A stretch of 36,640 nt of DNA from Parcubacteria group bacterium. GTDB lineage: Bacteria; Patescibacteriota; Minisyncoccia; Phycocordibacterales; Phycocordibacteraceae. Under the pieces are notes generated by a model. It was given only the letters and a program-made list of their open reading frames with translations, ran no database searches and was not told the origin of the DNA. Positions within the stretch are counted from its first letter, which is position 1. Every line of letters begins with the position of its first letter. Positions 1-36,640 of the stretch are shown here, piece by piece. A program made the translations under genes and the position numbers. Where the stretch lies: positions 1-36,640 of the forward strand of contig JAQBRJ010000021.1 of assembly GCA_028286545.1 (NCBI GenBank), written 5' to 3'.

Positions 1-144
1 TCGACGCATAAAACGGCGAGAGAAGACCCTTTGCGCTTGCAACAGTTTTGTTTGCAAGTATTGGTGTATGCGCTGGTATGGCGGTCAGCATACTTCCGCC
101 GCGTCGCACGTTTCTCAAGGTTCAAGCCGTCAAAGCCGGTCACC

Positions 145-184
145 CCCGGGCGCGACACAACCAGGAGATAGTGTCGCGCCCGGG
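145..184. repeat. GC-rich 14-bp perfect inverted repeat
   Basis: The arms CCCGGGCGCGACAC (145-158) and GTGTCGCGCCCGGG (171-184) are perfectly complementary around a 12-base loop. Neither strand has a T-run after the stem, so it is not a standard intrinsic terminator. It lies beyond the end of the minus-strand gene at 248-430 and could be a transcription barrier between that gene and a neighbour outside the window, or a mobile palindromic repeat. Confidence 0.6.
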
Positions 185-204
185 ACTGGCCCGCAGATAA
201 ATGC

Positions 205-232
205 TTGAAAGTGAGGGCGAGCAAGCTCGCCC
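205..232 (-). terminator. possible weak terminator of the 60-residue ORF
   Basis: The arms GGGCGAGC (215-222) and GCTCGCCC (225-232) form a tight hairpin 15 bases after the stop of the minus-strand gene at 248-430. On the minus strand the stem is followed by TCACTTTC, only moderately U-rich. The stem is strong but the tail is poor. Confidence 0.35.
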
Positions 233-247
233 AAGGAGAGAGGTGGC

Positions 248-430
248 TTATCGAAGTACATCATCAACCGGATCCCATTTGTCATGGGTAATTGGCCTGA
301 CCGATTCGTATCGAGCGCGATCGCCCTGGCCTGATACATAGTCCTCGTCACTTAGTCGAGGACCGTCAGGTGCATCCCGATGCTCTTCAGCCACATAAGC
401 GCGATAGTCCTTGCGTACATTCCACGGCAT
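248..430 (-). CDS. hypothetical 60-residue acidic protein
   Basis: I do not recognise this gene. The chosen ATG at 428-430 is preceded by GGGAGAAG at good spacing, which decides the start and also makes this one of the few genes in the window with a clear Shine-Dalgarno. An upstream in-frame start at 460 has no such site. The product begins MPWNVRKDYRAY and is rich in Asp, Glu, Arg and Tyr, with no membrane segment and no cysteine. Its composition is typical of a small soluble protein. It stands alone, downstream of smpB on the same strand with a 71-base gap, and is followed by a hairpin. The signal resembles that of pyrC and pyrD rather than of its neighbours, so transfer is possible. The evidence that it is coding is the ribosome binding site and the low-complexity-free reading frame. 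Confidence 0.5.
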   Translation of the reverse strand: MPWNVRKDYRAYVAEEHRDAPDGPRLSDEDYVSGQGDRARYESVRPITHDKWDPVDDVLR

Positions 431-501
431 TAGACTTCTCCCTTGATTAATCACTTCCAAACGTTCATCACAAGGTTCGTTCTAAAGGAGAGTATACTCC
501 T

Positions 502-945
502 TTATTTGGTGCGCATAGCGCGATCCATTTCGCGTTTCGCATCCTTTAGCTTGAGAGATTCTCGCTTGTCGGACTTGTTTTTACCGCGGACAACGGCCAC
601 ACGCACCTTCAAATACCTGCCCGCATTATACACTTCAAGTGGCACTACTGTCAAACCCTTTTTCGCCTCTTCCTCAGCTAATTCAACGATTTCTGACTTT
701 TTGAGGAGGAGTCTGCGGGTGCGCTCAGGGTCATAGCCGGCTGGAGTATTGCCGACTTGGTAGGGAGGAATGCTCATCCCGACGACAAAAGCCTCACCGC
801 CACGAATAATCACGCGAGCGCCGTCGAGTTTGCCTTGTTTCTTGCGGACTGCCTTTGCTTCAGCACCGGAAAGCTCAATGCCTGCCTGCATCGTGCTGAT
901 AACGGTATAGCGCAGTCCGGCCTTTTTATACTCAATGAGTGCCAT
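502..945 (-). CDS. smpB: SsrA-binding protein SmpB
   Basis: SmpB binds tmRNA and brings it to ribosomes stalled on broken messages, so that the chain is tagged and released. The 147-residue length matches the family. The start MALIEYKKAG fits the usual N-terminal beta strand, ELSGAEAKAVR (about residues 25-35) is the family helix motif, and the middle carries the GEAFV and PPY pattern of the OB-like barrel. The C-terminal tail from about residue 120 is lysine- and arginine-rich (VRGKNKSDKRESLKLKD), the part that enters the decoding centre. The start codon is preceded 6 bases away by a TACAAT box and lacks a Shine-Dalgarno, so translation may be leaderless. The tmRNA gene itself was not seen in this window. 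Confidence 0.95.
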   Translation of the reverse strand: MALIEYKKAGLRYTVISTMQAGIELSGAEAKAVRKKQGKLDGARVIIRGGEAFVVGMSIPPYQVGNTPAGYDPERTRRLLLKKSEIVELAEEEAKKGLTVVPLEVYNAGRYLKVRVAVVRGKNKSDKRESLKLKDAKREMDRAMRTK

Positions 946-951
946 GGCTCA

Positions 952-957
952 ATTGTA
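952..957 (-). promoter_or_regulatory. -10 box of smpB, leaderless arrangement
   Basis: On the minus strand TACAAT ends 6 bases before the smpB ATG. A transcript begun 6-7 bases after this box would start at the start codon itself. No convincing -35 box was found. Confidence 0.5.
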
Positions 958-1024
958 TACCAGGCGGCATGAGAGTGCAGGCTCTACTAGATATGCGCCA
1001 GCACTCAATAAGAAACAGGGAAGA

Positions 1025-1660
1025 CTACTTCAACGGTGCAAAGCCAGCTGCCTCTAGACGAGCTGATTCAATTTGTCGCAACTTTTCGCGAAATGGGCCA
1101 GGAGGAGATGAACGATACATCCCAAGGAATTTGGTCATAGTACTTCCACTGAAATTATTCATGATAGTTTCTTGGTGGAATTTTTCAGCAAGCGCTTCTT
1201 GTACTGAAGGATCAGCAGCAGAAATAGATTCCATAATGGTTCGCGATTCTTGTCCCAGCTGTCTAGGTTGCCCAAAATCAGTGTCTAAGTCGGCATACAG
1301 ACGCATGAGATCTGCTTCTAGCTCAGCGGGAACTTCCACAGCGCTCTCTACGTTTTCGGACAAACCAAGTCTTTGGCGAACGGCATCCATCTGTTCAATT
1401 TCATGTGCACGCTCTGCAGCTACGGTCTCTGCATCTATTTCAGGTTCTTGGGCAGTAGTATGTTCGAGTAAATTATCCGCTTTCGGAGCTGATTCGGTCG
1501 CAGCAAGCATTTCGGATTCAAGCTGCTGAATCTCGGCAACAATTCCTGCCATCTTATCGGCTGGAGCATCCATGAGTTCCTGACGCTTCTGTTGAATTGC
1601 CTCATCCAAACCTTCGAGGCTGTCGGCTGCTTTTGGCTGTTCTTGGGATTCTGCGCTCAT
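1025..1660 (-). CDS. hypothetical coiled-coil protein
   Basis: I do not recognise a family. The ATG at 1658-1660 gives 211 residues beginning MSAESQEQPKAADS. A TTG start nine codons earlier is possible but has no support. The protein is strongly acidic and alanine/glutamate-rich. Heptad-like stretches in the first half (LDEAIQQKRQELMDA, EIQQLESEMLAATE) suggest coiled coils. The C-terminal part (about residues 130-211) looks more globular, with an amphipathic stretch and a closing basic segment. There is no signal peptide, membrane helix or cysteine. It lies between smpB and ftsH, transcribed away from ftsH. A cytoplasmic structural or adaptor role is only a guess. Confidence 0.7.
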   Translation of the reverse strand: MSAESQEQPKAADSLEGLDEAIQQKRQELMDAPADKMAGIVAEIQQLESEMLAATESAPKADNLLEHTTAQEPEIDAETVAAERAHEIEQMDAVRQRLGLSENVESAVEVPAELEADLMRLYADLDTDFGQPRQLGQESRTIMESISAADPSVQEALAEKFHQETIMNNFSGSTMTKFLGMYRSSPPGPFREKLRQIESARLEAAGFAPLK

Positions 1661-1750
1661 AGATAGATATAAACTTGTATGCCTCAATTAGAGCATTTTT
1701 TAAGTTGCAAACAAGGTATTGTGGTTATTACTTCAAAATAAGCAGAATGG

Positions 1751-1756
1751 TATAGT
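1751..1756 (+). promoter_or_regulatory. -10 box of ftsH, leaderless arrangement
   Basis: TATAGT ends 8 bases before the ftsH ATG at 1765. There is no Shine-Dalgarno in the short gap. The expected transcription start falls at or next to the start codon. Confidence 0.5.
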
Positions 1757-1764
1757 TAGGCACT

Positions 1765-3744
1765 ATGGCACCAACTAAAGAAAATCCACCACAGAAAGGA
1801 GATAAAAAGGGTTCGAAAGGGAAAGGAAAGCAGGGAGGTAAGGATGGCAAGGCTCCAAAGGGTGGTCTTGGCGGAATGATACCTGGCGGCTCTGGTTTCT
1901 TTGCAAATCTTATTTCAATATTCGTTATCTTCTTGCTATTGATGACGGCGTATTCGTTTGTCACCTCTCACTCGAAGAAAACTGAAACCATTTCACTTAC
2001 GCAACTTGCAACGGACGTACGTGCGGGAAGCGTTTCAACTATTACGATTTCGGGTAACGATGTCGCGCTTGTGTATGGGGATGGCACAAAGAAGGAGGCG
2101 ATGAAGGACCCGAGCCAGGGACTTCCGGAAACGCTTGTATCGTACGGCGCAACGCCAGAGCAGCTTTCGCATGTAGCTATTACCATTGCAAACGAATCGG
2201 GGTTCCGCTACTACTTCTCAGCACTCGCTCCTATTATATTGCCGGTTATTTTACTCGGCATACTTTTCCTCTTCTTGGTTCGCCAGGTAAAGGGTGCGGG
2301 CATGCAGGCATTTACCTTTGGACAATCAAAGGCGCGTCTTACCGATCCTTCTGATCAAAGCACACGCGTAACATTTGCCGATGTTGCTGGAGCAAAGGAA
2401 GCCAAGGAAGAGCTTATGGAAATCGTGGACTTCCTTAAGAATCCAAAGAAGTTCCTCGACATTGGTGCACGCATCCCGAAGGGCATCATGCTCATGGGAG
2501 CGCCAGGAACAGGTAAGACATTGCTTGCGCGCGCGGTCGCCGGCGAAGCCGGCGTGCCATTCCTTTCTATCAGTGGATCAGAGTTCGTTGAGATGTTCGT
2601 GGGTGTCGGTGCATCTCGTGTACGCGATTTGTTCCAGCTCGCAAAGCGTTCAAGCCCAGCGATTATCTTCGTCGATGAAATCGATGCGGTTGGTCGTGTA
2701 CGTGGTTCAGGTGTTGGTGGGGGAAATGACGAACGCGAACAAACACTCAACCAGATACTCGTTGAGATGGATGGTTTCGAGCCAACGGAGAAGGTTATCG
2801 TCATGGCTGCAACCAACCGCCCTGACGTTCTCGACCCGGCACTTCTTCGCCCAGGACGCTTTGACCGTCGTGTGACTATCGATCTTCCAGACCGAAAGGA
2901 TCGTCTTGAAATTCTCAAGGTGCACGCCCGCAAGAAGCCGCTTGGCCCAGACGTAGTGCTCGACGTTATTGCAGAGCGTACCCCAGGATTCTCAGGTGCA
3001 GAACTTTACTCACTTATGAATGAAGGTGCAATCCTTGCCGCACGCGAGAACCGCAAAGAAATTACGCAGTACGACCTCATTCGTTCTATTGAAAAGGTTA
3101 TTCTCGGCCCCGAACGTAAGAGCCACCTTATGAGCAAGAAGCAGAAGCGTCTTACCGCGTATCACGAAGTTGGCCACGCGCTTGTATCGTCGGTACTTCC
3201 GAATGCAGACCCTGTTCATAAGATTTCAATTATTAGTCGCGGTCGCGCTGCAGGCTACACGCTCAAGCTTCCATTCGAAGACAGTAAGATGCAGTCGAAA
3301 AAGGAATTCCTCGATGATATCGCTGGGACTCTTGGCGGCTACGTTGCAGAAGAACTCGTCTTCGGTGACGTCACTACAGGACCGTCTAACGATCTTGCAG
3401 TTATCACCGCACTCGCACGCGATATGGTCTCTCGTTACGGTATGAGCGATCTCGTTGGTCCGGTAGCCTTTGCAACTGACCAGAACTATCGCAATGAAAC
3501 GTATTCACAAAATATGGCGAGTACGATAGACGACGAAGTGAGGCGCATTATTGAAGAGGCTAAAGAAAAGGCACGTGGCGTTCTTGTTACGCATCGCGAA
3601 GCGCTCAATATGATTTCTGAGCGACTTGTTGAAGTGGAGACACTTGAACGCGATGAATTCGAGAAGCTCTTGATCCTTAACGGTATTGAACCGAAGAAGA
3701 AAGAGGAGGACGAGACTCCGCTGGTTGTCGCACCGACGGTCTAG
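1765..3744 (+). CDS. ftsH: ATP-dependent zinc metalloprotease FtsH
   Basis: Membrane-anchored AAA+ protease that extracts and degrades misfolded membrane proteins and short-lived soluble regulators. In 659 residues one sees a Lys/Gly-rich cytoplasmic extension (1-40), a first membrane helix (about 48-66), an extracytoplasmic domain (70-150), a second helix (about 153-173), then the AAA module with Walker A GAPGTGKT (245-252), Walker B IIFVDEID (300-307) and the second region of homology with arginine fingers (about 350-370). The zinc site is HEVGH (467-471), where most relatives have HEAGH, and the third ligand is expected in the [14 protein letters not shown] stretch. The basic N-terminal extension is longer than in E. 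coli. A TATAGT box lies 8 bases before the ATG. The tRNA-Ile gene follows directly and seems to have its own -10 box just after the ftsH stop. Confidence 0.97.
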
Positions 3745-3746
3745 GG

Positions 3747-3752
3747 TATAGT
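3747..3752 (+). promoter_or_regulatory. -10 box of tRNA-Ile
   Basis: TATAGT begins 3 bases after the ftsH stop codon and ends 6 bases before the first base of the tRNA. The spacing implies a very short or absent 5' leader on the precursor. Confidence 0.5.
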
Positions 3753-3758
3753 AATTGG

Positions 3759-3832
3759 GCGCCCTTAGCTCAGTTGGTTAGAGCACAGAGCTTATACCTC
3801 TGCGGTCCTTGGTTCGAGTCCAAGAGGGCGCA
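3759..3832 (+). tRNA. tRNA-Ile(UAU)
   Basis: A complete cloverleaf can be drawn: acceptor GCGCCCT/AGGGCGC, D arm GCTC/GAGC with a 9-base loop, anticodon stem CAGAG/CTCTG with loop CTTATAC, 5-base variable loop, T arm CTTGG/CCAAG with loop TTCGAGT, discriminator A. The anticodon read from the loop is UAU, which decodes the isoleucine codon AUA. CCA is not encoded. Most bacteria read AUA with a CAU tRNA carrying lysidine made by TilS, so an encoded UAU is notable. The next gene on the opposite strand ends only 10 bases downstream. Confidence 0.93.
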
Positions 3833-3842
3833 CTATTGCTTG

Positions 3843-4685
3843 CTACTGCGGAAAACCAGGAAGTAAATTCGAGTTGTAGAACTCAGCGGCAAGTGCGCCG
3901 AAGCTGCGCGTTCCGTCAGAAAGAGTGATCGCTGCACCGCCAACCTGAGGGTTGGCGTTTGGCGTTGAGTGCGTGAAGCCGATGTTGTAGAGCGTAGAAA
4001 TGACGGCGGGATTGTTATCGATAGGGAATCCGGCTTTTGCCCACTGTGCTTCCACTTCCTTTATATACAGACCGGCGTAGAGGTAGCTCCAGTAGTGGTC
4101 GTGCTGATCGGTCATGCGCGTGAAGCGTTCGCCTGCAATGTCAGTCGTTTTGAAATCAAGAAGATGCTCGTATGCGGGACCAAGGTAGTACGGAGACAAC
4201 GGGTTCTTAAGATTATTCTCAACCTCCACAGCAGTCGCTTCCTTCATGCCCATAACGCCCCATGAGAATTGTGACTGAGGACCGAGAATCTTAAGAGGGT
4301 AAAAAAACTTTTTGTAGTCTTCACGATCGGTAAAGAAAAGACGCAATTGTTCTGCAACAAGGTTTGCAACGATGATGCGCCCGGGAACGCCACTGTCTGC
4401 AGCTGCGCGATTAATAACTGTCTGGTCGCGTGTAATGGCGTCGTTCATGACGGCCCACTCCTCAGAGTTCTGCCACGGACCCTTGTATGCAGGAGCGCTT
4501 GCTGCCTGTTCTACGGCCGCAGAATTCGATGCGCCAAAGAAGGCTTCGCGTTGCATATCGATAATGCCTTTTTGATTCGTGAAGCCAAATCGAATAGCAA
4601 AATACCCAACAACGAGGAAGAAGCCTATGGCCGCGAAGATATAGACGAGAATGTGGAATATTTTTGAAATAAGCTTCTTGTTCAT
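3843..4685 (-). CDS. membrane-anchored hypothetical protein, possibly transglycosylase-like
   Basis: The 280-residue product starts with a short basic segment and a single membrane helix (about residues 8-31), so it is probably anchored with its bulk outside. The extracytoplasmic part contains VPGRIIVANLVAEQLRLFF and, near the C-terminus, a YLYAGLYIKEVEAQWAKAG helix followed by a VISTLYNIGFTHSTPN stretch. To me this recalls uncharacterised lysozyme- or transglycosylase-like families (DUF1402 type), but I cannot name a catalytic residue with assurance. A TACACT box lies 10 bases before the start, with TTTACC 17 bases further upstream as a possible -35. A wall-related job is inference. It is separated from pyrC by the pyrC terminator. 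Confidence 0.75.
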   Translation of the reverse strand: MNKKLISKIFHILVYIFAAIGFFLVVGYFAIRFGFTNQKGIIDMQREAFFGASNSAAVEQAASAPAYKGPWQNSEEWAVMNDAITRDQTVINRAAADSGVPGRIIVANLVAEQLRLFFTDREDYKKFFYPLKILGPQSQFSWGVMGMKEATAVEVENNLKNPLSPYYLGPAYEHLLDFKTTDIAGERFTRMTDQHDHYWSYLYAGLYIKEVEAQWAKAGFPIDNNPAVISTLYNIGFTHSTPNANPQVGGAAITLSDGTRSFGALAAEFYNSNLLPGFPQ

Positions 4686-4720
4686 AGTTTTCTCGAGTGT
4701 ACGGCATTCGGAGGGATAGG

Positions 4721-4752
4721 TAAATAAAGAGGCCCGCGCGTAGCGCGGGCCT
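4721..4752 (-). terminator. intrinsic terminator after pyrC
   Basis: The arms AGGCCCGCGC (4730-4739) and GCGCGGGCCT (4743-4752) form a 10-bp stem with a 3-base loop. On the minus strand it is followed by CTTTATTTAC, a U-rich tail. It starts 7 bases beyond the pyrC stop. Confidence 0.85.
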
Positions 4753-4759
4753 TATGAAC

Positions 4760-5863
4760 TCAAACGAGTTTCCAGGTAAGCTTCATTCGCTCTTCTGGAT
4801 TCTTGCTGTACCCGTGTGGGCGGATACTGTCCACGCCATCCGAATTGATCGAATAATGAAGTTCATCGTCCACCGTCCACGGATTCCGGACGAGCGTGCA
4901 GCTCTCGTCACTCGGTTCGAAGCCGTAGAATTTCGGTCCATGTACGGATACGAAGTTTTCGAATCCAGGACCGAGATGGAGATGACGATAAAATACTTCC
5001 GCATAGAACTCGATTGCTGCATGAGCGGTAAAGACTCCGCCCGAGCAACAATCACTCTCTTTGGTACGTCGATCATGCGGCGCGGAATCGGTACCTGCAT
5101 ACACGAAGGAATGATTGCCCGAAACGAGAGCAATCAATGCTTCCCAATGTTCGTACCGCTTAAGCACCGGCAAGCAGAAAAGATCCGGCCGAAGGCCGCC
5201 ACGAAACATGTCGCGACGATCATGCAGCAAGTGATGTGCCGTTATACTGCAGCCGAGATTCGGTCCACCGTTTTTCAACATGTAGTGAACAGCTTCAGCG
5301 GTCGTCAGGTGCTCGCAACTGAACTTTGCGTTCGGATGCGCTTCTTGCAGTCGCGGCATGATCTCCGCGAAGAAGTATCCTTCCTTGTCGTACGGATCCA
5401 GTTCGCTACCATCAAGCCTGAAGTTAAGCTCGCAGTGAAGTTGGATTACCTTGTCCGCGGCTACGACTGCATTGATGCAGTCGAATTGCTTTGTACCTGA
5501 TGTGTAGAGCGAACGAACGTCCTCAATGCCTGAGTCCGAATTGGTCGTCGCGCCGCGTGGGTAGAACTTCACGCCCAAAAGCGATCCGTCCAAAAGCGAT
5601 TCGTACAAATCTTCCACGTCGAGACTATCCGTCAGATAGCCAAGCACAAACGCTTGGAAATCAGGATATTCTGCTGTCGCAGCCTTAATTCGTTCGATAT
5701 ACACGCGAGCTTGCTTGCCCGTCGTAATCGGTGGTTTCAGATTTGGTTCGAAGATCGCTCCCCAGAATTGCCGTGCCGTGAGCGGCGCAACAGCTTGGAG
5801 CAAATGACCATCGCGGCCATGTACGTGTGACTCGAAAGGTCTTTGGAACGTGAACGTATTCAT
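4760..5863 (-). CDS. pyrC: dihydroorotase, class II type
   Basis: Catalyses ring closure of carbamoyl aspartate to dihydroorotate, the third step of de novo pyrimidine synthesis, in the cytoplasm. In 367 residues the metal site is visible: H13 and H15 in ESHVHGRDGH, the lysine to be carboxylated K99 in LGVKFYPRGAT, H143 in QLHCEL, H185 in CEHLTT and D259 in GTDSAPHDRRTKES. The GGLRPDLFCLPVLKR and VHGPKFYG stretches match E. coli-type PyrC. The length is close to the 345-350 typical of that class. A GGGAGA Shine-Dalgarno lies 6 bases before the ATG. pyrD lies upstream on the same strand, but a strong terminator separates the two, and pyrC has its own leader nearly identical to that of pyrD. 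Many CPR genomes lack this pathway, so transfer is plausible. Confidence 0.95.
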   Translation of the reverse strand: MNTFTFQRPFESHVHGRDGHLLQAVAPLTARQFWGAIFEPNLKPPITTGKQARVYIERIKAATAEYPDFQAFVLGYLTDSLDVEDLYESLLDGSLLGVKFYPRGATTNSDSGIEDVRSLYTSGTKQFDCINAVVAADKVIQLHCELNFRLDGSELDPYDKEGYFFAEIMPRLQEAHPNAKFSCEHLTTAEAVHYMLKNGGPNLGCSITAHHLLHDRRDMFRGGLRPDLFCLPVLKRYEHWEALIALVSGNHSFVYAGTDSAPHDRRTKESDCCSGGVFTAHAAIEFYAEVFYRHLHLGPGFENFVSVHGPKFYGFEPSDESCTLVRNPWTVDDELHYSINSDGVDSIRPHGYSKNPEERMKLTWKLV

Positions 5864-5878
5864 GTCTATCTCCCATCA

Positions 5879-5918
5879 TTTGGGGTGGTTGAAAGGGTCG
5901 TCCGAAAGGACTGTAGCA
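5879..5918 (-). promoter_or_regulatory. pyrC promoter-leader element, shared with pyrD
   Basis: On the minus strand TGCTACAGTCCTTTC (5918-5904) resembles an extended -10 box, and CTTTCAACCACCCCAAA (5895-5879) follows 16 bases before the ATG. Both parts recur upstream of pyrD with two mismatches each. Between them pyrC has a few extra bases that contain a small hairpin (GUCC-UUUC-GGAC). The match suggests common regulation or common origin; no -35 box is evident. Confidence 0.55.
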
Positions 5919-5928
5919 TTCCTGGCTT

Positions 5929-5962
5929 GATAAAGAAAATGCGGCAACCGGAGGTTGCCGCA
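5929..5962 (-). terminator. intrinsic terminator between pyrD and pyrC
   Basis: The arms TGCGGCAACC (5940-5949) and GGTTGCCGCA (5953-5962) form a 10-bp stem with loop GGA. On the minus strand it is followed by TTTTCTTTAT, a good U-tract. It ends pyrD transcription, so pyrC depends on its own promoter unless there is readthrough. Confidence 0.88.
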
Positions 5963-6002
5963 TAAGAGCACTATAAGTATTGGGGAAGATACATTCGCTC
6001 AG

Positions 6003-6872
6003 CTAGGTGACTGCAGCAAGTTCTTGGAGAACATCCGAGAAAATCCCGGCACCGTGCTCGCCAAATGCCGTGCCAATCTGAATCCCGGTAGCACCGGCAT
6101 CATTCATGGCCCGCACTCGTTCGCCAGAATTGATACCTCCGACACCGATTATGCCGGGGCCTTCGTCACCAAGTGCTTCGGCAAATTGAGCGACCTGTCC
6201 GAGCGCGATAGGGAAGAGCCCGTTTCCGGCCATCCCACCGTACCCATTCGGGGTCTGCAACGCTCGTTTGCAGTCCTTGTAGGCAATTGCGTTCGGGAAT
6301 GTGTTGCAGGTTACGATATTCAGCACCTGCGTATCCCGCACCAGATCTGCGATTCGTTGAATCATCGATGGATCGCTATACGGCGATACCTTAATGTCGA
6401 AGAATAGTCCAGGCATTCGACGCGACACTTCCGTGATGATCGCTTTCATCAAATCAAGATCGAATGCAGCAATAGGCTTTTGACCACTATCACCCCAGAC
6501 GTTTGGGCATCCGAGGTTGAGCTCGAGACGCCCATGCTCGAAGAGCGCTTCAGAGAGTTGAACATACTCGTCTACCGAGAACCCTGCCAGGGACCAGCGA
6601 ATATGTTTGCCTGCACCCTGGGCTTGTTCGGCCATATTCTCAGCTTCATGCCGAATCGCGTCGATACCGGGATTTGGAAGTCCAAGCGCGTTCACGCTCG
6701 TGCCGTCGTCAAAGAATTGATACACCGATCCAGGATTCCCGTCTCGTTGATTGATGGTCAGCGAGCCAATAGTAATGTACGTTGCTGCTGAACGCAGTGC
6801 ATCATTGAATTGCTGCCCAGGTCCCTTGATGAACCCCGCCGCATTTCCGATAGAGAAAGAACTCCAGTCCAT
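6003..6872 (-). CDS. pyrD: dihydroorotate dehydrogenase, class 1
   Basis: FMN enzyme that oxidises dihydroorotate to orotate. The 289-residue TIM-barrel protein has the class 1 active-site loop LNLGCPNVWG with catalytic C122, K161 in FDIKVSPYS, N190 in TCNTFPN, the phosphate-binding GVGGINSGE (243-251) and GIQIGTAFG (263-271). The substrate-proximal NALGLPNPG (61-69) is also present. A catalytic Cys and no long N-terminal membrane helix point to class 1 (soluble), and no PyrK-like partner is next to it, so 1A (fumarate-type) is likelier than 1B, but this is inference. A clear AGGAGG lies 7 bases before the ATG. The promoter-leader between recG and pyrD matches that of pyrC. Confidence 0.93.
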   Translation of the reverse strand: MDWSSFSIGNAAGFIKGPGQQFNDALRSAATYITIGSLTINQRDGNPGSVYQFFDDGTSVNALGLPNPGIDAIRHEAENMAEQAQGAGKHIRWSLAGFSVDEYVQLSEALFEHGRLELNLGCPNVWGDSGQKPIAAFDLDLMKAIITEVSRRMPGLFFDIKVSPYSDPSMIQRIADLVRDTQVLNIVTCNTFPNAIAYKDCKRALQTPNGYGGMAGNGLFPIALGQVAQFAEALGDEGPGIIGVGGINSGERVRAMNDAGATGIQIGTAFGEHGAGIFSDVLQELAAVT

Positions 6873-6888
6873 CTGTGCCTCCTATAGG

Positions 6889-6915
6889 TTTGGAATGGTT
6901 GAAAGCACTCTAGCA
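6889..6915 (-). promoter_or_regulatory. pyrD promoter-leader element, shared with pyrC
   Basis: On the minus strand TGCTAGAGTGCTTTC (6915-6901) runs straight into CTTTCAACCATTCCAAA (6905-6889), which ends 16-17 bases before the pyrD ATG. The TGCTAGAGT part resembles an extended -10 box. On the RNA, a GCGCUCU-GCU-AGAGUGC hairpin with one GU pair spans 6921-6905. It lies in the 60-base gap after recG. Confidence 0.55.
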
Positions 6916-6932
6916 GAGCGCACTCCTGCTGG

Positions 6933-9170
6933 CTATTCCATATACAATTTCTGCATCTTTTCGGCCACAATCTGCTTGAGAATCGGATGATTGTTGAGCT
7001 CGGGATCGCTTTCAACGAGTTTTCCCGCTTCAGTACGAGCTGCCTCCACCAATCTCATGTTCTTTATGGCTTCCATGGCAATGTCGGAGACACCCCATTG
7101 GCGATTGCCCGCAAGCTCTCCTGCGCCACGGAGTGCGAGGTCATATTCTGCAAGCTCGAAGCCGTCTTTTGCTGTCGTGAGCGCTTTGAGGCGGTCTTTT
7201 GTTGCAGGGCCATATGACTCAGGAAGCACGAAGCAATACGCTTGGTTGTTTGAACGGATAACACGTCCACGGAGCTGATGGAGTTGCGAGAGACCGAAGC
7301 GTTCAGCGCCTTCAATGAGGATGACGGTGGCATTTGGTACGTTCACACCCACCTCAACCACCGACGTTGCTACCAGGATGTCGACAGAGCCTTTTTCAAA
7401 AAGCTGCATACTCTTTTCTTTTTCAGCAGGTGTCATCTTGCTGTGCAATATGCCAATAGTTGCTTCGCGGAAGACCTCCCGCTTCAATCGTTCCGCTTCC
7501 GCTTTCACCGACTTCGCCTGCACCGCCAATTCTTTCGTTGGATCGGGTTCATTAATACGCGGGCATATTACGTACGCTTGGCGTCCTTCGGCGAGTTCTT
7601 TGCGCACGCGCTCATACCCAAGCTGACGTTTCTCGGGACCAAGCACTTCGGTGATGATGGGCTTGCGACCGACTGGCATTTGATCGAGCAATGAAAGATC
7701 GAGGTCGCCATATAAAGTAAGTGCGAGGGTGCGGGGAATAGGGGTCGCGGTCATTGAGAGCAGGTGCGGAGAGATCGTACCCTTCTTCGTGAGCTTCTGA
7801 CGATGCGCCTTACCAAAGCGATGTTGCTCGTCGATGATTGCGTATGCAAGATTCTGGAACTCGAGTGATTTATATACCAGTGCGTGGGTGCCAATAACAA
7901 TCGGTATCTCGCCAGCGGCAACCCACTTCGCAAACTGTGCGCGTGATACTTTTGCAGATTCTTCGTACGGAACTTTGGAAGGGAACTTACGACACTCGCT
8001 ACCCGTAATGAGTCCGATTGGAATCGGATGGTCTTTGAAATACGAAACAAACGTAGAGAAATGCTGCTTTGCGAGGATTTCTGTAGGGCACATATAGGCA
8101 ACTTGGAGCGTACCGCTTTTGCGGCCAGGTGGGCGTGACGTAGCGACCATGTAGGCGGTTGCGGCAGCAACCGCCGTCTTCCCGCTGCCCACATCACCCT
8201 CAAGCAATCTGCGCATAGGATGTGCCAGTTCAAAATCAGCAACAATACTTTCAATCGTTCGTGTCTGGGCTTCGGTTGGTGGGAAGGGAAATGATTTTAC
8301 AAAGGCTGCTAGAGTCTTTCGATCGACGGCCACTGGCAACGCTTTCTCTCGCACGGCATTCATCTTCTCTTGCTTCAGTGCGAGCTGTATTGAAAATACT
8401 TCCTCAAAAGCAAAGCGTTTGCGGGCTGCATCGGCATCGGTCTTTTTGCGCGGGGCATGAATCCACACCAGTGCCGTCGCAAGCGACGGCAGATTGTATC
8501 GCTCCAAAATCTCAGCTGGTATTGGGTCAGGTAATGTTTCGTGTACGTGCGATTCAAATATCTTCTTAACTGCATGCAAAAACCATAGTGACGACACGCC
8601 GCGACTCTCGGGATATATCGCATACAAAGCATCTTCAATGATAGACGTCGCTGTTTCACTCTTGGTAAACAGCGTGTCATGCACGTCTTCAGGGTTTACG
8701 GGCGACTTATCAATCTCTGGATTAGCCAAGTACATTTTCTCGGCAGTACCCGCAATCTTCCCGCTCGCTTTTACGACCATGCCGTCCGCAACCATCTTCG
8801 CCATGTATGGCTGTGAGAACCACATTAGCTTTATTCGTCCGCTCGCGTCTTCGAGCCACGCTTCGGCCATTGGTCTGCGACTTTTCCATGCTTTGCGTGT
8901 CTCAGGCTTACGGATAGTTCCATAGAGCGTGACTTCGCTACCTGGCTGTACGGCTGCGACCGTACCTGTGGGACCCGCTGCTTCGTAGCGAGCGGGGAAG
9001 TGATACAGGAGATCACGAATCGTCGCGATGCCGAGTCGCTTCAGTGCGCTCTTTTGATCGGCACGAAGCCGCGTGAAATGCATGGTCAGCAAATCACCTT
9101 CCTTCATGCCCGTTACACTTTTCTTTTCGACAGTTCCTTCAGCCATTACCTCCAGTATACCGGTTCGCAT
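6933..9170 (-). CDS. recG: ATP-dependent DNA helicase RecG
   Basis: RecG reverses stalled replication forks and migrates branched DNA. The N-terminal wedge domain with its OB fold lies around residues 30-210 (starting at LRADQKSALKRLGIATIRDLLYHFPARYE). The helicase core has a Q-motif-like FPPTEAQTRTI, Walker A GDVGSGKT (325-332), the RecG box DEQHRFG, the SMTATPIPRT motif, and near the C-terminus GAERFGLSQLHQLRGRVIRS followed by the RAGELAGNRQWG-type TRG signature. At 745 residues it is somewhat longer than the E. coli enzyme (693). The start at 9170 has GAGGAG 9 bases upstream; ATGs at codons 9, 22 and 30 are alternatives, and the family homology begins only near codon 30. Confidence 0.95.
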   Translation of the reverse strand: MRTGILEVMAEGTVEKKSVTGMKEGDLLTMHFTRLRADQKSALKRLGIATIRDLLYHFPARYEAAGPTGTVAAVQPGSEVTLYGTIRKPETRKAWKSRRPMAEAWLEDASGRIKLMWFSQPYMAKMVADGMVVKASGKIAGTAEKMYLANPEIDKSPVNPEDVHDTLFTKSETATSIIEDALYAIYPESRGVSSLWFLHAVKKIFESHVHETLPDPIPAEILERYNLPSLATALVWIHAPRKKTDADAARKRFAFEEVFSIQLALKQEKMNAVREKALPVAVDRKTLAAFVKSFPFPPTEAQTRTIESIVADFELAHPMRRLLEGDVGSGKTAVAAATAYMVATSRPPGRKSGTLQVAYMCPTEILAKQHFSTFVSYFKDHPIPIGLITGSECRKFPSKVPYEESAKVSRAQFAKWVAAGEIPIVIGTHALVYKSLEFQNLAYAIIDEQHRFGKAHRQKLTKKGTISPHLLSMTATPIPRTLALTLYGDLDLSLLDQMPVGRKPIITEVLGPEKRQLGYERVRKELAEGRQAYVICPRINEPDPTKELAVQAKSVKAEAERLKREVFREATIGILHSKMTPAEKEKSMQLFEKGSVDILVATSVVEVGVNVPNATVILIEGAERFGLSQLHQLRGRVIRSNNQAYCFVLPESYGPATKDRLKALTTAKDGFELAEYDLALRGAGELAGNRQWGVSDIAMEAIKNMRLVEAARTEAGKLVESDPELNNHPILKQIVAEKMQKLYME

Positions 9171-9208
9171 TCCAGCGCGCTCCTCATATTTATTTCATAT
9201 TTTCCCGC

Positions 9209-9214
9209 TATACT
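9209..9214 (+). promoter_or_regulatory. -10 box of the amidase gene
   Basis: TATACT ends 9 bases before the ATG at 9224. The gap AAGGAAAGC could also act as a short Shine-Dalgarno, so a leaderless or nearly leaderless message is possible. Confidence 0.45.
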
Positions 9215-9223
9215 AAGGAAAGC

Positions 9224-10771
9224 ATGAAGCGTACTTCTATTCTTTTAATTCTTATAGTCGCGATAGTAAGTACGGCATTATCAGCAGTCTTTTTCTTCTC
9301 CAAGCCCTCCTTTGCATCGTCCTCAACTCCTACCCGAACAGTAGCGGAACTTCAGCAGAAATATGCCGCAACCGCAGTAAACGGACAGAAAGTTCGTATT
9401 CTTATCGTTCCCGGCCATGAGCCTAACTTCGGCGGTGCAGAATACCAGGGTATATACGAGCGCGAGATTACGGTGCAAATTGCAGATCAGCTCGCCACGT
9501 ACTTAGGACAGAATCCAAAGCTTCAAGTCATTGTTGCGCGCTCAAACACCGGATGGAACTTAGACCTCACCAACTATTTCTTCAATGATTGGGTAGACAT
9601 ACAAAGTTTTGTTGAAGCCAAAAAGCAGGCAATGCAGAACAGCATCATGAATGGTTCGGTGCAGCAACGAAGTATCGACGACCAAGTCGATCATTCTGCT
9701 GCACCAACGGACGTTGCTCTTCGTCTCTATGGCATAAATAAATGGGCAGACGAAAACAATATTGATCTTGTTATTCATCTCCATATAAATGACACGACTG
9801 ATCACGGACCGGATAGTCCAAGTGCTAATTCTGGTTTTGCGGTGTACGTTCCGGACTCTCAATATGGAAATGCATCCACATCACTGCCGATAGGGAAGGC
9901 GATTGCTGCACGCTTAGCTGCTATGAATGCGACCTCGTCGCTGCCGGTAGAGAATAAAGGTGTCGTCCCCGACCAAGACCTTATTGCTATTGGTGCATAC
10001 GATACCCTCAGTGTGCCGAGCGTTTTGATTGAATACTCATATATAACCGAACCAAAGCTCACGCATACAGAAGTATTGGCTACGGTTGCGAAGGATTTTG
10101 CATACGAAACCTATCTTGGGGTGCAGGATTTTTTCAAAGACTCAGTCAGGACTGCGTACCCAACAGCGTCGCTACCATTTGTCTTTACCGGCACATCAAC
10201 CATGGGAAGTTCAAGCCCGGCCGCATATTCGCTTCAAACAGGGCTGCACATCCTTGGCTTCTATCCAACAGCAAGCAGCACTCTCTCAGCGGCGCTTGCA
10301 CAAGTAACGAACAACTCATCCTCAACTCCTACACTCTTTAATCTGTGTGGAATCTCCGGACTCATGGACGGCTGCACGGTAGACGCGATAAATGCTTTCC
10401 AGAAGAGTCATGGCTGGAAACCGACAGGGAAGCTTGGGCCACAAACCATAGCTGCATTGAACGCGCGCTTTAGTAAGGTACCTACAATACCCGCGACGAA
10501 TACATCAACGGCATGCGATGTGCCAACGAGCAGTCTTTCACTAAACACGAAAGATTCAAATACAAAAGGTGACGTCTCACGTTTACAGCGACTGCTCGCA
10601 ACTGATTCAAAGATATATCCAGAAAAACTTGTAACGGGAACGTTCGGTCCTGCCACACAGAAAGCCGTACAGCGTTTCCAAACAGCAAACAAAATTGCAA
10701 CTCCAGGAACGGCTGCGTTTGGTCTCGTGGGCCCGAAGACATTGGCTGCGTTACAGGTGCTTTGCAAATAA
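9224..10771 (+). CDS. N-acetylmuramoyl-L-alanine amidase with peptidoglycan-binding domains
   Basis: Secreted or anchored cell-wall hydrolase that cuts between MurNAc and the stem peptide. The 515 residues show a signal peptide or anchor (1-31), an Amidase_3-like domain (about 57-300) with zinc-binding candidates in IVPGHEPNFGG, the E of YEREIT, HLHIND, and the catalytic glutamate in VLIEYSYITEP. Two putative peptidoglycan-binding type 1 repeats follow (about 335-415, with DAINAFQKSHGWKPTGKLGPQT, and about 445-514, with KAVQRFQTANKI and GLVGPKTLAALQ). The insert around 100-160 between the motifs is longer than in minimal amidases. Divergent from recG with a 53-base gap. The next gene on the other strand ends 2 bases after this stop. 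Confidence 0.9.
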   Translation: MKRTSILLILIVAIVSTALSAVFFFSKPSFASSSTPTRTVAELQQKYAATAVNGQKVRILIVPGHEPNFGGAEYQGIYEREITVQIADQLATYLGQNPKLQVIVARSNTGWNLDLTNYFFNDWVDIQSFVEAKKQAMQNSIMNGSVQQRSIDDQVDHSAAPTDVALRLYGINKWADENNIDLVIHLHINDTTDHGPDSPSANSGFAVYVPDSQYGNASTSLPIGKAIAARLAAMNATSSLPVENKGVVPDQDLIAIGAYDTLSVPSVLIEYSYITEPKLTHTEVLATVAKDFAYETYLGVQDFFKDSVRTAYPTASLPFVFTGTSTMGSSSPAAYSLQTGLHILGFYPTASSTLSAALAQVTNNSSSTPTLFNLCGISGLMDGCTVDAINAFQKSHGWKPTGKLGPQTIAALNARFSKVPTIPATNTSTACDVPTSSLSLNTKDSNTKGDVSRLQRLLATDSKIYPEKLVTGTFGPATQKAVQRFQTANKIATPGTAAFGLVGPKTLAALQVLCK

Positions 10772-10773
10772 CA

Positions 10774-11073
10774 CTACTGCAGACTAACCAGCGCCAACAC
10801 CGCCACAGTTATCGCACCAAATATTCCAATGGTCTTGAGAAAATAGGAGACAGCCGCTGCTTTCTTGCCTTCTATGAGTCTCACCAACGGTTGATAGAAA
10901 AACAGAAAAGCCATGATTGCGGCAGAACATACAAACAAGGAGATGAATCCCAGGCTATCAAGCAGGGTGTCTGGCGTGTCGTGACGAAGAGATTCAATAA
11001 AATGCATAAAGAGCGCTACGGCACCAATATAGGCAACCGCGGCGAGTGCATTGATAAAAGGATTCCACTTCAT
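10774..11073 (-). CDS. small membrane protein, three predicted helices
   Basis: The 99-residue product has hydrophobic segments at about residues 8-26, 39-62 and 78-97, separated by short polar loops (HFIESLRHDTPDT; LVRLIEGKKAAA). I do not recognise a family. It ends 2 bases from the convergent amidase stop, with no terminator in between. A TATACT box ends 6 bases before its ATG and there is no Shine-Dalgarno. It is divergent from the NUDIX gene at 11132. Confidence 0.75.
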   Translation of the reverse strand: MKWNPFINALAAVAYIGAVALFMHFIESLRHDTPDTLLDSLGFISLFVCSAAIMAFLFFYQPLVRLIEGKKAAAVSYFLKTIGIFGAITVAVLALVSLQ

Positions 11074-11079
11074 ATATCT

Positions 11080-11123
11080 AGTATAACGTCGCGACGTATG
11101 TCTTGGTTACATCCTGATATAGT
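11080..11123. promoter_or_regulatory. divergent -10 boxes flanking a 12-bp palindrome
   Basis: Minus-strand TATACT (11085-11080) ends 6 bases from the membrane-protein ATG, and plus-strand TATAGT (11118-11123) ends 8 bases from the NUDIX ATG. The perfect palindrome ACGTCGCGACGT (11086-11097) directly abuts the minus -10 box, the position of a repressor operator. Function of the palindrome is inferred from place and symmetry only. Confidence 0.45.
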
Positions 11124-11131
11124 TCAACTAT

Positions 11132-11605
11132 ATGAAGGTATTCACGCTCTGCATGGTCTGCAAAGACGGCAAGATACTGCTGGGCATGAAGAAGATACGT
11201 TTCGGGGCAGGGATGTGGAATGGCTTTGGAGGAAAGGTAGAAGAGGGTGAAAGCCTCGAAAGCGCAGCTTATCGGGAGCTAGAAGAGGAAGCGGGAATCG
11301 TGGCGCTCAATATGCAGAAAATGGGTGTGCTCAATCTTTCGTTCAATGAAGATCCAGCACAGCTCGAAGTTCATGTATTCAAGACCACTGAATTCATGGG
11401 AGAGATTATTGAAAGTAATGAAATGAAGTCCCAGTGGTTTGATTTCGATGAAATCCCCTATGAAAAAATGTGGACGGACGACGAGCAATGGCTCCCGCTT
11501 TTGCTTGCCGGCACGCAGTTTGAAGGAACGTTCCATTTTGATCGGCCCTCAACTCCCGAATATTCAGCGAAAATACTTACGCAGGAACTACGGCTAATAG
11601 GCTAG
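11132..11605 (+). CDS. NUDIX hydrolase, MTH1-like (8-oxo-dGTP diphosphatase type)
   Basis: The 157 residues contain a perfect NUDIX box, GKVEEGE followed by seven residues and RELEEEAGI (about residues 34-56), which binds the catalytic metal. Outside the box the match to mammalian MTH1/NUDT1 is striking: LLGMKKIRFGAGMWNGFGG before the box, then a VHVFKTTEF stretch, ESNEMKSQWFDFDEIPYEKMW and DDEQWLPLLL. In MTH1 the N-terminal Lys/Asn region and the WPDD stretch line the base pocket, so hydrolysis of oxidised purine dNTPs is a reasonable expectation. Expressed from a TATAGT box 8 bases upstream, and followed after 8 bases by a second NUDIX gene. Confidence 0.88.
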   Translation: MKVFTLCMVCKDGKILLGMKKIRFGAGMWNGFGGKVEEGESLESAAYRELEEEAGIVALNMQKMGVLNLSFNEDPAQLEVHVFKTTEFMGEIIESNEMKSQWFDFDEIPYEKMWTDDEQWLPLLLAGTQFEGTFHFDRPSTPEYSAKILTQELRLIG

Positions 11606-11613
11606 AATAAGGC

Positions 11614-12048
11614 ATGGAAAAATTTACGTATTTAGTAGTCGTCAATATTATTTTAATTAAAGACGACAAGGTTCTGCTAGCACGTCGTTTTAATACAGGA
11701 TATTTTGATGGTGATTACGAGATGCCTTCAGGGCATATGGATGGTCACGAAACCGTTCGAGCAGCTGCAGTTCGCGAAGCGTTAGAAGAGACAGGGGTAA
11801 CTATTAAAGAAGAAGATTTGGAGGTTGCGCATGTAATGCATCGCTTTGGAGAAAAATATGAACGTATAGAGTTCTTCCTGACTGCCTCTGAATGGGAAGG
11901 AGAACCAGCAGTCATGGAATCTGAAGAATGCGATGATCTGCAATGGTTTGCACTTGATGAACTACCGTCAAATATGATTCCAAAGTCTAAGGCGGGGCTC
12001 CAGTACGCACTCGCTGGAGAAGCTTTCTCAGAGTTCGATGAGAAATAA
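11614..12048 (+). CDS. NUDIX hydrolase
   Basis: A 144-residue single-domain NUDIX protein. The box is GHMDGHE, seven residues, REALEETGV (about residues 40-62). A bulky LLARRFNTGYFDGDYEMPSG stretch leads into it. The substrate cannot be told from sequence; relatives with DGDYEMPSGH are often annotated as general nucleoside diphosphate hydrolases. It begins 8 bases after the MTH1-like gene and ends 5 bases before the epimerase gene, so the three probably form one operon. A TAGAAT box overlaps the previous stop and ends 5 bases before the ATG, so an internal start is possible. Confidence 0.88.
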   Translation: MEKFTYLVVVNIILIKDDKVLLARRFNTGYFDGDYEMPSGHMDGHETVRAAAVREALEETGVTIKEEDLEVAHVMHRFGEKYERIEFFLTASEWEGEPAVMESEECDDLQWFALDELPSNMIPKSKAGLQYALAGEAFSEFDEK

Positions 12049-12053
12049 GTTTC

Positions 12054-12890
12054 ATGAAGAATTTTCTGGTTACCGGCGGCGAAGGATTCATTGGCTCACG
12101 AATTGTTGGGCTAACGGAAGCTCAATCATATGATTTAAAATCGGGAAGCGATATTTTAGATACGCAGAAGCTCACGGATGCTTGTGAAAATATGGAGGGA
12201 ATATTTCACTGTGCAGCAAAGATAAGCGTTCCTGAAAGTATTAAGAAGCCTGATGAGTATCAGCTTCATAACGTGGAAGGAACTAAGAGCGTTATCGAGG
12301 TAGCAGAGAATGGCAGAAATAAGATTGTTTTCTCGAGTAGTGCTGCAGTGTACGGAGAATCAGATCACGAAGCCAAAGAGACGGATTCCTTGCATCCGAT
12401 GTCGCCCTACGCGCAGAACAAGGCAGACGGAGAAATGTTGCTCAAGGACTCAAACGTGCCGAACGTAATACTTCGGTACTTTAATGTATATGGTCCAGGG
12501 CAATCAGCAGCATATGCCGGAGTGATAACTGCGTTTATATCAGCAGCGCTCAAGAATGAAGATCTGGTTTTGTTTGGTGATGGCGAGCAAGTGCGTGACT
12601 TTGTGTATGTTGATGACGTGGCTCGTGCAAATATCGCTGCAATGGAGTCAGATATTGGCGGGGCAGAGGTCTTCAATATTGGAAGTGGCACCAAGACGTC
12701 GATTACGGAACTAGCTCAGGAAATCATTACACTCACGGGCTCATCTTCGAATATTCGACATGAGGCACCTCGGCTAGGAGATATTGTGTATTCGCAGGCT
12801 GATGTCTCAAAAGCGAGTAAATTGTTGGGCTGGAGAGCAGAAGTGTCTTTGGAAAATGGCTTGCGAAAGACGATAGCGTCCTTTATATAG
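12054..12890 (+). CDS. NAD-dependent epimerase/dehydratase (UDP-glucose 4-epimerase-like)
   Basis: Extended short-chain dehydrogenase acting on a nucleotide sugar. The Rossmann motif TGGEGFIGS is at residues 7-15, SSSAAVYGE supplies the catalytic Ser near residue 97, and YAQNK gives the Tyr-Lys pair near residue 120. RYFNVYGPGQ and VRDFVYVDDVARA are typical of the GalE/RmlB-like branch. At 278 residues it is shorter than GalE (about 330), with reduced loops. The exact sugar is not decidable. It closes the NUDIX operon, 5 bases after the previous stop. Confidence 0.88.
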   Translation: MKNFLVTGGEGFIGSRIVGLTEAQSYDLKSGSDILDTQKLTDACENMEGIFHCAAKISVPESIKKPDEYQLHNVEGTKSVIEVAENGRNKIVFSSSAAVYGESDHEAKETDSLHPMSPYAQNKADGEMLLKDSNVPNVILRYFNVYGPGQSAAYAGVITAFISAALKNEDLVLFGDGEQVRDFVYVDDVARANIAAMESDIGGAEVFNIGSGTKTSITELAQEIITLTGSSSNIRHEAPRLGDIVYSQADVSKASKLLGWRAEVSLENGLRKTIASFI

Positions 12891-12908
12891 GGGTTATCCC
12901 CACAGGGC

Positions 12909-12937
12909 TTGCAAATTGCAATAGATAGTGGTATTGT
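12909..12937 (+). promoter_or_regulatory. promoter of the putative small RNA
   Basis: TTGCAA (12909-12914), a 17-base spacer and TATTGT (12932-12937) form a good sigma-70-like pair. The expected start, near 12944, falls just before the left arm of the long helix. It lies 19 bases after the epimerase stop. Confidence 0.6.
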
Positions 12938-12943
12938 ATCGAT

Positions 12944-13077
12944 ACGTTCATGAGACAAGCTTTTTACGGCTTACTCACTTTTGGTGCTCACGTGCTGAAG
13001 GTATTTTTACAACTAGGCCGTAAAAAATTCGTTTCATGAACTGAAAGAACCGCCCGTAAGGGCGGTTCTTTCTTTGT
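12944..13077 (+). ncRNA. putative structured small RNA
   Basis: The plus strand folds on paper into one long arm. GTTCATGAGAC (12946-12956) pairs with GTTTCATGAAC (13031-13041) with one GU pair. A symmetric 4x4 internal loop follows, then TTTTTACGGC (12961-12970) pairs with GCCGTAAAAA (13017-13026). A bubble of 6 and 14 bases then opens, capped by ACTTTTGGTGC (12977-12987) with GTGCTGAAGGT (12992-13002), 11 pairs including five GU, loop TCAC. A terminator hairpin and U-tract follow at once. The GU pairs favour RNA over a DNA palindrome, and on the other strand they become A-C mismatches. The layout (closing stem, bubble, apical hairpin) recalls 6S RNA but is far shorter, and I recognise no known family. 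The same DNA could encode a 29-residue peptide (12950-13039), which I consider less likely. Confidence 0.55.
13043..13077 (+). terminator. intrinsic terminator of the putative small RNA
   Basis: The arms GAAAGAACCGCCC (13043-13055) and GGGCGGTTCTTTC (13060-13072) form a 13-bp stem with loop GTAA, followed by TTTGT. It starts 2 bases after the RNA's closing helix. As it sits 44 bases before the malic enzyme start, an attenuator role in that gene's leader is an alternative. Confidence 0.88.
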
Positions 13078-13105
13078 ACACAGGTCAACTCTGCAGGCAC
13101 AGGCG

Positions 13106-13111
13106 TATACT
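13106..13111 (+). promoter_or_regulatory. -10 box of the malic enzyme gene
   Basis: TATACT ends 9 bases before the ATG at 13121; no Shine-Dalgarno is present. This supports an independent start for the malic enzyme, downstream of the terminator. Confidence 0.45.
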
Positions 13112-13120
13112 GAACTTCTT

Positions 13121-14257
13121 ATGGACGCTAAATCAAAGAAGATACTCGCAGCATTTAAAAAGGCAGGCGCGCGCATCGAGACTAGAAGCCGCGTGAAGCT
13201 CAAGACAAAAGAAGACCTGGCTCTTTTCTATACTCCTGGCGTTGGCGTTGCTTCAACCTATCTTGCAGAGCACCCCGAGAAAGCGCGTGAGCTTTCTGTA
13301 AAGCGAAACTCAGTGGCAGTAGTTTCTGATGGTTCAGCAGTACTTGGTCTTGGAAATATTGGTCCGTACGGCGCACTTCCTGTTATGGAAGGGAAGGCAC
13401 TTATTTTCCGCGAGATGGCGGGTGTCGATGCGTGGCCTTTGGTGCTCGATACGCATGACCCAGATGAAATCGTGCGCACGGTGCTTGCTGTCGCACCTAA
13501 CTTTGGTGGTATCAATCTCGAGGATATAAAAGCTCCGGAGTGTTTTGATATCGAACGACGACTCATCGAAGCCCTCGACATTCCTGTTATGCATGATGAT
13601 CAACATGGCACGGCCATTGTTGCGCTCGCAGGACTCATCAATGCTGCGAAAGTCGTGAAGAAGAATATGAAGAAGTTGCGCGTAGTGATTTCTGGCGCAG
13701 GCGCAGCAGGCACTGCCGTTGCAAAACTCTTGGTAGTGTCTGGCGTTACGGACGTTGTTGTTTTGGATCGTGGCGGCGCTATCTTTGACGGCAGACCGGA
13801 CCTGAATCATCACAAACAAGAACTTGCGGTGCGTACTAATCCTCGCAAGGCGAGTGGAAGCCTTAAAGAAGTGCTCGCAGCAGCTGATGTGTTTATTGGA
13901 GTTTCAGGACCGAATCTCCTTACGCGCGAAGATATTCGTACGATGAATACTGGCGCAATCGTCTTTGCGCTCTCTAATCCTGTCCCGGAAATACTTCCTG
14001 ACGAGGCGAAGGCAGGAGGCGCTGCAGTGACAGCAACAGGTCGTTCTGACTTTGCTAACCAGATTAATAATGCACTCGTGTTTCCAGGTATATTCCGTGG
14101 TGCGCTTGATAAGGGTGTGCGAGCGATTACCGAAGAAACAAAAGTACGAGCAGCCAAGGCACTCGCTGCGCTCGTGCCCGCACCCACGGCAGGCAAACTT
14201 CTTCCTGATATCTTCGATAAGCGGGTCGTTCCAACGGTTGCAAAAGCCGTTCGGTAA
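13121..14257 (+). CDS. malic enzyme (NAD(P)-dependent malate dehydrogenase, decarboxylating)
   Basis: Converts malate to pyruvate and CO2 with reduction of NAD(P). At 378 residues it belongs to the short bacterial form. The N-terminal domain carries FYTPGVGVAS with the catalytic tyrosine, SDGSAVLGLGNIGP and the catalytic-lysine segment MEGKALIFREMAGVDAWPL. The metal-binding acidic residues lie in GGINLEDIKAPECFDIERRL, followed by DDQHGTAIVALAGL. The dinucleotide domain has ISGAGAAGTAVAKLL (about 189-203), and SNPVPEI plus GRSDFANQINNALVFPGIFRGAL complete the signature. NAD versus NADP preference is not clear from sequence. The gene appears to have its own -10 box. It offers a fermentative or anaplerotic step in an otherwise sparse metabolism. 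Confidence 0.95.
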   Translation: MDAKSKKILAAFKKAGARIETRSRVKLKTKEDLALFYTPGVGVASTYLAEHPEKARELSVKRNSVAVVSDGSAVLGLGNIGPYGALPVMEGKALIFREMAGVDAWPLVLDTHDPDEIVRTVLAVAPNFGGINLEDIKAPECFDIERRLIEALDIPVMHDDQHGTAIVALAGLINAAKVVKKNMKKLRVVISGAGAAGTAVAKLLVVSGVTDVVVLDRGGAIFDGRPDLNHHKQELAVRTNPRKASGSLKEVLAAADVFIGVSGPNLLTREDIRTMNTGAIVFALSNPVPEILPDEAKAGGAAVTATGRSDFANQINNALVFPGIFRGALDKGVRAITEETKVRAAKALAALVPAPTAGKLLPDIFDKRVVPTVAKAVR

Positions 14258-14274
14258 TCTAATACACCAGAGCA

Positions 14275-14721
14275 ATGAATCTTCCAAGTCACCGGGACCC
14301 CAAAAAGGTCTATCACGACCCCTACCATTTTTGCATAACGTTCCCAGACCGTATCTATCCCTTTGCTTCCCTTATTGAAGGGAAGAAAGTGCGATGGCGA
14401 CGTTCGTATGAGCATCGCTTAGCAGAGATTCAAAGCAAACTTGGCGATGGGCACTATGGGCTTAAACTCACCACCTATCGTGAAGTCTGCCATGTGCTGG
14501 GTAGTGGTCTGTTCATTGCGACCGCGACCCTTATCTCTCACACGCTATGGGGAAGCGATGTTGCGTTGCCGGTTTTGTTCTTGGCCGCGATGCTCGCTAT
14601 TACGTTCCAAGAGTTTTATTTGCAGCCGCGCACCTACAACCAACGCTTTGGAAAGAGTGTCGTTGACTGGATAAGCTGGGTGGTTCCGCTGGGAGTGTAT
14701 TTGTTTGTGTATATTTTCTAA
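14275..14721 (+). CDS. hypothetical membrane protein
   Basis: I do not recognise a family. The 148 residues have a polar, aromatic N-terminal half (HRDPKKVYHDPYHFCITFPDRIYPF), probably cytoplasmic, then three hydrophobic segments at about 76-92, 96-112 and 129-147. It starts 17 bases after the malic enzyme stop and is closed by a strong terminator that begins at its stop codon, so it is likely co-transcribed with the malic enzyme. No Shine-Dalgarno is evident. Confidence 0.75.
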   Translation: MNLPSHRDPKKVYHDPYHFCITFPDRIYPFASLIEGKKVRWRRSYEHRLAEIQSKLGDGHYGLKLTTYREVCHVLGSGLFIATATLISHTLWGSDVALPVLFLAAMLAITFQEFYLQPRTYNQRFGKSVVDWISWVVPLGVYLFVYIF

Positions 14722-14758
14722 AAGAAAACCGCCGACCTTTAGGTCGGCGGTTTTCTTT
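14721..14758. terminator. bidirectional intrinsic terminator
   Basis: AAAGAAAACCGCCGACCT (14721-14738) and AGGTCGGCGGTTTTCTTT (14741-14758) are perfect complements over 18 bp. A-rich and T-rich flanks on both sides let it work for the convergent genes ending at 14721 and 14760. Confidence 0.9.
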
Positions 14759-14759
14759 A

Positions 14760-15212
14760 TTAGTCGCGTTGAATTGCTTGCTTCACGCGCTCATGTACTG
14801 TCGCAAGCCATGCCCGATCTTTCACAAACCAATCGTGATGTGGACTGCCGAGCGTCTCAGCAAGTTCACGGAAGGGAACCCACTTGGCTACCGCTATCTC
14901 AAGTGTTGGAGCAAGTTCTGCGTGAGGAGGTGCGGCGAACAAAAACATTTTGATTGTCTTCTCTTCATTCGCAGTGTTTCCGAAGGTGAGAACGGGACGG
15001 GTAAATTCTCCGAGATCGTCAATCAATTCCAAATCCGTGAGTCCCGTCTCTTCAGCAATCTCACGACGCGCCGCGTCCTCGTCTGATTCACCCGGATCAA
15101 CATGACCTTTCGGAAGTAACCATGAATGACTGTTCTTGCTAAAGACCATCGCAACCGTCCCGCTATCACCCAGCACTATGCCGCCTGCGCTTCTCGTCTG
15201 GCGAACGTCCAT
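14760..15212 (-). CDS. NUDIX hydrolase (Ap4A-hydrolase-like)
   Basis: The third NUDIX enzyme in 4 kb, with 150 residues. The box is GHVDPGE, seven residues, REIAEETGL (about 37-59), preceded by SAGGIVLG and SWLLPKG, a pattern common in bacterial diadenosine polyphosphate hydrolases and related proteins. KWVPFRELAETL after the box gives the usual C-terminal helix. The exact substrate is inferred only from resemblance. It follows the cupredoxin gene on the same strand after 5 bases, so the two probably share a transcript. Confidence 0.87.
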   Translation of the reverse strand: MDVRQTRSAGGIVLGDSGTVAMVFSKNSHSWLLPKGHVDPGESDEDAARREIAEETGLTDLELIDDLGEFTRPVLTFGNTANEEKTIKMFLFAAPPHAELAPTLEIAVAKWVPFRELAETLGSPHHDWFVKDRAWLATVHERVKQAIQRD

Positions 15213-15217
15213 ATAGA

Positions 15218-15757
15218 TTAGTTAGGAATAGCGTTTACGTTGATGTTGGTTTGTACGCTTTGGCCCGCAGTCACGACAACCGTTCCCATGTCAGACGCAT
15301 GTATATGGTTGTGGTATGGCCAGCTGCCTACCTTGGTGAAGGTAAAGCTATAACTGCCGCCCGAAGGAATGGCCGCACATTCGTCAAAGACCGTTGCAGA
15401 AGTCGGTGCACCACTTACACAATGTTGATTAGTCGACGTGCCGTCATACACGGTATGGCTTGGATGGTTGCCACTCGCAACCCACATTTGGCGAGAACTA
15501 TTGTTGGACCATGTTACGGTCGTGCCTTCTGCAATGGTTACGGTTGCGGGAGAGAATCCATTGTTGGTATATGAAATGACTTGTGACTGACCACTGGCGC
15601 CAACCGTGGCGTTACCTGTTGCCATAGCGCTCGTGGAAGCATTTTCATCACTTACGGGGGCTATTGCTGTTTTTGGATGCGACGAAAGGTACACGGCAAG
15701 CGCAACGAGAATAATGAGAACAACAGCACCGGCTACGAGAGGGGTCTTATTTTGCAT
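15218..15757 (-). CDS. membrane-anchored cupredoxin-like protein with an altered copper site
   Basis: The 179 residues start with a membrane anchor (about 7-25) and a Ser/Thr/Ala-rich linker, then a cupredoxin beta-sandwich (about 58-165): the pattern NNGFSPATVTIAEGTTVTWSNNS is classic for the N-terminal half. Candidate ligands are H98/H101 (HPSHTVY) and H149, H151, H153 with M157 (YHNHIHASDMG). In plastocyanin-type proteins the first position of the last loop is a Cys that gives the blue colour; here it is N150. Two other cysteines (C113, C127) could form a disulfide. So the protein may bind copper as a non-blue site, bind another metal, or be purely structural. Located outside the membrane by the anchor. 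Confidence 0.8.
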   Translation of the reverse strand: MQNKTPLVAGAVVLIILVALAVYLSSHPKTAIAPVSDENASTSAMATGNATVGASGQSQVISYTNNGFSPATVTIAEGTTVTWSNNSSRQMWVASGNHPSHTVYDGTSTNQHCVSGAPTSATVFDECAAIPSGGSYSFTFTKVGSWPYHNHIHASDMGTVVVTAGQSVQTNINVNAIPN

Positions 15758-15860
15758 ATAAAATGGCTACTAGTCTGATATAGAAATAGTCTACCAGGGA
15801 AGTGTGCTGGAGAAAGGGTGAACTGCGGGTTAAAGTGGTTTGGCTATAATTACTCGTTAT

Positions 15861-15903
15861 ACGATAAATATGTATTGACAAACGATAAACGTTGAATTAA
15901 GCT
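15861..15903 (+). promoter_or_regulatory. promoter with paired ACGATAAA repeats upstream of DUF2975/XRE
   Basis: TTGACA (15875-15880) and, 17 bases on, TAAGCT (15898-15903) are a candidate promoter with a strong -35 and weak -10. ACGATAAA occurs at 15861-15868 and 15882-15889, 21 bases apart (two helical turns), on either side of the -35 box. This is a plausible operator for the XRE regulator encoded downstream, inferred from position. Confidence 0.4.
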
Positions 15904-15928
15904 ATTTCTACACGTAATCAAAATAGGT

Positions 15929-16405
15929 ATGAAAAAAAGCTCAACAGTATTTCTTCAGGCAGTCATTGCACTCATCGGCATTGGTGCTCTTGCATTATTG
16001 CTTTTAGAACCTCGCATGGAGGGAGTGAACGCACACGCCACCAACTCTCAGATTTATTTTAATTCCTTCATAGTGCTTGTATATGCGGGTTCCATCCCTT
16101 TTTTCATTGCCCTGTATCAAGCGGTCAAAGTGCTGGGGTATGTCGGACGGGGAAAGGTATTTTCTCCAGAGGCGGTCAAAGCCTTGCGGGTTATAAAATA
16201 TTGCGCACTAGCCATCATTGGATTTGTTGTAGTGGAAGAAATATATATCATGCTAACCCATGGCAATGATGACGCCGCAGGTGGGATCATGATGGGTGTC
16301 TTCATAACCTTTGGTTCGATCGTGATTGCTACGGCGGCAGCGATGTTTGAACGAATTTTACGTAGTGCCGTAGAACTAAAATCCGAAAACGACCTAACCG
16401 TATAA
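15929..16405 (+). CDS. DUF2975-type membrane protein
   Basis: The 158 residues have four hydrophobic segments (about 9-27, 43-62, 88-106, 119-139) in the DUF2975 pattern, with the polar loop VKVLGYVGRGKVFSPEAVKALRVIKY between the second and third typical of this family. Function is unknown. The family is commonly paired with a small XRE regulator of the YozG kind, as here, where the regulator starts 4 bases after this stop. That pairing is established context; a sensory or toxin-like role would be inference. Confidence 0.8.
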   Translation: MKKSSTVFLQAVIALIGIGALALLLLEPRMEGVNAHATNSQIYFNSFIVLVYAGSIPFFIALYQAVKVLGYVGRGKVFSPEAVKALRVIKYCALAIIGFVVVEEIYIMLTHGNDDAAGGIMMGVFITFGSIVIATAAAMFERILRSAVELKSENDLTV

Positions 16406-16409
16406 CTCT

Positions 16410-16613
16410 ATGGCAATTATCATCAACATAGACGTGATGCTCGCAAAACGAAAGATGAGCGTTACCGAGCTCGCGGAGAAAGTCGGCATCACGATGGCAA
16501 ACATTTCTATCTTGAAAAACGGCAAAGCTAAAGCTATCCGACTATCAACGCTCGAAGCTATTTGTGAAGCTCTGGAATGTCAGCCGGGAGACATCTTGGA
16601 GTACAAAGACTAA
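16410..16613 (+). CDS. XRE/Cro-type transcriptional regulator
   Basis: A 67-residue protein that is almost only a helix-turn-helix domain. VTELAEKVGITMANISILKNGKAKAIRLSTLEAICEAL gives the four-helix Cro/C1 fold (about 18-55), and CQPGDILEY is the C-terminal signature of YozG-like regulators. It probably acts as a dimer on the promoter of its own two-gene operon. It ends 10 bases from a convergent gene without a visible terminator. Confidence 0.88.
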   Translation: MAIIINIDVMLAKRKMSVTELAEKVGITMANISILKNGKAKAIRLSTLEAICEALECQPGDILEYKD

Positions 16614-16623
16614 AGAGTGCACA

Positions 16624-17424
16624 TTAAATTCGTTCGTGTGGATTTGGAACTGCAGCCATATGCGCTTCTGGAAGCTCAAACGTATAAAGTCCATCTTCAG
16701 CAATGTAGAATCGTGCTGTTGTGGGAAGGGCAGCATCAGAGAGTTTCATAAAATCACGAGGACCGTAATTATGAAATTGTCCTGAGTCGTACTCAATCTT
16801 TCCTGAAACTACTTCCGGAATCTGGTTCTGTATGCGTTCGCCCATAGGATGTTGCTCATCGGCTTCACCATCAAAGGTGAGTGGTTCGGTTTTTGCGTGT
16901 AAATTTCCTGCTACGACGAGTGTGGGAACATCTGAGAGATTCGCGAGTATATTTTTCGCCATAGCTTCATCGCGGTCATTCCACGCGGGGCCAGTGGCTC
17001 CTCCGTCGAAACAAACAAATTGCTCAAGCATTCCTTCGTCCCTCAACTTCTTTAGGAGAGCAAAATGACCACCGGTAACGCGGCCATCAGGACTATCTTG
17101 GATAGCGTGAAAATTAAGTTCACCAGTCTCTAGATATTTTTCAGCAACGTGCTTTAAATCTGGCTCCCATTCGAGCGAAAGTCCTCGAAAGCCAAATTTC
17201 TTAAAAAGCGTATAGATAATATCGGGATTTTCTTTCACTCCATGCATTTCACCTAGTATGAACAGGTTTGTGCGCGAGATGTTTTCAAGGAGCTGATGAG
17301 AAGCAATCTCATCAAATTCCGTTGGTATTTCTACTATCGAATGAGCAGAGACGGCTTCAATAAATGAATGCCTTTCTCGCTCAATATTTCTTTGCTGCGG
17401 TGACTCTCTTTCAAAACCTTTCAT
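16624..17424 (-). CDS. ChaN/erythromycin-esterase-like superfamily protein
   Basis: The 266-residue soluble protein has the pattern of the haem-binding/EreA-like (Tiki, TraB, ChaN) superfamily: LFILGEMHGVKENPDII with the conserved Glu-His (about 58-60), LSLEWEP, a downstream NDRDEAMAKNIL motif, and VVAGNLHAKTEP with a conserved His. In this group such residues form one polar or metal site. Whether it is an esterase, a protease or a ligand-binding protein is not decidable. There is no signal peptide, unlike ChaN, so it should be cytoplasmic. A TATACT box ends 6 bases before the ATG, and no Shine-Dalgarno is present. Confidence 0.68.
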   Translation of the reverse strand: MKGFERESPQQRNIERERHSFIEAVSAHSIVEIPTEFDEIASHQLLENISRTNLFILGEMHGVKENPDIIYTLFKKFGFRGLSLEWEPDLKHVAEKYLETGELNFHAIQDSPDGRVTGGHFALLKKLRDEGMLEQFVCFDGGATGPAWNDRDEAMAKNILANLSDVPTLVVAGNLHAKTEPLTFDGEADEQHPMGERIQNQIPEVVSGKIEYDSGQFHNYGPRDFMKLSDAALPTTARFYIAEDGLYTFELPEAHMAAVPNPHERI

Positions 17425-17430
17425 GTAGTA

Positions 17431-17436
17431 AGTATA
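17431..17436 (-). promoter_or_regulatory. -10 box of the ChaN-like gene, leaderless arrangement
   Basis: Minus-strand TATACT ends exactly 6 bases before the ATG at 17424, matching the spacing seen at other first genes in the window. Confidence 0.5.
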
Positions 17437-17456
17437 GCTTAGCTAACTTCTTAGTT

Positions 17457-17546
17457 TGGCGGAGACGGAGGGATTCGAACCCTCGGAGCCTTTTACAGCT
17501 CGCCTCGTTAGCAGTGAGGTACTTTCGACCACTCAGCCACGTCTCC
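17457..17546 (-). tRNA. tRNA-Ser(GCU)
   Basis: On the minus strand the acceptor GGAGACG pairs with CGTCTCC, the discriminator is G, and CCA is encoded. The D arm GCTGAGTGGTCGAAAGT, the anticodon loop CTGCTAA (anticodon GCU, codons AGU/AGC), a long variable arm of class II type, and the T arm AGGG-TTCGAAT-CCCT all fit serine. The closing pair of the anticodon stem next to the loop is an A-C mismatch. Unlike the other two tRNAs here, the CCA end is in the gene. It follows comF on the same strand. Confidence 0.93.
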
Positions 17547-17610
17547 TTTATATATCAAGTATTGCGAATTCACGCCCAAACCTGATATATGTAAATTATC
17601 ATTTCATACG

Positions 17611-18267
17611 CTAATGCGCGAGTGCGAGGGTGATTATGTGCTTCGCACCAGCCTTTGTAAGGGTTTCTGCGGCAGCATGCAATGTGGCGCCTGTTGTAAC
17701 AACGTCGTCGAACACTATATAGGTATGCGCTGGATTGCATGGACGCGTTGTGGCAAAGGCTCCTATAATATTCTGTCTTCGTGCGCCTCCATCGAGTGTC
17801 GTTTGAGGCACCGTATCGCGTGTGCGTACAAGAAGACCAGGATCGAGGGCTATATATTCCTCAAGCCCTACAAGTGCATGTGTGGCAATTTGTTCTGCTT
17901 GATTATAGCCGCGCTCCCGCTTGCGGGAGCGCGAAAGGGGAATGGAAACGAATATGATTTTTTCCTGAAAGAATTCTTTGGTTTCGGTGATGAAGTCGAA
18001 GAGATATTCGTGTAATACATGCGCAAGCAACGCAGTTGCTTGCGCATTGTTGTGAAATTTTGCCTCAATAACGCACGCTTGCACCGTCTCATGTTTATAG
18101 GGAAGGAGTGCCATAAGAGGCTTCGAAGCACTACGTTCTGTTGAAGTATCGTTAAGTACGGTAGGGCAGAGCAGAGCCAAGACATCATTTTTTGTATATT
18201 CTCGTACCCGAAGTTCACTTTCGCGCGGTGGGAAAATCAAATCAATGATCGTCTTCATGAACCGCAT
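17611..18267 (-). CDS. comF: ComF family phosphoribosyltransferase-like protein
   Basis: ComF proteins are needed for DNA uptake in competent bacteria. In 218 residues the PRTase fold is clear: VSIPLSRSRKRERGYNQAEQIA (about 107-128) is the family hallmark and YIVFDDVVTTGATL (about 184-197) is the PRPP-binding loop. The N-terminus has the IIDLIFPPR signature but then ESELRV, where most ComF proteins carry a CxxC zinc ribbon; the cysteine module is missing. Transcribed away from pilM with only 24 bases between the start codons. A TATCAT box ends 8 bases before the ATG. Confidence 0.88.
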   Translation of the reverse strand: MRFMKTIIDLIFPPRESELRVREYTKNDVLALLCPTVLNDTSTERSASKPLMALLPYKHETVQACVIEAKFHNNAQATALLAHVLHEYLFDFITETKEFFQEKIIFVSIPLSRSRKRERGYNQAEQIATHALVGLEEYIALDPGLLVRTRDTVPQTTLDGGARRQNIIGAFATTRPCNPAHTYIVFDDVVTTGATLHAAAETLTKAGAKHIITLALAH

Positions 18268-18291
18268 ATCTTCACATGATACAATTGCCGC
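18268..18291. promoter_or_regulatory. 24-base divergent promoter region of comF and pilM
   Basis: Plus-strand TACAAT (18280-18285) ends 6 bases before the pilM ATG. Minus-strand TATCAT (18281-18276) ends 8 bases before the comF ATG. The two -10 boxes overlap by two bases, so the -35 contacts of each promoter must lie inside the other gene and the two polymerases cannot bind together. Confidence 0.5.
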
Positions 18292-19395
18292 ATGAGCTTT
18301 TTGTCGAATATGTTCGGGAAAAAGAAAACCAAGAGTGTTCTTGGTGTGGACATCGGTTCTTCGTCTCTAAAAATTGTGCAACTTAGGCGCGAAGGAGAAA
18401 CTGCGGTACTCGAGACGTACGGCGAGCTTGCGCTTGGTCCGTACGCAGGAAACGAAGTTGGTCAGGCGACAAACCTTCCCGCAGACAAGATTGCAGAAAC
18501 TCTGACCGACCTTTTGCGCGAAGCAAACGTGACCACTAATGAGGCAGGAATATCAATACCATTCGCGCGTTCGCTGCTCCGCCTCATCACCCTCCCACGA
18601 CGCGATGATCCAAACGAGCAACGCACCATGGTCGAGCTCGAAGCTCGCAAATACATTCCTGTTCCGGTGAGTGAAGTGCAACTCGATTGGTTCGTGGTAC
18701 CAGAGCCTATTTCAGAAGGGCAGCCGCCCTCAGACAAGATGCGCATTCTTATCGTTGCCGTGCATAACGATGAGCTCGCACTCTTGCAGGGTGTTGTGCA
18801 GGGCGCGAAGCTTGAGACCTCGTTCTATGAAATAGAAATATTCAGTACGATTCGTTCGGTGGTGGATGAACCGGTACGACCAGTGCTTGTGCTCGATATA
18901 GGTGCGTCAGCGACAAAAGTATATGTGGTTGAACACGGCGTCGTAGCTTTTTCACATAATATTCCACAGGGAGGTCAGGATGTTACGCGTACTATTGCAA
19001 CCGCAAACGGTCTCACCATTAAACAGGCAGAAATTTTCAAAAAGGAACAAGGTTTCAAGAATAGCTCCGCTGCCGAAGGTGGAAAGCTTTCGTACGATCG
19101 AAAAAGCATCGAGCTCATATTCTCCCGCATATTTGAAGAAACTAAACGTGTACTTACTCAGTATGAAATGGGAAGCCAGAAGAGTGTTGCCGCTATTGTA
19201 CTTACCGGTGGTGGGGGAGTTACCAAGGAACTCGCAGCGTATGCGAAGGAATTCTTTTCAGTAGACATTCAACTCGCTGATCCGTTTGGAAAAGTAGAAG
19301 CTCCGGCCTTCATGCGGCCCGTACTCGCAGAGATTGGCCCAGAATTTGCCGTAGCCGTAGGACTCGCATTACGCAAGCTCGAAGAACTTCAGTAA
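18292..19395 (+). CDS. pilM: type IV pilus assembly protein PilM
   Basis: Actin-like cytoplasmic ATPase-fold protein that docks on PilN and the motor ATPases. In 367 residues: phosphate-1 loop LGVDIGSSSLKIVQL (about 17-31), the PVPVSEVQLDW signature of PilM (about 123-133), the second phosphate loop VLDIGASATKVYVV (about 201-214), and the adenosine motif VLTGGGGVTKELA (about 304-316). A short KK-rich N-terminus resembles the known PilN-binding tail-like segments. First gene of a pilus operon that runs to 29948. No Shine-Dalgarno; TACAAT ends 6 bases before the ATG. Confidence 0.95.
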   Translation: MSFLSNMFGKKKTKSVLGVDIGSSSLKIVQLRREGETAVLETYGELALGPYAGNEVGQATNLPADKIAETLTDLLREANVTTNEAGISIPFARSLLRLITLPRRDDPNEQRTMVELEARKYIPVPVSEVQLDWFVVPEPISEGQPPSDKMRILIVAVHNDELALLQGVVQGAKLETSFYEIEIFSTIRSVVDEPVRPVLVLDIGASATKVYVVEHGVVAFSHNIPQGGQDVTRTIATANGLTIKQAEIFKKEQGFKNSSAAEGGKLSYDRKSIELIFSRIFEETKRVLTQYEMGSQKSVAAIVLTGGGGVTKELAAYAKEFFSVDIQLADPFGKVEAPAFMRPVLAEIGPEFAVAVGLALRKLEELQ

Positions 19396-19456
19396 TCTAC
19401 GCACAGTTCTTCATGATTCTGTGCATAAATAGAATGAAACACTCATATCTATAGCG

Positions 19457-19462
19457 TATACT
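19457..19462 (+). promoter_or_regulatory. -10 box of pilN, leaderless arrangement
   Basis: TATACT ends 6 bases before the GTG start codon of pilN. This would allow pilN and the following genes to start apart from pilM. Confidence 0.45.
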
Positions 19463-19468
19463 CTATTT

Positions 19469-20212
19469 GTGGCACTTTCTCCCGGCATTCCTACATCATT
19501 TGTACCGCGACAACCGGTACAGCCTTCCGCGAAACACCCAATGCGCGGTAGTAATAATATTTTTCTTATTGTATCGGTGGTGATCTTGGGAATTGTCGTA
19601 CTAATGGCTGTGGGTGTTTTTGCGTACGATAAGTACCTCACTAATTCGCTTCAGACAAAGGCAGATCAACTTGCAACTGCGCAAAAGCGCGTAGACCAAA
19701 ATACTATTGAAGAATTCGTGCGTTTGCGCGACCGCCTTAATACCGGTACAGACCTCCTCACGAATCACATCGTTCTTTCACAATTTCTTGATACGCTTGA
19801 ATCCCTCACGCTACAAAACGTACGATTCAATAGTATGAAACTTGCTGTTGCGGGTGATCATACGGCGAAGATCGATATACTCGGTACTGCAAAGACATTC
19901 AATGCGCTTGCCGCACAGTCCAATGCCTTTGCGGGTGAGAAGCTTATAAAGCGAGCGATATTCGCCAACATTACTCTTTCACAATCAAAACTAGTAACGT
20001 TCCGTCTTACGGCCGATATCGATCCGCGCTTGGTAGTCGCTGGAACGGGGACTGGCGCGAAACCTACTGTTGATCCCTTAACGCTTCCCGTGCAGACTCC
20101 CGTCGCTCCTGTAGCAACTGCAACGCCGAACCTTCCAACCCAATCTCCTGCAACACAGGCCCCTGCAGCAACGACGAGCGCAAAGACTAGCACTTCAACA
20201 CCAACCCTATGA
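19469..20212 (+). CDS. pilN: PilN-like pilus alignment protein
   Basis: The 247 residues show a short proline-rich cytoplasmic N-terminus (1-28), one membrane helix (about 31-53), a coiled-coil stretch (about 55-85) and a ferredoxin-like periplasmic domain (about 95-195), the layout of PilN. A disordered Pro/Thr/Ala-rich tail (about 200-247) is an addition. The start is GTG; the upstream TATACT box and the lack of other starts support it. PilN joins cytoplasmic PilM to PilO. Its identity rests on position after pilM and topology more than on sequence motifs. It overlaps pilO by 4 bases. Confidence 0.8.
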   Translation: MALSPGIPTSFVPRQPVQPSAKHPMRGSNNIFLIVSVVILGIVVLMAVGVFAYDKYLTNSLQTKADQLATAQKRVDQNTIEEFVRLRDRLNTGTDLLTNHIVLSQFLDTLESLTLQNVRFNSMKLAVAGDHTAKIDILGTAKTFNALAAQSNAFAGEKLIKRAIFANITLSQSKLVTFRLTADIDPRLVVAGTGTGAKPTVDPLTLPVQTPVAPVATATPNLPTQSPATQAPAATTSAKTSTSTPTL

Positions 20213-20784
20213 TGTCTCGCCTAGTACCAATCGGTGCGCTCATTCTCTCACTAGCACTTTTCTTGCTATACATTAAGCCAACGTATACCGGCCCTATTCA
20301 AGAAACGAAGACAAAGATAGACAGCTATACCGCAGCACTTGCTGCAGCGGATCGATTCTCACAGAAGGAAGCTGAACTTACCCAAGCACGGGCGAACATT
20401 TCTGCAGATAGCCTCACCCGCTTGAACTCCTTCCTGCCTGATGGCGTAGATAACGTGCAATTAATTCTTGATCTCGATGCGTTAGCTGCTCGCTCTGGTG
20501 TAACACTCTCAAATTTTGATATTAAGAATCAGGACGAGGGGGGCACCTCAGCGACAACTCCCTCAGTGCCTGGCCAGCTTGGTCCCGGTCTCGCTTCGAA
20601 TACTCCTGTCGATTCACTCGACCTCACTCTTTCAGCAAGTGGTACGTACCCGGCCTTCCGTGCCTTCCTTGCTGGTGTAGAACAAAGCTTACGGCCGCTC
20701 GATGTCGTAGAACTAACCGTGAGCGAGTCAACAACCGGCGTCTATAAATATGACATGACTATCCGTATCTACTGGCTTCATTAA
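20209..20784 (+). CDS. pilO: PilO-like pilus alignment protein
   Basis: The 191 residues have an N-terminal membrane helix (about 5-23), a coiled coil (about 28-65, ETKTKIDSYTAALAAADRFSQKEAELTQA) and an alpha/beta domain ending in YKYDMTIRIYWL. A SLTRLNSFLPDGVDNVQLILDLDALAARSGVTL segment is the usual PilO hinge. A Gly/Ser/Thr-rich insert at about 105-130 is unusual. It starts in the ATGA overlap with pilN. Confidence 0.85.
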   Translation: MMSRLVPIGALILSLALFLLYIKPTYTGPIQETKTKIDSYTAALAAADRFSQKEAELTQARANISADSLTRLNSFLPDGVDNVQLILDLDALAARSGVTLSNFDIKNQDEGGTSATTPSVPGQLGPGLASNTPVDSLDLTLSASGTYPAFRAFLAGVEQSLRPLDVVELTVSESTTGVYKYDMTIRIYWLH

Positions 20785-20793
20785 TTCCTACCT

Positions 20794-21111
20794 ATGAACC
20801 TCACTCGTAACACCCTTATCCTCATCGTTTGCGCCCTCATTGTGCTTGGGGGAGGAGCATATTATTTCTTCTTTTTTAATACCGGAACTGGTGCAGGAGT
20901 TTCGGGCGATACCGCTATAGCAAGCGATGCTGAGCTTTCATTTATTGCACTGGTGAGCAAGCTTGATCCTATTACCTTTAATACGGCAATCTTGTCAGAC
21001 CCTCGCTTTACCTCGCGTACAGATATTCGTACTACTGTTGTCTCTGAAACGACAGGACGCAAAGACCCTTTTGCGCCGATAGCGGGCACGGTGTCTACGA
21101 CAAATAAATAG
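20794..21111 (+). CDS. small membrane-anchored protein in the PilP position
   Basis: The 105 residues have one membrane helix (about 6-27) and a short external tail ending in GRKDPFAPI, a motif that in PilP-like lipoproteins marks the link to partner proteins (RDPFxP). PilP normally connects PilN/O to the outer-membrane secretin PilQ; no PilQ is present here and there is no lipobox. I would call it a reduced PilP-like protein on position and on the DPFAP motif. 9 bases separate it from pilO, with no Shine-Dalgarno. Confidence 0.65.
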   Translation: MNLTRNTLILIVCALIVLGGGAYYFFFFNTGTGAGVSGDTAIASDAELSFIALVSKLDPITFNTAILSDPRFTSRTDIRTTVVSETTGRKDPFAPIAGTVSTTNK

Positions 21112-21202
21112 ACATCATTTGAAAAACCTCTGCTCTTCATGCGAGCGTGGTATATGATACGAGAGTAGGGAACGATACGTTGTTCACTCACACATACTTT
21201 TC

Positions 21203-22963
21203 ATGAACATTCTTACGCTCCTTAGCGACATTGGAACTCTAAAGCCTGATGAGGCGACGGCAATCGCAAGTGAAGCGCGTACTTCGCAGACTCCGGTAGA
21301 AACCTTGCTCGAAAAGCGAGGTATTCCGATTGAAAAGATTCTTGAAGAAGCCGGCAAACGCTACAGCATGCCGTACCGCATTCTTCCGCCTACTCCGATC
21401 GGAAAGAAGGCTCTGGAATATATCCCTGAAGAATCAGCAAAGCACTACGGCTTTGCTCCTATTGGTCTTGCGGACGGTGCGCTCGAAGTAGGTATTGTTG
21501 ACCCCGATAATATTGAAGCGCTCGATGCATTGCAATTCATTGCTGGTCGCGTGGGGTTGCCGTACAAACTCTTTCTCATAAGCCAGGCAGATTTTAGTAA
21601 AGTTCTTGAAGAATACAGCAGTCTTACCGGTGAAGTTGGGGAAGCGCTTCAACAGCTTGAACCTGTCGAAGTCTCGGATGACGATGAAAAGAAGAAAGAT
21701 ACCGTAGAAGATCGCGTTATCAAAGAAGATGCTCCGGTTACTAAAATCGTTGCGACGATACTTCGCTATGCCGTAGAAGGTGGTGCTTCCGATATTCACA
21801 TTGAACCAACGCCGGAGAAAACGCAGGTGCGTTTTCGCATGGACGGTGAACTGCATACTTCGCTTGAGCTTCCGATAAAGGTGCACCCGGCCGTAGTTGC
21901 GCGTATCAAGATTCTTTCACAAATGCGTCTCGATGAACGTCGCAAGCCGCAAGATGGTCGCTTTTCTGCAACGGTTGAAGGTCGTCGCATCGACTTCCGC
22001 GTTTCTACGTTCCCAACGCAGTACGGTGAGAAAGTCGTGATGCGAATCTTGGATAGGTCGAAGTCGGTTGCGACGCTTGAGAGCCTTGGTTTTACTCCGA
22101 GAGATTTTGAAACTATTCAGCAAATAATCGCCCGTCCATACGGCATCATTCTTATTTCCGGCCCTACCGGTTCTGGTAAGTCGACGACCTTGTTCGCCAT
22201 GCTTTCGGCACTTAATCGCGAGGCTGCGAACGTCGTGTCGGTTGAAGACCCGGTCGAGTATGAAATCCCAGGCGTGATGCAGTCGCAAGTGCACCCGGAA
22301 ATCGGTTACACCTTTGCCTCTGGTCTTCGTTCTATTCTTCGTCAGGATCCTGACATCATCATGGTGGGAGAGATTCGCGATAAAGAGACAGCGCAGCTTG
22401 CTATTCAGGCAGCGCTTACGGGTCACTTGGTATTCTCAACGATTCACACCAACACGGCTGCCGGTGTGATTCCACGTTTGGTGGATATGGGCGTGGACCC
22501 GTATCTCATCGCGCCAACCCTCATCGCGGCTATTGGACAGCGTCTCGTTCGCAAGCTCTGCCCTGGAGCAGGGCACCCTACGCCGGTAAGTGACAGCATG
22601 AAACTTCATCTTGAACAGGATTTCTCTGATCTTCCTGAAGATATCCGTGCAACGGTCCCCGCCTTTGAGACTATATATGACGCTACGACCACGCCTGACT
22701 GCCCAAATGGTACGCGTGGTCGCCTCGCTGTCTTTGAGATATTGAAGATGGATAAGGATCTGGAGAAAGTGGTTCTCGAGAACCCTGTAGAAGAGAAAGT
22801 ATATGCCGCTGCTCGTGCAAAAGGCATGTTTACGATGCGCGAGGATGGTATTATGAAAGCATTAGCTGGCCAGATACCGTTCCAGGAGGTGGATACGCTC
22901 GGCGGCGCATTATTGGCTGATGAAGAAGTAGAAGACGTAGAAAAGAATCCCACAGAAACCTAA
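21203..22963 (+). CDS. pilB: type IV pilus extension ATPase PilB
   Basis: Hexameric cytoplasmic motor that drives pilus assembly. In 586 residues: a GspE-type N-terminal domain (about 1-140), an acidic linker (155-172), the ATPase N2 domain with SDIHIEPT (196-203), Walker A GPTGSGKST (320-328), the Asp box and Walker B DIIMVGEIRD (384-393), and the His box TGHLVFSTIHT (406-416). The four-cysteine zinc motif near residues 450-505 of most PilB/GspE proteins is reduced to two cysteines (LCPGAG and DCPNG), so zinc binding there is doubtful. A 91-base gap precedes it. It is followed after 11 bases by a receiver-domain gene. Confidence 0.95.
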   Translation: MNILTLLSDIGTLKPDEATAIASEARTSQTPVETLLEKRGIPIEKILEEAGKRYSMPYRILPPTPIGKKALEYIPEESAKHYGFAPIGLADGALEVGIVDPDNIEALDALQFIAGRVGLPYKLFLISQADFSKVLEEYSSLTGEVGEALQQLEPVEVSDDDEKKKDTVEDRVIKEDAPVTKIVATILRYAVEGGASDIHIEPTPEKTQVRFRMDGELHTSLELPIKVHPAVVARIKILSQMRLDERRKPQDGRFSATVEGRRIDFRVSTFPTQYGEKVVMRILDRSKSVATLESLGFTPRDFETIQQIIARPYGIILISGPTGSGKSTTLFAMLSALNREAANVVSVEDPVEYEIPGVMQSQVHPEIGYTFASGLRSILRQDPDIIMVGEIRDKETAQLAIQAALTGHLVFSTIHTNTAAGVIPRLVDMGVDPYLIAPTLIAAIGQRLVRKLCPGAGHPTPVSDSMKLHLEQDFSDLPEDIRATVPAFETIYDATTTPDCPNGTRGRLAVFEILKMDKDLEKVVLENPVEEKVYAAARAKGMFTMREDGIMKALAGQIPFQEVDTLGGALLADEEVEDVEKNPTET

Positions 22964-22974
22964 AACACATTCGT

Positions 22975-23415
22975 ATGGAAACCACCGCGTCCGCTATGCC
23001 AAGCACACCAGCGACACCAACACCTTCAGGAAAGTCATACACCATCTACCTCGTAGACGACGATCGTTTCTTGCTCGATATGTACGCGGTGAAATTCAAA
23101 GCGGCGGGGCACCAGGTTACGGCGTTTCAGGGCGGCATGCTTGTTCTCGACGCGCTTCGAAAAGGCCCTGCACCGGATGCTGTGTTGCTTGATGTCGTTA
23201 TGCCAGAAATTGATGGTTTCGGTGTGCTCGATGTTATACGAAAAGAAAACCTTGGCGGACCCTCTATGAAGGTTATTATTCTTTCGAATCAAGGTCAGCC
23301 ATCAGATATTGAACGCGCGACTCAGCTCAAGGTTGATGGGTACATCATAAAGGCATCCGCTATTCCATCAGAAGTATTTTCTGAGACTATTCGCATAATT
23401 GAAAAGACTGCATGA
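22975..23415 (+). CDS. single-domain response regulator (CheY-like) in the pilus operon
   Basis: A 146-residue receiver domain with a Pro/Thr-rich N-terminal extension (1-20). The acidic pocket D28-D30, the phosphorylation site D73 in LLDVVMPEIDGF, S104 in IILSNQG and K126 in GYIIKAS are all present, so phosphotransfer should be intact. There is no output domain. It lies between pilB and pilT and overlaps pilT by 4 bases (ATGA), so it is translated with the motors. A PilG/PilH-like role in extension and retraction is inferred; no histidine kinase is in the window. Confidence 0.92.
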   Translation: METTASAMPSTPATPTPSGKSYTIYLVDDDRFLLDMYAVKFKAAGHQVTAFQGGMLVLDALRKGPAPDAVLLDVVMPEIDGFGVLDVIRKENLGGPSMKVIILSNQGQPSDIERATQLKVDGYIIKASAIPSEVFSETIRIIEKTA

Positions 23416-24488
23416 GCGAACGTGGCGCAGAAATAAAAGAACGCATAGCAACGCTCCTCGAGACCGTCGTCACAGAAGGGGGCTCCGACCTACATCTTTC
23501 AGCAGGCTCTAATCCAATTATTCGTGTATCGGGAGCACTCGTACCACTTCTTCAGCAACCGGTTCTTACTCCGGAAGACACGCTCGACATCTTGAAGGCC
23601 ATGGCGCCCGAAACCAGATTTGCACACTTCGCTACCGACCAATCGATAGACTTTTCATACGCACATTCCAAAGTCGCGCGTTTTCGCGTGAACGGCTTCA
23701 CCGTACAAGGCGCTGCTGCTATGGCGATGCGCCTTATTCCACACGAGACGCACACATTCGAGAAACTCAATCTCCCACCGATTCTTGAAGTATTCACCCA
23801 GCGCACCCAGGGCTTCTTTCTTATCGTCGGTCCTGTGGGTCAAGGAAAGTCGACCACTATGGCGGCCATAATCGAACGCATCAACGAAACGCGCGCTGAG
23901 CACATCGTGACTATCGAAGATCCTGTTGAATATATTTTTGATGCAAAGAAGTCACTGATTCACCAGCGTGAAGTGCATGTAGACGCACCGAACTTCCAAA
24001 GCGCACTACAAGCAGCCTTTCGTGAAGACGTAAACGTGATCATGGTGGGGGAGATGCGCGATCAGGAGACTATCGCGAGCGCTGTGACTGCCGCAGAGAC
24101 AGGCCACCTTGTGCTCTCAACACTCCACACCAATAACGCTGCGCAGACTATCGATCGTATTATCGATATGTTCCCCCCAAATCAACAGGACCAGGTGCGC
24201 GTGCAGCTTGCGGGTTCGCTCGCCGGTATATTCAGTCAGCGCCTCGTGCCCCGTATTGCAGGTGGTCTTGTGCCAGCCTATGAGCTTCTCATAAACAACA
24301 GCGCAATCTCGAACCTCATTCGTGAAGGTCGTACCCATGAAATCGCAACGGTGATTCAGACCAGTTCACAGGAAGGTATGATCGACATGGATCGTTCACT
24401 TGCCGAGCTTGTACGCCGTGGGGAAGTGACTATAGAACACGCCTATGAACGTGCAACGGACCCTAAAACCTTCGAACGGTATCTATAA
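23412..24488 (+). CDS. pilT: type IV pilus retraction ATPase PilT
   Basis: Motor for pilus retraction, DNA uptake and twitching. In 358 residues: GGSDLHLSAG (23-32), Walker A GPVGQGKST (140-148) with Gln where most have Ser, Asp box VTIEDPVEYIF (166-176), Walker B NVIMVGEMRD (208-217), His box TGHLVLSTLHTNNA (230-243) and the retraction-specific AIRNLIRE-like motif, here AISNLIRE (298-305). Length is typical (about 345-360). It starts inside the ATGA overlap with the receiver gene. Confidence 0.95.
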   Translation: MSERGAEIKERIATLLETVVTEGGSDLHLSAGSNPIIRVSGALVPLLQQPVLTPEDTLDILKAMAPETRFAHFATDQSIDFSYAHSKVARFRVNGFTVQGAAAMAMRLIPHETHTFEKLNLPPILEVFTQRTQGFFLIVGPVGQGKSTTMAAIIERINETRAEHIVTIEDPVEYIFDAKKSLIHQREVHVDAPNFQSALQAAFREDVNVIMVGEMRDQETIASAVTAAETGHLVLSTLHTNNAAQTIDRIIDMFPPNQQDQVRVQLAGSLAGIFSQRLVPRIAGGLVPAYELLINNSAISNLIREGRTHEIATVIQTSSQEGMIDMDRSLAELVRRGEVTIEHAYERATDPKTFERYL

Positions 24489-24489
24489 T
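24484..24489 (+). promoter_or_regulatory. consensus -10 box before pilC
   Basis: TATAAT spans the end of pilT, including its stop, and ends 5 bases before the pilC ATG. It may be an internal leaderless start; chance occurrence is also possible. Confidence 0.35.
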
Positions 24490-24494
24490 TTTTT

Positions 24495-25703
24495 ATGCTC
24501 TTTAGCTACCACGCGCTTGATCAAGATGGCCACGAACGAGAAGGTACCGTAGAGGCACTTTCGATGGATGTTGCTGTTGCAACGCTTCAGCGCCGTAGCC
24601 TTATCGTTTCTTCCATAGAACCGGCGGCGAAGAAATCACTTCTGACTGTTGATATCTCGCTCTTCAAGCATGTGTCTAATAAGGACGTTGTTATCCTTTC
24701 ACGACAGATTGCCACGCTCTTCGAAGCACAGGTGTCCGCGCTCCGTATCTTTCGCTTGCTCGCTGCAGAAGTAGATAACAAAACGCTTGCAGAGGTCATG
24801 TCGCAGATTGCTGATGATCTGCAAGGGGGAAGTCCAATCTCTAAGGCGATGGCGCGTCACCCAAAGGTCTTTACGAATTTCTATGTAAACATGGTTCGTT
24901 CCGGAGAAGAGTCAGGAAAGCTTTCCGAAACGTTTGGATACCTTGCTGACTACTTGGATCGCACGTACGAGGTCATGAGCAAAGCACAGAATGCGCTCAT
25001 CTATCCTGCGTTCGTTATCGGTGTGTTCTTTATCGTCATGGCGCTGATGCTCACGATGGTTATCCCAAAGATCAGTGCCATCCTCACTGATTCAGGTTCT
25101 GAGATACCGCTCTACACTCAGGTAGTTATTGCACTCTCGAATTTCTTGGTCCACTACGGTTTCTATATCATCATTGCGATGGTTATCGGTGTTTTCTTTA
25201 TCTATCGATCACTCCAGACAGAGAGCGGTAAGCTTTTCTTTGATAGCTTCAAACTCGACGTTCCGTATCTTGGAAATCTGTACCAGAAGCTTTATCTTTC
25301 GCGCATTGCCGATAACTTTTCAACCATGCTCGTCTCCGGTGTTCCTGTTGTGGAAGCTGTAGAAATTACCGCATCGGTAGTCGGTAGCGCTACGTTCGAG
25401 CGTATCCTCATGCAAGCAGGGGAGGAAGTGAAAGGTGGTGCCACTATTTCAGACGCCCTCGGCAAACATTCAGAAATTCCTGGCATCATGACCGCCATGA
25501 TTAAAGTCGGTGAAGAGACCGGAGAGTTGGGAAATATTCTTGCGACGCTCGCAAAGTTCTATCGCCGCGAAGTAAACAACGCCGTCGATACACTCATCGA
25601 CCTTATTGAACCACTCATGATTGTGATGCTCGGTCTTGGTGTCGGTACCCTCCTTGCCTCCGTGCTTATTCCTATTTACAACCTCGCAGGTTCTATCAAT
25701 TAA
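24495..25703 (+). CDS. pilC: type IV pilus inner-membrane platform protein PilC
   Basis: Polytopic platform on which PilB and PilT work. The 402 residues carry two T2SSF domains: the first (about 65-190) includes LSRQIATLFEAQVSALRIFRLLA and GEESGKLSETFGYLADYL, the second (about 270-395) includes YLSRIADNFSTMLVSGVPVVEAVEI and VGEETGELGNILATLAKFYRREVNNAVD. Membrane helices are at about 167-190, 213-236 and 372-395. Length and order are standard for PilC/GspF. The start is 6 bases after the pilT stop and lacks a Shine-Dalgarno. Confidence 0.95.
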   Translation: MLFSYHALDQDGHEREGTVEALSMDVAVATLQRRSLIVSSIEPAAKKSLLTVDISLFKHVSNKDVVILSRQIATLFEAQVSALRIFRLLAAEVDNKTLAEVMSQIADDLQGGSPISKAMARHPKVFTNFYVNMVRSGEESGKLSETFGYLADYLDRTYEVMSKAQNALIYPAFVIGVFFIVMALMLTMVIPKISAILTDSGSEIPLYTQVVIALSNFLVHYGFYIIIAMVIGVFFIYRSLQTESGKLFFDSFKLDVPYLGNLYQKLYLSRIADNFSTMLVSGVPVVEAVEITASVVGSATFERILMQAGEEVKGGATISDALGKHSEIPGIMTAMIKVGEETGELGNILATLAKFYRREVNNAVDTLIDLIEPLMIVMLGLGVGTLLASVLIPIYNLAGSIN

Positions 25704-25747
25704 GCGCTTTTATCCACAGCGCAGGAAGATTTGTTACTAAGTTCACG

Positions 25748-25753
25748 TACAAT
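25748..25753 (+). promoter_or_regulatory. possible -10 box of the first pilin gene
   Basis: TACAAT lies 53 bases before the pilin ATG in the 103-base gap after pilC. It would give one of the longer 5' leaders in the window. No clear -35 was seen. Confidence 0.35.
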
Positions 25754-25806
25754 ACATACAGCGGATACTTATCCATAACCCGCATCAATTTATTTAACAC
25801 CACATT

Positions 25807-26250
25807 ATGAAACTTGTATCATCTTCAGCACGACAGGGCCACGTTCAAGACAGGCGTGCCGGTTTCACCCTCATCGAACTCCTCGTCGTGATCGCCATCA
25901 TCGGTATTCTCTCATCCGTCGTGCTCGCAAGCTTGAACACGGCTCGCAATAAGGGTGCTGATGCGGCTATCAAATCAGCCATTACGAATGCTCGTGCACA
26001 GGCTGAACTCTACTATGACAGTAACGGTCAGTCGTACGGTGCTTCAAATGCTATTTGTACGGCAGCTACCGGTCTAGCGCCTATGGTGTCTGGTATTACC
26101 TCAGCGGGTGGAGCTGCTACGTGTGCAAGTACGGCTACTACTTGGTACCTATGGTCTCCGCTTAAGGCGACGGCAAGTACCTGGTTCTGTGCTGACAACA
26201 CCGGAACTTCAACTTTGAAGACGGTAGTACCATCAGGAGGTCAGTGCTAA
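25807..26250 (+). CDS. type IV major-pilin-like protein 1
   Basis: A 147-residue prepilin. The leader MKLVSSSARQGHVQDRRAG is cut before FTLIELLVVIAIIGILSS, with Glu at mature position 5, the PilD recognition and assembly signature. The N-terminal helix leads into a small C-terminal domain with three cysteines and a closing C. The leader is longer than in its neighbour. The coding DNA of the helix is identical over 95 bases to pilin 2. A strong terminator follows, so this gene can be made in excess over the downstream genes, as suits a major pilin. Confidence 0.9.
   Translation: MKLVSSSARQGHVQDRRAGFTLIELLVVIAIIGILSSVVLASLNTARNKGADAAIKSAITNARAQAELYYDSNGQSYGASNAICTAATGLAPMVSGITSAGGAATCASTATTWYLWSPLKATASTWFCADNTGTSTLKTVVPSGGQC
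25861..25955 (+). repeat. 95-bp direct repeat, copy 1 (pilin N-terminal helix)
   Basis: Identical base for base to 26399-26493. It codes for the residues just after the prepilin cleavage site and the hydrophobic helix. A further identical 25 bases (25982-26006 and 26520-26544) follow after a divergent 26-base segment in both copies. Confidence 0.97.
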
Positions 26251-26272
26251 TTAGACTCATTAGCTAGTCTTA

Positions 26273-26317
26273 CAAAAGCCGCCCCGCTGCACCACGTGTG
26301 CAAAGGGGCGGCTTTTG
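26273..26317 (+). terminator. intrinsic terminator between the two pilin genes
   Basis: CAAAAGCCGCCCC (26273-26285) pairs with GGGGCGGCTTTTG (26305-26317), 13 bp, with an inner TGCAC/GTGCA hairpin in the loop; the T-rich end of the arm acts as tail. It lies 22 bases after the first pilin stop. Confidence 0.87.
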
Positions 26318-26352
26318 TTATGCACACGCACTGAACTCCAAGCTCGAATACC

Positions 26353-26363
26353 TATAGTATAGT
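26353..26363 (+). promoter_or_regulatory. tandem -10 boxes of the second pilin gene
   Basis: Two overlapping TATAGT boxes (26353-26358 and 26358-26363) lie 17-22 bases before the ATG at 26381. They give the downstream pilin-pilD group its own start after the terminator. Confidence 0.45.
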
Positions 26364-26380
26364 CAACCTACTACCTCTCC

Positions 26381-26923
26381 ATGAAAATAAAACCATCAGG
26401 TTTCACCCTCATCGAACTCCTCGTCGTGATCGCCATCATCGGTATTCTCTCATCCGTCGTGCTCGCAAGCTTGAACACGGCTCGCAATAAGGGAAATGAC
26501 GCTGCGGTAAAATCAAACCTTACGAATGCTCGTGCACAGGCTGAGCTATTTGCTAGCGTTAATAGTGATCAGTACGTTATAACACCTACAGGAACGACTG
26601 ACGTATGTTCCGCCACGGCATCCGTGAATAATACCAAGGGTGTATACCAATTTGTGAGTGCTGCGGCACGCGCTTCGGGTGCAGGCATTGAAACACGTAT
26701 CGATACGGGAGGAACTACCGGTACCGTTGCAACCTGTCATGCATGTCCTGCAAGTGGCGCTGGCCTTTGCGTGCCTACCTATGCCAACAAATGGGCAATT
26801 GAAGCACCTCTAAAAGGTTCATACCCTCCGTACACAAACCCCATGTACTGTGTCGATAGCTCCGGGAAGGCAACCACTACGGACGGATCTTCGCTTGGCG
26901 GTAGCGACGCTGCCTGTAACTAA
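26381..26923 (+). CDS. type IV pilin-like protein 2
   Basis: A 180-residue prepilin with a short leader (MKIKPSG) and mature start FTLIELLVVIAIIGILSS. The first 40 mature residues match pilin 1 almost fully. The C-terminal domain is different and larger, with four to six cysteines (including CHACPASGAGLC) that could form disulfides. It ends by one base inside the pilD start (taATG), so its translation is coupled to pilD. It may be an alternative major pilin or an abundant minor pilin. Confidence 0.9.
   Translation: MKIKPSGFTLIELLVVIAIIGILSSVVLASLNTARNKGNDAAVKSNLTNARAQAELFASVNSDQYVITPTGTTDVCSATASVNNTKGVYQFVSAAARASGAGIETRIDTGGTTGTVATCHACPASGAGLCVPTYANKWAIEAPLKGSYPPYTNPMYCVDSSGKATTTDGSSLGGSDAACN
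26399..26493 (+). repeat. 95-bp direct repeat, copy 2 (pilin N-terminal helix)
   Basis: Identical to 25861-25955. The distance between the copies is 538 bases, so recombination between them would delete the terminator region and fuse the two pilin genes in frame. Confidence 0.97.
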
Positions 26924-27687
26924 TGGTTTTATTTTTCATCATTTGTTTTAGTTCGCTTGGTGCCATATGCGGAAGCTTTATAGGGGTGCTCGCTGAACGC
27001 GTATACACCGGGCAGTCATGGAAGAAGGGTAGGTCTAAGTGTAATTCCTGCCGGGAGGAACTTAATGCACGTGACCTCGTGCCGGTACTCTCTATGCTGT
27101 GGTATCGTTGCCGCTGCCGGCAGTGTGGCGCACGCGTGCCTGTCGCATACAGCGTATTTGAAGCACTTATGGGATTCTTGTTTGCGATTTCATACCTCAC
27201 TCTTGGGGTAGGACCCGTGCTTGCGGTGTTTGTACTTATTCTCCTTACTCTCGGCTTTATCGTCCTCTACGATTTGCGCCATATGATCATCCCGCCACAG
27301 GCGTCCTTGGTATTAGCTCTTTTTGCACTCATCTACGCGTTTCTTGCTTCAGGAATAGATACAGCGAGTGGTCTGCACGCATTTGGGCTACGAATCGCGA
27401 TTGCAGGCCTCATCGGTATGGCATTTTTTCTTCTTCACGTGCTTTCACGTGGTCGCGCCATGGGTCTTGGAGACGTGCCCGTAGCTTTCTCTTTGTCACT
27501 TATCGTCGGTAGTCAGTCTATTGCAGGAATTATGTTTTCCTTTTGGATAGGGGCAGTTATCGGCATTATCATATTGGCGCGCCGTCGTGGAGGGCCTACA
27601 ATGGGTATAGAGGTGCCGTTCGTGCCATTCTTGGCCGCAGGCTTTCTCCTCGCTTACTTTACTCAATGGAACCCTTTACCGTTTTAA
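26923..27687 (+). CDS. pilD: prepilin peptidase PilD
   Basis: Aspartic membrane protease that removes prepilin leaders and often methylates the new N-terminus. The 254 residues have an N-terminal helix with GSFIGVLAERV, a cytoplasmic zinc loop with C40-C43 and C65-C68, and the two catalytic aspartates D117 (YDLRHMIIP) and D184 (GLGD). About six to eight membrane helices follow the family layout. The presence of the cysteine loop suggests the methyltransferase half may be retained. Start overlaps the previous stop by one base. Confidence 0.95.
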   Translation: MVLFFIICFSSLGAICGSFIGVLAERVYTGQSWKKGRSKCNSCREELNARDLVPVLSMLWYRCRCRQCGARVPVAYSVFEALMGFLFAISYLTLGVGPVLAVFVLILLTLGFIVLYDLRHMIIPPQASLVLALFALIYAFLASGIDTASGLHAFGLRIAIAGLIGMAFFLLHVLSRGRAMGLGDVPVAFSLSLIVGSQSIAGIMFSFWIGAVIGIIILARRRGGPTMGIEVPFVPFLAAGFLLAYFTQWNPLPF

Positions 27688-28373
27688 ATACCTCCTCAGC
27701 TCACGCTGCCTCCTCACGAGGATTTACCTTGATTGAAATGCTTGTGGTGCTTGGCATCATCGCTGTTATTTCGGCGATTGCCGTTACGGGCCAATCAGCA
27801 TTCAATCAAAACCTGCTTCTTACGAACACCGCGTACACAGTTGCATTCTCTGCACGCGAAGCGCAGTCATTTGGTCTCTCAAGTCGTAAATTTGGCAATG
27901 TACAGAACGCAGGATATGGACTGCACTTTGATCGTGCGCTCCCAAACTCCTATATTCTCTTTGCTGATATTGCTAAGACACCGCTTCCGATCCCTTCTAA
28001 ATGTCCGCTTGGTACGGCAGGTACGCCTGATCAAAAACTCGGCAATTGTGCCTATGATTCTGGGAATGATGGTATCCAGGAAACATTTACTTTCAGTCGA
28101 GGTTTCAAAGTACAGAAATTCTGCGGAACCATTTCAGGCGTTCAGTCTCCTAATAATAGATTCTGCTCAACAAACTCTTCTCCACTCTCCACTCTTGATA
28201 TGGTTTTTACGCGTCCGAATACGGCTTCAATCATCTCAGGGAATGTGGGTGGTCTTACCAAGGAATTCTCATGTGCAGAAATAACCATAACCGATTCAGG
28301 GAATGTGGCCAATAAAACCATACGCGTATCGACACTCGGTGAAATATCCATAGGAGCAACCTGTCCACCATGA
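27666..28373 (+). CDS. minor pilin, GspH/FimT-like
   Basis: The ATG at 27666 overlaps the pilD end by 22 bases and gives 235 residues. A 19-residue leader (MEPFTVLNTSSAHAASSRG) precedes FTLIEMLVVLGIIAVISAIAV with Glu5. The C-terminal domain has cysteine pairs and beta-rich segments (TFSRGFKVQKFCG). Order and size match the FimT/GspH position among minor pilins, which prime pilus assembly. A much longer reading frame upstream runs through pilD and is not likely to be used. Confidence 0.82.
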   Translation: MEPFTVLNTSSAHAASSRGFTLIEMLVVLGIIAVISAIAVTGQSAFNQNLLLTNTAYTVAFSAREAQSFGLSSRKFGNVQNAGYGLHFDRALPNSYILFADIAKTPLPIPSKCPLGTAGTPDQKLGNCAYDSGNDGIQETFTFSRGFKVQKFCGTISGVQSPNNRFCSTNSSPLSTLDMVFTRPNTASIISGNVGGLTKEFSCAEITITDSGNVANKTIRVSTLGEISIGATCPP

Positions 28374-28912
28374 GTACACTACGCATACAAGGAAAGAGAG
28401 GATTCACTTTGGTTGAACTCATTGTTTCAATAGGGCTCTTTATTATTGTCCTTACTATTGTCGCAAGTGCATACCTTTCGCTCATTAGCTTGAATCGCAA
28501 GGCACGCGCAACGAACGACCTTGTTTCCAATCTTTCGTATGTCGTCGAAGCTATGAGTCGTACCATACGAACGGGGACTAATTATCAGTGTGGGGGATTA
28601 GGGGGTACTAATTGTGCCACGTTCGGAAATAGTACGTTTTCTTTTACAGACGATCAGACAAGACCGGTAACGTTTTCGTTGGCTGGAGGCGCCATTAATC
28701 AAAGCATTGCGTTCGGGACTCCAGATATACTCACCGATCCGCGCATAACGATAACAAATCTAAAATTCTACGTGCAGGGTGTCGGGTCGGGCGACCAAAT
28801 GCAGCCGCGCGTTCTGTTTACAATGTCAGGCACTATAACGCCCGATGCAAACTCTGCAGCTATAAGCTTTACGATAGAGAGCAGTGCAACGCAGCGCTTA
28901 ATTGAACTATGA
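28370..28912 (+). CDS. minor pilin, PilW/GspJ-like
   Basis: A 180-residue prepilin with leader MSTLRIQGKRG and mature start FTLVELIVSIGLFIIVLTIVASAYLSL. SYVVEAMSRTIRTGTNYQC after the helix is characteristic of PilW/GspJ-like proteins. It starts in an ATGA overlap with the previous gene and ends in one with the next. Confidence 0.82.
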   Translation: MSTLRIQGKRGFTLVELIVSIGLFIIVLTIVASAYLSLISLNRKARATNDLVSNLSYVVEAMSRTIRTGTNYQCGGLGGTNCATFGNSTFSFTDDQTRPVTFSLAGGAINQSIAFGTPDILTDPRITITNLKFYVQGVGSGDQMQPRVLFTMSGTITPDANSAAISFTIESSATQRLIEL

Positions 28913-29469
28913 TGATTACTCCGCTATACCAGGTTCGTCGAGTACCAGCACAGGGATTTACGCTCGTAGAGACGCTAGTTGCTATAGCAATACTTATGAT
29001 TGCTATAGTTGCGCCGTTTTATTCGATTCAACAGGCTATAACTACGTCATATATAACGCGTGACCAGCTCATTGCAACATCGCTTGCGCAAGAAGGGGCA
29101 GAATATATTTATTTCTTGAGAGATAATAATTTTCTTGCAACTCCTGTACAGCAACCGTGGCTTACGGGTATGGATAATTGTCGTACCGATAGTCCGTACA
29201 ATCATACCTATGGATGTACGGTCGATCCAAGCGCAAGTTCTAACCAGCTTGTCGCATGCTCCTCTGGAGGTTGTTCCACGATGAATGTAAATGGAAACGG
29301 TATCTATACTCAGGCGAGTGGACTTGCCACGCGTTTTACCCGTACGGTGAAAATAACCCCCAATCCCTCGCAGCCCCAGCAAGTAACGGTAACGTCTCAA
29401 GTAAGCTGGACTACGAATCATCAACCCTATACGACGATAGTGACGGAGAATCTCTATAATTGGCTATGA
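28909..29469 (+). CDS. minor pilin, PilV/GspI-like
   Basis: A 186-residue prepilin. The leader MMITPLYQVRRVPAQG precedes FTLVETLVAIAILMIAIVAPFYSIQQAITTS with Glu5; LIATSLAQEGAEYIYFLRDNNFL is the typical PilV/GspI helix continuation. Two possible adjacent ATGs (28909 and 28912) are both consistent with overlap translation. Confidence 0.82.
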   Translation: MMITPLYQVRRVPAQGFTLVETLVAIAILMIAIVAPFYSIQQAITTSYITRDQLIATSLAQEGAEYIYFLRDNNFLATPVQQPWLTGMDNCRTDSPYNHTYGCTVDPSASSNQLVACSSGGCSTMNVNGNGIYTQASGLATRFTRTVKITPNPSQPQQVTVTSQVSWTTNHQPYTTIVTENLYNWL

Positions 29470-29948
29470 TCATGAAAACTCATTCTCCCCACGCTTCTCA
29501 GGGTTTCGCGCTCCTCGTCACACTCATCTTTGTGTCGGTCATTCTGGCACTCGGTGTATCTCTGCTCGATGTTGCATACAAACAAGTGGTGCTAACTTCA
29601 AGCGCTCGGCAATCGCAATTTGCATTTTATAACGCTGACTCGGCTATGGAGTGTACACTCTATTTTGATCAAAAAAAGAGTGTGTTCCGTTGGGATTTTC
29701 CCGGAAGCCAGGGCGATACTACGTTAGATGTAAAATGTCCGCTTGACGTGACAAATTATACTGCTACTCAAGGAAGTGGGGTGCGCACCACTACCTATAC
29801 GGTTCCTTGCTCAACCGGAGGAATATCTGCGACTATCACCGTGCTGAAGCAGCCTTCAGGTACCACGGATATATACTCGAACGGATACAGTACCTGTGAC
29901 GCCTCTGCGTCAAATCGCATTGAACGCGGACTCAAGGTGCACTATTAG
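29466..29948 (+). CDS. minor pilin, PilX/GspK-like (no Glu5)
   Basis: A 160-residue protein starting in the ATGA overlap with the previous stop. The leader MIMKTHSPHASQG is followed by FALLVTLIFVSVILALGVSLLDVAYK. Mature position 5 is Val, not Glu, as in GspK-like tip pseudopilins. That lets a tip subunit sit without the Glu5-to-Phe1 contact to a subunit above. The C-terminus has three or four cysteines. It closes the pilus operon; no terminator was seen after it. Confidence 0.8.
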   Translation: MIMKTHSPHASQGFALLVTLIFVSVILALGVSLLDVAYKQVVLTSSARQSQFAFYNADSAMECTLYFDQKKSVFRWDFPGSQGDTTLDVKCPLDVTNYTATQGSGVRTTTYTVPCSTGGISATITVLKQPSGTTDIYSNGYSTCDASASNRIERGLKVHY

Positions 29949-29965
29949 AAGCCCAAAGTACGGGG

Positions 29966-32014
<2,049 letters not shown>

Positions 32015-32020
32015 TACAGT
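32015..32020 (+). promoter_or_regulatory. -10 box of gatC, leaderless arrangement
   Basis: TACAGT follows the ligA stop directly and ends 7 bases before the gatC ATG. No Shine-Dalgarno lies in the gap. Confidence 0.45.
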
Positions 32021-32027
32021 GCCTTGT

Positions 32028-32324
32028 ATGAGTATTGAAAGCGGAACGGTGGAGAGACTCGCAGCACTTGCACGCATTACTGTTGACCCGGAGCGCGCTG
32101 TTGCCTTTGACGCAGAGTTTTCGAGTGTACTTGCCTACATTGGTCAGCTCGATGAGCTTACGCTGCCAACCACGGGTACACCAGTAGTTCCCGCGCATCA
32201 CAATGTCTTTCGCGCTGACGTTGCTCCGTACACACCTGGCACTTGGTCGGAAAGGATTGTGGCGCTATTCCCGTTCAAGCGGGGCAATACGCTTTCCGTA
32301 AAAAAGATTGTTTCCAATGACTAA
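32028..32324 (+). CDS. gatC: Asp/Glu-tRNA amidotransferase subunit C
   Basis: Small subunit that stabilises the GatA-GatB complex. The 98 residues start MSIESGTVERLAALARI, the family N-terminal helix with VERLAxLARI; EFSSVLAYIGQLDEL is the second conserved helix. A start 16 codons further up lies inside ligA and is unlikely. It overlaps gatA by 8 bases. Confidence 0.9.
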   Translation: MSIESGTVERLAALARITVDPERAVAFDAEFSSVLAYIGQLDELTLPTTGTPVVPAHHNVFRADVAPYTPGTWSERIVALFPFKRGNTLSVKKIVSND

Positions 32325-33753
32325 GCCTTTAAACGAACTAACCATTACCGAAGCAGCGAAAGGCCTTCGCGCTAAGGATTTTACCGTACGTGAATTGTGG
32401 GACGCCTGTCACTCGGTTGCACAAGAACGTAATGCAGAACTTAATGCCTACCTTGAACTATTTGGTGTTGACACTGCTGCTGTAGAAGCAGCGCAGACGC
32501 GTATTAATACAGAAGGGGAGAGTGCACCACTTCTCTGCGGCATCCCACTCGCCATCAAAGACAACATTCTTATTGAGGGACACATTGCGAGTGCAGCGAG
32601 CAAGATTCTTGAAAACTATGAAGCTCCGTACGATGCATTTGTTATAGAAAAACTTAAAGAAGCCGGAGCGCTATTTCTCGGACGCACCAACATGGACGAG
32701 TTCGCCATGGGAAGTTCCACAGAGCACTCAGCGTATGGGACGGTAAAAAATCCTTACGACGTTTCCCGCGTTCCGGGAGGTTCATCGGGAGGATCTGCGG
32801 CAGCGGTCGCAAGCAACGGTGCCATCGCTTCGCTCGGCACCGACACGGGCGGCTCTATTCGTCAGCCAGCAGCACACTGCGGTCTCGTGGGATTGAAGCC
32901 TACATACGGAGCCGTCTCGCGTTCAGGCGCAATTGCTCTTGGTTCATCGCTCGATCAGATTGGTCCATTTGGAAAGTCCGTTGCCGACGTTAAAGCGCTC
33001 TTCGACACTATTAAAGGCGAGGATCCCAAAGACCTTACCAGTATTCCTGCAAACGCGTATCCGATTCCCAAAACAGGGAACGCGCTTCGTATTGGAGTTC
33101 CTCGTCACCTAATAAAGGAAGGGATTGATGCTGATGCGCTTGAAGTCTTTGAATCAACTCTCACGCGCCTAGTGAACGAAGGACACACTCTTGTCGATAT
33201 TAGCTTGCCGACGAGCTCATACGCGCTTCCCATGTACTACGTCATCATGCCGGCGGAAGCATCTACAAACCTCGCTCGGTATGACGGTATGCGATACGGT
33301 CTCGCTCGTCGCGGCGCTACAGGGCTTGATGATTACCTTGAAAGCAGGACAGAAGGATTTGGAGAGGAAACGAAACGTCGCATACTTCTTGGGACCTTTG
33401 TGCTCTCAAGTGGTTACATCGATGCCTATTATCGAAAGGCTGAAGCAGCACGCGACGTACTCCGTGAAGAATATCGTGCAGCCTTTGTCACTTGTGACGT
33501 TATTGCATTCCCAACGACACCGTCGCCAGCCTTTAAATTCGGAGAGAAGAGTGATCCTGTTGCCATGTATCTTGAAGATGTGTTTACGGTTACCGCGAAT
33601 CTTACCGGTATGCCAGCGATCTCAGTACCTATGGGCACTGTTGTGCGCGAGGAAACCACATTACCTGTTGGTATTCACTTTACGACCCCACACGGCGCAG
33701 AAGAACTCCTGTTTAAAATAGGTGCTGAGGTCACCGGCGAGAAGTTATACTAA
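32317..33753 (+). CDS. gatA: Asp/Glu-tRNA amidotransferase subunit A
   Basis: Amidase subunit that frees ammonia from glutamine for the conversion of Glu-tRNA(Gln) and Asp-tRNA(Asn). In 478 residues the Ser-cis-Ser-Lys triad is K81 (LAIKDNIL), S156 (PGGSSGGSAAA) and S180 (TDTGGSIRQPA). The ATG at 32317 overlaps gatC in the typical coupled way; a TTG three codons earlier is less likely. The catalytic partner gatB is not next to it: the following gene is a membrane orphan. A gatB elsewhere in the genome is expected. Confidence 0.96.
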   Translation: MTKPLNELTITEAAKGLRAKDFTVRELWDACHSVAQERNAELNAYLELFGVDTAAVEAAQTRINTEGESAPLLCGIPLAIKDNILIEGHIASAASKILENYEAPYDAFVIEKLKEAGALFLGRTNMDEFAMGSSTEHSAYGTVKNPYDVSRVPGGSSGGSAAAVASNGAIASLGTDTGGSIRQPAAHCGLVGLKPTYGAVSRSGAIALGSSLDQIGPFGKSVADVKALFDTIKGEDPKDLTSIPANAYPIPKTGNALRIGVPRHLIKEGIDADALEVFESTLTRLVNEGHTLVDISLPTSSYALPMYYVIMPAEASTNLARYDGMRYGLARRGATGLDDYLESRTEGFGEETKRRILLGTFVLSSGYIDAYYRKAEAARDVLREEYRAAFVTCDVIAFPTTPSPAFKFGEKSDPVAMYLEDVFTVTANLTGMPAISVPMGTVVREETTLPVGIHFTTPHGAEELLFKIGAEVTGEKLY

Positions 33754-33757
33754 AGGA

Positions 33758-34357
33758 ATGCAGACGACCGACCCTCCGGTACATTTCCTGAACCTCGAAT
33801 ACTTCTTCCGCTTACTCTACGCAGGTTTGCATGGAAGAGTTTCACTTACGGGTGGATCAGGTCTCAGTGGATTGCTTACGTGGATGACTCACGTATGGCT
33901 TGCCTTTACTGTTCTCGCGTATCTCTTTTCACTTGCTGCAATCGGATACTTCGTATATTGCACCATGCGTCTCTACCAGGTTCGTAAAGATGAAGAGGAA
34001 CGATATAAGACCATCACCGAGCACGAAGCACACGACAAAGTTGAACACTCTCGCTGGGCATACATCATGCAGCTCATTGAGAGCGGTCAAGAAAGTGATT
34101 GGCGTAGCGCCATCATTGAGAGCGACATTATACTCGATGAACTTCTCACACGACTCGGGTATCAGGGTCAGTCGGTAGGGGAGAAATTAAAGGCCGTGAA
34201 CCAGAATCAGTTCCAGACGATCCGTAATGCATGGGACGCACACATGGTTCGTAATGACATCGCGCACCAAGGATCGCAGTACCAGCTTTCAGAGCATATT
34301 GCGCATCGAACTATTGCGAACTATGAGGCGGTGTTCCGTGAGCATCACGAGATTTAG
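33758..34357 (+). CDS. hypothetical membrane protein
   Basis: I do not recognise a family. The ATG at 33758, 4 bases after the gatA stop with AAAGGA just before it, gives 199 residues. A single strong membrane helix lies at about 45-68, followed by a basic-acidic heptad-like stretch (MRLYQVRKDEEERYKTITEHEAHDKVEHSRW) and a helical soluble domain (about 100-199) with RSAIIESDIILDELLTRLGYQG and MVRNDIAHQGSQYQLSEHIAHRTI. The last motif resembles HEPN-like or DUF4145-type helical domains in its RNDIAHxG pattern, but this is only a resemblance. Earlier in-frame starts overlap gatA. Confidence 0.75.
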   Translation: MQTTDPPVHFLNLEYFFRLLYAGLHGRVSLTGGSGLSGLLTWMTHVWLAFTVLAYLFSLAAIGYFVYCTMRLYQVRKDEEERYKTITEHEAHDKVEHSRWAYIMQLIESGQESDWRSAIIESDIILDELLTRLGYQGQSVGEKLKAVNQNQFQTIRNAWDAHMVRNDIAHQGSQYQLSEHIAHRTIANYEAVFREHHEI

Positions 34358-34390
34358 GAAATTGCTTAACTTTTTTTCCGCTCGGTGAGC

Positions 34391-34418
34391 TTGCATTCTG
34401 TGTGAATTGGCGTATTAT
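34391..34418 (+). promoter_or_regulatory. promoter of tRNA-fMet
   Basis: TTGCAT (34391-34396), 16 bases and TATTAT (34413-34418) form a good promoter. The tRNA 5' end follows after 8 bases, so the precursor has almost no 5' leader. The 33 bases before it (34358-34390) hold nothing recognisable. Confidence 0.65.
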
Positions 34419-34426
34419 ATACCTAT

Positions 34427-34497
34427 AGCGGGATGGAGGAGAGGTACCTCGGGAGGCTCATAACCTCCAGACGCCGGTTCGATTCCGGCTCCCGCAA
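34427..34497 (+). tRNA. initiator tRNA-fMet(CAU)
   Basis: Acceptor AGCGGGA/TCCCGCA with an unpaired A1-A72, D arm GAGG/CCTC with A11-U24, anticodon stem GGAGG/CCTCC, loop CTCATAA (CAU), variable loop AGAC, T arm GCCGG/CCGGC with loop TTCGATT, discriminator A. The 1-72 mismatch and R11:Y24 pair mark an initiator. Of the three G-C pairs expected at the base of the anticodon stem, one (29-41) is A-U. CCA is not encoded. 71 bases. Confidence 0.93.
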
Positions 34498-34516
34498 CAC
34501 GATTGTGACACAGGAA

Positions 34517-34553
34517 CCAGTACTGACGCCCATTAAATCGGGTACTGTACTGG
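34517..34553 (+). repeat. hairpin in the tRNA-fMet trailer
   Basis: CCAGTAC (34517-34523) and GTACTGG (34547-34553) form a 7-bp stem, with a further CCC/GGG pairing inside. It lies between the tRNA and the terminator at 34565, so it would be part of the tRNA precursor trailer or a small separate RNA. Confidence 0.45.
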
Positions 34554-34564
34554 CCAAGATGTTC

Positions 34565-34605
34565 ATCAGAAAAAGCCAGCAAATACATTGCTGGCTTTTT
34601 CTGAT
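34565..34605. terminator. bidirectional terminator after tRNA-fMet
   Basis: ATCAGAAAAAGCCAGCAA (34565-34582) and TTGCTGGCTTTTTCTGAT (34588-34605) are perfect complements over 18 bp around a 5-base loop. A-run and T-run inside the arms allow use from both sides, for the tRNA and the convergent TfoX-like gene. The rest of 34498-34683 holds no gene. Confidence 0.9.
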
Positions 34606-34630
34606 ATGTGGCATTTACAACGAATTTCCA

Positions 34631-34646
34631 GTTCGTTTAAACGAAC
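34631..34646. repeat. 16-bp perfect palindrome
   Basis: GTTCGTTTAAACGAAC is a perfect loopless palindrome, 38 bases after the stop of the minus-strand gene at 34684. Without a loop it cannot be a good RNA hairpin, so a protein-binding site is more likely than a terminator. Confidence 0.6.
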
Positions 34647-34683
34647 GCGAAAGAACATTTTTACTATGCTTTGTTTGGATCTA

Positions 34684-34923
34684 TTACTGTTTCAACAAAC
34701 TATCTTTCTGTTCTTTCATGCTTCGCCAAATATCAATCGTGTCTCTATTTTCAATTGCTCCAAACAAAGCGTAATAAAAATGTTCATCTTCTGGATGACC
34801 CTCATCAATAAGTAGTTGGTAAGTATTTTGCGCACCATTGGCTTTGATGTCCTCAACACTACGGATACCAACACGCTCTAACCATTCCATGCGTTCCTGA
34901 CTCATGTTTTTTATTGTTTGCAT
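34684..34923 (-). CDS. stand-alone TfoX C-terminal domain protein
   Basis: The 79 residues match the TfoX/Sxy C-terminal domain pattern: MSQERMEWLERVGIRSVEDIKANGAQNTYQLL is the helix-hairpin-helix-like hallmark and YYALFGAIENRDTIDI the second conserved part. The N-terminal TfoX domain is absent. In Proteobacteria full-length TfoX/Sxy activates competence genes; isolated C-terminal domains are common and of unknown role, and may bind nucleic acid. TACAGT ends 8 bases before the ATG. Convergent with tRNA-fMet across a terminator. Confidence 0.8.
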   Translation of the reverse strand: MQTIKNMSQERMEWLERVGIRSVEDIKANGAQNTYQLLIDEGHPEDEHFYYALFGAIENRDTIDIWRSMKEQKDSLLKQ

Positions 34924-34931
34924 ACCATTTT

Positions 34932-34937
34932 ACTGTA
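34932..34937 (-). promoter_or_regulatory. -10 box of the TfoX-like gene, leaderless arrangement
   Basis: Minus-strand TACAGT ends 8 bases before the ATG at 34923, with no Shine-Dalgarno in between. Confidence 0.45.
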
Positions 34938-35001
34938 TCACGCTGTCAAAAGAGGGGTGGAATTAATTGTGCCATCGTTGGGACTCAAAATTTAAAAATA
35001 C

Positions 35002-35460
35002 CTACACACTCTTCGCCGTGCCCGTCGCTTTCTCCAGCAAACTGATAAGTTTTTCAACGTCACTCGTAGACAAATCGTCTAGATTTGGAAGGCGTGTTTC
35101 CGTTGCAATGCGAAGCAGGGAGGCACGAAGCGCAAGACCTCCTTCGGTAAGGGTAAGAGTCTTCACGCGACGATCTTTATCACTCTCTTTACGTTCAAGA
35201 AATGAACCGGCAACGAGGCGGTCAACAATACCCGTGATATTTGAAGGATCGCAGAAAAGGTAGGTTGAAAGGGAATTCATAGGCACTGGCTGTCCAGGCT
35301 CAAGAATACAGAGCGCGTAGGCCTGCATAAGGGTAATGCCATGCTCCTCAGCAAGTTCGCTCATGGCATGTTTGCCCTTCATTGAAGCGCGTAGCATGAG
35401 GAGGCTCAAGGTATCGTGCAGCTGCTTAGATTCCATATGTCTATAGGATATACCTACCAT
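35002..35460 (-). CDS. MarR-family transcriptional regulator
   Basis: A 152-residue winged-helix repressor. ITLMQAYALCIL gives the first helices, MNSLSTYLFCDPSNITGIVDRLVAGSFLERKESDKDRRVKTLTLTEGG (about 79-125) is the recognition helix and wing with the DxRxK signature. C-terminal helices serve dimerisation. It is divergent from an efflux pump, the classic MarR setting, and probably represses both genes. The ATG at 35460 lies 12 bases after a TATACT box; an ATG at 35436 (MESKQL) is an equal alternative, as neither has a Shine-Dalgarno. Confidence 0.92.
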   Translation of the reverse strand: MVGISYRHMESKQLHDTLSLLMLRASMKGKHAMSELAEEHGITLMQAYALCILEPGQPVPMNSLSTYLFCDPSNITGIVDRLVAGSFLERKESDKDRRVKTLTLTEGGLALRASLLRIATETRLPNLDDLSTSDVEKLISLLEKATGTAKSV

Positions 35461-35466
35461 AATGGT

Positions 35467-35505
35467 TTGACAAGTATAACTGTTATAGATTACAATTAGT
35501 TATAC
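35467..35505. promoter_or_regulatory. divergent MarR/MFS promoter with operator
   Basis: For the MFS gene, TTGACA (35467-35472), 18 bases and TACAAT (35491-35496). For marR, minus-strand TATACT (35478-35473). A palindrome TATAAC-T-GTTATA (35475-35487) sits inside the plus spacer and overlaps the minus -10. A wider inverted pair, GTATAACT (35474-35481) and AGTTATAC (35498-35505), may be a second site. This is the expected arrangement for MarR autorepression; binding is inferred. Confidence 0.65.
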
Positions 35506-35529
35506 ATTATCAATCATTAATCTATACCT

Positions 35530-36640
35530 ATGAAAACTCCTTCTCGCTGGTTTGTCTTTATATTAGTGGCCATTGCTCAGTTTATGGTGGTCTTGGATGT
35601 GTCGATTACAAACGTGGCACTGCCTACTATTCAACGTGATTTGCACTTCACGACAAGTGCTCTTCAGTGGGTTATCACGGCCTACGCACTTTCTTTTGGT
35701 GGATTCCTCCTCTTCGGGGGAAGGGCAGCTGATCTCTTTGGTCGCCGTCGCATGCTCCTTATCGGCATGGCATCGTTTACTACGTTCTCCTTCTTTATAG
35801 GTATATCGCACTCTGCAATTTTGCTCGTAGTCTTCCGTGCACTCCAGGGACTTTCTGCAGCGTTCATGTCTCCCGCAGCACTCTCCATTGTGTTGACGAC
35901 ATTCCGTGATGGACCAGAACGAAATCGTGCACTCGGGTATTGGACCTTGGTCGCAACCGGCGGGGCAGCGGTAGGCCTTTTGCTTGGTGGTGTACTCACG
36001 CAATATCTCGGATGGCGCTGGGACTTCTTTGTGAACGTACCTGTCGGCATCGTGATGTCGTACTTTATTTATCGTATTGTGCCAGCACACGCACGCGAAG
36101 AGAAGTCTACGAGCCTCGATGCATCAGGTGCTGTGTTCATTACGGCAACGCTTATGCTCTTGGTATTTGGCTTCACCGAAGCACCGGCATGGGGTTGGCT
36201 TGGCATAAATACTCTTGCAGTCTTTGGCGCGGCCTTTATATCGCTCTTTGCGTTCCTCTATAACGAATCAGTCGTTCGCTATCCACTTGTACCACTCTCG
36301 ATATTTAAGATTCGTAATGTGAGTGGGGCAAATCTCATCATGGTCCCGGTCTATGCGGCTATGCTCGGCACGTTCTTCCTCGCGACGCTCTACGTGCAGG
36401 GTAATCTAGGGTTTTCACCGGTGGTAAGTGGACTCGCATTCCTACCGTTCCCTATAGTGCTTGGCTTTATGTCGACACGCATTCCAAAGCTCGTGTCTCG
36501 GTATGGGTATCGCCGCTTCTTGGTTGCAGGTCCTATTATTGTTGGTATCGCACTTCTTTGGCTCGCTCGCATACCGGTTGATGGAAATTATTTCTTCGAT
36601 CTTCTTCCCGCGTTCCTTCTTATGCCTATTGGTATGGGTA
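35530..36640 (+). CDS. MFS drug-efflux transporter, DHA2 (EmrB/QacA) type, 3' end cut by window
   Basis: Proton-driven multidrug exporter. The visible 370 residues start MKTPSRWFVFILVAIAQFMVVLDVSITNVALP, the family motif (D1) in helix 1 with LDxTIxNVALP, then GGRAADLFGRRRML (motif A, about 64-77), FRALQGLSAAFMSPAALS (motif B-like) and WTLVATGGAAVGLLLGGVL (motif C of drug:H+ antiporters, about 138-156), WRWDFFVNVPVG. About ten of the expected fourteen helices are present before the window ends at a codon boundary plus one base. It is 69 bases from marR and likely under its control. Confidence 0.93.
   Translation, partial: MKTPSRWFVFILVAIAQFMVVLDVSITNVALPTIQRDLHFTTSALQWVITAYALSFGGFLLFGGRAADLFGRRRMLLIGMASFTTFSFFIGISHSAILLVVFRALQGLSAAFMSPAALSIVLTTFRDGPERNRALGYWTLVATGGAAVGLLLGGVLTQYLGWRWDFFVNVPVGIVMSYFIYRIVPAHAREEKSTSLDASGAVFITATLMLLVFGFTEAPAWGWLGINTLAVFGAAFISLFAFLYNESVVRYPLVPLSIFKIRNVSGANLIMVPVYAAMLGTFFLATLYVQGNLGFSPVVSGLAFLPFPIVLGFMSTRIPKLVSRYGYRRFLVAGPIIVGIALLWLARIPVDGNYFFDLLPAFLLMPIGMG

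Follow-up and report, generated by a model that had tools for sequence, protein, structure and literature searches.

A predicted small RNA of a Parcubacterium and its relationship to the leader hairpin of DGR-target mRNAs

In a Parcubacterium of the Kaiserbacteria group, an interval of 169 nt (12909-13077) between the genes for an NAD-dependent epimerase and a malic enzyme raises the question of what kind of RNA, if any, is encoded there. A first-pass annotation of the DNA had described it as an undescribed structured small RNA between these genes, and had proposed a miniature RNA-polymerase regulator, a different small RNA or an attenuator leader of the malic enzyme gene as possible identities. 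Here, we analysed the locus by folding, by comparison with related genomes and by searches against known RNA families. The window, i.e. the whole stretch of DNA that was analysed, has a length of 36.6 kb and all coordinates refer to it unless another locus is named; the genome it comes from is designated G000.

The RNA locus and its neighbours

When the 169-nt stretch was folded as RNA, its minimum free energy was -70.1 kcal/mol, as compared with -36.7 +/- 3.9 kcal/mol in dinucleotide shuffles (z -8.6, 0/200). The following features were recognised in and around it:

12054-12890, + strand: NAD-dependent epimerase gene, the upstream neighbour (an orthologue also lies upstream of the element in genome G020)
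12909-12937, + strand: small-RNA promoter, with TTGCAA at 12909-12914, a 17-nt spacer and TATTGT at 12932-12937 (sequence and homologues)
12947-12973, + strand: 5' arm of the long stem, UUCAUGAGACAAGCUUUUUACGGCUUA (fold, 20-sequence covariation and leader-only model)
12950-13039, + strand: 29-codon frame within the RNA, judged non-coding (start or frame lost in most homologues)
12977-13002, + strand: apical hairpin of 11 pairs, five of them G-U, with the loop UCAC (fold; variable among homologues)
13003-13013, + strand: single-stranded bulge AUUUUUACAAC, kept in all free copies and in a subset of leaders
13014-13040, + strand: 3' arm of the long stem, UAGGCCGUAAAAAAUUCGUUUCAUGAA (fold, covariation and leader-only model)
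13043-13076, + strand: intrinsic terminator with a 13-pair hairpin, UUCUUUCUUUG (fold and terminator detection)
13106-13111, + strand: -10 box TATACT of the malic enzyme gene, a leaderless promoter 9 nt before the ATG and past the RNA terminator
13121-14257, + strand: malic enzyme gene (the name is that of the first-pass annotation), the downstream neighbour and a separate unit

The predicted RNA starts at about 12944-12947, at the foot of the stem, and its closing helix is formed by 12947-12973 paired with 13014-13040. Much of the architecture that had been proposed from the letters alone was recovered, including the 17-spaced promoter, though with only 8 of 12 consensus matches and missed by a generic promoter scan, the 11-pair apical hairpin with five G-U wobbles, and the intrinsic terminator immediately behind the stem, whose hairpin spans 13043-13072 and is followed by UUUG. 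Other details needed revision. The two-part closing helix is present but slightly longer than described, since CUUA/UAGG extends the stem by three pairs; the 4x4 internal loop could be located but holds two pairs; and the asymmetric bubble, given as 6 and 14 bases, is there with sizes of 3 nt (CUC, 12974-12976) and 11 nt (AUUUUUACAAC) on its two sides.

A DNA search of 99 relatives gave partial matches in genomes of the same genus that fold alike. A covariance model (R1) was then run on 93 genomes of the genus, and the element was found in 24 of them; the named GTDB records among the carriers include Parcubacteria C7867-007 and C7867-008, Candidatus Kaiserbacteria and UBA6033. In 20 homologous stems, 91.3% of the cells were paired as compared with 78.8% in shuffles, double changes occurred at 19 of the 27 stem pairs (10.0 in shuffles), and the signal was lost when the partner was slid by 1-3 columns. 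The helix thus covaries across relatives, as the first-pass annotation had expected of a genuine RNA. The 29-codon frame, which it had named as the rival to the helix, has lost its start, frame or stop in most relatives, and the coding reading (29 aa) was rejected because the frame is not kept.

The strand could also be assigned from the homologous stems: G-U cells exceed A-C cells (46 to 18), and the RNA strand is therefore the + strand, as had been claimed from the wobble pairs of the window. One U-G wobble, within CUUA/UAGG, recurs in 17 of the 20 homologues. The same excess of G-U over A-C, the direction given by promoter and terminator, and the model scores of the homologues, which are higher on the same strand, disfavour the reading as a DNA palindrome. 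The apical hairpin varies in position and length among homologues, has a loop that is sometimes GCAA or UUCG-like, and is absent in G023. In one class of homologues it precedes the U5ACAA motif and in another it follows, and the unpaired U4-5ACAA is found on the 5' side in other copies vs the 3' side in the window. A search with the core pattern gave no match in viral contigs and 13 matches in genome contigs, ten of them in Parcubacteria/Patescibacteria records; the three others (Woeseia, Phormidesmis and Prochlorococcus) are close to the number expected from base counting and were taken as chance.

If the RNA were an attenuator leader of the malic enzyme gene, the order of promoter, hairpin and terminator upstream of this gene and in its direction would be readily explained. 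However, the TATACT box 9 nt before the ATG appears to be the gene's own leaderless promoter, of a style common in the window, and the same element precedes unrelated genes, namely those for an ABC-transporter ATPase. The ABC ATPase genes behind other free copies, like those at all GtrA/ABC homologous loci, have the same arrangement with a -10 box near the ATG. Relatives that lack the element at the ABC locus (G115, G129, G011 and G052) have a GtrA/ABC intergenic region of about 50-60 nt without RNA and keep the ABC promoter intact. Because the downstream genes have their own promoters and empty sites exist at the sister locus, we regard the RNA as a separable unit and not as the leader of the next gene. 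An attenuator or riboswitch leader co-transcribed with the gene does not agree with these arrangements, and attenuation of the malic enzyme gene is highly improbable. As far as can be judged from sequence, the window RNA is an independent transcription unit: a free, structured and previously uncatalogued small RNA of about 130 nt.

TATAAT-like boxes 5-9 nt before the ATG were also seen at many genes of the window (e.g. at 1765, 9224, 11132, 13121, 18292, 24495 and 29466), which points to leaderless mRNAs as a common feature of the lineage.

Two settings of the hairpin: mRNA leader and free unit

Reading of the flanks of all copies revealed two arrangements of the hairpin, either within an mRNA leader or as a closed free unit. 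The order in the leaders is promoter, GTTCTTTGA box, hairpin, GAGACAGTCGC, small hairpin, ribosome site and gene, with the main hairpin some 40-90 nt 5' of the start codon; no terminator was detected in the 85 nt past the hairpin in any of 31 leaders. The genes that follow encode C-type-lectin target proteins of diversity-generating retroelements (DGRs); their products end in a DGR variable region ('..YVRTSSLDSDGxRVxVGxFDAxGLxV..W', also given as 'YVRTSS.DSDG.RV.VG.FDA.GL'), and in several genomes the target is followed by a template copy rich in adenine and by a reverse transcriptase of the DGR. With one of these reverse transcriptases as the query, a DGR reverse transcriptase was found in 28 of the 93 genomes of the genus. 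We refer to these leaders as family I. Many of them (L033-L064, L260-L276) contain, past the main hairpin, a further conserved box (GAGACAGTCGC or a similar sequence) together with a small hairpin rich in CCGA. One family I leader lies on another contig of the window's own genome (L065, G000:C12, hairpin at locus 2774-2832), where the DGR locus looks complete, with target gene, template repeat and reverse transcriptase.

The free unit, consisting of promoter, hairpin and terminator, occurs in G000 (the window), G038, G101, G105, G106, G126, G100 and G103b. Six of these eight copies lie between a divergent GtrA-like gene (another gene in G105) and a gene for an ABC-transporter ATPase. Their promoters are mostly TTGACA-17-TATAAT-like, and terminators were detected in seven, the eighth (G105) being recognised by eye. 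Every free copy has a bulge of the UUUUUACAAC type, which in G105 reads UUUCACAAC. Nearly all copies of the element have a promoter with 17-nt spacing; most homologues have better hexamers than the window, with 9-11 of 12 consensus matches and identical spacing, and the promoter is weak in the window and in G103b (6/12). The distance from the end of the -10 box to the stem is 5-9 nt in four copies, the window among them.

The free form is patchy, being present in about 10 of the 93 genus genomes. Both an mRNA-leader copy and a non-DGR copy are carried by G000, G033 and G103, and six genomes with a non-DGR copy (G038, G101, G105, G106, G100 and G020) have no detectable DGR reverse transcriptase. 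In G020 and G033, the copies (L040, L043) lack a terminator; that of G020 is directly upstream of a zinc-ribbon-like gene and that of G033 directly upstream of argS, and both may serve other, ordinary genes as leaders.

To avoid circularity in relating the two settings, a further model (R3) was built from ten DGR-target leaders only, without any free copy. It matched the 36.6-kb window at a single locus (12948-13039, 48.8 bits, E 1.9e-9). Each of the nine other non-DGR copies was also matched, with 31-59 bits and on the strand expected, and there was no match to those empty GtrA/ABC loci, 6S-like RNAs or leaders of a second family that the search included. This comparison shows homology between the body of the predicted free RNA and the long hairpin that DGR targets of the same lineage have in their 5' leaders, a kinship that the first-pass annotation had missed. 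The window RNA and the leaders share the long stem AUGAGACGAGC...GCUCGUCUCAU and the CGGCUUA/UAGGCCG apex, and the UUUUUACAA bulge is found in several leaders as in the window RNA, the conserved bulge being present in those of G004, G057, G030 and G131. On the other hand, the leaders have a boxA, lack a terminator and run into their gene, whereas the window RNA lacks a boxA, ends in a terminator and stands alone; the gene behind it is that for malic enzyme and not one with a variable region. It can be classed as a small RNA with kinship to an mRNA leader, in which boxA has been exchanged for a terminator.

BoxA is an antitermination signal that is bound by NusB/NusE in model bacteria. A box was counted if it agreed with TTCTTTGA at 7 or more of the 8 positions and lay no more than 60 nt upstream of the hairpin. 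By this criterion, it was found in 30 of 45 leaders as compared with 58 of 1632 control windows, and in none of the 10 non-DGR copies (the best match in the 60 nt upstream of the window RNA was 4/8). The leader box was read as an rRNA-type boxA because a box of this type is also present in the rRNA operons of the genus, where it lies downstream of the promoters in the 16S rRNA leaders.

Across the order, R1 detected this leader layout in another 18 genomes that do not belong to the genus of the window. Most of the 17 such sites that were read out precede a variable-region gene, and none of them was another free copy ending in a terminator. A second type of leader (family II, GUUCGCCACAGCAGAAAGCGGCUUA..UAGGCCUUUCUCUGCUGUGGCGAAC) is also in use at DGR genes of the genus, and its model (R2) found members in 42 of the 93 genus genomes and in 30 of 286 genomes of the class, distributed over 27 genera. 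Family II leaders precede related genes of the C-type-lectin variable type, with a boxA upstream, often several per genome and also where a reverse transcriptase is absent; no Rfam family was found for them. Examples are L168, L169, L171, L196, L198, L205 and L214, among others, at about 1501-1556. The two families share the GGCUUA/UAGGCC apex and the layout; however, R2 scored only one member of family I, and weakly (23.2 bits). Because R2 hardly scores family I, a shared origin of the two families is likely but no more than suggested.

The candidate phyla radiation is unusually rich in DGRs (PMC8144416). We found no description of the DGR-target leaders or of their free copy in Rfam or in the literature searched, from which subscription journals were mostly absent, and no cis-acting RNA signal on DGR target genes was described in that literature. 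The leader family and its free copy thus appear to be new. A conserved leader with promoter, rRNA-type boxA and long hairpin marks DGR-target genes across the order, and the second family does so across the class, in genomes with and without a reverse transcriptase; the leader is also a sequence tag with which targets distant from any reverse transcriptase can be found. In the window lineage, the hairpin has become a free-standing small RNA.

Comparison with 6S RNA and other known families

Searches of Rfam at gathering and at permissive thresholds gave nothing convincing for the window RNA. No family reached threshold, and the first-pass description of the element as an undescribed structured small RNA held well: the RNA has its own promoter and terminator and is non-coding. 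By score, the best sub-threshold match was BjrC1505 (RF02356, E 0.0089), an alphaproteobacterial sRNA; its 25.1 bits are half of the gathering score of 50, the match includes many non-standard pairs, and it rests mainly on the terminator hairpin.

The suggested likeness to 6S RNA deserved closer attention. Similar to 6S RNA (RF00013), the window RNA is a rod with a closing stem, an internal bulge and an apical stem, and has its own promoter and terminator. However, it is shorter, its bulge is effectively one-sided with a side that is not fixed, and RF00013 gave no match in the window, either at the gathering score of 46.4 or up to E 10 around the RNA, and none in G000. Full-length matches below threshold were obtained elsewhere in the genus (35.1 bits in G002 and 29.6 bits in G034). 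These 6S-like RNAs are homologous rods of 145-165 nt adjoining ndk, several of them directly followed by a terminator-like hairpin, and in related genomes they lie between ndk and an MBL-fold gene. Their signature pattern was detected in 20 of the 93 genus genomes, in several with 3 mismatches. L215, L216, L217 and L218 represent a divergent 6S-like RNA below the gathering score, and the RNA beside ndk is a candidate for extending RF00013 to Patescibacteria.

In view of the missing RF00013 match and the separate 6S-like RNA beside ndk, identity with 6S RNA was rejected; nor does the window RNA have the large central bubble of fixed orientation by which 6S mimics an open promoter, as 3 nt face 11 nt and the unpaired side swaps. 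A miniature RNA-polymerase regulator like 6S, or a put-like polymerase-binding RNA, would agree with the stem-bubble-stem shape, with the RNA start at the foot of the closing stem and the immediate terminator, and with the pairing of the hairpin in the leaders with boxA, a transcription-elongation signal. In addition to the arguments against 6S identity, the single-stranded side is 3' in some homologues and 5' in others, which would not be expected of a promoter mimic, and we consider such a regulator quite improbable. Since no 6S-like copy was found in the window genome (which is incomplete), G038, G101 or G105, 6S may be absent there, and the window RNA might conceivably serve as a functional stand-in.

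Possible function of the free RNA

The best explanation, to which we assign a probability of about 0.45, is that the free RNA of about 130 nt, homologous to the DGR leaders, acts in trans as a decoy or mimic of the leader hairpin. Because the leader hairpin comes after boxA, at some distance from the ribosome site, and has no terminator behind it, we infer that it is a putative target of a general transcription or RNA-processing factor. It would probably affect the processivity of transcription or the processing or stability of the mRNA, and not act by hiding the ribosome site or by attenuation. The free copy would present the same hairpin and the UUUUUACAAC bulge in trans to the factor that recognises the leader or, alternatively, present the bulge to another partner of that bulge. 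The kinship suggests that the free RNA controls or imitates leader-carrying messages. CsrB and CsrC are small RNAs that act as sponges or decoys, and, by analogy, the window RNA would work by imitating a protein-binding leader hairpin, although it consists of a single long hairpin without repeated GGA motifs.

Several observations bear on the partner of the free RNA. It is not the retroelement enzyme, because genomes that lack the reverse transcriptase keep the RNA. In four of these (G038, G101, G105 and G106), no leader was found by either model; the decoy idea is weakened there, as there is no leader to imitate. A duplex between free RNA and leader was rejected by co-folding, in which two separate hairpins are preferred and pairing is not energetically favoured.

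Another possibility is that the free RNA works in trans through the exposed UUUUUACAAC bulge, pairing with mRNAs or binding a protein that recognises U-rich RNA. The stem would then be a scaffold, and the kinship with DGR leaders would reflect ancestry without shared function. This would fit the persistence of the RNA in genomes without a DGR. It would also fit the pattern among the copies, in which no part of the free form is as constant as the bulge, whereas the apical hairpin is variable and can lie on either side of it. The presence of the same bulge in DGR leaders of the four genomes mentioned above means, however, that it is not specific to the free form, and we regard this possibility as rather unlikely. 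It is unlikely, too, that the element is a remnant without function, left by a DGR leader whose target gene was lost, or a small palindrome that was inserted. The patchy occurrence and varied positions could be understood in this way, and the copy in G021 looks like such a leftover; on the other hand, compensatory changes in the stem, the retained promoter and bulge, a terminator adjoining the hairpin in eight genomes, and, in six, the unchanged location between one and the same pair of genes all speak against decay.

If the decoy reading is extended to the lineage as a whole, Parcubacteria might possess a dedicated RNA control circuit for surface or recognition genes diversified by DGRs. Each target mRNA would carry a nut-like leader (boxA and long hairpin) bound by a putative factor, and in Kaiserbacteria, the free copy would titrate this factor and thereby tune the hypervariable proteins. 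We consider this wider proposal doubtful. The hairpin itself offers an affinity-capture handle on the regulation of hypervariable proteins in otherwise silent genomes.

We also noticed that the 16S rRNA genes of G057 and G030 (L155, L156/L160) are split by large insertions, so that the model matched them in separate pieces; these insertions are probably introns.
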